Assembly: GCF_025150745.1 (NCBI RefSeq)
Contig: NZ_CP102282.1
Location: 1-64,000, forward strand
DNA length: 64,000 nt
From: Eubacterium ventriosum
GTDB lineage: Bacteria; Bacillota; Clostridia; Lachnospirales; Lachnospiraceae
Reading direction: 5' to 3'
In this document: positions 1-64,000 of the stretch, one piece after another
How positions within the stretch are numbered: the first letter of the stretch is position 1
Layout: the number at the start of each line of letters is the position of its first letter
Program-made: the position numbers and the translations under genes
Notes under the pieces: model-generated
The model's database searches: none
What the model was told of the DNA's origin: nothing
Seen by the model: only the letters and a program-made list of their open reading frames with translations

Positions 1-717
1 ATGACGGACTTTCTGACAGCAGACACCAACCTGCCATCTTATATGATGTTTCCCCGTTTTCTTCTGAACATGGAAATAAACGAAACTGCCAAAATGCTTT
101 ATATTATCCTGCTCGACCGGGCAAGGCTTTCCCAGAAAAATGAGGGCTGGTCAGATATCGCTGGTCATGTGTTCATTTACTTTACAATTGAAGCACTGGC
201 AGAAGTTCTCCACAAAAGCCAGATGACGGTAAAAACTGCTCTGGCAGTACTGGAAAAACAGGAGCTTATCTTCCGAAAACGGCAGGGACCCGGACAGCCC
301 AATCGCATTTATGTAAAACTCCCAAAAGAAACCATCCACTATACAGACAGATTTCTTTCCCTAAGACAGACAGAAAACTATCCTATTGATAGACAGGATT
401 CTTTCCCTGATACAGACAAAAAACTGTCTGGTAATAAGAAAGAGATAAAAAAGAACAATTTAGAAAAAAGAGGGAGTAAGGAGCCACTCTCACCCTATGG
501 AAAATTTCAAAATGTTTTTCTGTCAGAAAAAGAGCTTGAAGATATCCGGCAGACAATCCCTGACTGGAAGGATTATATTGAACGCTTATCCGGTTATATG
601 GCTTCTACCGGAAAGCAATATCAGAACCATGCAGCTACCATCATCAGTTGGGCAAGACAGGATTATCCTGCTTCCTGGCAAAGAAATTACGAAAGTGAGG
701 AATACGAAACACTATGA
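1..717 (+). CDS. RepA-like replication initiator protein, N-terminal domain type
   Basis: A 238-residue protein whose first ~120 residues resemble the RepA N-terminal domain of Firmicute plasmids and ICEs: a PSYMMFPRFLLN-like opening, then a winged-helix segment (around residues 60-105) ending in GQPNRIYVK. The rest is polar and charged, with a second short conserved-looking block near residues 165-225. It probably binds the origin of the mobile element and starts its replication. The stop overlaps the ATG of the DnaC-like gene by 4 bp, so the two are translationally coupled and likely act together. The ATG is the first base of the window, so its ribosome binding site cannot be seen and a longer upstream start is possible. 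Confidence 0.75.
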   Translation: MTDFLTADTNLPSYMMFPRFLLNMEINETAKMLYIILLDRARLSQKNEGWSDIAGHVFIYFTIEALAEVLHKSQMTVKTALAVLEKQELIFRKRQGPGQPNRIYVKLPKETIHYTDRFLSLRQTENYPIDRQDSFPDTDKKLSGNKKEIKKNNLEKRGSKEPLSPYGKFQNVFLSEKELEDIRQTIPDWKDYIERLSGYMASTGKQYQNHAATIISWARQDYPASWQRNYESEEYETL

Positions 718-1571
718 CAAGATTTATAGAAAAAACAACCGCTATAACACCAAACAGAGAGCTTCAGCCTGATGAATATTTTAACGAAACAGACCACCTG
801 ATCTACTGTTCCAAATGCAATACGCCAAGACAATGCCGGCATGAATTACAGGGAAAGGTTCTTATTCCTTCCATCCGCTGTAAATGCCAGCAGGAAATCT
901 TTGAGCAGGAAGAAGCCCAGAGAAAACTTCATGAAAAACAAATGGAAATAAAGCATCTTAAAACCAGCGGCTTACAGGACAAAGCACTCTATGACTACAC
1001 TTTTGCCAGGGATAACGGCATCAATCCGGAAATAAAACTGGCACACAATTATGTAAGCAACTGGGAAGAGATGAAAGCAAACGCTTCCGGACTTCTTATC
1101 TGGGGTGATGTCGGTACTGGAAAATCTTTTTTTGCAGGCTGCATTGCCAATGCCCTTCTGGAAAAAGGCGTTCCTGTACTGATGACCAACTTTTCCCGGA
1201 TTCTGAATACCCTTACCGGAATGCATTTTGAAGACAGAAACCAGTTCATCAACAGCTTAAACCGCTACAGTCTTCTGATTATTGATGATCTCGGAATTGA
1301 GCGGAACTCTGACTTTGCACTGGAACAGGTATTCAATGTGATCGACAGTCGTTACCGCAGTAAAAAGCCCCTGATCATAACGACCAATCTCACTTTATCA
1401 GAGCTGAATAACGCCGCTGATATCGCACACAAACGAATTTATGACCGTATTCTGGAGAGATGTATTCCTGTCCGTATCAATAACCGGAATATTCGTCAGG
1501 ACAATGCAACAGCTAATTTAAAACAGGCGAAAAAAATCCTGTTGAACAATCATGCTCCGAACCAGAACTGA
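714..1571 (+). CDS. DnaC-like helicase loader / IstB-type ATP-binding protein
   Basis: A 285-residue AAA+ ATPase. The Walker A motif GDVGTGKS is near residue 128 and the Walker B LLIIDDLG near residue 185, followed by sensor-like TTNL (around 223). The N-terminal ~70 residues carry a cysteine set (CSKC and CKCQ) that may bind zinc. The family loads the replicative helicase onto origin DNA. Pairing with the upstream RepA-like gene, through a 4-bp ATGA overlap, points to a replication module of the mobile element rather than to the host dnaC or to IS21 istB, since no IS21 transposase is present. Confidence 0.85.
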   Translation: MTRFIEKTTAITPNRELQPDEYFNETDHLIYCSKCNTPRQCRHELQGKVLIPSIRCKCQQEIFEQEEAQRKLHEKQMEIKHLKTSGLQDKALYDYTFARDNGINPEIKLAHNYVSNWEEMKANASGLLIWGDVGTGKSFFAGCIANALLEKGVPVLMTNFSRILNTLTGMHFEDRNQFINSLNRYSLLIIDDLGIERNSDFALEQVFNVIDSRYRSKKPLIITTNLTLSELNNAADIAHKRIYDRILERCIPVRINNRNIRQDNATANLKQAKKILLNNHAPNQN

Positions 1572-1603
1572 CTCGAAGAAGTATAACACAATGATTACTT
1601 TTC

Positions 1604-1661
1604 ACTGACAGTGGTACTACTTTCTTTCCTCATTTATTACCAGAAATATGCCACTGTCAGT
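1604..1661. repeat. 11-bp inverted repeat between the DnaC-like gene and the DUF3847 gene
   Basis: ACTGACAGTGG at 1604-1614 is matched by its perfect complement CCACTGTCAGT at 1651-1661, with a 36-base loop. It lies in the 170-base gap between two element genes. It has no clear T-run, so it may be a regulatory hairpin or protein-binding site rather than a terminator. Confidence 0.5.
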
Positions 1662-1741
1662 TATCTAAAACCATAGTACCAAACCAAAAGATTTTAAAAC
1701 CAAAACTGCCCGGATACGGGCATAAAAAGGAGGTGCCAGAT

Positions 1742-1963
1742 ATGGCAGATAAAAGAATCATGACACCGGAAGAAAAAGCACTTTTACAGGCAAGACACCG
1801 CCAGGAAGAAGCCGAAGCAAGAAATCGCAAAAAAGAACGTGATGCCAGAACACACCGATTAGTCCAGGAAGGAGCCATTCTGGAAAGTATTGTTCCCCAT
1901 ATTAAAGAAATGGATTTAGATTCCCTGAAACGGGAGCTGATGATCCGGCTACGGGGAATGTAA
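1742..1963 (+). CDS. DUF3847 family small protein of mobilization modules
   Basis: A 73-residue, very charged, largely helical protein (Lys/Arg/Glu-rich, residues 5-45 look like a coiled coil). It matches the DUF3847 family that sits just upstream of MobA/MobL relaxases in Lachnospiraceae elements. The start ATG is preceded by AAAGGAGG with 8-base spacing; an in-frame GTG three codons upstream overlaps this site and is rejected. It probably assists the relaxase or binds oriT, but the molecular role is not established. Confidence 0.75.
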   Translation: MADKRIMTPEEKALLQARHRQEEAEARNRKKERDARTHRLVQEGAILESIVPHIKEMDLDSLKRELMIRLRGM

Positions 1964-1982
1964 ACGCACAAGTTCTACTCCC

Positions 1983-2024
1983 GAAGGGCGCACTTACTCA
2001 CCACCTGATAAATCAGGCAGTGGT
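1983..2024 (-). other. Predicted origin of transfer (oriT), RSF1010/MobQ-like nick region
   Basis: Read on the minus strand the sequence contains TAAGTGCGCCCT (complement of 1985-1996), the same core as the nick region of RSF1010/R1162, where MobA cuts TAAGTGCG/CCCT. As in RSF1010, an inverted repeat lies a few bases 5' of it: CCTGAT (2004-2009) and ATCAGG (2012-2017). By analogy the nick falls on the minus strand between the complements of 1989 and 1988. It lies directly upstream of the MobA/MobL gene, where such sites are normally found. The motif match is seen; nicking is inferred. Confidence 0.8.
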
Positions 2025-2100
2025 ATCCCCTTCGGGGCTCGTGCGCTCTGCCGAGGGCTTTATCCGCTGTTGCAGGCAACATCGAAAGGAGGTGCCAGAT

Positions 2101-3810
2101 ATGGCAATTTATCATATGCAAGCCAAAGTCGTCAGCCGTGGTTCCGGTCGGTCTGCTGTTGCTGCTTCTGCTTATATGAGCTGTAGCCGCATGTACAATG
2201 ATTATGACGGCATTCAGCATGACTATACTAGAAAGCAGGGTCTGATCTATCAGGAAGTGATGCTTCCTCCAATGGCTCCATCGGAATGGAATGACCGGGA
2301 ACAACTCTGGAATGCTGTGGAAGAAACCGAAAAGACCAAAGACAGCCGACTGGCAAGAGAATTTGTTGTCGCACTCCCCGTCGAGTTAGATAAAAACAGC
2401 AATATTTCTCTTCTTCAGGATTTTATTCAAAAGAATTTTGTGGATATGGGCATGTGTGCTGACTTTGCTATTCACGATACAGATGGACACAATCCTCATG
2501 CACACATTCTGCTTACCGTCCGTCCACTGAATGAAAATGGAACATGGCAGTATAAAACAGAAAAAGAATATCTCTGTATAAAAAATGGGGAAGAAAAAGG
2601 ATTTACAGCTACTGAATTCAAAACTGCACAAAAAGATGGCTGGGAAAAGCAATACAGATATAAAGTTGGAAAAAAGAAGATTTATATGACCGCATCTGAC
2701 GCACAGGAAAAGGGCTATGACCGCATCGACAAACATCCTAAAAGTAGCCGCTACGGCAGGCAGAATCCTATTTCTGAACAATGGAACAGTGATGAACAAC
2801 TCTGTATCTGGAGAGCAAACTGGGCAGATACTGTAAATGAAATGCTTGCCCGCAATCAGATAAATGCATCCATTGATCACCGCAGCTTTGCAGATCAGGG
2901 AATCACCGAACAGCCGACCATCCACGAAGGCTACATTGCCCAGAATATGGAAAAGAAAGGAATGATAGCTGACCGCTGTGAAATCAACCGTCAGATTCGT
3001 GCAGATAATCAAATGCTCCGGGAATTAAAAACTCAGATATCGAAACTGGCTCAAGCTGTCAAAAATTCTATTCCTGTAATTGCAGAAACAATGGAAACTA
3101 TCCGAAATCATATGATTTTTACACAATATCATTTACTTCATAATGAGATGCAAAAAGAAGTAATTCATGATTGGATGAATCATTTTAATCCAATACTGAA
3201 TAAATATAATGCTGTTAAGAAGAAACTCAAAGCGAAAGTTTCGGAACGGAAAGAACTGAATGTGCAAAAGGATAAAACCAGTATTTTGAATCCCATCCAG
3301 CATATAAAATTGAATCAACAGCTTACCACTGTTACCGAAGAAATTGAAGAACTGAAATCACGGAAAGAGCAGCTAATCTTCCAGGCACAATGCACTACCG
3401 ATAAAGATATGATGAATCTATCCAAGAAATACGACCAGATGAATAAAAATCTGGATGTCTTGGATTCTCAGGACACCTCGCTCAAAAAACAGCTTGAAAA
3501 AGACGCCACTGCTTTCCGGGAAGAAAAATTTCGTCCTGAGCCAGAACAATATACCAAATTACTGGATACCAGAATCCAGATACGTCCTGATTTCCGGGAT
3601 AAGCTGATTGAACAACTCAAAGGTACTTTCGGTAAATATTACGACTATCACCGTCGTGATATTGCAGCCAATGAGGTGGATTATCTCAATGTGGAAGATC
3701 CTGATGTTTTCTCCCATCGTGCATGGGAACTTGAATATCAGAGGAAACAAGAGATGCGACGAAATCAGCCTGTTCGATCTAAGAAAAGGTCATATGATAT
3801 GGAATTATAA
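2101..3810 (+). CDS. mobA: MobA/MobL family relaxase
   Basis: A 569-residue relaxase. The start is the ATG at 2101, with AAAGGAGG 8 bases upstream; an in-frame GTG further upstream overlaps the oriT and is not credible. Residues 1-40 carry the MobA/MobL opening (MAIYHMQAKVVSRG, then SAVAASAYMS). The metal-binding histidine motif HNPHAHILLT lies near residue 138. After the ~230-residue nickase domain comes a long helical, Lys/Glu-rich region (residues ~300-500). It should nick the adjacent oriT, stay covalently bound to the 5' end and lead single-strand transfer using a helper conjugation system. No coupling protein or type IV secretion genes are visible. Confidence 0.92.
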   Translation: MAIYHMQAKVVSRGSGRSAVAASAYMSCSRMYNDYDGIQHDYTRKQGLIYQEVMLPPMAPSEWNDREQLWNAVEETEKTKDSRLAREFVVALPVELDKNSNISLLQDFIQKNFVDMGMCADFAIHDTDGHNPHAHILLTVRPLNENGTWQYKTEKEYLCIKNGEEKGFTATEFKTAQKDGWEKQYRYKVGKKKIYMTASDAQEKGYDRIDKHPKSSRYGRQNPISEQWNSDEQLCIWRANWADTVNEMLARNQINASIDHRSFADQGITEQPTIHEGYIAQNMEKKGMIADRCEINRQIRADNQMLRELKTQISKLAQAVKNSIPVIAETMETIRNHMIFTQYHLLHNEMQKEVIHDWMNHFNPILNKYNAVKKKLKAKVSERKELNVQKDKTSILNPIQHIKLNQQLTTVTEEIEELKSRKEQLIFQAQCTTDKDMMNLSKKYDQMNKNLDVLDSQDTSLKKQLEKDATAFREEKFRPEPEQYTKLLDTRIQIRPDFRDKLIEQLKGTFGKYYDYHRRDIAANEVDYLNVEDPDVFSHRAWELEYQRKQEMRRNQPVRSKKRSYDMEL

Positions 3811-3824
3811 TTTCCTTTAAAAAG

Positions 3825-3854
3825 AGGCGCATGGATCAGCAAATCCATACGCCT
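3825..3854 (-). terminator. Terminator of the ABC transporter operon
   Basis: AGGCG-C-ATGGAT and ATCCAT-A-CGCCT form an 11-bp stem with one internal mismatch and a 6-base loop. On the minus strand the stem is followed by CTCTTTTT, a typical T-run, so it should end transcription of the permease gene. It lies between the convergent relaxase and permease genes. Confidence 0.7.
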
Positions 3855-3870
3855 AATTGATACCTTGTTT

Positions 3871-6420
3871 CTATTCCTTGCGAATTCTTTCAACAACACT
3901 TTCCCGACTCATCTTTTCAAACTGATACTTTGGTATCACATACGCAATCCCAACCAAAATTGGAATCATAAGCACACATGGCACTATCGTAAGATGTAGC
4001 CGGAAGAAAAATGCCGTACCGAGCGTATTTATTAAAATCTGCTTTGCTCCAACCACAACTAACAATACTGCAATCATAAATGCGCCTCCCAAATATAGGA
4101 ATCCCTCAGCCACTAGCATTTTCGATATCTGTTTTTTCGTCATTCCAACAACTTCCAAAAGTGCCAGTTCTTTTTTTCTGCTAATTACAGAAGTTGCTGT
4201 TGTATTAAAGAAATTCATAATGCCAATAAAGGCTAAAATAACGACAAGAAAACTACCGATCATATAATATTTACTGACAAACCGCCTAAAGCTCGCCTTC
4301 ATATCCAATACAGAAAAAACATTTATCATATCATTTTCTTTCAAAACATTTTTATCAATGTATTCTTTTACTTGCTTATCCTCGCCCTTCTTGGCATCAA
4401 TAGTAGCATACATTGCTGATTGATTTTCTGTCTGGGTGATATACTCTTCTTCTGGGACCATTACTGTAACATAAACAGAATCTGCATACGGATAATCCAG
4501 GGAATATGGCATCATAGCTTCTCCGATCACCCCATAATCTTTCTGTTTTCCGTTTCCGTACTCCATTTTAAAAGTTTCGCCAGACTGATAATAAGAAACT
4601 GGTTGTTCTGTATATTTATCACTATAGTCCACAATCACATAATCCCCACTTTTAAACGTATCCCAGGAACATTTTTCCCCTTTCCATTCTAACATATCAA
4701 ACACCGCTTCACTAATTCCGAGGAAATGAACCTTTACAGTATTATCCGCTTTTGTTTCCTCCCAGATTTGCTTTTCATAATCTGTCCAGTTTTCTTTGTT
4801 TTTTTCTGCCAATGTCTCCCACGTTTTCAAAAGTGCTGGTTCCATCTTATGTCTTTCTTCCGAATAATACACATATCCTGTTTTCTCACTTTCCGGACAC
4901 TTATTCAGAATCTCTTTGATTTCAGGTGTAATACCATTGAAATTTGTATTCGATAAAGTGTCGGTCATCTGATCCAGTTGAAAATCAGATGCTAAAAATA
5001 TATTCCGGTAAGACTCAAAATCATATCCCTGCACCAACATCACAATATAGTTGACCACTACCATAGAAAGAGCGATAGAAAACATAACAATCAATCCCTT
5101 TTTCCAGTTATGGAACACATTTTGAACTGCCATTCCCCACCAGGTTACAGAAGTATTCTTTTTTATTTTCTTCTGTGACTGCTCTCCTTCTGCCAAATGT
5201 AGGGCTTCCACAGGCGAAACTCTTTCCACCATTTTACAAGCCTGTAGACTGGATAAATACACCGTTAAAAGTGTCAGAAGTGCTGCTGCAAAAAAAATCA
5301 AAGGATTAGCTGATACTACTGTCTGTGCAGTCTTTCCTGCCTGTGCACTGATTTGGGCATCTGCTGTCAGAGACGGCGACATACAAAAACCTGCAAGATA
5401 ACCGAAAATCAATCCGATTGGAATCCCCACTGCTGACAATTTCCATGCCTGCATACGTACAATTTTTTTCAATTGTTTTCCTGTTGTTCCCACGTTCTTC
5501 AATAATCCATAGGCTCTAATATCCGTTTTCACGGATATATTAAAAATATTATAAATAATTAAGTAACCAGCCAATATCACAAACAGTACCATTACAATAA
5601 GGGAAGTGAATGAAAATGAATCTTCTTCAAAAAGATTATATGCCGGATTGATCTCCAATCCTGTCCCTGCTTTCGTAAATCCTGCTGTCTTAGATATATT
5701 TTCTGTTTTCTTTTCCAGATTCCAAAGATTCTTGTACCAGACAGAATACTCCTTTCCCCCATTATAGATACCATTTTCTAATTCTTTCTGTGTAACAGGA
5801 TAACAATTCTCCTTCGCATAGGCTTCAGATACCCAGACCATCTGACCTAAAACAGCCTTATCACCCTGCCAAAATCCACATATCTGGAATGTATCTGTTT
5901 TGTATTGTTTCAGCATTGGATTTACTTCCCACGTCAGCGTGACTTCTTCCCCAATCTTTGGTGTAACTCCCAATGCTTCCAGTACCAAGCTGCTGACTGC
6001 TACTTCATTTTCCTTCTCTGGCAGTCTTCCTGTAGTTGGCAGACAATTAAAGCTTTCTGCCATATTTTTATCTGCATATCTAACTTCTACTGAAAAGCCA
6101 AAATGTTTATCTCTTCCTGCTCCCAGAAAAATGCCTGTTCCATATCGTTCCACCTCATCACTTTGTTCTATTGTTTTTTGCAATCTCTCCGCATCTTCTT
6201 CTGACAAATTCTGCGCAATAGCATGGGATGAATCCATAAATTGCTTAATTTCCGTTGCTCTTTTGGAAAGTATCATGGATACGCTCCCCACAAAGAGGCT
6301 TGTAAATAACAGTGATGTCAACATGATTGCAATAACAGCAATAATATTTCTTGCTCGGTTCATTTTCATAAAACGTTTCGTCAATAATCGTAACGTTTCT
6401 TTATTCTCTACTTTTACCAT
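3871..6420 (-). CDS. FtsX-family ABC transporter permease, two-domain (antimicrobial-peptide type)
   Basis: An 849-residue membrane protein. Start chosen at MVKVENKET, with GAGGG just upstream; a longer reading frame would run into the ATPase gene. An N-terminal membrane helix (~residues 25-45) is followed by a ~210-residue extracytoplasmic domain, an FtsX core with three helices (~residues 270-400), then a second half of the same plan: helix near 440, a long outer domain, and three helices ending the protein. This double FtsX layout is typical of MacB/Vex/SalY-type permeases that export or protect against antimicrobial peptides. It works with the ATPase encoded immediately upstream. Substrate unknown; peptide-antibiotic immunity is inferred from the adjacent two-component system. 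Confidence 0.85.
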   Translation of the reverse strand: MVKVENKETLRLLTKRFMKMNRARNIIAVIAIMLTSLLFTSLFVGSVSMILSKRATEIKQFMDSSHAIAQNLSEEDAERLQKTIEQSDEVERYGTGIFLGAGRDKHFGFSVEVRYADKNMAESFNCLPTTGRLPEKENEVAVSSLVLEALGVTPKIGEEVTLTWEVNPMLKQYKTDTFQICGFWQGDKAVLGQMVWVSEAYAKENCYPVTQKELENGIYNGGKEYSVWYKNLWNLEKKTENISKTAGFTKAGTGLEINPAYNLFEEDSFSFTSLIVMVLFVILAGYLIIYNIFNISVKTDIRAYGLLKNVGTTGKQLKKIVRMQAWKLSAVGIPIGLIFGYLAGFCMSPSLTADAQISAQAGKTAQTVVSANPLIFFAAALLTLLTVYLSSLQACKMVERVSPVEALHLAEGEQSQKKIKKNTSVTWWGMAVQNVFHNWKKGLIVMFSIALSMVVVNYIVMLVQGYDFESYRNIFLASDFQLDQMTDTLSNTNFNGITPEIKEILNKCPESEKTGYVYYSEERHKMEPALLKTWETLAEKNKENWTDYEKQIWEETKADNTVKVHFLGISEAVFDMLEWKGEKCSWDTFKSGDYVIVDYSDKYTEQPVSYYQSGETFKMEYGNGKQKDYGVIGEAMMPYSLDYPYADSVYVTVMVPEEEYITQTENQSAMYATIDAKKGEDKQVKEYIDKNVLKENDMINVFSVLDMKASFRRFVSKYYMIGSFLVVILAFIGIMNFFNTTATSVISRKKELALLEVVGMTKKQISKMLVAEGFLYLGGAFMIAVLLVVVGAKQILINTLGTAFFFRLHLTIVPCVLMIPILVGIAYVIPKYQFEKMSRESVVERIRKE

Positions 6421-6433
6421 ATAAACGCCCTCA

Positions 6434-7114
6434 CTATACCAAACCACTGTCTGAAACAATTTTTCCGTCTTCAATCTGTAAAATCCTGTCAGCCATCTGG
6501 GCAATCTCCTCATTGTGAGTAATCATTACAATCGTTTGATGAAAACGCTTACTGGTGACTTTTAAAAGTCCCAATACATCCTGACTCGTTTTTGAGTCCA
6601 GATTGCCTGTCGGTTCATCTGCCAGCAAAATAGCAGGTTTTGCCGCTAATGCTCTTGCAATTGCCACCCTTTGCTGCTGACCCCCTGACAGTGCACTTGG
6701 AAGATTTTCCAGTTTTGTCCGAATGCCCAGTGTATCTATGATTTCATTTACATAGCCTTTTTCAATCTTTTTTCCATCCAGTTTTACAGGAAGAACAATA
6801 TTTTCCCATACATTCAGCATCGGAACCAGATTATACTGTTGAAATACAAATCCAATATTTCTACGCCTAAAAATAGTAAGCTCTTCATCTGTCATATGGC
6901 TTAAATTCTGTCCGTCAACAATGACCTGACCGGATGTTGGATTATCCAAACCACCAATGATATGAAGCAATGTAGACTTTCCACTTCCAGAGGTTCCAAC
7001 AATCGCTACAAACTCCCCTTTTTCTACTTCCAGGTTTATACCATCAAGAGCCCTGACTTCTGTTTCTCCCTGCCCATATATTTTTCGTAAATTTACTGCT
7101 TTTAATATATTCAT
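6434..7114 (-). CDS. ABC transporter ATP-binding protein (LolD/MacB-like)
   Basis: A 226-residue nucleotide-binding subunit with all ABC motifs: Walker A GTSGSGKST (residues ~40-48), Q-loop VFQQYN, signature LSGGQQQRVAIARAL (~residues 143-157), Walker B ILLADEPTGNLD and the H-loop ITHN. The sequence is of the LolD/MacB/SalX class that pairs with FtsX permeases. The stop is 13 bases before the permease start, so the two form one transcription unit. A hairpin with a T-run lies upstream, separating this pair from the kinase gene. Confidence 0.95.
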   Translation of the reverse strand: MNILKAVNLRKIYGQGETEVRALDGINLEVEKGEFVAIVGTSGSGKSTLLHIIGGLDNPTSGQVIVDGQNLSHMTDEELTIFRRRNIGFVFQQYNLVPMLNVWENIVLPVKLDGKKIEKGYVNEIIDTLGIRTKLENLPSALSGGQQQRVAIARALAAKPAILLADEPTGNLDSKTSQDVLGLLKVTSKRFHQTIVMITHNEEIAQMADRILQIEDGKIVSDSGLV

Positions 7115-7136
7115 GCCATCCTCCCATCAAAAAAGC

Positions 7137-7159
7137 CTGTATTGATCTTTACAATACAG
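7137..7159 (-). terminator. Terminator or attenuator between the kinase and the ABC ATPase genes
   Basis: CTGTATTG at 7137-7144 and CAATACAG at 7152-7159 form an 8-bp stem. On the minus strand it is followed by GCTTTTTT. It lies between the histidine kinase and the transporter pair, so the transporter may have its own inducible promoter or be controlled by readthrough. Confidence 0.65.
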
Positions 7160-7212
7160 ACTTTATCATAACAATGTCTCCATCTGGTTTCTGAAATATC
7201 ACAGTTTTGATA

Positions 7213-8121
7213 CTATTCCTTCTTTGCTATCGGAAGAAACACAGAAAATGTAGAACCCTTTCCTCTCTTTGATGTCACTTTTATATACCCCTTTTGTGCC
7301 TGAATGATCTCTCTTGCAAGGAATAAGCCAATTCCTACTCCTGGCTGGTCTGCCACTGACAGACTCCGATAAAACCTTCCAAATATCTTTGGTATTTCTT
7401 CTTTTTCTATTCCAATGCCATCATCAATGATATCAATCTTTACAAAAAAAGAATACTGCTCGACTTTTATCTGAACATTTCCCCCACATGCTGTGTATTT
7501 AATCGCATTGTCTACAATATTTCCGAGTGCCTCCACAGTCCATTTTGAATCACATCGAATATGCAAATCCGTGTCACATAGGCTCAGAGTAATATTCTTC
7601 TCCCTTACTTTTACGTTAAACTGTTGCTGTATAGATTCAAGCATCTGCTTAATAGTAGTATCCTCCGAATGTACTGCGATAATTCCACTCTCCATCCGTG
7701 ATAATTTGACCAATGATTGTATCAAAAAATCTAATTTCTCTGTTTGCTCCAAAATGGTAGCTATTTCCTCCTGATTTTCATTACTCACTTCAGAGAGTAT
7801 TTCTCCATAGATTTTCAGATTTGAAATAGGAGTCAGTGTCTGATGCGCAATATCTGAAATAAGTTTTTGTATCACTTCTTTCTGTTCCTGTTGATTTTTT
7901 CCTGCCAGAAAGCTACTGTCTATATATTGTTTCATGCTGTTTTCAAGAGCAGAATACTTTTCTTCTGATATTTCTGTCCGTTCCAGTTCTCCATCTATTG
8001 CACAGTCCAGCATTTGCTGCAGCCGGTTCAAAAGCTTTTTTTCTTTCTGATAAAAAAAGCTGTACCAAAAAACTCCGCTCAGGACAAATATAACTACAAT
8101 CAACATAATTGTTTCTATCAT
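7213..8121 (-). CDS. Sensor histidine kinase of a two-component system
   Basis: A 302-residue kinase with one N-terminal membrane helix (residues ~4-24) and almost no extracytoplasmic sensor loop. Such kinases often read the state of a partner transporter instead of binding a ligand directly. The phospho-acceptor motif is SDIAHQTLTP (~residue 93), followed by N-box NIVDNAIKYT, G1 DDGIGIEKEE and G2 GVGIGLFLAREI. Its ATG overlaps the response regulator stop as ATGA, so the genes are coupled. Likely controls the downstream ABC transporter. Confidence 0.92.
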   Translation of the reverse strand: MIETIMLIVVIFVLSGVFWYSFFYQKEKKLLNRLQQMLDCAIDGELERTEISEEKYSALENSMKQYIDSSFLAGKNQQEQKEVIQKLISDIAHQTLTPISNLKIYGEILSEVSNENQEEIATILEQTEKLDFLIQSLVKLSRMESGIIAVHSEDTTIKQMLESIQQQFNVKVREKNITLSLCDTDLHIRCDSKWTVEALGNIVDNAIKYTACGGNVQIKVEQYSFFVKIDIIDDGIGIEKEEIPKIFGRFYRSLSVADQPGVGIGLFLAREIIQAQKGYIKVTSKRGKGSTFSVFLPIAKKE

Positions 8122-8801
8122 CCATTCACCGCCCATGTATAACCAATTCCATAAACCGTCTTGATATATTCAGGCTTCTGCGTATCATCTTCTAATTTGT
8201 CTCTGAGGCGTTTGATTGCAACAGTCAAGGCATGGGCATCCACAAACTCTGTATCTCCCTGCCATACCTCGTCAATCAGATATTCCCGTTTCAATACTTT
8301 TCCTCTGTTTTCACACAGCACTCTAAGGAGCTTTTGTTCTGTCTTACTAAGTTCAATAGGTTCTCCATCTTTGAAAAATTCCATTTTATCGAAATAGAAC
8401 TCAAATCCATCAAGCTCCATAGAATTCTTAGCTGCTGCCTCTTTATTTCTAAGCTGCACAGACACTCTTGCACGCAAAACCATCAAACTAAACGGTTTCG
8501 TAATATAATCATTTGCCCCTGCTTCCAATCCTGTCACAATATCCACTTCCATGTTATTTACTGTAAGCAGAATAATCGGCACCTGACTGTTTTTCCTTAT
8601 TTCTCTTACAAAATCAATCCCATTCCCATCCGGCAAGTTCACATCTAATAAAACTAATGTAATGTCTTCCCTGTTTAGAATCGCTCTCGCTTCCTGCAAA
8701 GTTCTGCACTGATAAAAGAAATAAGCATCATTCTTTAAAGCCAGACGGATTCCATCATTTAATTTTTTGTCATCTTCAACAATCAGTAACTTTTCACTCA
8801 T
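8118..8801 (-). CDS. OmpR/PhoB-family response regulator
   Basis: A 227-residue regulator with a receiver domain (residues 1-120: acidic pocket VEDDKK, phospho-acceptor Asp in LVLLDVNLPDG near residue 53, conserved Lys in ITKPFS near 103) and a C-terminal winged-helix DNA-binding domain (residues ~130-225). It is the first gene of the cargo block and is translationally coupled to the kinase. Probable target: its own operon and the ABC transporter, in response to cell-envelope stress or peptide antibiotics (inference from context). Confidence 0.95.
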   Translation of the reverse strand: MSEKLLIVEDDKKLNDGIRLALKNDAYFFYQCRTLQEARAILNREDITLVLLDVNLPDGNGIDFVREIRKNSQVPIILLTVNNMEVDIVTGLEAGANDYITKPFSLMVLRARVSVQLRNKEAAAKNSMELDGFEFYFDKMEFFKDGEPIELSKTEQKLLRVLCENRGKVLKREYLIDEVWQGDTEFVDAHALTVAIKRLRDKLEDDTQKPEYIKTVYGIGYTWAVNG

Positions 8802-8906
8802 ATTTTCTCTGCTTTCTTACAAATTACGCTAATTGTATCATTGCCAGTTTTATAAATCAAATCATTAAATCAAAATCTCCGACAGAATTTATTTTATAAA
8901 CAGCAA

Positions 8907-8926
8907 AAAGCTCCCGAAGGAGCTTT
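8907..8926 (-). terminator. Terminator of the tnpV gene
   Basis: AAAGCTCC and GGAGCTTT form an 8-bp stem closed by a 4-base loop; on the minus strand it is followed by a T-run (GCTTTTTG). It lies 8 bases after the tnpV stop. Confidence 0.8.
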
Positions 8927-8933
8927 CCACACT

Positions 8934-9305
8934 TTAAATATAGACCAATTCTTTTAACACAATCTCTTCTACCATATTACGAATACCATTTACCGCTCTG
9001 ACCCATTCCATCTGGTCACAAGCTTTCAATTCTTCCGTAATGCCCTGCCTCTCCATCATCTGACGCACCAGAATATCCATTCTCTCCTGTGCTTCATCGT
9101 CCACAGTATTCAGATGTTCTGTCAGTCTGTCTTCCAACATATACAGTGAATACATTGCCGGACGATGCTCTTTCAGATACGTTTTTCGCATCATTCCATA
9201 TTTCCCATAATGCGGTTCTTCATCTGTACTGACAAGATTCGGATAGTAAATTCCGTCTGCGCCAAGTGTGTAGGTTCCACCCATTTTTTCAAATGTGCTT
9301 TTCAT
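8934..9305 (-). CDS. tnpV: TnpV family transposon-encoded protein
   Basis: A 123-residue protein that matches the TnpV family first named from Tn4451-type mobilizable transposons: GADGIYYPNL early, YLKEHRPAMYSLYM in the middle, and a helical C-terminus. The role of TnpV is not known. The ribosome binding site AAGGAGG lies within the 31 bases that separate it from rlmD. Its position at the very edge of the element and its association with transposons mark it as part of the mobile block, not of the rlmD operon. Confidence 0.8.
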   Translation of the reverse strand: MKSTFEKMGGTYTLGADGIYYPNLVSTDEEPHYGKYGMMRKTYLKEHRPAMYSLYMLEDRLTEHLNTVDDEAQERMDILVRQMMERQGITEELKACDQMEWVRAVNGIRNMVEEIVLKELVYI

Positions 9306-9336
9306 GTGTTATTCCTCCTTGAAATCAGCAATGTCC

Positions 9337-10986
9337 TTAGATCATCGCAAAATATTTCAGGGCAGCCTTAATTGCTTCTTCTTTCTCTTTCGGACACTGT
9401 GGCACTTTTGGATTTTCTGTCTTTGGCAGATTATAGTTCTCTCCTACTTCGATTCCACATTTCCTTTTGATTTGAGAAATATATAAATTTGAAACCTTCA
9501 AGCCAAATTCTTTCAGCACATAATCTTTGATTTCCTGATAGGTTGCTTTCAACTCGGCACTTGTAGCATCCAGCTCGTCCAAGTCTAAGTCGATCTCTAT
9601 CGTGTCATCCGGCTTTTGTTGGGACAAAAGAACAACCGTCTCCACATGATTTGTGTTCGGAAATTGGTCGATTGCCGCTGCCTTAACCACTTTATACCCT
9701 TGCTCCTGTAGCATTTCCAAGTCTCTTGCAAGGCTTGTTGGCTTGCAGCTTATATAAACCATTCGGTCAACGCCAAAGTCGATTATCTTCTGCAATGCCT
9801 TTGGATTTATGCCATCACGTGGTGGATCAAGTACGATTAAATCAGGCTTGTCCTGAAGGTCATCAATTACCTTTAAAACGTCACCGGCTATAAACTCGCA
9901 ATTTTCAAGGTTGTTTAAGCTTGCATTAACTTTTGCAGCTTCAACAGCTTCCTCTATGATTTCAACCCCAACTACTTTTTTTGCAACAGGCGCAAGAATC
10001 TGGGCGATTGTGCCTGTTCCGCTGTATAGATCGAATATTAACTTGTCCTTTGTTTCTCCGATATATTCTCTTGCTTTTGAATACAAAACTTCCGCCCCAA
10101 GTGAATTAGTCTGGAAAAATGAAAATACTGAAATCTTGAACTTTAAGCCTAAAAGTTCTTCGTAAACATATTCCTGTCCGTAGAGAACTCTTGTCTCATC
10201 GCTTTGCACAACATCTGCCAAACCATCATTAATAATATGAATAACTCCGCACAGCTTAGCTGACAAATCAAGTGCCTTTATTTCTTCCACCAAACTCATT
10301 AAGTCAGCTTTCTTCTCCATTTCTGCATCTGATGTTGTAACAAGGGCAACCAAAAGTTCTTTTGTCTTAGTTGTTCTTCTGACTAACAAGTGTCTTACAT
10401 AACCTTCGTGACGTAATTTATGATAAAAAGGTAACTCTTTTTTTGCACAGTAATCCAAAACACATCTTAAAATAATATTGTAATCTCTATCTACAATCTT
10501 GCAGTTATCCACTGTTACAATGTCGTGGAAACTGTTTTTCTTGTGCATTCCAAGTGCCAAAGGTCCATCCTTAAACTCGTCACCAAAAGAAAATTCCATC
10601 TTATTTCTGTAGCCCCACTGCACAGGACTGCCAAGTATTCCCTCAAACCGGTAGTCTCCTTTGATTGCATTGTCAAGAATTCCCTTAACCATGTCTTCCT
10701 TAAGTTTCAACTGATTCTCATAACTCATTGTCTGGTAAGAACAGCCACCGCAATCACCGAAATGTGGGCAATTAGGTTCAACATCTTCCATTGGTGATTT
10801 TTCAATTATTTCCTTTAATCTTCCCTGAGCCTTGCCTGAACGCTTTTTTGAAACAACAAACTTAACCTTCTGTCCCGGCAATGTGCCTTTTACTGATGCT
10901 ATTCCGTCTTCACCACAATCAACTTCCCCCTTGTTTGGAAAAGCAATTTTTGTAACTACTCCTGTATATTCAACGCCTTTTTTCAT
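9337..10986 (-). CDS. rlmD: 23S rRNA (uracil-C5)-methyltransferase RlmD/RumA type
   Basis: A 549-residue enzyme that methylates a uracil of 23S rRNA with S-adenosylmethionine. An N-terminal TRAM domain (~residues 1-60) is followed by the iron-sulfur cysteine motif CPHFGDCGGC (~residues 72-81). Then come the SAM-binding segment DLYSGTGTIAQ, DPPRDGI and the catalytic-cysteine motif YISCKPTSLARD. The last ~90 residues are an extra conserved tail ending in KYFAMI. The start at 10986 follows AAAGGAGA; an earlier in-frame start would add 19 residues without a site. The mobile element lies directly at its 3' end, so the last codons may be supplied by the element. Confidence 0.93.
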   Translation of the reverse strand: MKKGVEYTGVVTKIAFPNKGEVDCGEDGIASVKGTLPGQKVKFVVSKKRSGKAQGRLKEIIEKSPMEDVEPNCPHFGDCGGCSYQTMSYENQLKLKEDMVKGILDNAIKGDYRFEGILGSPVQWGYRNKMEFSFGDEFKDGPLALGMHKKNSFHDIVTVDNCKIVDRDYNIILRCVLDYCAKKELPFYHKLRHEGYVRHLLVRRTTKTKELLVALVTTSDAEMEKKADLMSLVEEIKALDLSAKLCGVIHIINDGLADVVQSDETRVLYGQEYVYEELLGLKFKISVFSFFQTNSLGAEVLYSKAREYIGETKDKLIFDLYSGTGTIAQILAPVAKKVVGVEIIEEAVEAAKVNASLNNLENCEFIAGDVLKVIDDLQDKPDLIVLDPPRDGINPKALQKIIDFGVDRMVYISCKPTSLARDLEMLQEQGYKVVKAAAIDQFPNTNHVETVVLLSQQKPDDTIEIDLDLDELDATSAELKATYQEIKDYVLKEFGLKVSNLYISQIKRKCGIEVGENYNLPKTENPKVPQCPKEKEEAIKAALKYFAMI

Positions 10987-11088
10987 CTTTTCTCCTTTTA
11001 AAACAACTTTAGCCCAAACAAAGCAGTCGCCGGATTCTACCAACTACTACTCAGCTTGGGCCACTTTTTGTTGTTTGCTTTTTAATTT

Positions 11089-11325
11089 TTATTCTTCTTC
11101 AAAATCGTCTTCATCTTCGTCTTCAAAGAGATCTTCGAAATCATCTTCAAAGTCATCATAATAATCTCTGTTAACGAATCTGTAGATTGCATATGCGGCA
11201 CCTGCTACTGCTGCTACTGCTGCAATTACTGCCAAAACGATTGCAACAATCTTCTTTGTTTCTTTCTTCTCATCGTCTTTTGTTAAGATTTTTCCAATCT
11301 TTACGCCCTTAATTAAATCGTCCAT
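11089..11325 (-). CDS. Small single-pass membrane protein with acidic C-terminal tail
   Basis: A 78-residue protein of unknown function. Residues 1-25 are polar, residues ~26-48 form an Ala/Val/Ile-rich membrane helix (IVAIVLAVIAAVAAVAGAA), and the last ~27 residues are almost all Asp, Glu and Phe. The start follows GAGGTGA with good spacing; an upstream in-frame ATG lacks a site. Similar short proteins with acidic tails are common beside housekeeping genes in Lachnospiraceae. It sits between rlmD and pcrA, all on the minus strand. Confidence 0.7.
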   Translation of the reverse strand: MDDLIKGVKIGKILTKDDEKKETKKIVAIVLAVIAAVAAVAGAAYAIYRFVNRDYYDDFEDDFEDLFEDEDEDDFEEE

Positions 11326-11409
11326 TTCTGTCACCTCATTTTCTATCTGATTGATAATAGATTCAAAATTTATACTTATTGGTATTATACCAAAAATCAA
11401 ACATATTTA

Positions 11410-13743
11410 CTACAATTTTTTAAGTTTTGCAAAAGATGCCATCATAACTTTTTGACCTGCTGTGTCAAACTCAACTGTTACCTGATAATCTCTTGGTCCG
11501 TCCTCCACGCCAAGCACTGTTCCGTCGCCAAATTTTATATGATGAACTCTGTCACCAACGCCATAATCAATGTCTGCCTTTGTTACAACAAACTGCTTTC
11601 CAAAGCCCGGCTTAGTTGACGGATTGCCATATGCAGGCTTCTTTGCCATTGCTCTATAAGCGTTTTTGTGTTCATTTGCAGCAAAATTTCTTGAACCGCC
11701 GTAAGATGAACCCATATAGCCTGAGCCACCATGATTTAAGGAGCCTTCATAGCCACCGAAACCACTAAAAGATGGTTTCTTCTCAAAACCTGCTGCAACT
11801 CTATCCGTTACATTTTTGCTGTTTACAAGGCTCATTGGAATCTCTTTTACAAATCTTGAAATAATATTGTACTGAGTCTCCCCTCTTACCATTCTACGCT
11901 TTGCGTAGCTTATTGTTAGATGCTTCATTGCTCTTGTTATTGCAACATAGCAGAGTCTTCTTTCCTCTTCCAGTTCTTCCGGATCATCTGACATAATGCT
12001 CATGTATCCCGGGAATAATCCGTCTTCCATTCCGCAAAGAAAAACATTAGGAAATTCAAGTCCCTTTGCACTGTGAACTGTCATTAAAACAACATAACTG
12101 CTGTCTTCATCTAAGTTATCAATTTCTGAAACCAAAGCAACTTCTTCCAAAAATTCTGCAAGACTTGGATTGTCTGTATTCTCCTCGTATTCAGTTACTT
12201 TTGTTATTAATTCATCGATATTTTCGATTCTGCCATTGGCTTCATCTGTGTTTTCTGCTGCAAGTTCTGCCACATATCCTGTCTCGTTTAACACTTCGTT
12301 AACTAACTCTTTCAAAGACATACTCTGTTGCTGGTCTTTGAAATTCTCAATTAAATCAGTGAATTTTCTTACCTTTGTTGCTGCTCTTTCAAGCCCCGGA
12401 ATGTTTTCAACTTCAAGCAATGACTCATACAAATTAAAACCGTAAGCTCTTGCAAAATCCTTAGCCTTAGTAACTGTAGTCGCACCAATGCCTCTCTTTG
12501 GCACGTTTATAATTCTTTCTACAGCTATGTCATCTGTTGCATTGCAGATAATTCTAAGGTATGCCAAAACGTCTTTGATTTCTTTTCTCTGATAGAAGTT
12601 CTGTCCGCCAATGATTTTGTAAGGAATATTTCTAAGCAATAATTTTTCTTCCAATGCTCTGGATTGGGCATTTGTTCTGTACAAAATCGCGTAATCACTA
12701 TAATCTGCCCTTCCAAAATCCACATTTTCCTTAATTGTTGAGGCTACCATATCTGCCTCTGCGTAAGCGTCTTCAGCCTGATACAAATCTATTTTTTCAC
12801 CCTGTTCATTGTCACTCCAAAGTGTCTTGTCTTTTCTACCTTTATTGTTGTGAATAACTTCATTTGCCGCATCAAGAATAGTCTTTGTTGAACGGTAATT
12901 CTGCTCCAGCTTAACTACCCTTGCATTGTTAAAGTTTTTCTCAAACTGAAGAATATTGGAAATATCCGCACCTCTAAATTTGTAAATTGACTGGTCATCA
13001 TCACCTACTACGCAAAGGTTCTGATATTTAGAAGCCAACAGTTTAATAAAAGCAAACTGAGCTCCGTTAGTATCCTGATACTCGTCAACCATAATGTACT
13101 TTAATCTTTCCTGATAACTTTCCAAAACTTCAGGACATTTTCTGAACAAATGAACTGTTTTCATTATAAGGTCATCAAAATCCAACGCGTTATTCTTCTT
13201 CAAAGCTTCCTGATAATTATTGTAAATTTTTGAAAGATTAAGCAATTTAAAATCTGACTGTGCCATCTGGGCAACCTCGCCTGTTGTTACAAGCTTGTTT
13301 TTGAAATCAGATATTTTCCCAAGAACTGCATTCTCCTTATACATCTTTGGATCAAGATTAAGATTCTTGATTACGTCCTTTAAAAGTTTCTTCTGGTCTT
13401 CTGTATCGTAAATAGTAAAATCGTTACTATATCCTATTCTGTCAATATATCGTCTTAAAATTCTTACGCAGGCTGAGTGAAAAGTACTTACCCAAACCTG
13501 TTCCGCGCCAAAACCAACAATCTTATTTACACGCTCACGCATTTCACCTGCCGCTTTGTTTGTAAAAGTTATCGCCATAATATTGTATGGCTGAACGTGT
13601 TTTTCTTCTATTAAATATGCAATTCTATGAGTCAGCACCCTGGTCTTTCCGGACCCTGCACCTGCCAATATAAGCAATGGTCCTTCCGTATGATAAACTG
13701 CCAACTGCTGCATATCATTTAATGTTTCGTATATATTATTCAT
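11410..13743 (-). CDS. pcrA: ATP-dependent DNA helicase PcrA (UvrD/Rep family)
   Basis: A 777-residue superfamily 1 helicase acting in repair and plasmid replication. Visible motifs: Q motif LNDMQQLAV, Walker A AGAGSGKTRVLTHR (residues ~28-41), motif II VDEYQDTN, motif III GDDDQSIYKFRGAD, motif IV EQNYRST, motif V VLMTVHSAKGLEF and motif VI LCYVAITRA. The C-terminal tail (~residues 645-777) is Gly/Ser/Tyr-rich and ends in the small Tudor-like domain (GDRVHHIKFGDGTV) that contacts RNA polymerase in PcrA. Start chosen after AAGGATGG; the in-frame ATG three codons earlier overlaps that site. Confidence 0.96.
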   Translation of the reverse strand: MNNIYETLNDMQQLAVYHTEGPLLILAGAGSGKTRVLTHRIAYLIEEKHVQPYNIMAITFTNKAAGEMRERVNKIVGFGAEQVWVSTFHSACVRILRRYIDRIGYSNDFTIYDTEDQKKLLKDVIKNLNLDPKMYKENAVLGKISDFKNKLVTTGEVAQMAQSDFKLLNLSKIYNNYQEALKKNNALDFDDLIMKTVHLFRKCPEVLESYQERLKYIMVDEYQDTNGAQFAFIKLLASKYQNLCVVGDDDQSIYKFRGADISNILQFEKNFNNARVVKLEQNYRSTKTILDAANEVIHNNKGRKDKTLWSDNEQGEKIDLYQAEDAYAEADMVASTIKENVDFGRADYSDYAILYRTNAQSRALEEKLLLRNIPYKIIGGQNFYQRKEIKDVLAYLRIICNATDDIAVERIINVPKRGIGATTVTKAKDFARAYGFNLYESLLEVENIPGLERAATKVRKFTDLIENFKDQQQSMSLKELVNEVLNETGYVAELAAENTDEANGRIENIDELITKVTEYEENTDNPSLAEFLEEVALVSEIDNLDEDSSYVVLMTVHSAKGLEFPNVFLCGMEDGLFPGYMSIMSDDPEELEEERRLCYVAITRAMKHLTISYAKRRMVRGETQYNIISRFVKEIPMSLVNSKNVTDRVAAGFEKKPSFSGFGGYEGSLNHGGSGYMGSSYGGSRNFAANEHKNAYRAMAKKPAYGNPSTKPGFGKQFVVTKADIDYGVGDRVHHIKFGDGTVLGVEDGPRDYQVTVEFDTAGQKVMMASFAKLKKL

Positions 13744-14044
13744 AAATTCCATCCTTACCGGTAATTATAATTGTTTAATTTGTTATTATGATTACGTTAA
13801 TCGTAACCTATTTCCAATTTTCATAATCATTTACACTGCTAAAATATTTTAACATATTCCATTCTAAGAATAAAGACACCTTTAATTTTGTTTTTTATTA
13901 TATTTGCTTGTTTCAATTTTATATTCCAATTCCCGTATTCCATGATTTTATATAGATTTTTTTATTAATATTTTATCTTGTGGTTTTTATTACTACGTGT
14001 TATCCTTGTAGTATCAGATAATAAATTATTTATGGAGTAAGACA

Positions 14045-14644
14045 ATGCAATCAGAAGATTTAATTAACCAGGTTTTAGAAGAAATAGAATCATTTAACAT
14101 TGATGATATTCCTAACATAGATTTATATATGGATCAGGTAACAACATATCTTAATGGAAAATTCAACACATCCAAGAGACATGATGATGACAAGCTTTTG
14201 ACAAAGACAATGATTAACAACTATGCTAAAAGCCGCCTGTTGCCTCCTCCTGAAAAAAAGAAATACTCAAAAGATCACATGATTATCTTAATCTTAATCT
14301 TTTTCTTTAAGAATGTTATATCTATAAACGATATCCAAACTATTGTAACTCCACTTCTAAAGGATTATTACAATAATGATAATATCAATAATTCATTAGA
14401 AGATGTAACTAATGCATTCTTAAATCGCGTTCAAAAAAGCGACCTTATTGAGCCTTTGATTAAAGAATTTAAAAATTCTCAGAACATTTTTGGTGACTTA
14501 GAAAGCTCTGACCGTGAATCAATTGAAACAATTGGGCTAATTGCCACATTAAGCTACGATATGTATATTAGAAAAAGACTTATTGAGAAGCTTATTGATT
14601 CTTTGCCTAGTTCAAAGGGTGATACTGGCAAAGATAAGAAATAA
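14045..14644 (+). CDS. DUF1836 domain-containing protein
   Basis: A 199-residue cytoplasmic protein of the DUF1836 family found throughout Clostridia. Residues ~60-90 (LTKTMINNYAKSRLLPPPEKKKY) look like the winged helix-turn-helix seen in MerR-like proteins, which suggests DNA binding; the rest is helical. No partner gene is adjacent. The ATG follows GGAG. The stop is closely followed by a GTACCC...GGGGTAC hairpin that can act as its terminator. Function unknown. Confidence 0.75.
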   Translation: MQSEDLINQVLEEIESFNIDDIPNIDLYMDQVTTYLNGKFNTSKRHDDDKLLTKTMINNYAKSRLLPPPEKKKYSKDHMIILILIFFFKNVISINDIQTIVTPLLKDYYNNDNINNSLEDVTNAFLNRVQKSDLIEPLIKEFKNSQNIFGDLESSDRESIETIGLIATLSYDMYIRKRLIEKLIDSLPSSKGDTGKDKK

Positions 14645-14675
14645 ATTGTAGTGTTCCACGTACTTTTTCTGCACC

Positions 14676-14881
14676 GTACCCAGACATATTCAAATCTTCT
14701 GTTTTTGGGGTACGATTTTATTTTATGTAAACTGATTATATCACTTATTCTTGCTTTAAATACGTTTTTGTCACATATTGATCTTTATTCTATGTATTAT
14801 ATTAACCAATATGTCACTTATACTATATTTTCTTCAATATTTGTACCCCGAAAATTACACTTCCTTTAATTTTCGGGGTAC
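14676..14881. repeat. Two GTACCCC...GGGGTAC hairpin elements in a gene-free stretch
   Basis: The 345-base gap between the DUF1836 gene and the next gene holds two hairpins of the same kind as the array at 25489-25902. The first spans 14676-14713 (GTACCCAG to TTGGGGTAC, 38 bases). The second spans 14843-14881, where GTACCCCGAAAATT pairs with AATTTTCGGGGTAC. The first may terminate the DUF1836 transcript. Nothing else was recognised in the gap. Confidence 0.75.
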
Positions 14882-14989
14882 ACTCTATTAAAATTATAAT
14901 TTTCTCCGTGTTATGTTAACCAAACATATTCAGAATATTCAAATTAACTGTATGTATTTCAAAAAAATAAATCATACGCAGTTAACATG

Positions 14990-15655
14990 CTACTTATAAC
15001 AAAATGTTGTGGTTATTTCATAATCCGCTATTCCGATTTCCTGTAGATTAGTAAACACTTCACATTCTATCTTATATGTTAATCCTTCAATCATATTATA
15101 ATTAGTAAGACTTACTCCTATTCGCACTTTACTTCCTGGTGCTAAACTTATCGGTGGTCTCATAGAATTAAGAATTTCTTTTTTGCTTACATACTCTTTC
15201 TTCTCACCATTCTTGACAATTAAATAGTATGGATATGCCACAAAAATACATTGGTCTGACTTATTATTTAATTCAAGCTTTACATAATCTTTATTACCTT
15301 CTACAACCTTGACTGTAACATTCTTATTAGTAGCTTTTTTTAATTTCTTTTTCACCTGCACATTTATAGTCTTTCTCTTACCATATTGATCCTTTAATGT
15401 TATCTTTGCCTTGCCAATCTTTTTAGCTTTAACTAATCCTTTTTTATTAACAGTTGCTACTTTCTTATTAGTGCTTTTCCATTTTATTTTTTTCATTGAC
15501 AAATTGCATAATTTTGCACTTTTACCCTTTTCAATAACAACAGTTTTAAATCGGTTTGTATCAATTTTTACGGTTTCTGCATTAACAATATTTCCCTGAC
15601 TGCAAATAAATAACATAATCACCATTACTATCACAACGCTTATTTTTGTGTTCAT
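14990..15655 (-). CDS. Secreted protein with bacterial Ig-like (BIG2) domain
   Basis: A 221-residue protein with an N-terminal signal peptide (~residues 1-26, ending near NAETV). A BIG2-type Ig-like domain follows (~residues 30-102: KWKSTNKKVATVNKKGLVKA is the family hallmark). The C-terminal ~110-residue beta-rich domain is not recognised. Its ribosome binding site AGGAGGGAG overlaps the stop of the upstream protease gene, so the two are co-translated. It may act as a cell-surface partner, chaperone or inhibitor of that protease; this is inference from gene order only. Confidence 0.75.
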   Translation of the reverse strand: MNTKISVVIVMVIMLFICSQGNIVNAETVKIDTNRFKTVVIEKGKSAKLCNLSMKKIKWKSTNKKVATVNKKGLVKAKKIGKAKITLKDQYGKRKTINVQVKKKLKKATNKNVTVKVVEGNKDYVKLELNNKSDQCIFVAYPYYLIVKNGEKKEYVSKKEILNSMRPPISLAPGSKVRIGVSLTNYNMIEGLTYKIECEVFTNLQEIGIADYEITTTFCYK

Positions 15656-15663
15656 ACTCCCTC

Positions 15664-16839
15664 CTAATAAAAAGCATATCTCCAGTTATTATAAATATCT
15701 CCATTTCCTGGATTATAATAAAATTTATATCCCGTATTTCCATTTAATTCTGAAGGAAAAATATGATTGACTACATATACATTTTCTCCATTCATTGGCA
15801 TATTAGGATCCATATAAACATAATAATATCGCTGCAAGTCTGTTCTATAATAGCATCCACACAAAGCTACTGCATGAGCATAATTTTTTGCACTGTTTTC
15901 TTCATTATGTAAGAAACTACAAAAAACCGGTTTATGGCTTTCCATTAAATACAAAACATCTGTAAAAGATAATTTATGTTCAACATATTTCATAGATATT
16001 GCATAATACTCCCACATTCTCTTTTCCCACTGAATATTTCCAACTGGATCCGCATTGTATTTTTTCTTTAAATCATAATACACTTTCCTTGCATTACATT
16101 TAACCGTTCCGCCACGTTTATAATTAATAATGCTAGCCCCTGTTGCCGCCCAACATATTCCCTGATTGTTAATTTCTCCATTAGCAATCAAATCTAATTT
16201 TGTTGTGTATAACATTAACGTATTTTTTGTATTCTTTATAGTTTCATACTTTTTCTTATGCGTTCCTATATATGAAAAATCTGTTGTATATTCACTATCA
16301 TTTATACTTGCTGTCTCTATTTCATATTCATCTGAATTTAATTTTACATTTTTTGATATATCTGAAAACTTTCGTTTTTTTAATTTTCTATCTGAATTAT
16401 TCTTTCTTATTGTTTTTCCTGCATTTTCACCTGTTACTACTTTCGTTTCTTTTTTGCTATGTAAACTTAATCCATTGCCATTTGATTCAACGCTAATTCT
16501 CTCTTCTCCTATATCATTAAAAAAATTTTCACTATATAAAAATGACGTTAATTTTTTTCCTTCGTATTCTGTAACATTTATTGCTCCTATCTCTTCATCT
16601 GCTACTTTCACAAAAAATATAGAACTTTTGTTTTTTGAATTTTCCACATTAAAAGACTGACTTATTTCTACTTTATCATTCTTTTGACAGTCCACTCCTG
16701 ATAAATAACCTCCTAACTCCTCAATCGCAACACTTTTATCATTCTTCTGAACTTGTCCAGCATTTACGTTTTTCATATTTGCCATTAGCAAAACGCTTAA
16801 TATAGCAAACATAATAAATTTTTTCTTACTTTTTTTCAT
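15664..16839 (-). CDS. Secreted C39-like/papain-fold cysteine protease
   Basis: A 391-residue exported protein. The start at 16839 follows GGAGG; the alternative ten codons upstream has no site. Residues ~5-28 form a signal peptide, ~30-220 a Lys/Ser-rich propeptide-like region, and ~220-391 the catalytic domain. In that domain QGICWAATGASI (nucleophile Cys), NYAHAVALCGCYY (His) and VYMDPN (Asp/Asn) match the C39/papain-fold triad order. Substrate unknown. It is followed after 8 bases by a BIG2 protein gene. A long prodomain upstream of the protease is also seen in staphopain-type proteases. Confidence 0.75.
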   Translation of the reverse strand: MKKSKKKFIMFAILSVLLMANMKNVNAGQVQKNDKSVAIEELGGYLSGVDCQKNDKVEISQSFNVENSKNKSSIFFVKVADEEIGAINVTEYEGKKLTSFLYSENFFNDIGEERISVESNGNGLSLHSKKETKVVTGENAGKTIRKNNSDRKLKKRKFSDISKNVKLNSDEYEIETASINDSEYTTDFSYIGTHKKKYETIKNTKNTLMLYTTKLDLIANGEINNQGICWAATGASIINYKRGGTVKCNARKVYYDLKKKYNADPVGNIQWEKRMWEYYAISMKYVEHKLSFTDVLYLMESHKPVFCSFLHNEENSAKNYAHAVALCGCYYRTDLQRYYYVYMDPNMPMNGENVYVVNHIFPSELNGNTGYKFYYNPGNGDIYNNWRYAFY

Positions 16840-16966
16840 ATCTTTCCTCCTACTCTCTTTCTTTTCCATATTGGATTTCTCATTTTCATTATAGCATACT
16901 TAATTTTTAAAAAAGTGGAATATTCTCTTATTTAGTAGAATATTATTGAATTTTCGCATAAAAGAA

Positions 16967-16996
16967 AAAGGTACGAAATCTCTATCTCGTACCTTT
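16967..16996 (-). terminator. Terminator after yerC
   Basis: AAAGGTACGA and TCGTACCTTT form a perfect 10-bp stem with a 10-base loop. On the minus strand it is followed by TTCTTTTATG. It lies 6 bases after the yerC stop. Confidence 0.85.
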
Positions 16997-17001
16997 ACTT
17001 C

Positions 17002-17298
17002 TTATTCATCTTTCTTTAATACTCTTTCAAGTACCATATCATACCCGTCATTTCCATAATTAAGTGAACGGTTGACTCTGCTTATTGTCGCTGTTGATGC
17101 ACCTGTGGCATTAGATATGTCAAGATAAGTCTTTCCTTCTCTTAACATTTTGGCTACTTCATATCTCTGTGAAATAGAAAGCAACTCGTTTACTGTACAA
17201 ACATCTTCAAAAAATGTATAGCACTCTTCCTTATTCTCTAATGTTAATATTGCATCAAAAAGATGATCAACTTCTGTATTTCTAATTTTTTTACTCAT
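17002..17298 (-). CDS. yerC: YerC/YecD family TrpR-related regulator
   Basis: A 98-residue, all-helical DNA-binding protein of the TrpR-like YerC/YecD family. The helix-turn-helix lies at residues ~52-78: KMLREGKTYLDISNATGAS, then TATISRVNRSL. The family lacks a defined ligand. ATG follows GGAGG. It sits upstream of the hslO gene's end in the same orientation but with its own terminator. Targets unknown. Confidence 0.9.
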   Translation of the reverse strand: MSKKIRNTEVDHLFDAILTLENKEECYTFFEDVCTVNELLSISQRYEVAKMLREGKTYLDISNATGASTATISRVNRSLNYGNDGYDMVLERVLKKDE

Positions 17299-17360
17299 TT
17301 CAACCTCCTGAGAGATACCTTTACTTACTTTAAGATTTTATCACTCTAAAGTTTGAAAGT

Positions 17361-18233
17361 CTAGTATTTTTTTCTTAATGTTTTTAATTCTTCAACACTA
17401 AACTTGTATGTTGTGTTACAGAAATCACATTTTACTTCGATTGCCTTGCCATCATTAATTATTTCGTCTAATTCTTTGTTGCTTAATCCTGCAAGTGCCT
17501 TTACAATTTTTTCCTTGCTACATGTACACTTAAACTGTGTATCGATTTTGTCTGTAAACTCAACATCCATGTCGCCCATTACTTCTTTAAGAATATCTTC
17601 AGGTGTCATACCTTTTTCAAGCATATCTGTAACTGATGTAATTTTGCTGATTCTATCCTCTAATGCCTGAATTGTTTCTTCGTCTGCAAAAGGCATTAAC
17701 TGTACTATAAATCCGCCTGCCTGTTTTACTGTATTGTCTTTTGACATAAGCACCCCAAGGCCTACTGCTGAAGGAACCTGCTCTGATGTTGCAAAATAAT
17801 AAGTCAAATCTTCTGCAACTTCACTTGTTCCAAGTGGAACCTGACTTGAATAAGGCTCTTTAAGTCCCATATCCTTAATAACTGTTAATGTTCCGTAACC
17901 GATTGCCGCGCCTACATCTAACTTGCCTGCATAGTTGGCAGGAATAAGCACGTTAGGATTTCCAACATATCCCTTTACGTTTCCGTGTGAATCTGCTGTA
18001 ACTGTTACTCCGTTAATAGGTCCGTCCCCCTTCATCATAATTGTCAAAATATCCTTGTCGCCCTTCATCATAACGCCCATCATTGCTCCACCTGTAAGCA
18101 AACGACCTAAAGCTGCTGTTGCTACAGGACTTGTATTATGATGCTGTCTTGCTGTTTCAACCATCTCTCTTGATGTAATTGCAAATGCTCTAATCTGACT
18201 ATTTGCTGCTGTTGCTCTTACTATATAGTCCAC
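17361..18233 (-). CDS. hslO: Hsp33 redox-regulated chaperonin
   Basis: A 290-residue cytoplasmic holdase chaperone switched on by oxidation. The N-terminal domain carries the family pattern (ARQHHNTSPVATAALGR, then TGGAMMG). The C-terminal zinc switch is CTC (~residues 238-240) plus CDFC (~residues 271-274), i.e. the four-cysteine CXC...CXXC that releases zinc under oxidative stress. It starts with GTG after AGGAGG. Like perR and rubrerythrin further on, it serves oxidative-stress defence in an anaerobe. Confidence 0.96.
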   Translation of the reverse strand: MDYIVRATAANSQIRAFAITSREMVETARQHHNTSPVATAALGRLLTGGAMMGVMMKGDKDILTIMMKGDGPINGVTVTADSHGNVKGYVGNPNVLIPANYAGKLDVGAAIGYGTLTVIKDMGLKEPYSSQVPLGTSEVAEDLTYYFATSEQVPSAVGLGVLMSKDNTVKQAGGFIVQLMPFADEETIQALEDRISKITSVTDMLEKGMTPEDILKEVMGDMDVEFTDKIDTQFKCTCSKEKIVKALAGLSNKELDEIINDGKAIEVKCDFCNTTYKFSVEELKTLRKKY

Positions 18234-18258
18234 TTATTTTTCCTCCTGATTTTCTTAT

Positions 18259-18339
18259 CTATATCTTCTTAAGTTTTTATTTCGAAACTTGATTTTTAAT
18301 CTATATCTTTTTCAGTTTTTATTTCGAAACTTGATTTTT
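18259..18339. repeat. Two tandem 39-base repeats (42-base period) copying the methyltransferase 3' end
   Basis: A block starting CTATATCTT and ending TTCGAAACTTGATTTTT occurs at 18259-18297 and 18301-18339 with only a few differences. The second copy contains the last codons and stop of the methyltransferase gene, so the first copy is a duplicated gene end placed between that gene and hslO. Confidence 0.8.
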
Positions 18340-19077
18340 CTGACATTCTCTTGCCACAACATATATTCTTTCGCTTTCGCTATTAGGTTCATTTCTTGTA
18401 AATGCATCATAAACAGTTACGAACTCAAGTCCTGCAAGATTCAAAGCTTCTTTGATTTCTTCAACTGTATAAGCTCTCTGATAATGCTCCTCACTAAATT
18501 TATCATATCTATTGTCATCACCTTTAACAAAAATAGAAAGCATATATTCATTTATACAATCTTTCTCATCAAAATAATTGTCCCAAATAAAACTGCAGTC
18601 TTCTCTGTCCTCGGCAATTACTGATTCGCCAATACTTCTGTATAACTCTATTGTTTTTAAATCAAAAACAAAAATTCCACCCGGATCAAGATAATTGTTA
18701 ACCAACTTAAAAGTTGTAACTAAATCTTCGAATTCCGTAATATAATTAATTGAATCACAAAGGCTTACTACTGCCGCCACCGTTCCATACAAATCCAGTT
18801 CACGCATATCCTGGCACAAATACAATATACCGTCGTTTTTTCTTTTTTCAATTGCCATATTAAGCATTTCCTGGGAGTAATCCACGCCAATCATATCGTA
18901 GCCCTTGTCTGCCAACAGTTCCGTAATATTGCCCGTTCCACAGCCCAAGTCTAACACAATACCATAATTGACACCATATTCTTTTAAAATGCTAACCAAA
19001 TATTCGCACCATTTATCATATTCAATATTGTCCATAAACTTATCATAAACCTGTGCAAAACCCGTATATGCTTCCAT
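18319..19077 (-). CDS. Class I SAM-dependent methyltransferase
   Basis: A 252-residue protein with a Rossmann-type methyltransferase fold: motif I VLDLGCGTGNITE (~residues 41-53), motif II acidic GVDYSQEML, motif III region CQDMREL and motif IV-like VVSLCDSINYI. It resembles the generic small-molecule methyltransferases found upstream of hslO in Clostridia. The substrate cannot be told from sequence. ATG follows GGAGG. Confidence 0.88.
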   Translation of the reverse strand: MEAYTGFAQVYDKFMDNIEYDKWCEYLVSILKEYGVNYGIVLDLGCGTGNITELLADKGYDMIGVDYSQEMLNMAIEKRKNDGILYLCQDMRELDLYGTVAAVVSLCDSINYITEFEDLVTTFKLVNNYLDPGGIFVFDLKTIELYRSIGESVIAEDREDCSFIWDNYFDEKDCINEYMLSIFVKGDDNRYDKFSEEHYQRAYTVEEIKEALNLAGLEFVTVYDAFTRNEPNSESERIYVVARECQKNQVSK

Positions 19078-19245
19078 AGTATTCCTCCATAATCCTTACC
19101 ATTCTATCAGCAAAACTTTATAAACGCAACCATTAGACTTGCCAAAAATCTCACACTACATTATACTGACTATGACAATTTAAAATATGTTAAAATTATA
19201 AAATAAAAAACAGGTATGAAAGGTAAATTTAACAGGTAACTTTTT

Positions 19246-20217
19246 ATGATAAATATTACTGGTGAAATCCGTAATTTATCCGCCAAAAGGCTAATCATTC
19301 CAACGATAACTTTTGTTCTTATGATTTTATCGTTAATGATTTTTCCTTTTTTTAAAGTGTTTAATCCCGAACCCATATCAAACATATATAATGTAAGACT
19401 TTCTGACAAATACGTAAAAGTAACTGCCAAAACCCTACATTACTCAAGTTACAATCTTATAAAATTTGGCAATAAGAAATACGGATATTATTATGCACTA
19501 AATGACAATCAATGTGTTTTTGTGATTCTTCCTGTAGGTAGCACACCTAAAAAAACATTAACAAATTACAGTTTTAAGGGCAAAGTTATAAAGCCCAACA
19601 GTTCTTACAAGGAGATGCTTGATGCATTCTCAAAAGACTTAAACTGGGATTCTCAATCCCTTTCAAAAATCACAGGTGAGTGTTTAATTAGCAATGCTAA
19701 TTACCACCCTATTAAATATATGATTTTTATGTGGTTTGTTATAGTTATTATGCTGATTTCATTAAAGAATATAGTCGAAGCAATTATGGGAATAGTTAAT
19801 CCATATCTTTACCCTGTTTGCACTTTTTTAAACAAACAGCTTGGAAAAGAATATATTGACGATGCCGAGTCAGAACTTAGTTTTGGTAATTACATACAGA
19901 TTAACTCGATTTATATAACTGAAAACTATTGCATAGACCTTGGAAAAAACAAGATTTCCATAATCCCCCTTAACGACATTGTGTGGTGTTACCGATTGGG
20001 AAATATTAGTCTTAATCCTAAAAGCGAAGAACCGACTTTTTCACTTCACTTTACATTAATAGATGGCTCCACAATTCTTTTTAAGAAAAAAACAAGCGAC
20101 GAGGCTTTGGAAGCAATTAATGCCATCCGTGCAACAGAATACAATATTATAATCGGCCATTCGGAATCAAAGAAAAAAGCTGCAAAGGCAGTTATAAATA
20201 GTTATAAACAAAAATAG
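19246..20217 (+). CDS. Membrane protein of unknown function, two membrane helices
   Basis: A 323-residue protein not assigned to a named family. Residues ~15-40 form the first membrane helix; residues ~45-155 look like an extracytoplasmic beta-rich domain; residues ~158-185 form a second helix. The remaining ~140 residues are cytoplasmic and beta-rich (ISIIPLNDIVWCYRLG), reminiscent of PH-like domains. The ribosome binding site is weak. It is transcribed alone and ends in a shared bidirectional terminator with the SEC-C gene. Confidence 0.65.
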   Translation: MINITGEIRNLSAKRLIIPTITFVLMILSLMIFPFFKVFNPEPISNIYNVRLSDKYVKVTAKTLHYSSYNLIKFGNKKYGYYYALNDNQCVFVILPVGSTPKKTLTNYSFKGKVIKPNSSYKEMLDAFSKDLNWDSQSLSKITGECLISNANYHPIKYMIFMWFVIVIMLISLKNIVEAIMGIVNPYLYPVCTFLNKQLGKEYIDDAESELSFGNYIQINSIYITENYCIDLGKNKISIIPLNDIVWCYRLGNISLNPKSEEPTFSLHFTLIDGSTILFKKKTSDEALEAINAIRATEYNIIIGHSESKKKAAKAVINSYKQK

Positions 20218-20245
20218 GCTGTTGCAACAACTGCAACAGCCTATT
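20213..20245. terminator. Bidirectional terminator between two convergent genes
   Basis: AATAGGCTGTTGCA (20213-20226) and TGCAACAGCCTATT (20232-20245) form a perfect 14-bp stem with a 5-base loop. A-run before and T-run after make it work on both strands. Confidence 0.92.
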
Positions 20246-20257
20246 TTTTTGTGAAAA

Positions 20258-20767
20258 CTATCTTCCACAACAATATTTATATTTCTTTCCTGAACCACAT
20301 GGGCAAGGATCGTTTCTTCCAACTTTCTTTTCCTTTATAACTGTTCCTGAAAGTTTCTGTTCTTTGTAAAGTTCCTTTCTTCTTTCAGGTGTTAAAAGGT
20401 TGTCCCATTCTTCTAAGTTATAAAGCCAGTCTGCCTTAGCATCAACCATGTTCTTGTATAACTTTTCAGGATCATATTCTAAGCTAACTTCTGTTGTATC
20501 TTCTAATTCTTCTATTGGATTCTCAACCTTTAAGCTTTCGTTGATTCCATCAAGGAAACCTACCATTGTAAGAACTTCCATATTGTATTTCTTTGCAAGT
20601 TCTTCAACTGTTCCCTTTACTACTACGTCAGGATGTCCAAGGATATCTTTGTATACTTCCTTCTCCTGTACGAAATAAGCACCCCAGAACTGATTGTACT
20701 GCTCCTGTGTCTGTTCCTGATTATAAGCGATTTCACGCCATGTCTTTAATAAATAATCGTTTGCCAT
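20258..20767 (-). CDS. SEC-C metal-binding domain protein
   Basis: A 169-residue protein ending in a SEC-C zinc motif ([19 protein letters not shown], residues ~150-168), the same motif found at the C-terminus of SecA. The first ~140 residues are helical and acidic, with no known fold recognised. SEC-C proteins bind zinc and often attach to ribosomes or the Sec system; here the role is unknown. Start chosen at MANDYLLK, with GGAGG upstream. Confidence 0.85.
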
Positions 20768-20957
20768 TTTTTCCTCCAAATGTATTAATATGCTAAGCAC
20801 CTGTTACTACCTAACATTAAATTTTTCTTCTCTAGGATATTATACAAATACTAAACAATAATTGCAATAAAATATTATTTCTACTATACTAAAGAGAGTT
20901 TAGAAAATAAGCTTTTTTAGCTTTATCGTTGCATTTTTGTGACAGAATGGAGTTTTT

Positions 20958-21161
20958 ATGGAAAAATTAAAACGAATCCTTGCTATATTGGCAATAATTT
21001 CACTTATATTTTGTGCTTTGCTTACATTGGTTTTTGCACTTCTTACAAACTTTGGAGTTGGAGATTTTACTAATGCCTGGAGAGCAAGTGCATGGTCAAT
21101 GATAATATTGCCGGTGCTTTTTTATGTAATGATATGGATTTGCAAGTTGTTGAAGAAGTAG
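20958..21161 (+). CDS. Small membrane protein, two helices
   Basis: A 67-residue hydrophobic protein with two predicted membrane helices (residues ~7-30 and ~44-63) and Lys/Arg at both ends. GGAG precedes the ATG. No family recognised. It is followed by the purA-derived repeat array. Low-complexity hydrophobic content means the call rests on the ribosome binding site and intact frame. Confidence 0.5.
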   Translation: MEKLKRILAILAIISLIFCALLTLVFALLTNFGVGDFTNAWRASAWSMIILPVLFYVMIWICKLLKK

Positions 21162-21190
21162 TAGAGAATATTGTAGTGGTTGACAAACTA

Positions 21191-21427
21191 TACAGATAGG
21201 CATTGAGCCTCTGTACTCATAGACCTTCGGTCTATTTCGTCACTGGCTTTCGCCTTGTGTGCTACTACTTATACAGATAGGCATTGAGCCTCTGTACTCA
21301 TAGACCTGACGGTCTATTTCGTCACTGGCTTTCGCCTTGTGTGCTACTACTTATACAGATAGGCATTGAGCCTCTGTACTCATAGACCTTCGGTCTATTT
21401 CGTCAGTGGCTTTCGCCACATCAAATT
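21191..21427. repeat. Three tandem ~81-bp repeats carrying the purA 3'-end sequence
   Basis: Units start at 21191, 21272 and 21354 (periods 81 and 82). Each begins with TACAGATAGGCATTGAGCC, which is the complement-strand match of the last codons and downstream bases of purA (21484-21510), so a fourth partial copy lies inverted at purA itself. Each unit also contains a small hairpin ATAGACC...GGTCTAT whose loop varies (TTC or TGAC) while the stem is kept. Together with the terminator this fills the gene-free 21162-21499 gap. Confidence 0.85.
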
Positions 21428-21428
21428 A

Positions 21429-21478
21429 AAAAAACACGGTTGAAAAATTGTGCAAGCACATTTTCAACCGTGTTTTTT
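21429..21478. terminator. Bidirectional terminator after purA
   Basis: AAAAAACACGGTTGAAAA (21429-21446) pairs perfectly with TTTTCAACCGTGTTTTTT (21461-21478), an 18-bp stem. It ends purA on the minus strand and any readthrough from the repeat array on the plus strand. Confidence 0.92.
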
Positions 21479-21499
21479 CATTTGACAGAGGCTCAATGC

Positions 21500-22774
21500 C
21501 TATCTGTATATGATTTCATGTCTTCCTGGTCCGTTACTTACCATTTTTACTGGTACGCCAAGTTCTTTTTCGATGAATTCGATGTATTTACGACAGTTTT
21601 CAGGAAGTTTGTCGTATTCTTTGATTCCACGTATTTCTTCTTTCCATCCTGGAAGTACTTCGTATACTGGTTTTGCTTTTTTGAGTTTTGCTGTTACTGG
21701 GAAGTCTTTTACTACTTCGCCATCGATTTCATATCCTACACATACTGGAATTTCATCTAAGTATCCAAGTACGTCTAATACTGTAAGTGCTACTTCTGTA
21801 GCTCCCTGCATTCTTACTCCGTAACGTGAAGCTACGCAATCGAACCATCCCATTCTACGAGGACGTCCTGTTGTGGCTCCAAATTCTCCACCGTCGCCAC
21901 CACGTCTTCTAAGTTCATCCGCTTCGTCTCCAAAGATTTCACTTACGAATTCTCCAGCTCCAACTGCACTTGAGTATGCTTTTACTACTGTGATGATGTC
22001 CTTGATTTCATATGGTGGTATTCCTGCACCAATTGCACCGTATGCTGCTAGTGTTGATGAAGATGTTACCATTGGGTAAATACCGAAATCAGGATCTTTT
22101 AATGTTCCTAACTGTCCTTCAAGAAGTACTGTCTTTCCTTCTTTAATTGCATTGTTTAAGTATAATGCTGTATCGCAAACGTAAGGTTTTACAATATCTC
22201 TGTATTCATGTAATGTTTCTAATAATTCATCAGCATTGATAAGTGGCTTATGATACATATGCTCTAACATAATGTTCTTCTGTTCTACTACTCTTGCCAC
22301 TTTTTCCTTTAATGTATCTTCATCAAATAATTCTGATACCTGGAATCCAATCTTTGCATATTTATCTGAATAGAAAGGAGCAATACCTGACTTTGTTGAG
22401 CCAAATGCCTTTCCGCCAAGTCTTTCTTCTTCATATGCATCAAAATCAATGTGATATGGCATAAGAATCTGTGCTCTATCTGATACTAAAATATTTGGCT
22501 TTGGCACTCCCTGTGATACAATACTATCAATCTCCTTCTGAAGATATGGAATGTTCAGTGCCACACCATTTCCTATAATACATGTAGTATGCTGATAGAA
22601 TACTCCTGATGGAAGTAAATGAAGTGCAAACTTACCATATTCATTAATAATAGTATGTCCGGCATTACTTCCTCCCTGGAATCTTACGATAATGTCTGAC
22701 TTTTCGCCAAGCATATCTGTAATCTTACCTTTTCCTTCGTCGCCCCAGTTAGCACCAACAATCGCTCTAACCAT
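21500..22774 (-). CDS. purA: Adenylosuccinate synthetase
   Basis: A 424-residue enzyme making adenylosuccinate from IMP, aspartate and GTP in AMP synthesis. Family marks: the N-terminal P-loop GANWGDEGKGKI (residues ~6-17), catalytic His in GSNAGHTI (~residues 35-42), FGSTKSGIAP, the GATTGRPRR segment and C-terminal VSNGPGRHEI. Full length for the family. ATG follows AGGAGG. The last three codons and downstream bases are copied three times in the adjacent repeat array. Confidence 0.97.
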   Translation of the reverse strand: MVRAIVGANWGDEGKGKITDMLGEKSDIIVRFQGGSNAGHTIINEYGKFALHLLPSGVFYQHTTCIIGNGVALNIPYLQKEIDSIVSQGVPKPNILVSDRAQILMPYHIDFDAYEEERLGGKAFGSTKSGIAPFYSDKYAKIGFQVSELFDEDTLKEKVARVVEQKNIMLEHMYHKPLINADELLETLHEYRDIVKPYVCDTALYLNNAIKEGKTVLLEGQLGTLKDPDFGIYPMVTSSSTLAAYGAIGAGIPPYEIKDIITVVKAYSSAVGAGEFVSEIFGDEADELRRRGGDGGEFGATTGRPRRMGWFDCVASRYGVRMQGATEVALTVLDVLGYLDEIPVCVGYEIDGEVVKDFPVTAKLKKAKPVYEVLPGWKEEIRGIKEYDKLPENCRKYIEFIEKELGVPVKMVSNGPGRHEIIYR

Positions 22775-22842
22775 TTGGTTTCCTCCTATTTAACTTGAAT
22801 TGTTCTTTATTATTTGTTTTATCTGCTATGCTTTGTTCCTAG

Positions 22843-22893
22843 CAAACCACTAAATATTATACTATCTAATTAAGAAAAATGCTAGTGGTTTAG
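22843..22893. other. Inverted repeat in the purA/nfnA divergent intergenic region
   Basis: AAACCACTA near 22843 and TAGTGGTTT near 22887 can pair across a ~35-base loop, followed on the plus strand by a T-run. It sits upstream of purA, within a 300-base divergent promoter region that is otherwise AT-rich and featureless apart from the nfnA promoter. Confidence 0.4.
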
Positions 22894-23014
22894 TTTTTTT
22901 CTTTTATTAATTTTCCTACATTATTATAAAAGCCTTTTTTATGCGTATTTTTATTTAATTCTCACTTTATTAGATTAAATTATTAATTCGCTAAACTTTT
23001 TTTACACTTTCACA

Positions 23015-23043
23015 TTGATAATATTTTATCAATATGCTATATT
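23015..23043 (+). promoter_or_regulatory. nfnA promoter with overlapping Rex-like palindrome
   Basis: -35 TTGATA (23015-23020), 17-base spacer, -10 TATATT (23038-23043). The -35 box is the left arm of a perfect 7-4-7 palindrome TTGATAA-TATT-TTATCAA (23015-23032). This is the layout of the Rex operator (TTGTTAA-N4-TTAACAA), differing at one symmetric base pair. Rex senses NADH/NAD+, which suits control of an NADH/NADPH/ferredoxin enzyme. The regulator itself is not in the window. Confidence 0.6.
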
Positions 23044-23074
23044 TAAGAGTAGCATTTATAAAGGAGATTAAGGA

Positions 23075-23929
23075 ATGTACAAGATTTTACGAAGAAAACA
23101 ACTTAACGACACTGTAGTGCGTTTAGATGTAGAGGCTCCATTTATTGCTAAGAAAGCAAAAGCAGGTCAGTTCATTATTTTAAGAATTGACGAGCGTGGT
23201 GAAAGAATGCCTCTTACAATAGCTGATACTAATGCAGAAGAAGGCTCTGTTTCTATTATCTTCCAGATAGTCGGACAGACAACTATGCTTCTTTCTCAGA
23301 TGAATGAGGGAGATTGTTTATTAGACTTTGTTGGACCACTTGGCGCTGCAACTGAGTTTGGCCACATTAAGAAAGCCTGCGTTATCGGTGGTGGTGTAGG
23401 TAATGCCATAGCTTATCCATCTGCAAAAGCTTTATTTAATATGGGCGTTGATGTTGATGTTATCGCCGGTTTCAGAAGCAAGGATATTGTTATTCTTGAA
23501 GATGAATATAAAGAAGTTTGTAACAGACTTTTCATTACAACAGATGACGGAACTTACGGAGAGAAAGGTTTTGTAACTAACAAGCTTCAGGATTTAATCG
23601 ATGCCGGTAACAACTATGATCTTGTTATCGCTATCGGACCTATCCCAATGATGAAATTTGTTTCTAAGGTTACTGAACCTTATAATATTAAGACTTTAGT
23701 TTCACTTAACCCTATTATGATTGATGGTACAGGTATGTGTGGCGGATGTCGTGTAACTGTTGGTGGTGAAATTAAGTTTGCTTGCGTTGACGGTCCTGAC
23801 TTTGACGGTCATCAGGTAGATTATGACGAGCTTATGAAACGTAATTCTACATATAGAGAATTTGAAGCTCACGATAGAGAAAACTGCCGTATGTATAAAG
23901 CGGCTGATGAAATGGGAGGTGCCAAATAA
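23075..23929 (+). CDS. nfnA: NADH-dependent reduced ferredoxin:NADP+ oxidoreductase subunit A (NfnA)
   Basis: A 284-residue FAD/NAD-binding protein of the dihydroorotate dehydrogenase electron-transfer family. An FAD-binding beta-barrel (residues 1-95, with RMPLTIAD) is followed by an NAD-binding domain (VIGGGVGNAIAYP, ~residues 108-120). The [2Fe-2S] motif is MCGGCRV...FACVDGPDF (~residues 222-245). With NfnB it performs flavin-based electron bifurcation: 2 NADPH + NAD+ + oxidized ferredoxin to NADH and reduced ferredoxin, or the reverse. Overlaps nfnB as TAATG. Start follows AAAGGAG. May be labelled a sulfide dehydrogenase subunit in older annotation. Confidence 0.88.
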   Translation: MYKILRRKQLNDTVVRLDVEAPFIAKKAKAGQFIILRIDERGERMPLTIADTNAEEGSVSIIFQIVGQTTMLLSQMNEGDCLLDFVGPLGAATEFGHIKKACVIGGGVGNAIAYPSAKALFNMGVDVDVIAGFRSKDIVILEDEYKEVCNRLFITTDDGTYGEKGFVTNKLQDLIDAGNNYDLVIAIGPIPMMKFVSKVTEPYNIKTLVSLNPIMIDGTGMCGGCRVTVGGEIKFACVDGPDFDGHQVDYDELMKRNSTYREFEAHDRENCRMYKAADEMGGAK

Positions 23930-25314
23930 TGCCAAACATGTCTTTAACAAAGGTTCCAATGCCTGAGCAGGATCCTAACGTACGTAATAAGAATTTTGAA
24001 GAAGTTGCTTTGGGTTATACTAAAGAAATGGCTATGGAAGAAGCAACTCGTTGTATTAACTGTAAGAACAAACCTTGTATGAGTGGTTGTCCTGTATGTG
24101 TACGTATACCTGAGTTTATTGCTAAGGTTGCAGCAGGAGAATTTGAAGAAGCTTACAAGATTATCACAAGCACTAATGGTCTTCCTGCTGTTTGCGGACG
24201 TGTTTGTCCACAGGAAAATCAGTGTGAAGGAAAATGTATCCGTGGTATCAAGGGCGAACCTGTTTCTATCGGTCGTCTTGAAAGATTCGTAGCTGACTAC
24301 CATATGGCTCACAGCAATGATGATGCTGTTAAACCTGAATCTAATGGTATTAAAGTTGCAGTTGTTGGTGCAGGTCCTGCAGGGCTTACATGTGCCGGTG
24401 ACCTTGCAAAACTTGGTTACGAAGTTACTATTTTTGAAGCTTTCCATAAGGCCGGTGGTGTTTTAGTTTATGGTATTCCTGAATTTAGACTTCCTAAGGC
24501 TATCGTTCAGAAGGAAGTTGAAAATCTTGAAGCTTTAGGTGTTAAGGTTGAAACTGACATGGTTATCGGTAGAGTTCTTTCTATTGATGAAATCATGGAA
24601 ATGGGATTCAAGGCTGTATTCATTGGTTCAGGTGCAGGTCTTCCATCATTTATGGGTATTGAAGGCGAAGCTTTAGTTGGTGTTTACTCAGCTAATGAAT
24701 ATTTAACAAGAGCAAACCTTATGAAGGCTTATCTTGATGATTATGATACACCTATTATTAAGAGTAAAAATGTTGCCGTAGTCGGTGGTGGTAACGTAGC
24801 TATGGATGCTGCAAGAACTGCTTTAAGACTTGGTGCTGAAAATGTATATATTGTTTACCGTCGTGGTATGGAAGAACTTCCTGCCCGTGGTGAAGAAGTT
24901 CATCATGCAATTGAAGAGGGAATTATCTTTAAAACACTTAACAACCCTGTTAAGTTAATCGGAGATGAAGATGGTCGTGTTTGCAAGATGGAATGTGTTG
25001 AAATGGAACTTGGCGAACCTGATGCTTCAGGACGTCGTCGTCCAATGGTTATTGAAGGAAGTAACTTCCAGTTAGACGTTGATACAGTTATCATGTCACT
25101 TGGTACTTCACCTAACCCACTTATCAGAACTACAACAAAAGGACTTGAAGCTAACAAGTGGGGATGCCTTGTAGTTAATGAAGACACTCTTGAAACAACA
25201 AGAGATAATGTTTATGCCGGTGGTGATGCCGTAACAGGTGCCGCTACAGTTATCCTTGCTATGGGTGCAGGAAAACAGGCTGCTGCAAGCATTCATGAAA
25301 GATTATCAAAATAA
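23929..25314 (+). CDS. nfnB: NfnB / GltA-type NADPH-dependent oxidoreductase subunit
   Basis: A 461-residue flavoprotein of the glutamate synthase small-subunit type. N-terminal cysteine clusters (CINCKNKPCMSGCP near residues 44-57 and CGRVCPQENQCEGKC near 89-103) bind two [4Fe-4S] clusters. Two Rossmann motifs follow: VVGAGPAGLTCAG (~residue 140, FAD) and VVGGGNVAMDAARTA (~residue 284, NADPH). The pairing with an adjacent, overlapping nfnA and the lack of a glutamate synthase large subunit identify it as NfnB instead of a glutamate synthase. Cytoplasmic; central to redox balancing in fermenting anaerobes. Confidence 0.88.
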   Translation: MPNMSLTKVPMPEQDPNVRNKNFEEVALGYTKEMAMEEATRCINCKNKPCMSGCPVCVRIPEFIAKVAAGEFEEAYKIITSTNGLPAVCGRVCPQENQCEGKCIRGIKGEPVSIGRLERFVADYHMAHSNDDAVKPESNGIKVAVVGAGPAGLTCAGDLAKLGYEVTIFEAFHKAGGVLVYGIPEFRLPKAIVQKEVENLEALGVKVETDMVIGRVLSIDEIMEMGFKAVFIGSGAGLPSFMGIEGEALVGVYSANEYLTRANLMKAYLDDYDTPIIKSKNVAVVGGGNVAMDAARTALRLGAENVYIVYRRGMEELPARGEEVHHAIEEGIIFKTLNNPVKLIGDEDGRVCKMECVEMELGEPDASGRRRPMVIEGSNFQLDVDTVIMSLGTSPNPLIRTTTKGLEANKWGCLVVNEDTLETTRDNVYAGGDAVTGAATVILAMGAGKQAAASIHERLSK

Positions 25315-25400
25315 TAATTGTAATATGAAAGTGTAAATTAAGTTGCAATACATATGATTAGTATTTAGACTTTTGACATTCAAATTATAATATATAACAA

Positions 25401-25435
25401 AACAGGAGCGTGCCTTTATGTGGCATGCTCCTGTT
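25401..25435 (+). terminator. Terminator of nfnAB
   Basis: AACAGGAGCGTGCC and GGCATGCTCCTGTT form a 14-bp stem with one G-T wobble and a 7-base loop, followed by TTTTGTT. Confidence 0.9.
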
Positions 25436-25488
25436 TTTGTTATGTTCAGTAATAGAATCCTTGCAATAAGCAGAGTAAATTGGCGTAT

Positions 25489-25902
25489 GTACCCCAAAAA
25501 ACAAGCTTTTTTAAATGTAGGGGTACATTTACCGCGTGTTCAAATCATATGTTGTACTAAATTAATGTAGATTTGGGTAAACGTACCTCAAAAATCGTAG
25601 TTTTTGAAATATCGGGGTACATTTATTGCATATTCAAATCATATGTTGTACTAAATTAATGTAGATTTGGGCAAACGTACCCCAAAAATCGTAGCTTTTG
25701 AAATATCGGGGTACATTTATTGCATATTCAAATTATGTATTGTACGAAATTAACGTAGATTGGGGCAAACGTACCCCAAAAATCGTAGTTTTTGAAATAT
25801 CGGGGTACATCCATAGTAAAATATCACTTATAGGTAGCATGTAACATTTGAAATTATGAAATTTGTACCCCGAAAATTAAGAAAATAATTATATCGGGGT
25901 AC
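25489..25902. repeat. Five-unit array of 38-bp hairpins with exact 94-bp period
   Basis: Elements bounded by GTACCCC and GGGGTAC lie at 25489-25526, 25583-25620, 25677-25714, 25771-25808 and 25865-25902, each 38 bases, exactly 94 bases apart. The 56-base spacers 1 to 3 are near-identical to each other (they share TCAAAT...TTGTAC...AAATTAA); spacer 4 has the same length but diverged sequence. Inside each hairpin an A-run faces a T-run. Similar single hairpins lie at 14676-14881. No protein-coding content. This occupies most of the 1.3-kb gene-free stretch after nfnB. Confidence 0.85.
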
Positions 25903-26015
25903 ATGTATAAAATTGAGATAAAAAAGAATGATTTAATAAGAAACTCCACATACACACATATTCATAATCCTTGTAAGTACTTTGATTAGTATGATTTTCG
26001 CATTAAACCCAAAAG

Positions 26016-26084
26016 AAACTCCAACAATAATCGTAGTGCATAGCAACTGGTACTTTGCAACAAACTAATTAACGTTGGAGTTTT
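26016..26084. terminator. Long-loop inverted repeat, possible terminator
   Basis: AAACTCCAAC (26016-26025) pairs with GTTGGAGTTTT (26074-26084), followed by GTTTTTC. It lies just after the stop-side of a decayed reading frame and at the end of the 94-bp array region. Confidence 0.5.
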
Positions 26085-26104
26085 GTTTTTCTATTAACGT
26101 AATG

Positions 26105-26310
26105 TTATTTCTTAATCTTTACCTTCTTTATTTTTGACCAAGGTCCTTCCATACTACCATCGTCTAATGTTACATAAGGTCTACGTGTAGTTGTTTCAGC
26201 CTGTGCTGGTTCATAACCTTCCGGATTTCCGTTGCTTCTATACATTTCTCCGGCTAAAGTCAATTTGCCTGTGTTATAAAGCCAAAGTCCTGTATTTGCA
26301 TTATTAAATT
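26105..26310 (-). pseudogene. 3'-terminal remnant of a protein gene
   Basis: The minus strand from about 26310 to the TAA at 26105-26107 reads as an open ~67-residue tail (containing TGLWLYNTGKLTLAGEMY and ending in Lys-rich KKVKIKK) with normal amino acid composition. No start codon or ribosome binding site precedes it, and the sequence upstream breaks into AT-rich noncoding DNA. It looks like the C-terminal end of a deleted gene, perhaps a secreted or surface protein. Family not recognised. Confidence 0.6.
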
Positions 26311-26550
26311 AAACCCGTTCAACTCTCTATTTAAAGTTATAAGTAAAAAACTTTTTTAAGCCAATGCTAATATTTAATAAAAATTTTTACTTATTTTTGT
26401 ATATATTTTTTACTGTTAAGATAATGTAATTTGCAATTCTAATCTCATATTTTATCCTGGATATTTTTTTATAAAAATTAGAGTATCAAACTACTAAAAG
26501 ATTGATTACATGAATTCTATAAATTTATTTAAGATTTTTTTCAAAAAATG

Positions 26551-26597
26551 TTGACAAAAAGTAAAAAAGTGATATATTAATAATAGTTACTATTATT
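26551..26597 (+). promoter_or_regulatory. perR promoter with a PerR/Fur-type operator
   Basis: -35 TTGACA (26551-26556), 16-base spacer, -10 TATATT (26573-26578). A perfect 9-1-9 palindrome AATAATAGT-T-ACTATTATT (26579-26597) covers the transcription start. Its core resembles the PerR box (TTATAATnATTATAA) and its position fits autorepression. Confidence 0.75.
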
Positions 26598-26619
26598 GTT
26601 ATCAAGAAATGAGGTAAAC

Positions 26620-27003
26620 ATGATTAAACGAAGCGTTCAAAGAGAACTCATCCGAAATAATCTGGCACATCGTACAGATCATCCAACCGCTGATATGGTT
26701 TATCAGAGTATTCGCGAAGAACTTCCTAATATAAGCTTGGGAACAGTATATCGCAATCTTAGATTTTTGGTAGATCAGGGTGATGCTCTTTCACTGAAAC
26801 TTGGTGATGGCAAGGAGCACTTTGATGGCAATGTTAATCCACACTTCCATTTCATATGCACACAGTGCGGATGTGTCGATGACATATTTATGCCGTCAAT
26901 TGACGAAATCTGTACTATTGCTGCTCAGTACTATAGTGGTAACATCAAAGGACACAGTACTTATTTCTACGGTACTTGCCCTAAGTGCAAAACCAAACAC
27001 TAA
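26620..27003 (+). CDS. perR: PerR-type Fur-family peroxide-responsive repressor
   Basis: A 127-residue Fur-family repressor: an N-terminal winged helix (residues ~1-75, LGTVYRNLRFLVDQG is the recognition region), then a metal-binding dimerization domain with HFHFICTQCG (~residues 84-93) and CPKCKTKH at the C-terminus. The two CXXC pairs hold structural zinc. Start chosen after GAGGTAAAC. The gene immediately precedes a rubrerythrin, a typical PerR target, and has a matching palindrome in its own promoter, so peroxide sensing fits better than iron (Fur) or zinc (Zur) control. Confidence 0.88.
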   Translation: MIKRSVQRELIRNNLAHRTDHPTADMVYQSIREELPNISLGTVYRNLRFLVDQGDALSLKLGDGKEHFDGNVNPHFHFICTQCGCVDDIFMPSIDEICTIAAQYYSGNIKGHSTYFYGTCPKCKTKH

Positions 27004-27065
27004 GTGTATTTCATAAAAGGTTTTATATTAACAATATTATTTTTAAAATTTAGGAGGAAAAAAAG

Positions 27066-27611
27066 ATGGCAAAATTTGTATGTTCAGTATGTGGTTATGT
27101 TCATGAAGGAGATTCAGCACCAGAAAAGTGCCCAGTTTGTGGTGTTCCAGCAGAAAAATTCACAAAGGTAGAAGAAGGCGAAAAGACATGGGCTGCAGAA
27201 CATGTAGTTGGTGTAGCACAGGGTGCTAGCGAAGACATTATTGCAGACTTAAGAGCAAACTTTGAAGGAGAATGTTCAGAAGTAGGTATGTATCTTGCAA
27301 TGGCAAGAGTTGCTCATAGAGAAGGATATCCTGAAATCGGATTATACTGGGAAAAAGCAGCTTACGAAGAAGCTGAACACGCTGCAAAATTTGCAGAATT
27401 ACTTGGTGAAGTTGTAACAAACAGCACAAAGAAAAACTTAGAAATGAGAGTTGAAGCAGAAAACGGCGCTACAGCAGGAAAATTCGACCTTGCAAAGAGA
27501 GCAAAAGCTGCAAACCTTGATGCAATCCATGACACAGTACATGAAATGGCAAGAGACGAAGCAAGACACGGCAAAGCATTTGAAGGATTATTGAAAAGAT
27601 ACTTTGGTTAA
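27066..27611 (+). CDS. rbr: Reverse rubrerythrin (rubredoxin domain at the N-terminus)
   Basis: A 181-residue non-haem iron protein. Residues 1-38 are a rubredoxin-like domain ([10 protein letters not shown] and CPVCG), and the rest is a four-helix diiron domain with [16 protein letters not shown] and [11 protein letters not shown] glutamate/histidine ligands. The reversed domain order matches the clostridial revRbr that reduces hydrogen peroxide and oxygen in the NADH peroxidase pathway. ATG follows AGGAGG. It sits 62 bases after perR. Its last 68 bases are duplicated at 31235-31302, which marks an integration site, and the gene has kept an intact end. Confidence 0.94.
27544..27611. repeat. 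attL-like site: 3' end of the rubrerythrin gene
   Basis: The last 68 bases of rbr, starting AAATGGCAAGAG and ending CTTTGGTTAA, recur at 31235-31302 with a single T-to-C change. As the copies flank a small element with a tyrosine recombinase, this is read as the left attachment site. The intact gene end shows that the element restores the coding sequence on integration. Confidence 0.75.
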
Positions 27612-27747
27612 TTACGAGCAACGTTAAAATAAATAGCTTACACCTGGGAGTTTACTCACAAAGGTGTAAGCTATTTTATTTTAATGTTGTGACAATCTCC
27701 AGCGAAAAGAAGCGAAGCGGATTTGAGCTGGAGGTTGCTCGTAATTA
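27609..27747. repeat. Palindromic element with two nested hairpins (includes the rbr terminator)
   Basis: Outer arms TAATTACGAGCAAC (27609-27622) and GTTGCTCGTAATTA (27734-27747) pair perfectly. Inside are hairpin 1 (AAATAGCTTACACCT 27631-27645 with AGGTGTAAGCTATTT 27662-27676, followed by T-rich sequence and able to act as the rbr terminator) and hairpin 2 (CTCCAGC...GCTGGAG, about 27696-27732). This gives a three-way-junction shape. The right half recurs at about 33002-33058. Confidence 0.8.
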
Positions 27748-27774
27748 TAAGCTACTTTTTATTTTATACTTATT

Positions 27775-27877
27775 GGGCGACAGCCCTCCATGAAATAGCC
27801 CGTAGGGCTATGAATGGCTCGGCTTGCGCTATTGAAATTTGTCTGTATTGTTAGCTTATTTTCTTAAATACAATTGA
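27775..27877. repeat. 103-bp structured repeat, copy 1
   Basis: Starts GGGCGACAGCCCTCCATG and ends in TACAATTGA. A second full-length copy lies at 33147-33249 and a partial one at about 32913-32987. It contains short internal palindromes (GGGCGACAGCCC, TAGCCCGTAGGGCTA). Beside the second copy it forms the 3' region of a small toxin gene, so it is probably the 3' untranslated region/terminator of that toxin family. Confidence 0.8.
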
Positions 27878-27957
27878 CTTCTTATGCTATATTTGCTAGT
27901 ATAAAAATAGAAAAGGTGCTACCGATAGACGGTTAGCCCTGTATAATATGATTGTTT

Positions 27958-28000
27958 AAAAAAGTAACCACACTATTGCAAGACTGGCGGTTACTTTTTT
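27958..28000. terminator. Bidirectional terminator
   Basis: AAAAAAGTAACC (27958-27969) and GGTTACTTTTTT (27989-28000) form a perfect 12-bp stem with a 19-base loop. It ends the convergent zinc-ribbon gene (stop at 28011) and any RNA coming from the toxin-like remnant at 27900-27950. Confidence 0.85.
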
Positions 28001-28010
28001 AGTGTTTTAA

Positions 28011-29144
28011 TTACCACTTATATCCACATGAAGTACATGTCATTGTTTTCCCAAAATTACTACCAAAAATTCCAAACAACCCTATTGATGTTGCCTTTTG
28101 TTTTGTTGTAATTTTCCTTACAGTTTCTTTACCACAAACAGGACATTTTGCTCCCTCTACCTGATTTGGTACTTTCAATTTTTGATGTAAAATTTCAGTT
28201 TTCTGCTGTATATCCTCCATCATTTTGATTACTTCTTGATTTCCATACTTCTTTTCATAGCATTCTTCTTCATATTGAACTAATCTTTTTTCAGTATCAC
28301 TAATAGTATACTGAAAAGTTTTGTCATAAGCCTCTGCAAACTCACTATTAATATCATAAATACGTTGTTTCGCTCTACATTCTTTTTTCCATAATTCTAT
28401 ATACTCCTTTACAGTAGTATCATCAAAATTAATTTTTTTATCAAATTCAAACCATTTATTACTTGTATAGTCTGGATATCCCTTGATAATATTATGAGAA
28501 CACAATTCCTTTAAAGCAACATCTATTGCTCCACAGTCATTATATATTATATTATCTTCCCTATTTGCATTTGAAGTCATAATTCCATACTCTCCTAGTG
28601 GTTTTTCTGATTCATTTAATGCTGAAAGTATAACATAATATTGGAATACACTATATACATCTATACTATAATCATACTCATAATCTTTATTTCTTTGCTC
28701 ACAATACATCCCCATATTCTTATCAAACCAATTATCCAATTTTTCCTCATTTTCGTTATAATATTTATATCTATGCCAACGTGCGTTCTCTCCCATAAAA
28801 TACGCATAATCAAGTTCTGGTGTATCCGAAATTTCTTTACAATGTGATAACTCTATCTTGTCGAATGCAGCGCTCCAAGCTTGGAGCGACTCTAAATTGT
28901 TAACATTCAGTTCATCTTTAGGAAATTTAATATTATTATAATTCATTATTAATTTTGCTTTCTTCTCACCTATACTCCAATCAACATACGCATATTCGAA
29001 CTCATAATCATAATCTAGCATTTTCATATTATTATATTCTTCTTTTATCCGTTTTAAAGTCGGCATAGGATACCCACACTTAGGGCAACTTTCCGCACTA
29101 CTAGAAACCATCGCATTACATTCTGGACATTTTATTAAAGCCAT
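28011..29144 (-). CDS. Protein with N- and C-terminal zinc ribbons, unknown function
   Basis: A 377-residue protein. Residues ~5-25 form a zinc ribbon ([19 protein letters not shown]) and residues ~338-376 a second one ([12 protein letters not shown], then CTSCGYKW). Between them lies a ~300-residue acidic, Tyr- and Glu-rich helical domain with no recognisable catalytic motif. No membrane helix. It is the largest cargo gene of the rbr-inserted element. ATG follows GGAGG. Function unknown; accessory location allows but does not prove a defence role. Confidence 0.6.
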
Positions 29145-29171
29145 TATCTTTCCTCCTCTTTTTTCAATTTT

Positions 29172-29384
29172 TTATTGTTTCTCAAGTTTTAACGCCTCTG
29201 CTTTGCTTTTAAAGCACACACCACATATATGTCCCTTTTCCATGTCACCTTCATAATAATTCTCTGCATCTTCATATTTGTCAAACCATTTTTGATTCGA
29301 TTTTTTCATTCTCTTTGCTGCATAACACAAATCTAATCCATTATGAATTGTCTTTTTGTCTAAATTTAACAAGTACCTTTTCAT
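29172..29384 (-). CDS. Small hypothetical protein, 70 residues
   Basis: A short basic protein with a single CGVC pair near residues 54-57 (HICGVCFKSKAEA) and a Lys/Tyr-rich first half. Could bind a metal or form a redox pair, but no family is recognised. Located 27 bases downstream of nothing else than the element's zinc-ribbon gene on the same strand, so the two may be co-transcribed with this gene first. AAGGAGA precedes the start. Confidence 0.55.
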   Translation of the reverse strand: MKRYLLNLDKKTIHNGLDLCYAAKRMKKSNQKWFDKYEDAENYYEGDMEKGHICGVCFKSKAEALKLEKQ

Positions 29385-29529
29385 GAATTATGTTCTCCTT
29401 TGTTTTCGCTATATATGATAGTTTAAATTATATTACTTATTATGACTTGTGTCAATCGCATTACGCTATTGCCACAAGGTTTATTCTATGTTTAATTCAC
29501 TCTACAATTATTGTATGGAGGTGGTTATA

Positions 29530-29754
29530 TTGAAACCTGAATACAAACATTTATACGAAAAATTTGGCTTAAACGTTGTGTATTATAGAAAGAGAGAAAA
29601 ACTTACTCAACTTCAATTAGCCGAACTTGTTGATATTGACAGAAGTCATATAAGTGCCATTGAACTAGGAAAAGTTGGAGTGTCTTTTGATGTTATCTTC
29701 AAACTTTGTGATGTACTAAAAATAACGCCAAAGGAATTATTTGATTTTAGATAA
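29530..29754 (+). CDS. XRE-family helix-turn-helix regulator
   Basis: A 74-residue Cro/CI-type DNA-binding protein. The helix-turn-helix spans residues ~14-65: LTQLQLAELVDIDRSHISAIE, cut here as LTQLQLAELV and DRSHISAIELGK. The start is taken as the TTG at 29530, preceded by GGAGGTGG with proper spacing; longer in-frame reading has no site. It diverges from the small-protein/zinc-ribbon pair and likely represses that promoter or the integrase. Confidence 0.8.
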   Translation: MKPEYKHLYEKFGLNVVYYRKREKLTQLQLAELVDIDRSHISAIELGKVGVSFDVIFKLCDVLKITPKELFDFR

Positions 29755-29779
29755 AACTAATCAATACAATATGCAAAAG

Positions 29780-29830
29780 AAAACTAGGAAAGCCACAAAG
29801 ATTTTATTCTTATGCAACTTTCCTAGTTTT
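29780..29830. terminator. Bidirectional terminator between the XRE gene and the integrase
   Basis: AAAACTAGGAAAG (29780-29792) and CTTTCCTAGTTTT (29818-29830) form a perfect 13-bp stem between two convergent genes. Confidence 0.88.
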
Positions 29831-29842
29831 AATTTTAAATTA

Positions 29843-31063
29843 TTACACCCTTTCCAAATTCTTCAAGAGTTCATCAATTCCCTGCTTTGAAATACCTATA
29901 TAATACTTATGTGTTACTGAACTGCTACTATGCCCCATTTGATTGCAAAGCAAATGTTCGGGAGTATTTAAAGTAGCAAGAGTAGTACCATAAGTATGTC
30001 TTAAATAGTGATACTTGAAATCAATATGATATTTTTCTTTCAAAGTCCTTGTATGATACTTCATTGCATTTACTGTTTGCATTCTTCCGATTGGCATGGA
30101 ATTTACTAGTTCAAGAGAAGAAATTGTATTCCCTTGAATATCTTTTATGAGTGTTTGCTTTTGTTGTCTTAATTCTGCCAATTCTGTCTTATACTTTTCC
30201 TGCTGCTGCATTAGATTAGTAAAATATTCTTTCAGTTTACTACACATATATATTTTTCTTTTGGCATTTCTTGTTTTGAGTGGCACTAATTTTATCATTC
30301 CATTCTGATACTGCATTTGTCTGTCAATCGTAATAGTACCATTTTTTAAATCTATCTTATCCCACTTTAAACCAAAACACTCATTGATTCTCAATCCGCA
30401 ATACTTACCTAACAAATATGCGGTTTCTACATTCGTTCCTTTAAAATAATTATCTAACTGCTGCATTTCCTCTTTACTAAAAAATACAATGTTAGTTTCT
30501 TCATCAATCTTTAGCTTTGGCATATGTATTTTTGTATCTTTATTGGAACAAAGTTTATTATATTTATCTATGCTTAAATAATCTCTTGAATATGCTTGTC
30601 CGAAAATCAAATAGAACATTTTTAGAAATGATTGTGTATAAGAATATGCCCTATTATCTTCATAATAAAGTTCTGCCAAATAATCATTTATTTCGGCAAC
30701 AGATATATCATCAACATATCTGCTGCCGAATCTGTCTTTGATATGATTCTTCCATAAACTATCCTGCTTTTTTATGGTTGTATAGGCTTTCCCGCTCCTG
30801 CCATATTCGCAGTATTCTTCAAAGACTTCTTTGACTGTTTTTCTTGTTATTTCCTTTTGTGGCTCTTTCACTATTTGAGCCTATGCAATAGCAAGACTTC
30901 TAGCTCTAATTGCTTGTTTTTCTGTTTTAAACGGTTTCCCCTCTTCATTTCTTACTCTTCTTTGTGATTTTTTCTTGCCATTGACAGTAATTACAAATCT
31001 GTAACCCCAATAGCCATTCTCCAATTGAAATACTCCTTTGTTGTTATTTGTTGTTTTCTTCAT
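29843..31063 (-). pseudogene. Tyrosine recombinase/integrase interrupted by an in-frame amber codon
   Basis: The frame runs 406 codons with one TAG at 30881-30883 (codon 61), same frame on both sides. The first 60 residues form an AP2/Arm-like DNA-binding domain (YWGYRFVITVNGKKKSQRR). After the stop come the SAM-like core-binding domain and the catalytic domain: first Arg in GLRINE, HYLRHTYGT (H-x-x-R), GHSSSSVTHKYY (His and nucleophile Tyr). The nonsense codon separates the arm-binding domain from an intact catalytic part. A start at an internal Met (about 30871) could give a shortened enzyme, but no clear ribosome binding site is seen. It may also be a sequencing or strain-specific mutation. 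AGGTATTAAC precedes the full-length ATG. Confidence 0.85.
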
Positions 31064-31234
31064 GTTAATACCTCCAAAAAGTTGTCCTTTTATTATAGAA
31101 ACTTTTTAAAAGTTGTATTAACTTGTAACAAAATTGTTTTATAAACTGTCCGTTGAAACTTATAGAAAAGCCTTTGTTTATCGGATTCCCCCAATAAACC
31201 ATTTAAGAAATATACATATGATTGACCATTGCAT

Positions 31235-31302
31235 AAATGGCAAGAGACGAAGCAAGACACGGCAAAGCATTCGAAGGATTATTGAAAAGATACTTTGGTT
31301 AA
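31235..31302. repeat. attR-like site: duplicated rubrerythrin 3' end
   Basis: Sixty-eight bases match rbr 27544-27611 with one mismatch, up to and including the TAA. There is no rubrerythrin reading frame before it, so it is a fragment made by integration. It marks the right end of the element and the former downstream side of rbr. The 171 bases between the integrase start and this site hold no gene. Confidence 0.75.
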
Positions 31303-31407
31303 GCTACAAGCTGAGTAAGTGTAAAATAAAAGTAGTTGAATGAGGATGTTTGTACCGACCCCCAAAAGTTAGACCTAAAAATCTAACAATTGGAGGTCGA
31401 TATTTTT

Positions 31408-31989
31408 ATGGCAAAATACAGTTATGAATTCAAAAAGCAGGTTATTGAAGCATATCTTAGCGGTGAAGGTGGCTATAAATACTTAGCCAAACGATATGGT
31501 GTACCTGCCTGGTCAAACATTAAGAAATGGGTTCGGAATTATGAAACTCATGGTGACAAAGGACTTATGCGTTCGCGAAAACAAGATAAATACTCTTTTG
31601 AAAAGAAGCTTTCTGTTGTAGAATTATATTTAGCAAGTGAACTCTCATATCAGGAGCTGGCTCTTCGTGAAGGAATATATAATCCCTCTCAAATCTGTAA
31701 GTGGGTAAAGGATTTCCGGATCGCCGGTCCTGATGCATTGAGACCACATAAGAAAGGTCGCAGGAAAACATTGGGTACATCAAACAAAAAGTTAAATATT
31801 GAACAAGATACAACTACAGTTCCGGTTGATACCAGTACTGAACATGTAAAAGAACTTGAAGATGAAATTCTTAAGCTTAGAATAGAGAATGCATATTTAA
31901 AAGAACTGAGGAGGCTGCGTTTAGAGGAGGAAGCTCTTCTGAAAAAACAGCGAGAATCGTCCACAGCCTCCGGGGAGAATTCAAATTAA
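31408..31989 (+). CDS. IS3-family transposase OrfA
   Basis: A 193-residue protein with two helix-turn-helix units (residues ~5-50 and ~65-115, e.g. YLAKRYGVPAWSNIKKWV and QELALREGIYNPSQICKW) and a C-terminal coiled coil (~residues 145-185) with leucine heptads. It binds the IS ends. The ATG lies 11 bases after GGAGG. A run of six A (31942-31947, in CTGAAAAAACAG) near the end allows -1 slippage into the orfB frame. Confidence 0.9.
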   Translation: MAKYSYEFKKQVIEAYLSGEGGYKYLAKRYGVPAWSNIKKWVRNYETHGDKGLMRSRKQDKYSFEKKLSVVELYLASELSYQELALREGIYNPSQICKWVKDFRIAGPDALRPHKKGRRKTLGTSNKKLNIEQDTTTVPVDTSTEHVKELEDEILKLRIENAYLKELRRLRLEEEALLKKQRESSTASGENSN

Positions 31990-32030
31990 AAGACATTCTC
32001 GCAGTTGTTGGTTTTCCAAAGGCAACATAT

Positions 32031-32831
32031 ATGTATTGGCAAAAAAGATTTGATAGAGAAAATCCAGATATAGAATTAGAAGAAAAGATTCATGAAATAC
32101 ATAAATGTAACAAAGATTATGGCTACCGTCGCATGTGTGGTGAACTCCGCAATCAAGGCCATATCGTGAACAAGAAGAAGGTTCAACGCATCATGCAGAA
32201 ATATAATCTTCAGGTGATGTCATTTACGAGGAAGAGTCGTAAATATAGTTCTTACAAGGGTAGAATTGGAACGGTTGCTCCTAATAGAATCAAAAGAAGA
32301 TTTAATACACACATACCTCATCAGAAGATTACAACTGATACAACAGAGTTTAAATACTATGAAGTAGATTCTAAAGGTAAAATGACAATGCATAAGCTAT
32401 ATTTAGATCCATTCATGGATATGTTCAATGGTGAAATAATAAGTTATGGAATAGATAAACGTCCTTCAGCAGCAAATGTGATGAATGCACTAAATGAAGC
32501 CATTGAGGTAACTTCTGACTGCCCATTTCGAAGGACCTTTCACTCAGATCAAGGATGGGCATATCAGATGAAAGCTTATTCACATAGACTTAGAGAAGAG
32601 AAAATATTTCAAAGCATGTCACGAAAAGGTAATTGCCTTGATAATTCAGTCATGGAAAATTTCTTTGGTCTGCTTAAACAAGAAATATACCATGGAACTG
32701 TTTATTACAGTTATGAAGAATTGAAAACTGAAATTGAAAAATATATAAGATATTACAATGAAAAAAGAATTAAAGAAAAACTAGGATGGTTGAGTCCTGT
32801 CCAATACAGACTCAGCCTCTTGGTTGCATAA
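32031..32831 (+). CDS. IS3-family transposase OrfB (DDE integrase domain)
   Basis: The catalytic part. Seen from the first ATG it is 266 residues, but the -1 frame is open from the A6 slippery site at 31942, and the upstream portion (KLKDILAVVGFPKATYMY) is the normal OrfB N-terminus. The active product is therefore probably an OrfA-OrfB fusion made by programmed frameshifting. Catalytic residues: Asp in TTDTTEF, Asp in FHSDQGW, Glu in NSVMENFFG. All three are present and the frame is intact, so the IS could be active. Confidence 0.92.
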   Translation: MYWQKRFDRENPDIELEEKIHEIHKCNKDYGYRRMCGELRNQGHIVNKKKVQRIMQKYNLQVMSFTRKSRKYSSYKGRIGTVAPNRIKRRFNTHIPHQKITTDTTEFKYYEVDSKGKMTMHKLYLDPFMDMFNGEIISYGIDKRPSAANVMNALNEAIEVTSDCPFRRTFHSDQGWAYQMKAYSHRLREEKIFQSMSRKGNCLDNSVMENFFGLLKQEIYHGTVYYSYEELKTEIEKYIRYYNEKRIKEKLGWLSPVQYRLSLLVA

Positions 32832-32912
32832 AAAATGCGTAACAGATATTAAAACCTGTTACGCAATAAAAGTCTAACTTTTTGGGGTCACATCAGTTTA
32901 CATACTCAGGCA

Positions 32913-33058
32913 ACTACTTTTTATTTTATACTTATTGGGCGACAGCCCTCCATGAAATAGCCCGCAGGGCTATGAATGGCTCGGCTTATAAGTAACGTTA
33001 TGACAATCTCCAGCGAAAAGAAGCGAAGCGGATTTGAGCTGGAGGTTGCTCGTAATTA
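32913..33058. repeat. Partial copies of the two structured repeats found next to rbr
   Basis: About 32913-32987 repeats the region CTACTTTTTATTTTATAC...GGCTCGGCTT found at about 27752-27825. About 33002-33058 repeats GACAATCTCCAGCG...GCTCGTAATTA, the right half of the palindromic element at 27609-27747. The order of the two parts is reversed relative to the rbr copy. With the next repeat this makes up the gene-poor 32893-33536 interval. Confidence 0.75.
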
Positions 33059-33146
33059 TAGCTACAAATCAAGCAAATATGACTCAAAAGACTGCGAAAA
33101 AGAGTACTTGTATTCTTTTTCGTAGTTTTTTTAATTTATATTTATA

Positions 33147-33249
33147 GGGCGACAGCCCTCCATGAAATAGCCCGTAGGGCTATGAATGGCTCGGCTTGCG
33201 CTATTGAAATTTGTCTGTATTGTTAGCTTATTTTCTTAAATACAATTGA
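33147..33249. repeat. 103-bp structured repeat, copy 2
   Basis: Near-identical to 27775-27877 over its whole length. On the minus strand it starts inside the small toxin-like frame (TCAATTGTATTT) and continues through its stop to the hairpin GGGCTGTCGCCC. Confidence 0.8.
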
Positions 33250-33270
33250 AAGGATCTCAAAATCGCTCAT
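33223..33270 (-). pseudogene. Truncated type I holin-like toxin gene
   Basis: On the minus strand AAGGAGG lies ~10 bases before an ATG reading MSDFEILSIVFKKIS and stop. The first ten residues match the opening of the small putative holin-like toxins (Hol_Tox/TxpA-like, normally ~30 residues with one membrane helix) of Firmicute type I toxin-antitoxin loci; the hydrophobic middle is missing. Upstream on the same strand is a hairpin (CAGAGGG/CCCTCTG, 33323-33342) and the block AGGTGCTACC...GGTTAGTCC (33348-33380). A matching block lies at 27914-27939 in the opposite orientation relative to the shared repeat. Too short for a functional toxin; a decayed locus is inferred. Confidence 0.55.
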
Positions 33271-33482
33271 AAAGTCAAGCCCTCCTTTCCCAGATTTCCT
33301 CTTTAGAAGATTTCTATGTAATCAGAGGGTTCAGTCCCTCTGTTGAAGGACTAACCGCCTACCGTTTCTTGGTAGCACCTAGTGCAAGTCTATCAAATCC
33401 ATCAATAGAACTCAATGTTATTTTTCAACAAATCGTTTATATTTTGTCTTATTATTTATCTTTATTTTTTATGTTATGCAAA

Positions 33483-33525
33483 AAGTCCTCAATCCACAAC
33501 GCTTATGTTTGTAAATTGAGGACTT
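33483..33525 (-). terminator. Terminator of the Rpn-like gene
   Basis: AAGTCCTCAAT (33483-33493) and ATTGAGGACTT (33515-33525) form a perfect 11-bp stem; on the minus strand TTTTTGC follows. It lies 12 bases after the stop. Confidence 0.85.
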
Positions 33526-33536
33526 GTACTTTTTTG

Positions 33537-34487
33537 CTATTCTTTTTCCAACACTTCCATTATAGAATCAACATCATACTCAGGTGCGAATTTACTTGCA
33601 ACATTGCAAATTTTCTCAATAGTTGATACATCTTCTTCCAAATCATCAGCAATCTCTTCAATGGATTTATTTTTTACTAACTTCTTGCACACAAGCTTTA
33701 TTAGTTTTATTTTTTCTCCATTCGCTCTTCCAACTTCTAGTCCGTGTTGTTCCCCTTCCTCATAGAAATCTTCTTTCCAATGAGCCATTGTTTCTTCTTC
33801 GTTGTATTCTCTCCAAAGCATATCTTCTACCTCCGATCTATGATCCTGTAGAAATTCCTTTAATACATTATTGTCCAAACAATAATCAATGGCTTTTTTT
33901 ATTGCATCTTTCAATTCTAATGACTCTGCCAGGAATTCCTTTATCTTACTTACCATAATAGCATATTCTCTTAAAATTGAACACTTGGACATTAATTCTT
34001 CGTTATGTCCTGCATTTATGTTTAGCACTGTTGCAGTCCACTCAAATTCTCCATCCTTGCACGGAACCATAAATGCGTCTGACAGTTTCAGCACCTCCCT
34101 GTCAGGTCTTTTTTCATTGCCGTTGTAAAAAACATAATATTGAGGTGTAGGTATTTTAATTAATTTTCGACGAAAAACATCCAGATTGTTTCTCACTATG
34201 TAATCATTGTAAAGTTCTGCCGAATACCTGTAGCCTCTTAGTGGCATGTTATAACTCCATGTGCTTTGATGCTCATAAATAGCCATGTTCCAGTCTATAA
34301 TGCATGACACGTCATTTTTCATGTTCATGTAAAAAACATCATCTAATGTGTTTATTTCCAAATCATCCGGATTTGTATAATTACTGTCATTTAATGCATT
34401 ATATAATTCCAATAAGTTACCTTTGTTCTTTTCGTATCCAAATAGTTTTCTGAATACTCTGTCTTTGTGTTTTTTGCTTCCTTCCAT
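33537..34487 (-). CDS. Rpn/PD-(D/E)XK family nuclease-like protein
   Basis: A 316-residue protein of the group annotated as Rpn family recombination-promoting nuclease or PD-(D/E)XK putative transposase, abundant in Lachnospiraceae. The core (residues ~40-150) has the family pattern VSCIIDWNMAIYEHQSTWS, where the Asp and Glu-x-Gln stand for the metal-binding D...E-x-Q site, followed by MPLRGYRYSAELY and PQYYVFYNG. The C-terminal third is a charged helical tail with an EEGEQHGLEVGRANGEK linker. Ends in an own terminator. It borders the Ssp cluster, but many such genes are scattered, so a link is unproven. Confidence 0.8.
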   Translation of the reverse strand: MEGSKKHKDRVFRKLFGYEKNKGNLLELYNALNDSNYTNPDDLEINTLDDVFYMNMKNDVSCIIDWNMAIYEHQSTWSYNMPLRGYRYSAELYNDYIVRNNLDVFRRKLIKIPTPQYYVFYNGNEKRPDREVLKLSDAFMVPCKDGEFEWTATVLNINAGHNEELMSKCSILREYAIMVSKIKEFLAESLELKDAIKKAIDYCLDNNVLKEFLQDHRSEVEDMLWREYNEEETMAHWKEDFYEEGEQHGLEVGRANGEKIKLIKLVCKKLVKNKSIEEIADDLEEDVSTIEKICNVASKFAPEYDVDSIMEVLEKE

Positions 34488-34672
34488 AAACTCTCCTTTA
34501 GTTTATTCCGGGACAGCATAATATAACTAATACCTATATGGAGTCAGTAAATTAAAAAGCGAACAAGCTCATGTCACTTTTTAATTGTATTTATAATTAT
34601 ACATATATTATGGAAGTTTGCAACAATAAATTTATATAATTTGTTATTTAACATAATATTATCTTTAATCAT

Positions 34673-34722
34673 AAAAGGCACTTATTTTCAAATACAACCG
34701 TATCCGAAATGAAATGCCTTTT
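34673..34722 (-). terminator. Possible terminator of the Ssp operon
   Basis: AAAAGGCA (34673-34680) and TGCCTTTT (34715-34722) can pair across a long loop, with the minus strand continuing into TTTTATG. The 319-base gap 34488-34806 is otherwise AT-rich with no gene seen. Confidence 0.45.
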
Positions 34723-34806
34723 AATTATGTTCTACTGTACTGCACAAACCACTTGTTTAGAAACTTCCCTATATACAATACTCTATTGTATATATTTCCA
34801 ACATTG

Positions 34807-36948
34807 TTACAACAATTTAGCCAAGCGTTCATTTACTCTACCTATAAAATGATTACTTCTGTCTTTTAATACTTCCCTGCACTCCTGTTCATTATCTACA
34901 CATATTTTACCATTTAAACCAAGTATTGATTTTGTTGCATCATCATCTATTCTCTTTACATAATCACTTAATTTGTCATTTAAAATATCTCTATTTTCTT
35001 CATCTGTTATGTAAATGAAATTAAATGGAGAATTTAGAAAATAACTATCATCCTTTCTCAAATCAACTCCTGATTTCTTGCTTTCTTCAGAATCTGATTT
35101 TAGTGATGCTAAAGGTATAACATGATGTTTGTGTAAACTTTCATCTATAAACGGATTTAATTCTTTTTCCTTATCTATAAGACCTTTGTATGTCATTGAT
35201 AAATAATACTGACATACAACATCCCTAAAAAATGATTTAGGTGTTATTCCTGCACTATTCATCTCTAATAACAAAAATTTCTTTTCTGAATAATAATCCA
35301 CTTTAAACATTTTTTCCTTTAACTCTGCTAACCACTCTGCATTTTTGGTTTCAATTGTATTAATAAGCTTTTTAATACTGGTAATAGTTCTTTCTGTTTG
35401 ATCCGAATTATAATAACCTGAAAATATACTTATCCAATACCATGCTTCTAAATAGTCATACGTTCTACTATCTTCTCTGTAACTTTTGTTCGATAAAATA
35501 TATGAAACAACTACTAACATTAACTTATAATTTATATCTTTAATACTTCTAACACCACATCTCATCTTGAAAAATAAAAGTGCTAAATCCAAAGCATCAC
35601 ATACATCTTCGCATTTATTTTTTAAGTCACAAGGTTTTATTGCTAATATTTTGTTCTTTTTAATCAATTCACTTTTAATATCATCCGGATTAAATAATCC
35701 GGCATATGAATAAAGAGACATAACATTTAAATATGCGTCAATATATGTATTAACAGGTTCTCCATTTTTATTTTCGATACATCCCATATCTATCGTGGCT
35801 ATATATTTTTCTGATGTTAACTTTGCTCTAACATTTTCATTGTTTTTTAATTGTTCATTATAAATAGCCTCCGGATACTTTCTTTTCTTTTTCATATATT
35901 TTTCTATTTTATCATAATAATTTTCATCACTTTCACTTGCAAATCTTGCCATTACTAATTCAAATGTTCCTAGAGAGACTCCTCCTTCATTTAAGTTTTC
36001 ATATATATTAATTGCTCTGGCTCGTTTGCTATTATCGACAATTATCTGATGTAGTTGTATATTATTTAAACAGGATACAAGATATGATCTTATATTATTT
36101 TCCCATTCACTTGCCTGTGCATCTAATTTTTCCTTAAAACTTTCATTTGGCATAACTTCCGATACTTTATCAGATATTATATTCTTCTCAAATATGCTCT
36201 TTTTTTCATTTTCAATTGAATCGTACTCTTCAATTATATCCAAACATATATTTTCTGATATTCGTTTTAAAACAGTTGATAATCCCATAGTATTCTTCCC
36301 TGTTAACCAAAATAAAGGTATTAAATACTCTTTTCCTGATGTACAATAATTAATTAAATCTGATTTTGTTGATTCCTTTTCCTTAAATGGGTTATAGCAT
36401 TCATCACTATTAGCATTAAATGATATTATTTTTATTGCCTCATATATATCATCTGACAGAAATTTAGGTTCTTCTTTTTCTGCATCTTCTAAAGGAAATT
36501 GCAACTTTCTAACCTGAAAAAAATCTTCAACCTCACCTTCCATTCTTTCATATTTAGGTATTCGTAGAAAAAATCTTCTTTGTAATCCTGTTCTATTTAT
36601 AAGGTTGCTTGACTTCTTTGCCATATCAAAAATAACATTAGAAAATGCATTTGTTAAAACTGTGACTCTCTGCTGTCCATCAAGTAATGCTAAAATTTTT
36701 CCGTCCATTTCAAGTTCTTTATACGTTTTTCTTTCTCTACAACCTAGCATTTTATATGCATAATCTTTCGCATCACTATCCAAAAGCAAAATACTTCCTA
36801 TTGGCATTTTTGCCAATACAGATGCTATCAATCTCCCCTGTTTTTCTTCCTCCTTCCAAATAAATTTCCTTTGAAAATCAGGCAATAAAATTTCCTTTTT
36901 AACTATTTTGTCAATTAGGTTACTTAAAGCTTCTACTTTTTCATCCAT
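34807..36948 (-). CDS. sspE: SspE-like DUF262/HNH phosphorothioation-sensing restriction effector
   Basis: A 713-residue protein with an N-terminal DUF262 (GmrS-like) domain: LLPDFQRKFIWKEEEKQGR (~residues 17-35) and the nucleotide-binding motif LALLDGQQRVTVL (~residues 86-98). The C-terminal HNH-like region has LHKHHVIPLASL (~residues 617-628) and NSPFNFIYI. The same order (DGQQR NTPase, then HNH nickase) defines SspE, which senses DNA phosphorothioate and nicks incoming unmodified phage DNA. It is the last gene of the cluster, downstream of all four modification genes. Without that context it could be called a GmrSD-type type IV restriction enzyme. Confidence 0.85.
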   Translation of the reverse strand: MDEKVEALSNLIDKIVKKEILLPDFQRKFIWKEEEKQGRLIASVLAKMPIGSILLLDSDAKDYAYKMLGCRERKTYKELEMDGKILALLDGQQRVTVLTNAFSNVIFDMAKKSSNLINRTGLQRRFFLRIPKYERMEGEVEDFFQVRKLQFPLEDAEKEEPKFLSDDIYEAIKIISFNANSDECYNPFKEKESTKSDLINYCTSGKEYLIPLFWLTGKNTMGLSTVLKRISENICLDIIEEYDSIENEKKSIFEKNIISDKVSEVMPNESFKEKLDAQASEWENNIRSYLVSCLNNIQLHQIIVDNSKRARAINIYENLNEGGVSLGTFELVMARFASESDENYYDKIEKYMKKKRKYPEAIYNEQLKNNENVRAKLTSEKYIATIDMGCIENKNGEPVNTYIDAYLNVMSLYSYAGLFNPDDIKSELIKKNKILAIKPCDLKNKCEDVCDALDLALLFFKMRCGVRSIKDINYKLMLVVVSYILSNKSYREDSRTYDYLEAWYWISIFSGYYNSDQTERTITSIKKLINTIETKNAEWLAELKEKMFKVDYYSEKKFLLLEMNSAGITPKSFFRDVVCQYYLSMTYKGLIDKEKELNPFIDESLHKHHVIPLASLKSDSEESKKSGVDLRKDDSYFLNSPFNFIYITDEENRDILNDKLSDYVKRIDDDATKSILGLNGKICVDNEQECREVLKDRSNHFIGRVNERLAKLL

Positions 36949-37018
36949 ACTTTTACCTCTCTAAATACTTTTTCTTTAAGTTATTTAAACAAAGCTATTT
37001 TCGCCTTGCAAAACTCAT

Positions 37019-38194
37019 CTACATTTCCTCACTTAGTTCTTCCACTGCCTCCAGCAGCTTTTCTATTTCATTCCTTGTTGTGTACCTTCCAACACTGGCT
37101 CTTACCACGCCTCCCTTTTCTATATCCATCAAATGTTTATGTATAAGCGGTGCGCAATGATATCCTGTTCTAACTGCAATGTGGTAATCCTGGTCTAATA
37201 TTGTTCCCACATCCTCTGCCTTGTAGCCTTCAATGTTAAAGGCTACAATTCCTATATGTGAATCTTCCAATGGAAGATATGTAGTTACGTTTTCTATTTT
37301 TTCAAGTCCTTTTACAAGGTATTCTGTTAATTCTTTTTCTTTTGCCTCAAAGTCACTTATTCGCCCAATTGTTTCATCTAATGCTGCCTCCATTCCTGCC
37401 ACGGCAACTATGTTAGGACTTGCCGGTTCCAGCATTGCAGGTATTGTTTTTGGCATATTTAGGTTAAGTGAATCACTTCCCGTTCCTCCGGCAATAAATG
37501 GATTAATCTTTGTTCCTTTTCTTACGAAAAATCCACTGGTGCCAAATGGTCCATATAGATTCTTATGTCCTGCAAAAGCTATAAAATCTGCCATTAGGTT
37601 GTTCATGTTAATGTCTAATAATCCCAATGACTGAGAGGCATCAATAATAACCTGACTGTTATATTTTTTTGCCATTTCAGTTATCTCTTTAACCGGCAAA
37701 ATATACCCGGTTACGTTGCTTATATGAGTTGCAAAAACTTTCGTAGGAGGATTCATGGAAAACATATATTCCATTTTTTCAAAATCTATTTCTAATGTTT
37801 CGCTCTTTAATGGGAGTTCTATTAAATCAAAACCATATTTTTCACTAATCAAATGTAATGGTCGCATTACTGCATTATGTTCAAAAGGAGAAACATAGCA
37901 AATATCTGCACCACTCCAATCCAAACCACCAATTATTACATTCATTGCAATTGTGGCTGATGGCGTAAGCACAATGTCTGCAACATCTTTTCCTTTTATA
38001 AGTTTCAAGGCTTTCTCTCTTGTCCGGTCTATTATTTCCGTTGCTTTTCTTGCCAGACTATAAGAGCCTCTTCCCGTATTAACTGCAAGATTTCTGTTTA
38101 CATAATCCATCTCCGTATAAACAGACTCCGGCTTTGGAAAAGTTGTTGCTGCATTATCTAAATATATAGTTTTACTATTATTCTCCTTATCCAT
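37019..38194 (-). CDS. sspA: SspA/DndA-like cysteine desulfurase
   Basis: A 391-residue PLP-dependent class V aminotransferase. The PLP lysine lies in FAGHKNLYGPFG (~residue 213), the catalytic cysteine in TGYHCAPLIHKH (~residue 338), and YLDNAATTFPKP is the typical start. It takes sulfur from cysteine as a persulfide and would pass it to the SspD-like PAPS-reductase-fold enzyme. Housekeeping IscS-like enzymes look alike, but the position between the SspC-like and SspE-like genes argues for DNA phosphorothioation. Confidence 0.85.
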   Translation of the reverse strand: MDKENNSKTIYLDNAATTFPKPESVYTEMDYVNRNLAVNTGRGSYSLARKATEIIDRTREKALKLIKGKDVADIVLTPSATIAMNVIIGGLDWSGADICYVSPFEHNAVMRPLHLISEKYGFDLIELPLKSETLEIDFEKMEYMFSMNPPTKVFATHISNVTGYILPVKEITEMAKKYNSQVIIDASQSLGLLDINMNNLMADFIAFAGHKNLYGPFGTSGFFVRKGTKINPFIAGGTGSDSLNLNMPKTIPAMLEPASPNIVAVAGMEAALDETIGRISDFEAKEKELTEYLVKGLEKIENVTTYLPLEDSHIGIVAFNIEGYKAEDVGTILDQDYHIAVRTGYHCAPLIHKHLMDIEKGGVVRASVGRYTTRNEIEKLLEAVEELSEEM

Positions 38195-38311
38195 AACTTA
38201 TCCCTCAAATAAATCCACTTATAATCAGTAACTTCCATTTGCATATGGCAAATCTCTTTTATTAATATCTTTCGCAAATCTTACTGTTCCATTACTTTTC
38301 AATCAATTCAA

Positions 38312-41300
38312 TTATTTACTCAACAGTTCTTCCAGTGCCTTTACCAACACTGAAACTTTCTGATTAAGTTCCAATGTATCACCAAATTCTTCCAGTGCAT
38401 CCTCTATTGCATTCTGAAGGAAATAACTTGTGCTGTCGTCACTGTCAGGTTCAAAGAATCTTTCGATTGTACTTTCCCCTGTTTTAATTGAAATCTTATT
38501 TTCTCCCTCTGTTGACTGTTCACTTTCCTTAATAGACTGAATAGTGTTTTTAACATAAGTTAACTCTTCGACAAATCTTTCATAAGAATCGTTTTTCCAA
38601 TCATTGATATAAATTCCTGTAATAATTTTGCACAATCTTGAAACAATTTCATCCTCATCGTTAGTAGTCAGCTTTTCAATGTACGTCATAAAGCCTGTAA
38701 TATTCTCAGCGTAAATATGTGACTTTGACTTTTCACTTTGTTTTGAATACCAGTTCTTTAAACATGCACTTAAACTTTCATCAGCCCTTGCTCCAAAAAT
38801 GCTCTTAACCTGAACTGCTGTTTTCTTCTTTGCATTTACAAGATTGTTGTCCATATATTTTTTAATTTCTTCTATCTGTAAAGTAACATTTTCAAAAACT
38901 GCATCACCGCTATTGTCATGGCATATTGCCTTTGGTATTTTTTCAAAAAGAACTTCTCTTGGGTTAAGTTCTATGCCCTTAAATACTTTTCTAAAAGAGT
39001 ACATTCTTTCGAAAGCATCTTCTTCCAAATAGCCCTGCTCATTTTCTTCAAAAAGCTGTTTTGTAAATGTTAAAGTATACTGGTCCAATGATCTGTACCA
39101 TCTCTGCATACTTTCCACAATGTTGTTTAAGCGCTGCATTTTTGACTTCTGTTTTTTTCTTAACTCTTCGCTAAGGAAAAGTTCTTCTAAAACCTTTAGA
39201 TATTTTTCTTTCTCAATACTTTCCTTTTCAATAAAAAGATAATAATCCTGTGGTTTTTCGTTAATATTGTTTAAAATACTGCTTGAAATCTCCACTTCCT
39301 TATTCTGAAGATAAATAATCGGCGTATCCTGCAGATTAATTATTTCCTTTGCAATAAAAATAGGAATTACTCCTTTTCTTGTGCCAAAATCCTTACCCAA
39401 TAATTTGTTATAAAGGACCTGAAAAGAAACCTTCTTGCCTGCACATTGACCTATAAAAGCATCGATTTCTTCAATAATTCTTCTACAGCCTTCCTCCTCA
39501 GAACTGTCCCCTTTTAAAATTCCCGTATGCATAAGAGTAGCTCTAAAAATAGTTGCCTCCGAGCTTGTACCCTTTTCAAATCTATTAAGTTCTTCTTCGT
39601 TTAAAATGGCATCTATAATTAAATTTCGTGCCTTTTTAATCTGTGCTGATACGCTTTTTCTGTTAATTAATTCGTTGTTAATCTTTGGTGCATGTTCGTA
39701 GTAGCTTAAGCATATTTCACTTAAAAATCTATTAAAACTAATCTGGTTTTCAAAACACAACTCCGTCACACCATTTAATGTATTAAAATATTTGCATCTG
39801 TTATTTTCCGGCAAATATGACTTTTCAAGTTCTACATTTATTTCAAAAATCAAATCTTCCTTATATATTTCAAGTTCCTGTTGCAGAACTTTATTTTCTT
39901 CTAAAAAATCTTTATCCTTAAGCAATTTTTCCACAGCTTTTAATTTTCTAATGTTCTGCTGCTCTGAAAAGCCAAATATTTTTTCAGGATATATTACAAC
40001 AAGTCTGTTATCATTTAGTTCCTTTAAATGTTCCTTAATCTGATTAACATCCCCATCTTTAAGCATAACAAGACATATAATCAGACCGTCTGCCTTATAT
40101 GTTTCAAATAAATATTCTGACTTAGATGTATTTAGAAACTGCTCCGGTGTCATATATACGTACTTGAAATATCTTGTCATTGTATATTCCTGGTTGTATT
40201 TCTTTGGAAGTACATAATCAAGTTCTGACACTGTGGCAATTTCTTCCTGCCAGTTAAGGCTTAAAGGCTGCTTTTCAATCATGTTGTTCATCTGATTATC
40301 AAGATTTACGCCTACGTTATTTTTAAATGCATAAACCCCAAGCTTGCTTCTGTAGGTTACAATATTTTTGCTTTCAAGTTTTTCAAGGCTACTTACAAAA
40401 TCAGCCATATTTAAACCTGTTGCCAATCTGATTTCCGTCTTTCTAACCGGAACTTCCTCATTTCTATTAATCATATGAAGAATAGCCATTGCCTTAATTA
40501 TTTTTTCTTCATTTAATGATTCAGCCTTAGTTAAGGCATAGTCTGCCTTAAGCCATTCATTGTGTATGTTAGTAAGAGAAATACTGTCCCTAAACATATT
40601 TTGAAAATAGTCATAAACTACATCAACAGACAGTAATTCTTCGCTACCGTTTTCTACTATATTAATTAGACTTCCTTTTTCGTCATTAGCAAGAAAAGTA
40701 AAAATACTTCTCTCATTCTGTGCAACCTTTTCACTAATATTTAAAAGTGCATAGGCTGTAAGAGGTAGCATTGGAAAACACCCCTCCATTATGATTTTCT
40801 TATATTCTTTCTCTGTAAATAAGCCTGAAAAACAAGGAATCTTGTAAGATTCCCCGATTATTTCTTTATTATTCTGCTCCTGAAACCATGGTTTGCAGTC
40901 GCTTACTTTCTTCTTTATTACATGCTGAATAAGCTCATAATTATTCTGAGCTGAAACTACAAATCTAACTTCTTTTAATCTACCCTCAACACCTTTGAAA
41001 GCATTAACTATATCTGAAGACAATGCGTTGCCGTACTCTTTAATGCTTTTGTGCGCCACGAAAGTAATGTGAATCTGCTGTTTTTTGGAGTTATTGGCAA
41101 GCTCACATATATCCTGCAAAATCTTCATGTCATAAGCAAAAGTATCCTTTTCATGACCTTCAATATATTTACTGAACTCATCGAAAATTATATAAATTCC
41201 GCCATATCCATAACTTTCAAGTGCTCTGTTAATCTCCCCGTACAAAGTCATGGCATTATTAACTGTCATTGGCATAAATTCACTGCCGGCAGTAAGTTTA

Positions 41301-41923
41301 GGATGTATCTCTTTAAAAATATTGAGAGCCTCTTCCTTCATTTCCTTAAGTTCACCCATAAACTCTTCCACAGTTCTGCCATATTCCCTAACAATCTGCT
41401 TAAAGCTTTCATAAACCTGTTTAAAGTCTTTCTGCCATTTAGCTATAACTTCCAAAGCCTTGCCATAATCGCTTTCAGGTGCCACATTCATAAGATTATT
41501 TTTTCTTAATGACTCCATTAAAGCTATAATAAATTCTTTGTTTAAATCCTTCTCTGTTCCTGAAATAATAACCGGCAGAAAAGGCTTTACACTACTTTGT
41601 ATAATCTTTATTTTTTCAGCAGTTTCCTTTGAAACTTTTTCTATTTTGTTAATTGTTTTTTTAGTTCTGTCACCTTTTCCATCATTAAGTAAAGCCAGCA
41701 AAACCAGTAAAAGGTGTGATTTTCCCTTTCCATAAGGTCCAATTAAAATATTTGCCTTGTCTCTGTCTGACAAAACATTATTAAGAAACCCATCCAACAC
41801 TAAAATAGAAGAATGGGTTGGTATATAGCTATTTAGTTTAGATAAATTATCTATGTCCAACTGCAAATTTATTGAATTTTGAAATTTCTTGTCTATTTCT
41901 ATAAAGTCTTTAAACTTATTCAT
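38312..41923 (-). CDS. sspC: SspC-like large P-loop ATPase
   Basis: A 1203-residue ATPase. Walker A GPYGKGKSHLL lies at residues ~63-73 and Walker B IYIIFDEFSKYIEG near residue 245. A winged-helix-like segment is near residues 485-545 (VRKTEIRLATGLN), and the C-terminal half is long and helical. The arrangement recalls BrxC/DUF499-type ATPases of defence islands. In Ssp systems the SspC ATPase acts with SspB and SspD in sulfur insertion. Named by gene order and ATPase motifs; direct homology to characterised SspC could not be tested here. It is the largest cluster gene. Confidence 0.75.
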   Translation of the reverse strand: MNKFKDFIEIDKKFQNSINLQLDIDNLSKLNSYIPTHSSILVLDGFLNNVLSDRDKANILIGPYGKGKSHLLLVLLALLNDGKGDRTKKTINKIEKVSKETAEKIKIIQSSVKPFLPVIISGTEKDLNKEFIIALMESLRKNNLMNVAPESDYGKALEVIAKWQKDFKQVYESFKQIVREYGRTVEEFMGELKEMKEEALNIFKEIHPKLTAGSEFMPMTVNNAMTLYGEINRALESYGYGGIYIIFDEFSKYIEGHEKDTFAYDMKILQDICELANNSKKQQIHITFVAHKSIKEYGNALSSDIVNAFKGVEGRLKEVRFVVSAQNNYELIQHVIKKKVSDCKPWFQEQNNKEIIGESYKIPCFSGLFTEKEYKKIIMEGCFPMLPLTAYALLNISEKVAQNERSIFTFLANDEKGSLINIVENGSEELLSVDVVYDYFQNMFRDSISLTNIHNEWLKADYALTKAESLNEEKIIKAMAILHMINRNEEVPVRKTEIRLATGLNMADFVSSLEKLESKNIVTYRSKLGVYAFKNNVGVNLDNQMNNMIEKQPLSLNWQEEIATVSELDYVLPKKYNQEYTMTRYFKYVYMTPEQFLNTSKSEYLFETYKADGLIICLVMLKDGDVNQIKEHLKELNDNRLVVIYPEKIFGFSEQQNIRKLKAVEKLLKDKDFLEENKVLQQELEIYKEDLIFEINVELEKSYLPENNRCKYFNTLNGVTELCFENQISFNRFLSEICLSYYEHAPKINNELINRKSVSAQIKKARNLIIDAILNEEELNRFEKGTSSEATIFRATLMHTGILKGDSSEEEGCRRIIEEIDAFIGQCAGKKVSFQVLYNKLLGKDFGTRKGVIPIFIAKEIINLQDTPIIYLQNKEVEISSSILNNINEKPQDYYLFIEKESIEKEKYLKVLEELFLSEELRKKQKSKMQRLNNIVESMQRWYRSLDQYTLTFTKQLFEENEQGYLEEDAFERMYSFRKVFKGIELNPREVLFEKIPKAICHDNSGDAVFENVTLQIEEIKKYMDNNLVNAKKKTAVQVKSIFGARADESLSACLKNWYSKQSEKSKSHIYAENITGFMTYIEKLTTNDEDEIVSRLCKIITGIYINDWKNDSYERFVEELTYVKNTIQSIKESEQSTEGENKISIKTGESTIERFFEPDSDDSTSYFLQNAIEDALEEFGDTLELNQKVSVLVKALEELLSK

Positions 41924-42052
41924 TTATTCTCTGATATACCTGATTGCCAGATATACGCATCCTTTCTATCAGTGTTTAATGTTTTATTAGTCTTACAAAT
42001 CGCTTTTCTTTATTGTTCCTGTAATAATTCGTTAGCCTTTTAAAAACTTCTT

Positions 42053-42913
42053 CTAGTGTTTTTTATAATAATTCGAAACAACTTCCTTAAGCTCGATTTT
42101 CTTTTTAAGATAAACCATATCAAGTCCTGCTGTTCTGTTAACAGTCAAATATCCCTGACCTTCTAAATGGTCCAAATATTCGTTTAAAGCCATTCTCTTT
42201 AGGTTCAAAATTCTTCCCGGTGACATTGGACTGTTAAGCAATTCATCTATTCCTATTGAGTCAACTTCTTTTTTTTCAAAAAACTTAATCAGGCTGTATA
42301 GCACTGCATCATCACATAACTTATCCTTGTCAGGCTGTGTTTTTATATAATTATTTCTGTCTTTTTTTAATAAACCCAATTGTGCAAATGGTGAAATCTT
42401 ATTTTCCTCCGGATCATAATTCTGCTGCTTCTCTTTTACGTACATATTTAAAAGTACGGAAATATCATCTCGCAACGAACGCTCAGGTATGGCTTTTTTC
42501 TCTGCCAAAGGAGTAAGCTTTTCTAATAGAATGTTCATTAAATCTTCCTTTGAAAATTCGTCAATGTTAATTAAGTTAAAAAAAGCATACCAGCTTGTTG
42601 CAAGTTTCTCATTTCCTGCCAGATTAATATGGAATATCCATAATGAAAATATATCTTCTAAATACTTATCTTCCTTAAAAATAATCTGACCTATATCTGT
42701 AAGCTTTGCCCCCTCTTTAGGTGGTTCTTCCATAAACTTTCCGGCTTTAAGCCAATAGCGAATAGCCTTAGCCATATTGCTTCCCACTCCAAGAGCATCC
42801 GCCCCATAGTTTTCAGAGAAAACTTTTGGATTGGCATCTACCTTTGCAAGTCCTTTATTAAGCCACCCCTCACGAAGTGCAAATGTTTCATGTCCTTTAA
42901 GTTTAATCGCCAT
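42053..42913 (-). CDS. sspB: SspB-like DUF4007 protein
   Basis: A 286-residue protein of the DUF4007 family. The opening KLKGHETFALREGWLNKGL and the following VGSNMAKAIRYWLKA are family hallmarks. In the SspABCD system SspB is the DUF4007 nicking nuclease that opens the DNA backbone for sulfur insertion. Located directly downstream of the SspD-like gene (42 bases) and upstream of the ATPase. AGGAGA precedes the ATG. Confidence 0.85.
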   Translation of the reverse strand: MAIKLKGHETFALREGWLNKGLAKVDANPKVFSENYGADALGVGSNMAKAIRYWLKAGKFMEEPPKEGAKLTDIGQIIFKEDKYLEDIFSLWIFHINLAGNEKLATSWYAFFNLINIDEFSKEDLMNILLEKLTPLAEKKAIPERSLRDDISVLLNMYVKEKQQNYDPEENKISPFAQLGLLKKDRNNYIKTQPDKDKLCDDAVLYSLIKFFEKKEVDSIGIDELLNSPMSPGRILNLKRMALNEYLDHLEGQGYLTVNRTAGLDMVYLKKKIELKEVVSNYYKKH

Positions 42914-42955
42914 TTTCTTCTCCTATCTGCCTGCTTAAGTTTCATAAATAATTAA

Positions 42956-44719
42956 CTAGTTTCTTTTTATTGCCAAAACCTTTCTCATATAACATCCTGC
43001 CGTGTAATGATTAACGCATTCTGCACATCTTACACATTTATTGTCCAGTATTCTATAATCAAGATTACCTTCTTTGTCCTCTTTTATAACTATGGCATTG
43101 TGCTTGCAAATACTTTCGCACGCCCTGCACGCCATACACATCTGATATTTTGTAATCTGACATTTAATCTTATCCTCTGCTGTTTTAAGATTCTTTGCCC
43201 CATCTATGTTGCTGTCAATTATTGTAACTTTTAAAGTTGTAGAGCCAATTCTGCCCTGCAATTTCAAAACAGGATTGCCGTTCCTTCTTGTTACATAAAC
43301 TTCACCCAATCGCTTATTGCCCATATCGAAATTTAAATATCCAAAAGGCTTAAACAACTCATACAATTGGTCTGAAATTGGTCTTTGAAGTTCATAATTA
43401 AAAGCATTCTCTTCCAGCACACAAGGTTCAAATGATACTGCCGACTTCTTTGCATAATCTACGCCATTTCCCCCCTGTCTTGCTTTCCACTTGCCTTCGT
43501 CCACATACACTTCCGGATCAGGTTTTCCAATCTTTGTTGCAAAGTCAACCAAAAGCTGTCTGAATCTTTTGGACTGTTCAGGCATATGAATCTTAGACAA
43601 AAACTCTGACCAACCACTATTATTAGGACAACACCAGCAGCCAACTCTTGCATACCCTAATCTGTATGCATAATTAAAATCAATTTCTGTTGTAAGCATG
43701 TAAAGCCACACATCAAAATCCATCCAGTCAATAATCGGTGAAATAGTTATCTGCTTTGTAATTTTAGAGCCTTCTGTTTCACGCTCATACTTGTTTCTGC
43801 TTGCTGATTCGTTTCTTCTTATTCCATAGAAAGTTATAATTTTGTTCTTATTTCTAAACATAGTTTTAATCTTTCTCTGGATTGCACCTGTTTTAAAAAT
43901 AGTACAGCACCATCTCATAACTCTGCTTGGTGGGCCAACCAAAGCACAAAGTTCCTCAAAATCTTTATCTTTGTTTCTTGATGAAACAACAGGAGTCTGT
44001 GGATGTTCTTTTTTAAATCGTTCTATGTATTTCATAGTCTCGGGGAATTCTAAAGTTGTGTCACCGAAAATATGAAGAATCTTCGGTTCACTTAAAGCTC
44101 TCATAACAAGATCAGATGTGACTGTAGAGTCCTTCCCCCCTGAAAAAGAAACAAACATATCTCTTGCAGTGTAGTCCTTTGTTGAATTCTTAATATAGCC
44201 CACTGCCTCTTTTACAATAAATTCATATCGGCTTCTGTTAGCCTTAATGAATCTGTCTTTAAATTCATTAAAATATCTATAATCAATATTTGAAACTTCA
44301 CTCTCATATTTAATTCTTATTTCTTCCGAATTCTTATCCTTTAAATCCTTAACTGCAAAATCAACCTTATGACCATCAGCGATATATCTGTTACCTGAGC
44401 AGTTCCAAACAGACATTTTTTCGTAATATCCCGGCTCCTTATCTGTCATTATTTCTAATAACAACCTTTCCTCAGGAAAAACCGGTCTCATATCCGTTGT
44501 TATTCTTCTGCCGCTACTTCCACAACACTGACATTCCTTCTGATACAATGGCACCTTGCAGGTTTCGCACCAGTATATGTCTGATTTCGTCAGTTCAGTT
44601 CTCTGTCCACACACAGGACAGGTACTGCTTTTAGTTTTAATATTGTCATTTCTGCATATGTAATTTAGCACTTTATCACCTATCTCAAATCTTCCGGTTT
44701 TAAATGCAAATAAGAACAT
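42956..44719 (-). CDS. sspD: SspD-like PAPS reductase-family sulfurtransferase with zinc ribbon and ferredoxin domain
   Basis: A 587-residue enzyme. Residues ~30-75 hold zinc-ribbon cysteine pairs (CPVCGQ, CETCK, CQCCGSS). The centre is a PP-loop ATP pyrophosphatase/PAPS reductase domain with SFSGGKDST (~residues 189-197) and GCWCCPNNSGW. The C-terminus is ferredoxin-like with CMACRACESICKHNA (~residues 531-545) and CVRCAECVNHYTAGC, i.e. two iron-sulfur clusters. It should activate DNA phosphate and transfer sulfur from SspA. Its start overlaps the small HTH gene by 40 bases, implying coupled translation. Confidence 0.85.
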   Translation of the reverse strand: MFLFAFKTGRFEIGDKVLNYICRNDNIKTKSSTCPVCGQRTELTKSDIYWCETCKVPLYQKECQCCGSSGRRITTDMRPVFPEERLLLEIMTDKEPGYYEKMSVWNCSGNRYIADGHKVDFAVKDLKDKNSEEIRIKYESEVSNIDYRYFNEFKDRFIKANRSRYEFIVKEAVGYIKNSTKDYTARDMFVSFSGGKDSTVTSDLVMRALSEPKILHIFGDTTLEFPETMKYIERFKKEHPQTPVVSSRNKDKDFEELCALVGPPSRVMRWCCTIFKTGAIQRKIKTMFRNKNKIITFYGIRRNESASRNKYERETEGSKITKQITISPIIDWMDFDVWLYMLTTEIDFNYAYRLGYARVGCWCCPNNSGWSEFLSKIHMPEQSKRFRQLLVDFATKIGKPDPEVYVDEGKWKARQGGNGVDYAKKSAVSFEPCVLEENAFNYELQRPISDQLYELFKPFGYLNFDMGNKRLGEVYVTRRNGNPVLKLQGRIGSTTLKVTIIDSNIDGAKNLKTAEDKIKCQITKYQMCMACRACESICKHNAIVIKEDKEGNLDYRILDNKCVRCAECVNHYTAGCYMRKVLAIKRN

Positions 44720-44871
44720 AATTCCAAAAATTCTGATGCCGTAAAAGTTACATTCTCGTCAGTTAACTTTTTCTCCCAAATTCCGGTATCCTTAGAAATC
44801 TGTGATGTAGATATTTCTTTTTCTTTTATGTATTTAATTAATGCTTTTGAAACGCTGTTATTATTTTTCAT
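44680..44871 (-). CDS. Small helix-turn-helix regulator heading the Ssp operon
   Basis: A 63-residue protein resembling a bare XRE-like helix-turn-helix (STSQISKDTGIWEKKLTDEN, then SEFLELCSYLHLKPEDL). Its 3' end overlaps the sspD start by 40 bases, and a promoter lies 48 bases upstream. It most likely autoregulates the modification operon, which would keep it from harmful overexpression. Call depends on helix-turn-helix resemblance and tight coupling. Confidence 0.65.
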   Translation of the reverse strand: MKNNNSVSKALIKYIKEKEISTSQISKDTGIWEKKLTDENVTFTASEFLELCSYLHLKPEDLR

Positions 44872-44918
44872 TTGTCACCGCCATTCCCGTATTACAAGAA
44901 AATAATATTATAATGTCT

Positions 44919-44947
44919 ATTATATTCTCTGAATACAAGAAATGCAA
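44919..44947 (-). promoter_or_regulatory. Promoter of the HTH-sspDBCAE operon
   Basis: On the minus strand: -35 TTGCAT (44942-44947), 17-base spacer, -10 TATAAT (44919-44924, perfect consensus). It drives the small HTH gene and the Ssp genes. Confidence 0.75.
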
Positions 44948-45009
44948 TGTGGATTTTTCCCGAATTGAAAGAATTCAAAAGGATTTTTCCTTTTTTCAAG
45001 GTGATTTGG

Positions 45010-45038
45010 TTGACGTTGATTTTTTCTTACTATATTAT
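45010..45038 (+). promoter_or_regulatory. Promoter of the divergent XRE regulator
   Basis: -35 TTGACG (45010-45015), 17-base spacer, -10 TATTAT (45033-45038), followed closely by AGAGG and the ATG at 45058, so the leader is very short. It faces away from the Ssp operon promoter about 65 bases distant. Confidence 0.65.
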
Positions 45039-45057
45039 TTAAAAAGAGGTATTTAAA

Positions 45058-45387
45058 ATGAAGAATAGAAAGATTGCAGAAGTATTAAAAGCTTACCGAA
45101 AAATGAATAATTTAAGTGTGAGGGACGTTACTGAATTACTGGAAGAAAAGTCACTTAAGGTAGCTGAAAAAACCGTTTACGGATGGGAAAGCAGTGCCAC
45201 TCAGCCTGACGCTGACACACTACTTCTACTTTGTGATATTTATAATATTGATAACATTCTTGGCACTTTCGGATATACTGACGAAGAGCCAATTAATCTT
45301 ACAAAACATGAACATCACTTAATAGAACAATATAGAAAGCACCCTGAAATACAGGATGCAGTAGATAAGCTGTTGGATATTAATTAA
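45058..45387 (+). CDS. XRE-family transcriptional regulator
   Basis: A 109-residue Cro/CI-type regulator with helix-turn-helix at residues ~5-65 (IAEVLKAYRKMNNLSVRDVT, TVYGWESSATQPDAD). The tail, HHLIEQYRKHPEIQDAVDKLL, is the form usual for clostridial XRE repressors. Divergent from the Ssp operon with adjacent promoters, so it is a second candidate controller of the defence cluster. Could equally be an unrelated chromosomal regulator. Confidence 0.82.
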   Translation: MKNRKIAEVLKAYRKMNNLSVRDVTELLEEKSLKVAEKTVYGWESSATQPDADTLLLLCDIYNIDNILGTFGYTDEEPINLTKHEHHLIEQYRKHPEIQDAVDKLLDIN

Positions 45388-45427
45388 TAGTTAGTAAGAT
45401 GAAATTATTTACATTTCAAAGAATTAA

Positions 45428-45492
45428 CAGGGCTTAATGCTAATTAGTTTGTTGAAAAACATTAATTAGCATTGAAGCTCTGTTCTTTTTTT
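45428..45492 (+). terminator. Terminator of the XRE regulator gene
   Basis: CAGGGCTT-ATGCTAATTA and TAATTAGCAT-AAGCTCTG form a long stem with small internal mismatches, followed by TTCTTTTTTT. Confidence 0.85.
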
Positions 45493-45511
45493 GGGAGATT
45501 AAAACAAAAGA

Positions 45512-45535
45512 GAGCACACCAAAACTGATGTGCTC
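45512..45535 (-). terminator. Terminator of the GH64 gene
   Basis: GAGCACA (45512-45518) and TGTGCTC (45529-45535) form a 7-bp stem; on the minus strand TCTTTTGTTTT follows. It is 34 bases after the stop. Confidence 0.75.
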
Positions 45536-45569
45536 CCAATTAAAAAGGGTACTTTTTATAGCAATTTAT

Positions 45570-48500
45570 TTACCATTTCAAATCAATTACAAGAGCATCT
45601 GCTTTGTTATACTGAAGCAATGTACTCTGATCATTTACATCATCATAACAGAATCCGTAAGCTTTTCCTAAAACTGAATGTTCATGGAAGAAACCTGCAT
45701 AGAAGTTTGCAACACTATTCTTGTAATACTGACTTGGTGTGTACCATTTGTCAGGTTCTGTTGCAACACCTCTGTTAAATGCTGCACAAAGCTGTGCTTC
45801 AATAGCTTTTTCAACACCATTTCCTCTGTCAAATGCACCCTTGCCTTCTAACACTTCCTGTGTATTTGGCTTATCAACATAATAAACTGTGCTGTCACCT
45901 TCTCTTGTAAATCGCATCTGATTTCCAACTACTCTACCAACGAAGCTTCCTGATTCTGAGCTGAATCTTAAATCTTCATTGGCATATTTGTTCCAGAATT
46001 CATTAATATAATTATCAAAATAATTTCCATTATCCTGTCCAACATTAAATGTACTCTTACATGGTGCAATAATTCTATCATCTCTTACAAGTGACTTATA
46101 TTCATTTGGAACTTCATTCTTGAAAGCTGTAAAGATTTCATCTCTTGTTCCAATATCACCTACTACATTATCGTATCCACCATATAACGAACCACCTATT
46201 AAACGTGTAACCATTGGGAAACAGAAATAATCAACACGTGTTGTATTTCCCCAATAATTTTTTCCTTCAATTGTAAATTCAGCAAACTCAAATAATGTGT
46301 TAGCATTCACGTCTCCAGGATTGTTAAGATCCGGTCCGGCATAACCTGTTGAACCGTTAAACTTAACATATACAGGTTTTCCATAACTTAAATACATTCT
46401 TCCTGAACGGATTGTCGGTGCATATACATGATCTGATTCTGCAAGTGTATGATAAATATTTGCATATTTTGTTCCGTTTACTTCAACTGTGTTAAGACTC
46501 TCTGATGCAGGAATCATATTTCCATCTTTATCCATATAACAAAGCTGATTATTTTCATTATTTCCTAAAATGCACCAGTAAATTTCACTGTCACTATATT
46601 TTCCATTAGTCTTATTGTTAAGTTCAATTGCAATTCTGTCATCTCTTAAAGGAACATTTTTCTTAAGCTGTGGCTTAAGTTCTTCAGGACATGTTTCAGG
46701 TTCTGTTTCCTTTTCACCTGTTCCTGTAATTGCAACCTGTACCTCAAGCTTTTCAGATTCTCTTGTTCCAACTACTGTTGTAATTGCTATTGTATGTGTT
46801 CCTTCTGTATAAACAGGAAGCTTTAATGACTGTGCTGAAATTCCTGTACGTCTTCTTTCTCCATCGACATAAACATTGTAACAATCAATTGTTCCACGTC
46901 CCCAAACAATATTAACATATCCTACACTTGCCTGACTTACATCCAAACCAAATGGCTTTTCAATTGAGCTGTCTGTTGTGAAAGCAATTGTTGTTGTTTC
47001 CTTTGGTATTGTTGTAGGTTTTACAGTAGTAGGTGCTACTGTTGGTACTTCCGGTGCCTTTGTTGTTGCTGGCTGTCCGCTTTCTGCATATGTATATTTA
47101 ATTGATGTTATGCTAGAAATCTTATTGTTCTTAACTGAAGCAACGCCAATTGTGTATTCTCCTGAACCCTTTGTAAATACTGCCTTATCTAAATTAACTG
47201 AAGAAGCACTAACATTTGTTGCATACACGCCATCAACATATACATTATATGAATCTACATCTGATACCGCCCCCCATGCAAAATAATATGGTAAGTCAGT
47301 ATTTCCTGCATATACAAGTCCAGCAGGTGCCTGTATACTTTCATCTACATCCTGTCCCGGTGCTGTTGGTGCCACTGTTACATCTGTAGGCTTTGCTGTT
47401 GAAGGTTCCGGTGCCTTTGTTGTTGCTGGCTGTCCGCTTTCTGCATATGTATATTTAATTGATGTTATGCTAGAAATCTTATTGTTCTTAACTGAAGCAA
47501 CGCCAATTGTGTATTCTCCTGAACCCTTTGTAAATACTGCCTTATCTAAATTAACTGAAGAAGCGCCAACATTTGTTGCATACACGCCATCAACATATAC
47601 ATTATATGAATCTACATCTACAACCGGTGCCCATGCAAAATAATAAGGTAAATCAGCATTTCCTGCCCATACAAGTCCAACCGGTGCCTGTATACTTTCA
47701 TCTATATCCTGTCCTGGTGCTGTTGGTGCCACTGTTACATCTGTAGGCTTTGCTGTTGAAGGTTCCGGTGCCTTTGTTGTTGCTGGCTGTCCGCTTCCTG
47801 CATATGTATATTTAATTGATGTTATTGCTGATGTTTTATTTCCTTTTACTGCTGCAATTCCAATTGCATATTCGCCTGAACCCTTTGTGAATACAGATTC
47901 ATTTAAATTAACTGAGCCATCAACTACGTTAGCTACTAAAGTTCCATCAACATATACATTATATGAGTCTATACCATCTGCCTTAGCCCATGCAAAATAA
48001 TATGGTAAATCTGTATTTCCTGCCCATACAAGTCCTTCAGGGGCTTTTATGCTTTCATCTACATCCTGACCCGGTACTGATGGTGTTGTTACAGAAGCTA
48101 CCGTTGTTGTTACAGATACATTTGTTGTTGCTTGTGCTCCATTTCCATCATATGTATACTTAACTGATGTTATTGCTGATATCTTGTCTCCTTTTACTGT
48201 TGCAATTCCAACTGTGTATTCTACAGCTCCCTTTGTAAACATTGAGGCATCCAAGTCTGCAACATTTTCTGTAACTTTTGTTACATACACTCCATCTATA
48301 TAAACATTATATCCGTCAGCTCCATCAACTGCTGCCCATGCGAAATGATATGGCAATCCCTCTCCCGGTGCATGAATAAGTCCTACCGGTGCCTGAATGC
48401 TTTCATCAACATTACCGTTAGCTGTTGTAGGTGCTACTGTTGTAGGTTTCTCTGTTGGTTTTAATGTTGGTGCTACTGTTGTAGGTGCTACTGTTGGTTT

Positions 48501-49055
48501 TAATGTTGGTGCTACTGTTGTAGGTGCTACTGTTGTAGGTGCTACTGTTGGTTTTAATGTTGGTGCTACTGTTGGCTTAACTGTAGTACTGTCATTTTTC
48601 TTAGTCGTTTCTGTTTTAGTTGTCTTCACTTCAGCTTTAGTAGTTACTATCTGTGAAGGTTCACTCTTTGTAGTTACCTGATTTATAACACTATTATTGT
48701 TATCGGAAGGTTTTGTAACTTTAATACTATTATTTCTTTTAACAACAACTTTGCATTTATATTTCTTCTTTCCAACCTTTGCAGTTATTGTAGTCTTTCC
48801 CGGTTTCTTTGCCTTAACCTTTCCTTTTTTAGAAACTGTTGCTACTTTTTTCTTTGAAGACTTCCAAACTACCTTTACTCCGGCAGGTTTATTCTTCACC
48901 TTTAACTTCTTTGTTTTTCCTACCTGCAAAACTATCTTCTTTGAGCTTAGTCTTGTTGTAGTCCTTGCATTAACATTTGTTAAATTCATAGGCATCATTG
49001 TTACTATTAATGCCAATGTTAAAACAATTGTCAAAATTCGCTTCATTTTGTTCAT
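45570..49055 (-). CDS. Secreted modular GH64-type beta-1,3-glucanase
   Basis: A 1161-residue exported protein. Order: signal peptide (~1-31); BIG2 Ig-like domain (~34-107, VWKSSKKKVATVSKKGKVKA); Thr-rich linker with a PTVAPT minirepeat (~150-215); four modules of ~90 residues beginning ESIQAPVGL and containing DSYNVYVDG, each joined by Pro/Thr linkers; a fifth related module (~690-780); then a ~370-residue C-terminal domain with RVDYFCFPM and EKAIEAQLCAAFNRGV resembling GH64 laminaripentaose-producing glucanases. The modules look fibronectin-like or carbohydrate-binding. Likely attacks fungal or plant beta-1,3-glucan. AGGAGGAG precedes the ATG. Modules 2-4 are near-identical at DNA level with a 357-bp period. 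Confidence 0.8.
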   Translation of the reverse strand: MNKMKRILTIVLTLALIVTMMPMNLTNVNARTTTRLSSKKIVLQVGKTKKLKVKNKPAGVKVVWKSSKKKVATVSKKGKVKAKKPGKTTITAKVGKKKYKCKVVVKRNNSIKVTKPSDNNNSVINQVTTKSEPSQIVTTKAEVKTTKTETTKKNDSTTVKPTVAPTLKPTVAPTTVAPTTVAPTLKPTVAPTTVAPTLKPTEKPTTVAPTTANGNVDESIQAPVGLIHAPGEGLPYHFAWAAVDGADGYNVYIDGVYVTKVTENVADLDASMFTKGAVEYTVGIATVKGDKISAITSVKYTYDGNGAQATTNVSVTTTVASVTTPSVPGQDVDESIKAPEGLVWAGNTDLPYYFAWAKADGIDSYNVYVDGTLVANVVDGSVNLNESVFTKGSGEYAIGIAAVKGNKTSAITSIKYTYAGSGQPATTKAPEPSTAKPTDVTVAPTAPGQDIDESIQAPVGLVWAGNADLPYYFAWAPVVDVDSYNVYVDGVYATNVGASSVNLDKAVFTKGSGEYTIGVASVKNNKISSITSIKYTYAESGQPATTKAPEPSTAKPTDVTVAPTAPGQDVDESIQAPAGLVYAGNTDLPYYFAWGAVSDVDSYNVYVDGVYATNVSASSVNLDKAVFTKGSGEYTIGVASVKNNKISSITSIKYTYAESGQPATTKAPEVPTVAPTTVKPTTIPKETTTIAFTTDSSIEKPFGLDVSQASVGYVNIVWGRGTIDCYNVYVDGERRRTGISAQSLKLPVYTEGTHTIAITTVVGTRESEKLEVQVAITGTGEKETEPETCPEELKPQLKKNVPLRDDRIAIELNNKTNGKYSDSEIYWCILGNNENNQLCYMDKDGNMIPASESLNTVEVNGTKYANIYHTLAESDHVYAPTIRSGRMYLSYGKPVYVKFNGSTGYAGPDLNNPGDVNANTLFEFAEFTIEGKNYWGNTTRVDYFCFPMVTRLIGGSLYGGYDNVVGDIGTRDEIFTAFKNEVPNEYKSLVRDDRIIAPCKSTFNVGQDNGNYFDNYINEFWNKYANEDLRFSSESGSFVGRVVGNQMRFTREGDSTVYYVDKPNTQEVLEGKGAFDRGNGVEKAIEAQLCAAFNRGVATEPDKWYTPSQYYKNSVANFYAGFFHEHSVLGKAYGFCYDDVNDQSTLLQYNKADALVIDLKW
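47051..48120. repeat. Three tandem 357-bp coding repeats in the glucanase gene
   Basis: The segment beginning CCGGTGCCTTTGTTGTTGC recurs at 47051, 47408 and 47765, exactly 357 bp (119 codons) apart. The first two units are almost identical over long stretches, showing recent duplication or ongoing recombination. Each unit is a binding module plus its Thr/Pro linker. Confidence 0.88.
48420..48590. repeat. Minisatellite encoding the PTVAPT linker
   Basis: Repeats of GCTACTGTTGTAGGT and GCTACTGTTGGTTTTAATG-type units alternate in multiples of three bases, encoding VAPT and LKPT runs. Length changes would keep the reading frame. Confidence 0.8.
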
Positions 49056-49236
49056 AAATCTCCTCCTAAAAATGTTTTCATTCCCTTCCGCTTTTAAAAA
49101 TAATTATTGCGGTTAATAAATACGTTTTTATCCTAACATATTTAGTTATTTTGCACAATATTTTTTTTGAAATAAAAACACTTTTATCATTTTCATCAAA
49201 AATAATGTTTCAATCTATATTTTAGCCAAAAAAACC

Positions 49237-49269
49237 AACCCCCGATCACATGACTTGTAATCAGGGGTT
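49237..49269 (-). terminator. Terminator of the UPF0340 gene
   Basis: AACCCCCGAT (49237-49246) and ATCAGGGGTT (49260-49269) form a 10-bp stem with one mismatch; on the minus strand GGTTTTTTTGG follows. Lies between the gene stop and the glucanase promoter region. Confidence 0.7.
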
Positions 49270-49317
49270 TTATTGTTTTTAAAACTGTTTTTATTATCTT
49301 TTTATAATTTTATTTTT

Positions 49318-49863
49318 CTATTCAATGCTTTCGTCATATACAGCTCTGCAACCTCCTATAAACTTAGGTCTTGTTCTTGCTGCAAGTACGTTTGCCTCGC
49401 CGATTTTGTTATTTTCAAGTCTTACCGGAACTGCAACTTTCTTAATGTGCATTCCAATAAGAGTTCCGCCAATGTCAATTCCACCGTCTGCCTTAATTTC
49501 TTCCACAGCAACAGGATCTTTAAATGTCTTATATGCTGTTGTTCCAAATGAACCACCTGCCTTAGGCTGTGGTACAACGTTAACTATTTCTGAAAACGGA
49601 ACTGCTGCACGTTCAACTATTATTGCTCTGTTAAGATGTTCACAACACTGAGCTGCAAGATATATCTTTCTGCTTTCAAGGACTTCATATATTCCTGAGA
49701 AAACTGCCTTAGCCACTTCAAGGTTAGAATTGCTTCCAATCTTATCTCCACATATTTCACTTGAAGAACAACCAACTACAAGAATATTGCCTTCCTTTAA
49801 TCCTGCTTTATCGCAAATTTCTTCTGTTGTTTTTTTTGCCTGTTCTTTTAATTCTTCGTACAT
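49318..49863 (-). CDS. UPF0340/TIGR01440 family protein (YwlG-like)
   Basis: A 181-residue cytoplasmic protein of the uncharacterised YwlG family: LVVGCSSSEICGDKIG (~residues 27-42), QCCEHLNRA and GGIDIGGTLIGMHIKKVAVPVR are the conserved blocks. Function unknown. Start chosen after AAGGAGCG; six extra upstream codons have no site. Confidence 0.9.
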   Translation of the reverse strand: MYEELKEQAKKTTEEICDKAGLKEGNILVVGCSSSEICGDKIGSNSNLEVAKAVFSGIYEVLESRKIYLAAQCCEHLNRAIIVERAAVPFSEIVNVVPQPKAGGSFGTTAYKTFKDPVAVEEIKADGGIDIGGTLIGMHIKKVAVPVRLENNKIGEANVLAARTRPKFIGGCRAVYDESIE

Positions 49864-49985
49864 TTGAATCGCTCCTTTCAAACAACATAATGCAAAAGAG
49901 AGCTGTATGATATTTGTAGCCTGCTCTTTTTACCGCCTACAATTTTATCACACAACTCTTTCCTTTTACATATTATTTTATATTT

Positions 49986-50537
49986 TTATACAAATTTTTT
50001 AACTAATTTTGTAACCTTTGCTTCTTCTAATGCGAAAATAGCAATAAATCCTAATACCAAGCATGTAACACCCTGGATGCTGTTGCTTCCAATTGAAGGC
50101 ACTGCTCCAAGTCCATATCCTAATAAAGTACTTTCATATAAGAAATATCCTAAAACCATAATAACTTCTGCAACTACACCACTTACAATATAAGCTACTA
50201 CATTCATTCCCTTACTGTCCTTAGTGTTTGCTTTCTTAATTGCTACAAATACTAAATATGCAACTAAAGCCATTAAAAACTTAATTACAAATGTTCCCGG
50301 TACATAACTTCCGTAACCACTGATAAAATCTGAAAGGGCTGAACCGATACCTGCTGCAAGGGCACCATAAGCGCCACCAATCATCCAAGCTGAAAGTAAT
50401 ACAATAGTATCACCAATATTTACATAACCGTTTGTTCCTACTGTAGGTACTTTAATAATCATTGTTGCTACACATGCTAACGCTGCAAATAAAGCTGTAA
50501 TAACAATCTTGCCTACGTTCTGTTTAGTTGAATCCAT
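49986..50537 (-). CDS. ECF transporter S component
   Basis: A 183-residue membrane protein with about five or six helices, of the ECF-type riboflavin transporter S-component family. It has the typical ALFAALACVATMIIKVPT first helix and YVNIGDTIVLLSAWMIGGAYGALAAGIG, with Gly/Ala-rich helices that dock on EcfT. It captures a vitamin and works with a shared EcfAA'T module that is not in this window. No riboswitch is recognised in the 176 bases upstream, so the vitamin cannot be named. Confidence 0.85.
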   Translation of the reverse strand: MDSTKQNVGKIVITALFAALACVATMIIKVPTVGTNGYVNIGDTIVLLSAWMIGGAYGALAAGIGSALSDFISGYGSYVPGTFVIKFLMALVAYLVFVAIKKANTKDSKGMNVVAYIVSGVVAEVIMVLGYFLYESTLLGYGLGAVPSIGSNSIQGVTCLVLGFIAIFALEEAKVTKLVKKFV

Positions 50538-50713
50538 AATTCTCCTCCTGATATTAACACCTATCTTTTATCATAAGTGTATTATTACTTAATCTAAGTT
50601 GCATTATCTCAATCTGACACTGTAACTCATTAAAGTATAGTATATCAGTATGTGGTATCATTTATATATCCAATTTACGTAATAAACACAATACCAGATT
50701 CATAGGATATTAT

Positions 50714-52207
50714 TTACTCCTCATCTGCATAAACAAGGGCACATTTTACAGCTCTGTGCCATCCCCTGATATATTTCTGCACCTTTTCAGAATCCATTTT
50801 GTTTTCAAACCTTCTCTCTATTGTTGAATTTTTTATAATGTCTTTTTTGTCTTTCCAATAACCTGTTGCAAGACCTGCCAAATATGCTGCCCCAAGCCCT
50901 GTAGTTTCAATTACTGATGGTCGCACAACCTGTTTTTCAGTAATATCTGCCTGAAACTGCATTAAAAGATTATTGGCACTTGCTCCACCGTCTACCCTAA
51001 TAGATTTAATTTCCATGCCTGCATCCTGCTCCATTGCCTTTAACACATCATATGTCTGATATGCTAGAGATTCAAGTGTGGCTCTTACAAAATGCTCTCT
51101 TGCAGTTCCTCTTGTTATGCCAACTACCATGCCTCTGGCATTCTGCTTCCAATAAGGTGCTCCCATTCCTGTAAAAGCCGGCACAACATATACTCCATTA
51201 GTATCACTAACCTTTTCTGCAATCTCTTCACTTTCCGGTGCACTGTTAACTAACTTCATCTGATCTCTAAGCCACTGTATTGCCGCTCCTGCCACAAAAA
51301 CACTGCCTTCCAATGCATATTCAACCTTGCCTGTGCCTGCTGCAATAGTAGTAATCAAACCATTGTCTGATATAACCGGCTTATTTCCTATATTCATTAA
51401 AAGAAAACAACCTGTTCCATATGTATTCTTTACATCACCTTTTTCAAAACAACACTGACCAAATAATGCCGCCTGCTGGTCTCCTGCAACACCACTTATA
51501 GGTATTCGTTCTCCTAACAGTTCCGGCATAGTATATCCAAAAATTCCACTTGAAGGATTTACCTTAGGCAACATAGACTTGGGAATATCTAGTATATCCA
51601 ATAATTCCTGATCCCACTCCAAATCAAATATGTTATAAATCATAGTTCTTCCCGCATTAGTGTAATCCGTAGCGTGTATGCTTCCACCGCTTAACTTCCA
51701 CATAAGCCATGAGTCAATTGTTCCAAAAAGCAATTGACCATTTTCTGCCTTATTTCTTGCTCCCGGCACATTATCAAGAATCCATTTAATCTTTGTTCCT
51801 GAAAAATAAGCATCAGGAACCAATCCAGTCTTATTTCTAATAAAATCCCTAAGACCGTCCTTAACAAGTCCGTCTACAATATCAGAAGTTCTTCTACACT
51901 GCCAAACAATGGCATTATAAATAGGTTTTCCCGTATTCTTGTCCCATATAACCGTTGTTTCTCGCTGATTAGTAATGCCAATGGCTTCAATATCCTTGCC
52001 TGTAATTCCTGCCTGTCTCATAACATCTTCCATTGTAAGAAGCTGTGTCATCCAAATCTCCTCAGGATTATGTTCAACCCAGCCTGGCTTTGGAAAAATC
52101 TGCTCAAACTCCTTATTTGCCTGACAAACAATATTTCCCTTCTTATCAAATAAAATAGTTCTGGAACTGGTAGTTCCCTGATCTAATGCCATAATATACT
52201 TACCCAT
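50714..52207 (-). CDS. glpK: Glycerol kinase
   Basis: A 497-residue FGGY-family kinase phosphorylating glycerol to glycerol 3-phosphate. Marks: [15 protein letters not shown] (residues 6-20), [13 protein letters not shown], and [13 protein letters not shown]. The FGGY signatures are around [11 protein letters not shown] and [14 protein letters not shown], with the final [15 protein letters not shown]. Full length. Stands alone: no glpF or glpD neighbours. AGGAAGAAACT precedes the ATG. Upstream lies the palindromic element at 52305-52486. Confidence 0.97.
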
Positions 52208-52304
52208 AGTTTCTTCCTCCGTACATAACTAAATACTATCTTTAGCCTTCATTCTAACCTTTATCTTATAATATAGTTTGTATATTTTCAATGGCACTGT
52301 TTTA

Positions 52305-52486
52305 AATTCCACGCAGAAATTTTTATAAGCAAACAATAGGCAGAGATTCGAAATTTTGCGAGCATAGTGTAAGTGCAAAAGTAACTGTTTGAGCCATAGG
52401 CGAGTTTTACTTTTGCACTTACAATAGACGGCAGAGCAAAATAAGAAATCTCAACGTGTTTGCTGTAAAAATTTCTGCGTGGAATT
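52305..52486. repeat. Long palindromic element with conserved core, copy 1
   Basis: A 182-bp near-palindrome. Outer arms of 20 bases (52305-52324 and 52467-52486) are perfectly complementary. An inner hairpin pairs GTAAGTGCAAAAGTAA with its complement near 52410-52424. Between them are strands such as GCAAACAATAGGCA, TTTTGCGAGCATAGTGTA and GAGCAAAATAAGAAA that recur in the copy at 60540-60772, while both stems differ in sequence. It fills much of the 501-base gap between glpK and spoIIQ; nothing else was recognised there. Confidence 0.85.
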
Positions 52487-52708
52487 ATAACATATGATTG
52501 AAAATATCAAAAAAAGTGCTACCACGTATTTTTCAGGTACATGATAGCACAATCTATTATAAACAACAGGTACGGATTTTAGAAAATCATTAGAATAATT
52601 GTTTATGATTTTCCTTTTTTAACCCTGTTGCCTGCTGTCACAAAAGTGAGCAGCTTTTAATATTTTCTTTTGTATACCTTATTGTATGCACTTATTCCGG
52701 TTTTGTGA

Positions 52709-53515
52709 TTAGTCCTCGTAATCAATATAATTTAAAGGATCTTTTGTTTTTCCATTTCTTTCTACTGAGAAGTAAATATTATCCCCTTCCTTGGAGTAAT
52801 ATTTAGTTGGCTGGTTAACATAGGCGATAGTCTGGCCTGCTTCAACGAAGCTTCCTTCTTTTACTTCAGGATTTATGGTCTGCCCGTAGTTTACGATATA
52901 ATCATTTCCCACTGCCTGACTGATAACAACGCCAAGTTCGTCATCTTGTGTTATTTTTGTAATAACACCATCTGCCGCTGCCTTTATTGCAGTGCCTTTG
53001 CTACTTTGGATTACAATTCCGGGATTGGTTTTGTATTCATCTAATGTTGCGTAATATACTGTATTTTTCACATCATATGGCATAATAATGCTACCCTCAA
53101 CAGGCCAGATAAGTTTGCTGTTCTTGTTAAACTTTAATGTTTTAATCTGGGCTGCTGCCTCTGATGAAAGTCCATACAAGTAATCTTTTTTGCTTACATT
53201 AGACTGAGTGTTTTCTTCCACTACGTTATTTACGGCTTTTTCCTTAGTTGTTTCTTCTGTTAAATAACCTCCCGGTTCAACTTCTCTGTCTTTCGGTGTT
53301 TCAGATTCCATTGCTGTTTCTTTTTGTGTTTCTTTTTCCACAACATTTCCCGCTGCTTCAATATTTTTATCTGCCGCTGTTGTTTCAGTTATGTTTGCTT
53401 TTCCTAATTTTACAATGTTTTCGTCGCTTTTTTGCCCAAGAAAATAAGTTCCCGTGGCTACGCCTACTAATGCAACAAAGCAAACTGCAACTGCTGCTAT
53501 AAATTTCTTATCCAT
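52709..53515 (-). CDS. spoIIQ: SpoIIQ-like degenerate M23 (LytM-fold) protein
   Basis: A 268-residue protein with an N-terminal membrane helix (residues ~4-25), a Thr/Glu-rich linker (~30-115) and a C-terminal M23/LytM-fold domain (~130-265: LIWPVEGSIIMPY, AAADGVITKI, VEAGQTIAYV). The positions of the zinc-binding His and Asp are replaced (NPGIVIQS and IYFSVE), so no peptidase activity is expected. It follows spoIID by 60 bases, as in the clostridial spoIID-spoIIQ pair. Likely the forespore half of the SpoIIQ-SpoIIIAH channel in engulfment. Start chosen after GAGGTGA. Confidence 0.82.
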   Translation of the reverse strand: MDKKFIAAVAVCFVALVGVATGTYFLGQKSDENIVKLGKANITETTAADKNIEAAGNVVEKETQKETAMESETPKDREVEPGGYLTEETTKEKAVNNVVEENTQSNVSKKDYLYGLSSEAAAQIKTLKFNKNSKLIWPVEGSIIMPYDVKNTVYYATLDEYKTNPGIVIQSSKGTAIKAAADGVITKITQDDELGVVISQAVGNDYIVNYGQTINPEVKEGSFVEAGQTIAYVNQPTKYYSKEGDNIYFSVERNGKTKDPLNYIDYED

Positions 53516-53575
53516 TCTCATCACCTCAATAACAGTATGTACCATTAATTGAAGATTTATACAAAAAAATTAATT

Positions 53576-54604
53576 TTAATATTCCACAATTTTCCCATCA
53601 TAGAAAGTGCTAAGAATCTCCTGCCATGGCTTGCCATGACCTGCAAGGTATCTGGCATAGCTTATACTCATTCCAAAACCGTGACCGTTGCCTTTAGTTG
53701 TAATTCTTATTCCCTTTTCATATTCTTCTATGCTCATATCTGTAGAATTAAGACCGAGGGCTTTTGAAAAATCATCTGCCAGAACAACAGTATCCCCCAT
53801 TCTTATTTTTAAAGCATAGCCTTCTTTGTCTTTTTCAACAGTTATCAGATTAATAATTTCCTTCTTATCTTTTATATTTTTTAGAATTTCCTTCCCATCT
53901 TTAAATACAACAATGCCATTAGCTGACAGTTTTTCCTTAAACTCATTAACCGTTAAATACCTTGTGCAAAGATATTCCTTCTCCTTTATGTCATTCTGGC
54001 ATATAACACTTTTTAGATAACTATATTCCTTTCCAATAATTTCCTCCCCTAACCTGGTTTTCCCATTACTTATATTATGAAACAGTGGCAAAATAGTCTC
54101 CCCCTGTTTCTTTATTATTTTTCCTTTTGTTTTATCTACTATTCTTTTAATTTTTTTATTTTTCTCATTATATATTTTATAAGAACCTATACCTGTAAAA
54201 TATGCAGCCATTCCTTTGGGGCTTTTAATGTTTTCCCTGCAAAAATCCTGAAATCTGCTGTTTTTTAACTCCCCATAATTTCTATATTCCATTCCCAAAT
54301 CTGAAGCTGCTATTTGAGCTTTGTCCTTCATTTTGTACAAAATATAAGTTCTAATAATAACAGACTTAGCTTTCAAAAGCTCCTCCGGCTCACTTTCGTC
54401 CATCTGCGCCATAAGAACGTAAGATATGAAGTTCTCCATATCCATTTCAAAGCTGTAGTTTTTATTATCCACTAATATTGTTTTCCCTGAGGGCTTAGCC
54501 TTAGATATTTTGTTTCCGTTTACAAGAACACATACACTACCTATAACTAACGGGAAAAAAATCGAAAATAATATTAGCATAATAAACTTTTTTCTATCTG
54601 TCAT
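53576..54604 (-). CDS. spoIID: Stage II sporulation protein D
   Basis: A 342-residue membrane-anchored lytic transglycosylase used in engulfment. One N-terminal helix (residues ~7-27), then the SpoIID domain: DMENFISYVLMAQM, EELLKAKSVIIRTYILYK (the catalytic-glutamate helix region) and the C-terminal GNGHGFGMSISYARYLAGHG. These match the family. It forms a unit with the downstream SpoIIQ-like gene, showing that the organism can sporulate or descends from spore formers. Confidence 0.92.
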   Translation of the reverse strand: MTDRKKFIMLILFSIFFPLVIGSVCVLVNGNKISKAKPSGKTILVDNKNYSFEMDMENFISYVLMAQMDESEPEELLKAKSVIIRTYILYKMKDKAQIAASDLGMEYRNYGELKNSRFQDFCRENIKSPKGMAAYFTGIGSYKIYNEKNKKIKRIVDKTKGKIIKKQGETILPLFHNISNGKTRLGEEIIGKEYSYLKSVICQNDIKEKEYLCTRYLTVNEFKEKLSANGIVVFKDGKEILKNIKDKKEIINLITVEKDKEGYALKIRMGDTVVLADDFSKALGLNSTDMSIEEYEKGIRITTKGNGHGFGMSISYARYLAGHGKPWQEILSTFYDGKIVEY

Positions 54605-54675
54605 TTGGTTATTCCTAAAAATCCCTTATACTAACTTATTTTTCAAAAATCATTTATATGATTGTAGTGCATACA

Positions 54676-54720
54676 AAAACCCCAAAAAACCAGACATTAC
54701 ATTCTAACTTTTTGGGGTTT
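54676..54720. terminator. Terminator after glgP
   Basis: AAAACCCCAAAAA (54676-54688) and TTTTTGGGGTTT (54709-54720) form a 12-bp stem whose ends are A- and T-rich on both strands. Confidence 0.85.
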
Positions 54721-54775
54721 CATTTTAATTATATTTGATTATATCTATTGTGACACTTTCACAATTTTCTGTAAT

Positions 54776-57256
54776 CTATACGTCCATTTTAACTTTTACT
54801 TTTTCAAGATGCCAAATATCCTGTACGTATTCTTCGATTGTTCTGTCAGATGTAAACTTACCAACATTAGCTACATTTAACATAGCTGACTTAGCCCAGC
54901 CTTCTTCGTTTCTGTAAGCTTCTTCAACTCTCTTCTGAGCTGCTGCATATGACTTGAAATCTTTAAGAATAAAGTATCTGTCAGCAACATCTGTTTCCTG
55001 AGTGTTAAGTAATGAGTTGTAAATTGGTCTGAATCTTTCAGGATCATCTGGAGAATAGAATCCGTTAATCAACTGCATAAGAACTTTTCTAATGTCCATA
55101 TCTGAATTGAAAATATCCATTGGATTATATCCGCCATTGTTTTCGTAGTTAATAACTTCATCTGAAGATAAACCAAAGATAAATGCATTTTCTTCGCCAA
55201 CTTCATCAACTATTTCTACGTTAGCACCATCCATTGTTCCAAGTGTCAAAGCACCATTTAACATAAACTTCATATTACCTGTACCTGAAGCTTCTTTTGA
55301 TGCTGTTGAAATCTGTTCTGAAACATCTGCTGCCGCAAAAATGATTTCAGCATTTGATACACGGTAGTTTTCAATAAATACAACTTTAATCTTTCCATTA
55401 ATTGATTCATCATTGTTAATTACATCAGCAACGCTATTGATTAACTTGATTGTAAGCTTAGCAATCTTGTAACCTGCTGCTGCTTTTGCACCAAAGATAA
55501 ATGTTCTTGGATAAAATTCCATTTCAGGATGTTCCTTAATCTGGTTGTATAAATACATTACATGTAAAATATTTAATAACTGACGCTTATATTCATGAAG
55601 TCTCTTAACCTGAACATCAAAAATCGAACGTGGGTCTACATCAATACCATTATGTTCTTTAATGTATTTTGCAAGACGTACTTTGTTCTGATATTTAATA
55701 TTCATAAATTCAGCCTGAGCTTTCTTGTCATCTGCGTATACTTCTATTCCCTTAATCTTTGGAAGGTCTGTAATCCAGTCATCTCCAACCTTTCCTGTAA
55801 CCCATTCTGAAAGAAGTGGATTAGCATGGAGAAGGAATCTTCTCTGTGTAATACCGTTAGTCTTATTGTTAAACTTCTCCGGCATCATTTCATAGAAATC
55901 TTTTAATTCCTGATGTTTTAAAATTTCTGTATGAAGTTTTGCTACACCGTTAACTGAGAAACCTGCACAAATTGCAAGATGAGCCATCTTAACCTGACCA
56001 TCATAGATAATTGCCATCTTAGCAACTTTATCATGATTTCCAGGGTATTTGTTTTCGATTTCAATACAAAATCTTCTGTTGATTTCTTCAATAATCTGGT
56101 AACATCTTGGAAGTAATCTTGAGAATAATTCAATTGGCCATTTTTCAAGAGCTTCGCTCATGATTGTATGGTTAGTGTATGCGCATGCATGTGTTGTAAT
56201 GTCCCAAGCTTCATCCCATTCTAAGTTATATTCATCCATTAATAATCTCATAAGTTCTGCAACTGTAAGTGTTGGATGAGTATCGTTCATCTGGAATACT
56301 ACCTTTTCAGGTAATTTTCTAATATCATCATGATTCTTTAAGTATTTCTTAATTGCTGTCTGTAAACTTGCTGAAACAAAGAAATACTGCTGTTTTAATC
56401 TTAATTCCTTACCTGCATAATGATTGTCATTAGGATAAAGAACTTCTGTAATAGTCTTTGCAAGATTCTCCTGTTCAACTGCAGCCATATATGAACCCTT
56501 GTCAAATTCATCAAGATTAAAGTGTACTACAGGTTCAGCGTCCCAAATTCTTAATGTATTAACTACGTTGTTTCCGTAACCAACGATTGGCATATCATAT
56601 GGAATAGCATTAACTGACTGGTAGCCTTCCTGAATAAAATAATTACGTCCGTCTCTGTTTTCTACTCTTACATATCCGCCAAACTTAACTTCACAAGCAT
56701 ATTCTTCACGCTTGATTTCTAATGGATTAGCATGTCTTAACCAGTCTTCAGGTATTTCTTTCTGATATCCGTTTTCAATCTTCTGCTGGAACATACCGTA
56801 TTTGTATCTGATACCACATCCATAAGCCGGATAGTTAAGTGTTGACAAACTATCTAAGAAACATGCTGCCAATCTACCAAGACCACCATTACCTAAAGCT
56901 GCATCAGGTTCCTGATCTTCGATTACATTAAGATCAAGTCCTAATTCTTCAATAGCCTCCTTGATTTCATCTCTGCTTGAAAGATTGATAATCATATTTC
57001 CAAGAGCACGGCCCATAAGAAATTCCATTGATAAATAGTATACAATCTTAGCATCCTTCTCATCATATGCTTTCTGAGTTGCTATCCACTGATCGATCAC
57101 AATATCCTTTACTGCATAAGCAACACATACAAACTTATGTCTGTCACTTATTTCATCAAGGCTTTTTCTGTAAAGCATTTTAGCCTGTTCTTTCACACGC
57201 TTCTTGAATTCTGCCTTGAATTCTTCATGCTTTTCCATACCTTCGTTCTTAGCCAT
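54776..57256 (-). CDS. glgP: Glycogen/starch phosphorylase
   Basis: An 826-residue GT35 enzyme releasing glucose 1-phosphate from glycogen. Landmarks: YYLSMEFLMGRAL (~residues 68-80), DAALGNGGLGRLAACFLDS (~residues 98-116), VFQMNDTHPTLTVAELMR, RVHEYKRQLLN-type VKRLHEYKRQLLN, and the PLP lysine in EASGTGNMKFMLNG. Full family length. AAGGAGA precedes the ATG. Not joined to other glycogen genes here; it follows ileS on the same strand with a 97-base gap containing an inverted repeat. Confidence 0.97.
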   Translation of the reverse strand: MAKNEGMEKHEEFKAEFKKRVKEQAKMLYRKSLDEISDRHKFVCVAYAVKDIVIDQWIATQKAYDEKDAKIVYYLSMEFLMGRALGNMIINLSSRDEIKEAIEELGLDLNVIEDQEPDAALGNGGLGRLAACFLDSLSTLNYPAYGCGIRYKYGMFQQKIENGYQKEIPEDWLRHANPLEIKREEYACEVKFGGYVRVENRDGRNYFIQEGYQSVNAIPYDMPIVGYGNNVVNTLRIWDAEPVVHFNLDEFDKGSYMAAVEQENLAKTITEVLYPNDNHYAGKELRLKQQYFFVSASLQTAIKKYLKNHDDIRKLPEKVVFQMNDTHPTLTVAELMRLLMDEYNLEWDEAWDITTHACAYTNHTIMSEALEKWPIELFSRLLPRCYQIIEEINRRFCIEIENKYPGNHDKVAKMAIIYDGQVKMAHLAICAGFSVNGVAKLHTEILKHQELKDFYEMMPEKFNNKTNGITQRRFLLHANPLLSEWVTGKVGDDWITDLPKIKGIEVYADDKKAQAEFMNIKYQNKVRLAKYIKEHNGIDVDPRSIFDVQVKRLHEYKRQLLNILHVMYLYNQIKEHPEMEFYPRTFIFGAKAAAGYKIAKLTIKLINSVADVINNDESINGKIKVVFIENYRVSNAEIIFAAADVSEQISTASKEASGTGNMKFMLNGALTLGTMDGANVEIVDEVGEENAFIFGLSSDEVINYENNGGYNPMDIFNSDMDIRKVLMQLINGFYSPDDPERFRPIYNSLLNTQETDVADRYFILKDFKSYAAAQKRVEEAYRNEEGWAKSAMLNVANVGKFTSDRTIEEYVQDIWHLEKVKVKMDV

Positions 57257-57353
57257 ATTAAATCTCCTTTTTTATGCTATTAGAGAGAAACAATGACAGG
57301 CATTGCTTCTCTCTTTTTAATAAATTTTATAGCCAAATATTTCAAGTCAAATT

Positions 57354-60300
57354 CTAAAGAGCTTTTTCTACACCAAAAGTTACCTTTTCACCGTTAATAT
57401 TCCACTCTTTTTCATACCCGTTTATTTTACCAAATATGACATTATCTGCCAACACTTCAGACTTAATTTCGTCAAGATTGTTCTCAATTATAGCTTTTAT
57501 TGTATCGTTTTTATCCACATTTACCACAATTTTGTCCATTACCTGGAAATCAGCTTCTTTTCTCATTGTCTGAATCTTACTGATTATTTCTCTAACAAAT
57601 CCTTCTTCAATAAGTTCATCTGAAAGTTTTGTATCAAGTACTACAGTAATATTATTATCGCTTTCTGATACATATCCCTCAACCTGAGCCATATCAATAA
57701 GTAAATCTTCTTTTTCAAGAACTACTTCGTTGCCGTCAAAATCGAATGTTAAAGGTTCTCCGGCATTAATCTTATCCATAGCTGCATTTCCGTCTAATGA
57801 TGATAATGCTTCTTTAATCTTGCCTAAGAATTTACCATATTTAGGTCCAACTGTTCTAAGCTGTGGCTTAAATGAATATGAAGTAAATGCTCTTACATCA
57901 TCTGTAAACTCAACTTCCTTAACATTTAATTCTTCTTCAATGATTTCTTTGTAGAAATCAGATAATTCAAATTCTGCCTTAACGAACATCTTTCCAATTG
58001 GCTGTCTATTCTTAATTGCAGATGCATTTCTACATGCACGACCAAGTACTACAATATCAAGTACTCTTTCCATGTTTTCTTCCAATTCTTTGTCAATGTA
58101 AGATTCATTAACTTCTGGGAAGTCACATAAATGAATACTTTCAGGTGCTGTTTCATCTACGCTTCTTACGATATTCTGATAAATATCTTCTGTCATAAAT
58201 GGAATCATTGGTGCAGCAGCCTTTGATACTGTAACAAGTGCTTTATATAATGTCATGTAAGCATTAATCTTATCCTGTGGCATGTCTTTTGCCCAGAAAC
58301 GTTCTCTTGAACGTCTTACATACCAGTTACTCATATCATCTACAAAATCATCTAATGCTCTTGCAGCTTCAGGGATTCTGTAGTTACCAAGGTTTTCATC
58401 TACTGCCTTAACCATAGAGTTAAGTTTTGATAATAACCATTTATCCATAACACTTAATTTATCATAATCAAGTGTGTATTTTGTTGGGTCAAACTGATCA
58501 ATTTCAGCATATAAGACATAGAACGCATATGTGTTCCAAAGTGTTCCCATAAACTTACGCTGTCCTTCCTGAACTGCTTTACCATGGAAACGGTTTGGAA
58601 GCCATGGAGCTGAGTTAGTGTAGAAATACCATCTGATGGCATCGGCACCGTACTGTCCTAATGCTTCAAAAGGATCTACTGCGTTACCCTTTGACTTACT
58701 CATCTTCTGTCCGTTTTCGTCCTGAACATGACCAAGTACGATTACGTTCTTGTATGGAGCCTTATCAAACAATAATGTTGATTCAGCCATTAATGAATAG
58801 AACCATCCTCTTGTCTGGTCAACAGCTTCTGAGATAAAATCTGCAGGGAACTGTTTTTCAAATAAATCTTTATTTTCAAATGGATAATGATGCTGTGCAA
58901 ATGGCATTGCTCCTGAGTCGAACCAGCAGTCAATAACTTCAGGTACTCTCTTCATTGTGCCACCACACTCTTTACACTTAAATGTTACCTCATCAATGTA
59001 AGGTCTGTGTAATTCAACCTTAGCATTATCAGGATTTCCACTTCTTTCTGCTAATTCTGCACGGCTGCCAATTGATTCCTGACATCCGCAATCGCAACAT
59101 TCCCAGATATTAAGTGGTGTACCCCAATAACGGTTTCTTGAAATACCCCAATCCTGTACATTTTCAAGCCAGTTTCCAAAACGTCCTTCACCGATTGATT
59201 TTGGAATCCAGTTTACAGTGTTATTATTTGCAACAAGTTTATCCTTAACTTCTGTCATCTTAATAAACCATGATTCTCTTGCATAATAGATTAATGGTGT
59301 ATCACATCTCCAGCAATGTGGATAATCATGTTCAAACTTAGGTGCATCAAATAACTGTCCTCTCTTGTCAAGGTCTACTAATACCTTAGGATCAGCATCC
59401 TTTACAAATAAACCTGCATAAGGTGTGTCTTCTGTAAGTTCACCCTTGTCATTTACAAGCTGTACAAAAGGAAGGTCATAGTTACGTCCTACATTAGCAT
59501 CATCTTCACCGAAAGCAGGAGCAATATGAACAATACCTGTACCATCACTCATAGTAACGTATGTGTCACATGTTACAAAGAAACCTTTCTTTCTCTGCTT
59601 ATCAGCAATAGCCTTTGCACATTCATATAATGGTTCATATTCTTTATATTCAAGGTCAGCACCCTTCATTGTTTCTAATACTTCATAAGCTTTTTCGTCT
59701 TCTGTTGCAAGCTTTCCTAATACTGTGTCAAGTAAAGCTTCTGCCATATAATAAGTATATCCGTCAGCTGCTTTAACCTTGCAGTATGTGTCATTAGGGT
59801 TAACACAAAGAGCTACGTTAGATGGAAGAGTCCAAGGTGTTGTTGTCCATGCAAGGAAATATGCATCTTCACCAACAACTTTAAATCTTACGATAGCTGA
59901 ACGTTCCTTAACTGCCTTGTATCCCTGTGCAACTTCCTGTGATGAAAGAGGTGTTCCACATCTTGGGCAATAAGGTACAATCTTAAAACCTTTGTATAAT
60001 AATTTCTTATCCCAGATAGTCTTTAAAGCCCACCATTCAGATTCAATAAAATTATCATCATAAGTTACATATGGGTTCTCCATATCTGCCCAGAAACCAA
60101 CTGTTCCTGAGAAGTCTTCCCACATTCCCTTGTATTTCCATACAGATTCCTTACATTTCTTAATGAAAGGTTCCATACCGTATTCTTCAATCTGTTCTTT
60201 TCCATTTAAACCTAATAATTTTTCTACTTCAAGTTCTACAGGAAGTCCGTGTGTGTCCCATCCTGCCTTTCTTGGAACCATATATCCCTTCATTGTTCTG

Positions 60301-60512
60301 TATCTAGGGATCATATCTTTAATTACACGTGTTAATACGTGTCCGATATGTGGTTTTCCGTTAGCTGTTGGAGGTCCATCATAAAAAGTATATGTTGGTC
60401 CTTCTTTTCTATTTTCCATACTTTTTTCAAAGATGTGATTGTCATCCCAGAATTTTTCTGTTTCTTTTTCTCTGTCAACAAAGTTCAAATTGGTTGATAC
60501 CTTCTTGTACAT
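57354..60512 (-). CDS. ileS: Isoleucyl-tRNA synthetase, long (type 2) form
   Basis: A 1052-residue class I synthetase. The HIGH motif is in PTANGKPHIGHVLTR (~residues 48-62) and KMSKS in GQKMSKSKGNAVDP (~residues 604-617). The editing domain contains TTPWTLPSN and GTGIVHIAPAFGEDD, and WYVRRSRERFW lies in the anticodon-binding domain. Length and the PTANGKPHIGHV signature place it in the IleRS2 type, which is usually less sensitive to mupirocin than the ~930-residue type 1. Expression is controlled by the T-box leader upstream (60843-61148), separated from the start by a palindromic insert. AAAGGAG precedes the ATG. Confidence 0.97.
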   Translation of the reverse strand: MYKKVSTNLNFVDREKETEKFWDDNHIFEKSMENRKEGPTYTFYDGPPTANGKPHIGHVLTRVIKDMIPRYRTMKGYMVPRKAGWDTHGLPVELEVEKLLGLNGKEQIEEYGMEPFIKKCKESVWKYKGMWEDFSGTVGFWADMENPYVTYDDNFIESEWWALKTIWDKKLLYKGFKIVPYCPRCGTPLSSQEVAQGYKAVKERSAIVRFKVVGEDAYFLAWTTTPWTLPSNVALCVNPNDTYCKVKAADGYTYYMAEALLDTVLGKLATEDEKAYEVLETMKGADLEYKEYEPLYECAKAIADKQRKKGFFVTCDTYVTMSDGTGIVHIAPAFGEDDANVGRNYDLPFVQLVNDKGELTEDTPYAGLFVKDADPKVLVDLDKRGQLFDAPKFEHDYPHCWRCDTPLIYYARESWFIKMTEVKDKLVANNNTVNWIPKSIGEGRFGNWLENVQDWGISRNRYWGTPLNIWECCDCGCQESIGSRAELAERSGNPDNAKVELHRPYIDEVTFKCKECGGTMKRVPEVIDCWFDSGAMPFAQHHYPFENKDLFEKQFPADFISEAVDQTRGWFYSLMAESTLLFDKAPYKNVIVLGHVQDENGQKMSKSKGNAVDPFEALGQYGADAIRWYFYTNSAPWLPNRFHGKAVQEGQRKFMGTLWNTYAFYVLYAEIDQFDPTKYTLDYDKLSVMDKWLLSKLNSMVKAVDENLGNYRIPEAARALDDFVDDMSNWYVRRSRERFWAKDMPQDKINAYMTLYKALVTVSKAAAPMIPFMTEDIYQNIVRSVDETAPESIHLCDFPEVNESYIDKELEENMERVLDIVVLGRACRNASAIKNRQPIGKMFVKAEFELSDFYKEIIEEELNVKEVEFTDDVRAFTSYSFKPQLRTVGPKYGKFLGKIKEALSSLDGNAAMDKINAGEPLTFDFDGNEVVLEKEDLLIDMAQVEGYVSESDNNITVVLDTKLSDELIEEGFVREIISKIQTMRKEADFQVMDKIVVNVDKNDTIKAIIENNLDEIKSEVLADNVIFGKINGYEKEWNINGEKVTFGVEKAL

Positions 60513-60539
60513 TTCAATCTCCTTTCTTTTTTGTCATCA

Positions 60540-60772
60540 GATGTTTGCGAAAATAATGTATTCCCGGTATGCGACAGATTTTTCTGCAAGCAAACACGTT
60601 AATTTTCTTATTTTGCTCCGCCGCCTATGGTACAGCGAAAAACTAAACTCGCTCCGCTTGGACAGTAGTTTTATCGCTGTACACTATGCTCGCAAAATTA
60701 CGAAAATTTGCCTATTGTTTGCTTGCAGAAAAATCTGTCGCATATCCTATCTGCATTGTTTTCGAAAACATC
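60540..60772. repeat. Long palindromic element with conserved core, copy 2 (in the ileS leader)
   Basis: A 233-bp near-palindrome. Perfect 26-base arms (60570-60595 and 60717-60742) flank a core that, read on the minus strand, matches the copy at 52305-52486. The inner hairpin is GTACAGCGA...TCGCTGTAC. An outermost weaker pairing GATGTTT...AAACATC closes it. It lies between the T-box terminator and the ileS ribosome binding site, so it is transcribed into the ileS mRNA. Confidence 0.85.
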
Positions 60773-60818
60773 CAATGATATCTGTGTATTTATTTTATTG
60801 TGCGTCCACTATGGAGCA

Positions 60819-60852
60819 CTTTTTATTTAGTGTGTAAACACTAAATAAAAAG
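60819..60852. terminator. Second hairpin after the T-box terminator
   Basis: CTTTTTATTTAGTGT and ACACTAAATAAAAAG form a perfect 15-bp stem with a 4-base loop, overlapping the T-run of the T-box terminator. It may reinforce termination. Confidence 0.7.
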
Positions 60853-61148
60853 GCTCCCGCCCTGTAAAGGACGAAAGCCTGTATTTTCGTTAACCACCTT
60901 TTACAGCATACGCAGGATTTCTCCTTTAATATGTGTTCCCTTTAACGGTGGATACCGTCAGCGCCTACTAAACTTTATACGTTCTTTGGGCTGCAACTCC
61001 AGAGTGATGTTCATATACCTGCTACTTGTATTCGGCTTCCACCTTATCCGAACTCTCTATAACGTTCACTATGCATTATTTATGCAAGGCAACTACTGTC
61101 TCTATCAACGCTTTTATTATTTTATTGTCCTTTTGGACTTTTTCTTAC
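60843..61148 (-). ncRNA. T-box leader (Ile specifier) of ileS
   Basis: Read on the minus strand: stem I with the AGAGAG-type bulge (61048-61060) and GGTGGAAGCC. The specifier region GAACATCACTCTGGAG has ATC, an isoleucine codon, at 61006-61008. The T-box sequence AAAAGGTGGTTAACG lies at 60888-60902, slightly diverged from the usual AGGGTGGNACCGCG. The terminator AGGCT...AGCCT (about 60851-60880) is followed by TTTTTATTT. Uncharged tRNA-Ile would pair with the specifier and the T-box bulge, favour the antiterminator and allow ileS transcription. Confidence 0.88.
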
Positions 61149-61154
61149 TTTGTT

Positions 61155-61183
61155 ATTCTAATCTAACAAATATCAGTTGTCAA
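61155..61183 (-). promoter_or_regulatory. Promoter of the T-box/ileS unit
   Basis: On the minus strand: -35 TTGACA (61178-61183), 17-base spacer, -10 TAGAAT (61155-61160). It starts 6 bases after the radA stop, so ileS has its own promoter. Confidence 0.75.
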
Positions 61184-61188
61184 CTTTT

Positions 61189-62547
61189 TTAAATAAGTTC
61201 TTCAGCTTCTTTTATATTATTTACCCCAATTATATTGATTCCAGTGATTTCTGTAAGATTTTTCTTGGATACAGCAGGCATTATGCACGTTGTAAAACCA
61301 AGTTTCTTAGCTTCCTGTACTCTTTTGTCTGCCTGTGATACCGCTCTTACTTCTCCTGCAAGCCCTACTTCACCGAAAACTATTGTCTTTGGGTCTATTA
61401 CTCTGTTCTTAAAGCTACTGATTAATGCCATTACTAATGCAAGGTCTAATGCCGGTTCATTGATTTTCATTCCACCTGCTATATTAACATATGCATCATA
61501 ATCGCACATCTGAACTCCAATTCTTTTTTCGATAACTGCCATTAAAAGATTAACTCTGTTATAGTCTGTTCCCACCGCCGTTCGTCTCGGCATTCCAAAG
61601 TTGGTGTGGGATATTAATGCCTGTATTTCTACAAGAATCGGTCTTGTTCCTTCCATTAAACATGCCACAACTGAACCTGAAGCATCCTCAGGTCTTCCAT
61701 CTAACATAAATTCTGACGGATTTAATACTTCCCTAAGTCCTTCTGAACTCATTTCAAATACTCCAATTTCATTAGTTGAACCAAAACGGTTCTTAACTCC
61801 TCGGATTATTCTATATGCTGCATGTCTGTCACCTTCAAAATATAAAACCGTGTCAACCATATGTTCCAAAACCCTAGGTCCTGCAACAACCCCTTCTTTG
61901 GTTACGTGACCTACAATAAATATTGGAATGGTATTACCCTTAGCTAACTGCATAAGAAAGTTAGTTGACTCCCTAACCTGACTTACACTGCCTGGAGCTG
62001 AGCCTATATCCTCTCTTAGCATAGTCTGTATTGAGTCTATTACTACTGCATCAGGTTTTGTTTCTAAAATAACTGACTCTATTATATCAAGGCTTGTCTC
62101 TGACAAAAGACTTAAATTATCGGAAAACTGTCCCATTCTGTTTGCTCTAAGCTTAATCTGCTTAAGGGATTCTTCTCCTGAAATATATAAAATCTTCTTG
62201 CCATTATTTGACATATTTCTACATACCTGAAGAAGTAATGTGGACTTTCCTATTCCCGGATCGCCGCCTACAAGTATTAGCCCGCCGGGAACTACTCCCC
62301 CTCCTAATACTCTGTCCAGTTCTCCAAAACCTGTTGTGATTCTCTCCTCATCATCTGCCGTAACCTGATTTATTGTTACCGGTTTATTATTAATTAATCC
62401 CCTTCTAATGTTATTGTTGGTCTTTGCCCCCATCGGTTCTTCTACAAAAGTTCCTACCTCTTTACATCCCGGACACTGTCCTAACCATTTACTTGACTCG
62501 TAACCGCACTCTTTGCAAAAGAAAACCGTCTTTTTTGATTTTGCCAT
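61189..62547 (-). CDS. radA: DNA repair protein RadA (Sms)
   Basis: A 452-residue RecA-like branch-migration ATPase. N-terminal zinc finger CKECGYES...CPGCKEVG (residues ~11-30), Walker A GGDPGIGKSTLLLQ (~residues 93-106), Walker B AVVIDSIQT, the RadA-specific KNRFGSTNEIGVFEM (~residues 252-266) and the C-terminal Lon-like domain (GGMKINEPALDLALVMAL). It helps process recombination intermediates. In Clostridia radA commonly lies next to clpC, as here. Confidence 0.97.
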   Translation of the reverse strand: MAKSKKTVFFCKECGYESSKWLGQCPGCKEVGTFVEEPMGAKTNNNIRRGLINNKPVTINQVTADDEERITTGFGELDRVLGGGVVPGGLILVGGDPGIGKSTLLLQVCRNMSNNGKKILYISGEESLKQIKLRANRMGQFSDNLSLLSETSLDIIESVILETKPDAVVIDSIQTMLREDIGSAPGSVSQVRESTNFLMQLAKGNTIPIFIVGHVTKEGVVAGPRVLEHMVDTVLYFEGDRHAAYRIIRGVKNRFGSTNEIGVFEMSSEGLREVLNPSEFMLDGRPEDASGSVVACLMEGTRPILVEIQALISHTNFGMPRRTAVGTDYNRVNLLMAVIEKRIGVQMCDYDAYVNIAGGMKINEPALDLALVMALISSFKNRVIDPKTIVFGEVGLAGEVRAVSQADKRVQEAKKLGFTTCIMPAVSKKNLTEITGINIIGVNNIKEAEELI

Positions 62548-62604
62548 GGCTCTCCTATTTTGTTTTGTAGCTTTATTTTATATCTTAATTTAAAATCTTA
62601 CTTA

Positions 62605-63018
62605 TTATGCTGTTACAACTTTTACAGTAGTAAGATTTCCGTTTTCTAAATCTACATCTAATGTAATCTTTCCGCCAACGTCTGTCTTAGATACTCCAAG
62701 GTCTCTGTCTCCAACAAAAACTCTGTATTCCTTGTTAGATTCTAATTCTAATGTAATCTGTGTCTGACCTTTTCCGTCTACGAAAAAGCTTACTTCATCT
62801 GCTGTTTCCTTAAAAACGCTTACTGCTGTTCCCGGAATTGATTCATAAACAAAAGTTCCGTTCTTTTCAAGTTTTGTAATTTCCTTAAATGTTTTTACTT
62901 TATATAAATCTCCATTAACTTCAAAGTCTGCTAACTTTGTTTTCTGTGGTAATTCATAATTACCGAAGCTGATTGAACCATTATTTTCTTTTCTGATTAA
63001 TTCCTTAATTACTGCCAT
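62605..63018 (-). CDS. Conserved hypothetical protein of Lachnospiraceae (often labelled endosialidase-like)
   Basis: A 137-residue, beta-rich, acidic protein: SISFGNYELPQKTKLADFE, then DLYKVKTFKEITKLEKNG and VYESIPGTAV are its conserved blocks. Similar proteins are found in many Lachnospiraceae and are sometimes named endosialidase catalytic beta chain, a label with little support: the protein is too short and no catalytic residues are evident. No signal peptide. ATG follows AGGAGG. It lies between radA and clpC. Confidence 0.7.
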   Translation of the reverse strand: MAVIKELIRKENNGSISFGNYELPQKTKLADFEVNGDLYKVKTFKEITKLEKNGTFVYESIPGTAVSVFKETADEVSFFVDGKGQTQITLELESNKEYRVFVGDRDLGVSKTDVGGKITLDVDLENGNLTTVKVVTA

Positions 63019-63095
63019 TTTGTCCTCCTGTTATTAAATCATCTAATGTGACTTTATCTATTTTTTTTGGTAGTTCTAGTATAATACATTTTAAA

Positions 63096-64000
63096 CTATT
63101 CTGCCACAGAAAAAGTTACGGATTTGTTCTTATATGACACTGTAACTTTATCTCCCTGCTTAACTTTTTCTGCAAGTATTTCCTCTGCCAGATTGTCTTC
63201 TATTTTGTTCTGAATCATCCTTCTTAAAGGTCTTGCACCATACTTCTTATCGTAGCTTTCCTTTGCAAGGGCACTCTTCAGTGTTTCAGTATATTTAAGC
63301 TCAATATTCATCTGTTCCTTAACCTGTTTTGCAAGATTTCTAAGCATAATGTTAACTATGCTCTTTACTTCTTTTTCAGTTAAAGCATGGAATACTATAA
63401 TTTCATCAATTCGATTAATAAACTCAGGTTTAAACATTAACTTAACTTCTTCCATAACACTTGCTTTCATCTTTTCATAATCCTGCTTCTCTGTTATGTC
63501 TCTGCTAAAACCTAAATGTTTAGGGTCTATTATTCTGTTTGCTCCTGCATTTGATGTCATAATAATAATTGTATTTTTAAAGCTAACTTTTCTACCCTTT
63601 GAATCTGTAATCTGGCCGTCATCAAGAACCTGTAACAATATGTTAAACACATCAGGATGAGCTTTTTCGATTTCATCAAAAAGAACTACTGAATATGGAT
63701 TTCTTCTAACCTTATCACTAAGCTGTCCGCCTTCTTCATATCCAACATATCCCGGAGGTGAACCAATAAGTTTTGATACACTGTGTTTTTCCATATATTC
63801 TGACATATCAACACGAATCATTGCATCTTCTGAACCGAAAACTGCTTCTGCCAATGTTTTTGAAAGTTCTGTTTTTCCTACACCTGTAGGTCCCAAAAAC
63901 AGAAATGAACCAATTGGTCTATTGGCACTTTTTAGTCCCACTCTTCCTCTTCGTACAGCCTTTGCCACGGCAGTTACAGCTTCTGTCTGGCCTACAACAC
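63096..64000 (-). CDS. clpC: ATP-dependent Clp protease ATP-binding subunit ClpC, C-terminal part
   Basis: The visible ~301 residues are the second AAA+ module of ClpC, cut by the window end (frame open through 64000, reading VGQTEAVTAVAKAVRRGRVG). Walker A GPTGVGKTEL, Walker B VVLFDEIEKAHPDVFN, pore region around GSPPGYVGYEEGG, sensor 1 IIIMTSNAG, the FINRIDEIIVFH segment and the C-terminal small domain with YGARPLRRMIQ are all present. It unfolds proteins for ClpP. Partial at the 5' side only; the stop is at 63096. Confidence 0.95.
   Translation of the reverse strand, partial: VVGQTEAVTAVAKAVRRGRVGLKSANRPIGSFLFLGPTGVGKTELSKTLAEAVFGSEDAMIRVDMSEYMEKHSVSKLIGSPPGYVGYEEGGQLSDKVRRNPYSVVLFDEIEKAHPDVFNILLQVLDDGQITDSKGRKVSFKNTIIIMTSNAGANRIIDPKHLGFSRDITEKQDYEKMKASVMEEVKLMFKPEFINRIDEIIVFHALTEKEVKSIVNIMLRNLAKQVKEQMNIELKYTETLKSALAKESYDKKYGARPLRRMIQNKIEDNLAEEILAEKVKQGDKVTVSYKNKSVTFSVAE

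Follow-up and report, generated by a model that had tools for sequence, protein, structure and literature searches.

Two copies of a palindromic element were found in the window, i.e., the whole 64,000-nt stretch of Eubacterium ventriosum DNA that was analyzed (GCF_025150745.1, NZ_CP102282.1, forward strand), at positions 52305-52486 and 60540-60772, as placed by the initial annotation. Copy 1 lies on the plus strand. Its 132-nt core of nested stems and conserved unpaired strands (52331-52462), aligned with 29 other copies from the same genome and one from a relative, is enclosed by a left outer arm (52305-52330) and a right outer arm (52463-52486) complementary to each other, and carries the tip motif ACTGTTTGAGCC..GGCGAGTTT (52384-52407, by pattern match). 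BLAST of the sequence against its own reverse strand gave a whole self-complementary extent of 52282-52507, weaker beyond the arms. Copy 2 lies on the minus strand, with its core at 60591-60720 (placed by BLAST match and alignment) and, in element orientation, mutually complementary left and right outer arms at 60721-60744 and 60568-60590. Its full extent (60540-60772), including patchy outer complementarity, was delimited from the fold, the arm alignment and the empty site in congeners, and has a T-box leader on one side and ileS on the other. This T-box leader upstream of ileS (60864-61117, minus strand, E=2.2e-15) scored 70.3 bits, below the Rfam gathering score of 93, and was therefore missed by the default scan.

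The two copies shared 78% identity over 146 nt (BLAST, E=6.5e-23) and folded far below shuffled sequences (z=-13.2 and -12.4, none of 200 shuffles equaling either). Both carried the four strands singled out by the initial annotation, identically ordered, and the three helices it had named were unlike in sequence between copies and retained their complementarity, as read from the two sequences. No Rfam family matched anywhere in the window at the curated threshold. Lax Rfam searches with three elements returned sub-threshold matches only, chiefly to plant and animal microRNA families, the best of them (E=0.002) involving an unrelated family of plant microRNAs, and searches of the open-access literature found nothing on the element.

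In the genome of origin (2,856,089 bases in one contig), BLAST with a window copy gave 49 match rows. Full copies numbered 30, after removal of two false matches among 32 obtained with a regular expression, and were accompanied by nine partial or deleted copies (L030-L038), several of which retained both arms around a deleted centre; a tenth partial candidate (L039) looks like chance and was rejected. According to crude ORF calls, all full copies of this genome lay between ORFs. Over three sets of copies, after removal of linked orthologues and of rows whose flanks were short, the same crude calls placed 56 elements in sense and 35 in antisense to co-directional neighbours (p=0.035), and convergent settings (42) exceeded divergent ones (20).

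A covariance model (R1), proposed in the initial annotation as a means of finding further copies, was built and searched across the taxonomic family and a class sample, and matches were found in other genomes. Of 397 genomes in the family, R1 matched 46 at E<=0.01 and 33 at E<=1e-5, counts that include the genome of origin and in which weak matches may be partly chance. Within the genus, two of 22 other species matched by BLAST, each with one diverged full copy, and 4 to 56 copies were present in 7 of the 11 genomes of genus g96. In the class sample, 11 of 391 genomes matched at E<=0.001, including six from other families; in each of these six the one match that was read had mainly the tip in common with the element. 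A longer sequence pattern matched 29 stretches in named genomes, 28 of them titled Lachnospiraceae, Lachnoclostridium, Blautia or Eubacteriales, and all four tested among these 28 matched the model. Phages and plasmids searched with one window copy gave no match. Short-pattern matches in one viral contig and one Sulfurimonas contig were attributed to chance, as neither matched the model at E<=1.

Neighbouring copies or tips, separated by 0.2-2.5 kb, were often noticed in a head-to-head arrangement, minus then plus (L112, L072, L087, L080, L142, L158, L172, L115, L116, L319, L321 and L326), and one locus (L154) showed the reverse arrangement. In two Blautia assemblies, the spacers between paired copies (L142, 1189-1472; L158, 1135-1430) had common ends, lay in opposite orientation and differed in their middles. 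At L116, an integrase-like ORF was located between the two copies, a single occurrence.

Mobility of the element was indicated by the ends of its copies and by empty sites. In genomes G264, G413, G318 and others, near-identical copies had their arms in common and then diverged, giving sharp ends; the copies of G389 were part of a larger repeat. Direct repeats abutted the ends of two of the four core-bearing copies of G264 (10 and 9 bp), and lay close to the ends of three of the six copies of G413 (8-9 bp, AT-rich and partly palindromic). They were absent beside the other copies, and none was made out at the window copies. The end sequence of G264 occurred 50 times, against 5 for a control (<=3 mismatches allowed), partly in the form of short palindromes of 59-111 bp with an incomplete or missing core, which made up 4 of the 12 loci that were read.

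The initial annotation had suggested looking for empty and filled sites between strains, and such sites were found between species. A copy of G413 (L218), bordered by an imperfect direct repeat, corresponded to an empty site in G425 (L274) with flanks 99-100% identical. An empty counterpart also existed for L107, which has lost its own right end, and at L066 three species were empty and G425 held a core-deleted copy. Insertion into a pre-existing palindrome was discarded as the main idea, as the empty sites read contained none. At the site of copy 2, the T-box leader ran directly to ileS without the element in seven of the nine congeners read, and for copy 1 the distance between flanking genes was shorter in several congeners, which, on distances only, fits an empty site. 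In the other two of the nine congeners (L356 and L358), a different tandem palindromic repeat was located between the leader and ileS. Two pairs of orthologues from G413 and G425 (L221/L242 and L229/L251) were identical over about 340 nt, covering core and flanks; the wider flanks of L221/L242 differed, which may reflect a recent exchange between species.

No autonomous partner was retrieved with end patterns, either in G264 or in three genomes, and no facing pairs of end patterns 0.5-6 kb apart (<=1 mismatch) were found in three genomes. ORFs read beside and between copies appeared host-like by eye, with no mobilizer among them. The possibility raised in the initial annotation, that the copies are the ends of a known transposon, thus found no counterpart in these limited end-pattern searches.

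The core alignment comprised 31 sequences (30 from the genome of origin and one from a relative), for which RNAalifold gave 41 pairs. In agreement with the covariation claimed from the two window copies, 23 of the 41 pairs had changed on both sides, against a shuffle mean of 11.9, and none of 500 shuffles reached 23. Sliding the partners by 1-3 columns left only 6 to 10 two-sided pairs, a comparison in which the true structure has the advantage of being derived from the same alignment. Strongly conserved strands were AAACAATAGGCA/AACGTGTTTG, GCGAGCATAG/GGCGGAG and the tip ACTGTYTGAGC/GCGAGTTT. The arms were unlike between copies, weak common motifs being restricted to about 20 nt from the core. 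Their complementarity was specific to each copy, with a mean score of 28.3 within copies and 10.2 when a left arm was paired with the right arm of another copy. At 5-30 nt from the core, complementarity exceeded the 99% null in 29 of 29 copies; above the 95% null were 16 of 29 at 30-60 nt, 3 of 29 at 60-90 nt and none at 90-120 nt. L017 was excluded from these arm statistics since its right arm is replaced; by eye, the replacement to the right of the core (from 1635) resembles the end of an insertion sequence.

Changes in the arms were followed in orthologous insertions of g96, found by BLAST of flanks and aligned as eleven sets, in which blocks had changed on both sides. Over 10 comparisons, three of them on one locus, 41 of the 270 columns paired in both species were compensatory, and one-sided changes were common, with 90 further columns pairing in one species only. 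Among columns that differed (11 comparisons), pairing held in 126 of 226 within species versus 49 of 226 across species. One set (L227) went the opposite way (6 of 16 within versus 7 of 16 across), and two sets had no differences. Mismatches in the arms showed no preference for G.T over A.C (47:41), while core stems leaned to G.T, with 24:10 in a stricter count and 36:11 in a laxer one from which near-duplicates (>97%) had been dropped. The difference between core and arms was not significant when both were counted with one script (24:10 versus 47:41, Fisher p=0.10), and reached p=0.0095 with the laxer core count. Model-aligned mismatch counts from other genera (80:7 and 87:26) were set aside, as the structure model itself favours G.T. 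A strand-specific requirement for the core is likely from the 36:11 ratio and the stricter 24:10, and would fit recognition as either RNA or single-stranded DNA.

Loops were also altered. Of 145 distinct cores outside the genome of origin (152 rows minus seven repeated sequences), 22 contained perfect helices of at least 11 bp at positions that are looped in the consensus, in excess of the 99% cross-copy null; 16 of these 22 came from g96, some being orthologues and not independent, and pairing of related species raised that null to as much as 17 bp. In all 30 copies of the genome of origin, the longest such helix was 7 bp. At L226, the longest helix measured 21 bp in G413, 16 in G425, 17 in G427 and 6 in G422, and the G413 copy held a tract without counterpart in its orthologues that matched its own opposite strand. 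Template switching brings a tract of one arm into agreement with the opposite arm, and this pattern was seen in the L226 tract and in the 22 of 145 cores. Judging from the sequences, templating within the copy would be the simplest reading of the rewritten loops, while conversion between paralogous copies could be their source. Template switching is described, in the portion of PMC8794818 available, as a cause of multi-base compensatory changes that creates and maintains hairpins. The element resembles the hairpins of that portion in its multi-base compensatory changes and probable stem repair by arm-to-arm copying, and differs from them in being a mobile repeat rather than an RNA gene, with conserved loops seemingly erased as well.

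REP and REPIN sequences are 20-40 bp palindromes of genomes that also encode a RAYT. By description, and within the available accounts of these repeats and their RAYT transposases, the element is similar in forming dispersed intergenic palindromes but greatly exceeds them in size, has a core of several stems, and is bordered by direct repeats at some copies. It also resembles, by description only, the BOX, RUP and SPRITE repeats of Streptococcus pneumoniae, small interspersed structured repeats in the available text of PMC3049150. The element was judged to be of a MITE-like kind, with differences from known MITEs. It is small, dispersed and multicopy (30 full copies here, 4 to 56 in g96 genomes) and bears terminal inverted repeats, its arms being complementary in 29 of 29 copies and its ends common among copies of G264 and of G413. 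Bacterial MITEs, as the available part of PMC10969869 presents them, share with it a small size, lack of coding capacity, dispersion and inverted terminal repeats, have short direct repeats such as were seen beside some copies of the element, and are likewise predicted to give stable stem-loop transcripts; QMITE2, for example, combines repeats of 7-9 bp with ends of 23-29 bp and a core of 113-145 bp. Unlike the MITEs presented there, the element has ends that vary between copies and genera, a conserved core and tip, and arms that change in concert, and no parent insertion sequence was found for it.

On balance, the element is probably a non-autonomous, protein-less, MITE-like palindromic mobile element of about 180-250 bp with its arms, with a strand-specific hairpin core and hairpin-templated arms. 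Trans-acting machinery would move it and make a short duplication, and would need the core or the tip to be single-stranded. Once inserted, the hairpin would behave as a quasi-palindrome at the replication fork, where template switching would transfer a mutation in one arm to its partner, so that arms would drift in sequence with their complementarity kept. In copies free of mobility selection, conserved loops would be rewritten into perfect helices. Because of arm-to-arm copying and drift, covariation would be largely mutational in the arms, while mobility selection would keep the core.

Hairpin-templated mutation is the best account of the joint arm change, the arm mismatch ratio and the rewritten loops taken together, although the arms would also remain paired if structure were selected for in each copy. 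Such selection would be expected of a structured RNA, whether a cis-regulatory RNA, a small RNA or a ribozyme, a reading that we consider unlikely. The conserved unpaired strands, the covariation, the G.T preference of core stems (36:11) and the mild excess of sense orientation (56:35, p=0.035, on crude ORF calls) speak in its favour, but it fits poorly with up to 56 copies per genome at unrelated genes, with the lack of the element in most relatives, with arms devoid of G.T preference and loops erased in some copies, and with no Rfam family reaching threshold in the window. The initial annotation had taken conserved unpaired strands with compensatory stems as the mark of a structured RNA or of a hairpin recognized in single-stranded form. 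The apparently undescribed family, its covarying stems, its conserved unpaired strands and its mobility were borne out, while the step from compensatory stems to RNA was weakened by the 47:41 ratio in arms, the blocks changed on both sides and the loops turned into helices. Covariation is here no proof of a working RNA.

Two further alternatives concern the way in which the element moves and the origin of its arms. A single-stranded hairpin read by an HUH or tyrosine-type enzyme, for which structure and tip matter and ends are free to drift, would account for a tip that recurs in 15 of the 398 phylum genomes with bodies and ends that differ by lineage. HUH enzymes are not known to leave a duplication, and the short direct repeats at some copies point instead to a staggered double-strand cut; no such gene was noticed among the ORFs read by eye beside copies, and this alternative seems improbable. 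It is still harder to credit that a single host flank was copied in inverted form, during insertion or later, to give the long arms, with a neighbouring terminator partially mirrored on the opposite side. Four loci (L024, L013, L016 and L011) do show a terminator-like stem on one side and its partial or whole mirror on the other, and 16 of 29 copies exceeded the 95% null at 30-60 nt, but the signal fell to 3 of 29 at 60-90 nt and to none at 90-120 nt. Moreover, the weak inter-copy motifs of the inner 20 nt indicate that the arms are partly the element's own, and the G264 end sequence occurred 50 times against 5 for the control. A broader view, put forward tentatively and thought rather doubtful, would place the element in a phylum-wide superfamily of mobile hairpins with one conserved single-stranded tip (ACTGTYTGAGC/GCGAGTTT), in which the mover would read the fold more than the ends and template switching would keep drifting ends complementary. 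The tip pattern occurred up to 37 times per genome in the 15 genomes of the phylum, while a control pattern gave none among the matches listed.

Compensatory base changes are commonly taken to come close to proving that an RNA is functional. The element provides many orthologous copies in which covariation seemingly arises largely by DNA copying within the hairpin, and the comparison of G.T with A.C mismatches offers a simple internal control that could help to calibrate covariation-based RNA discovery. With this family, a major gut lineage gains a mobile element that is present in high copy and apparently undescribed.
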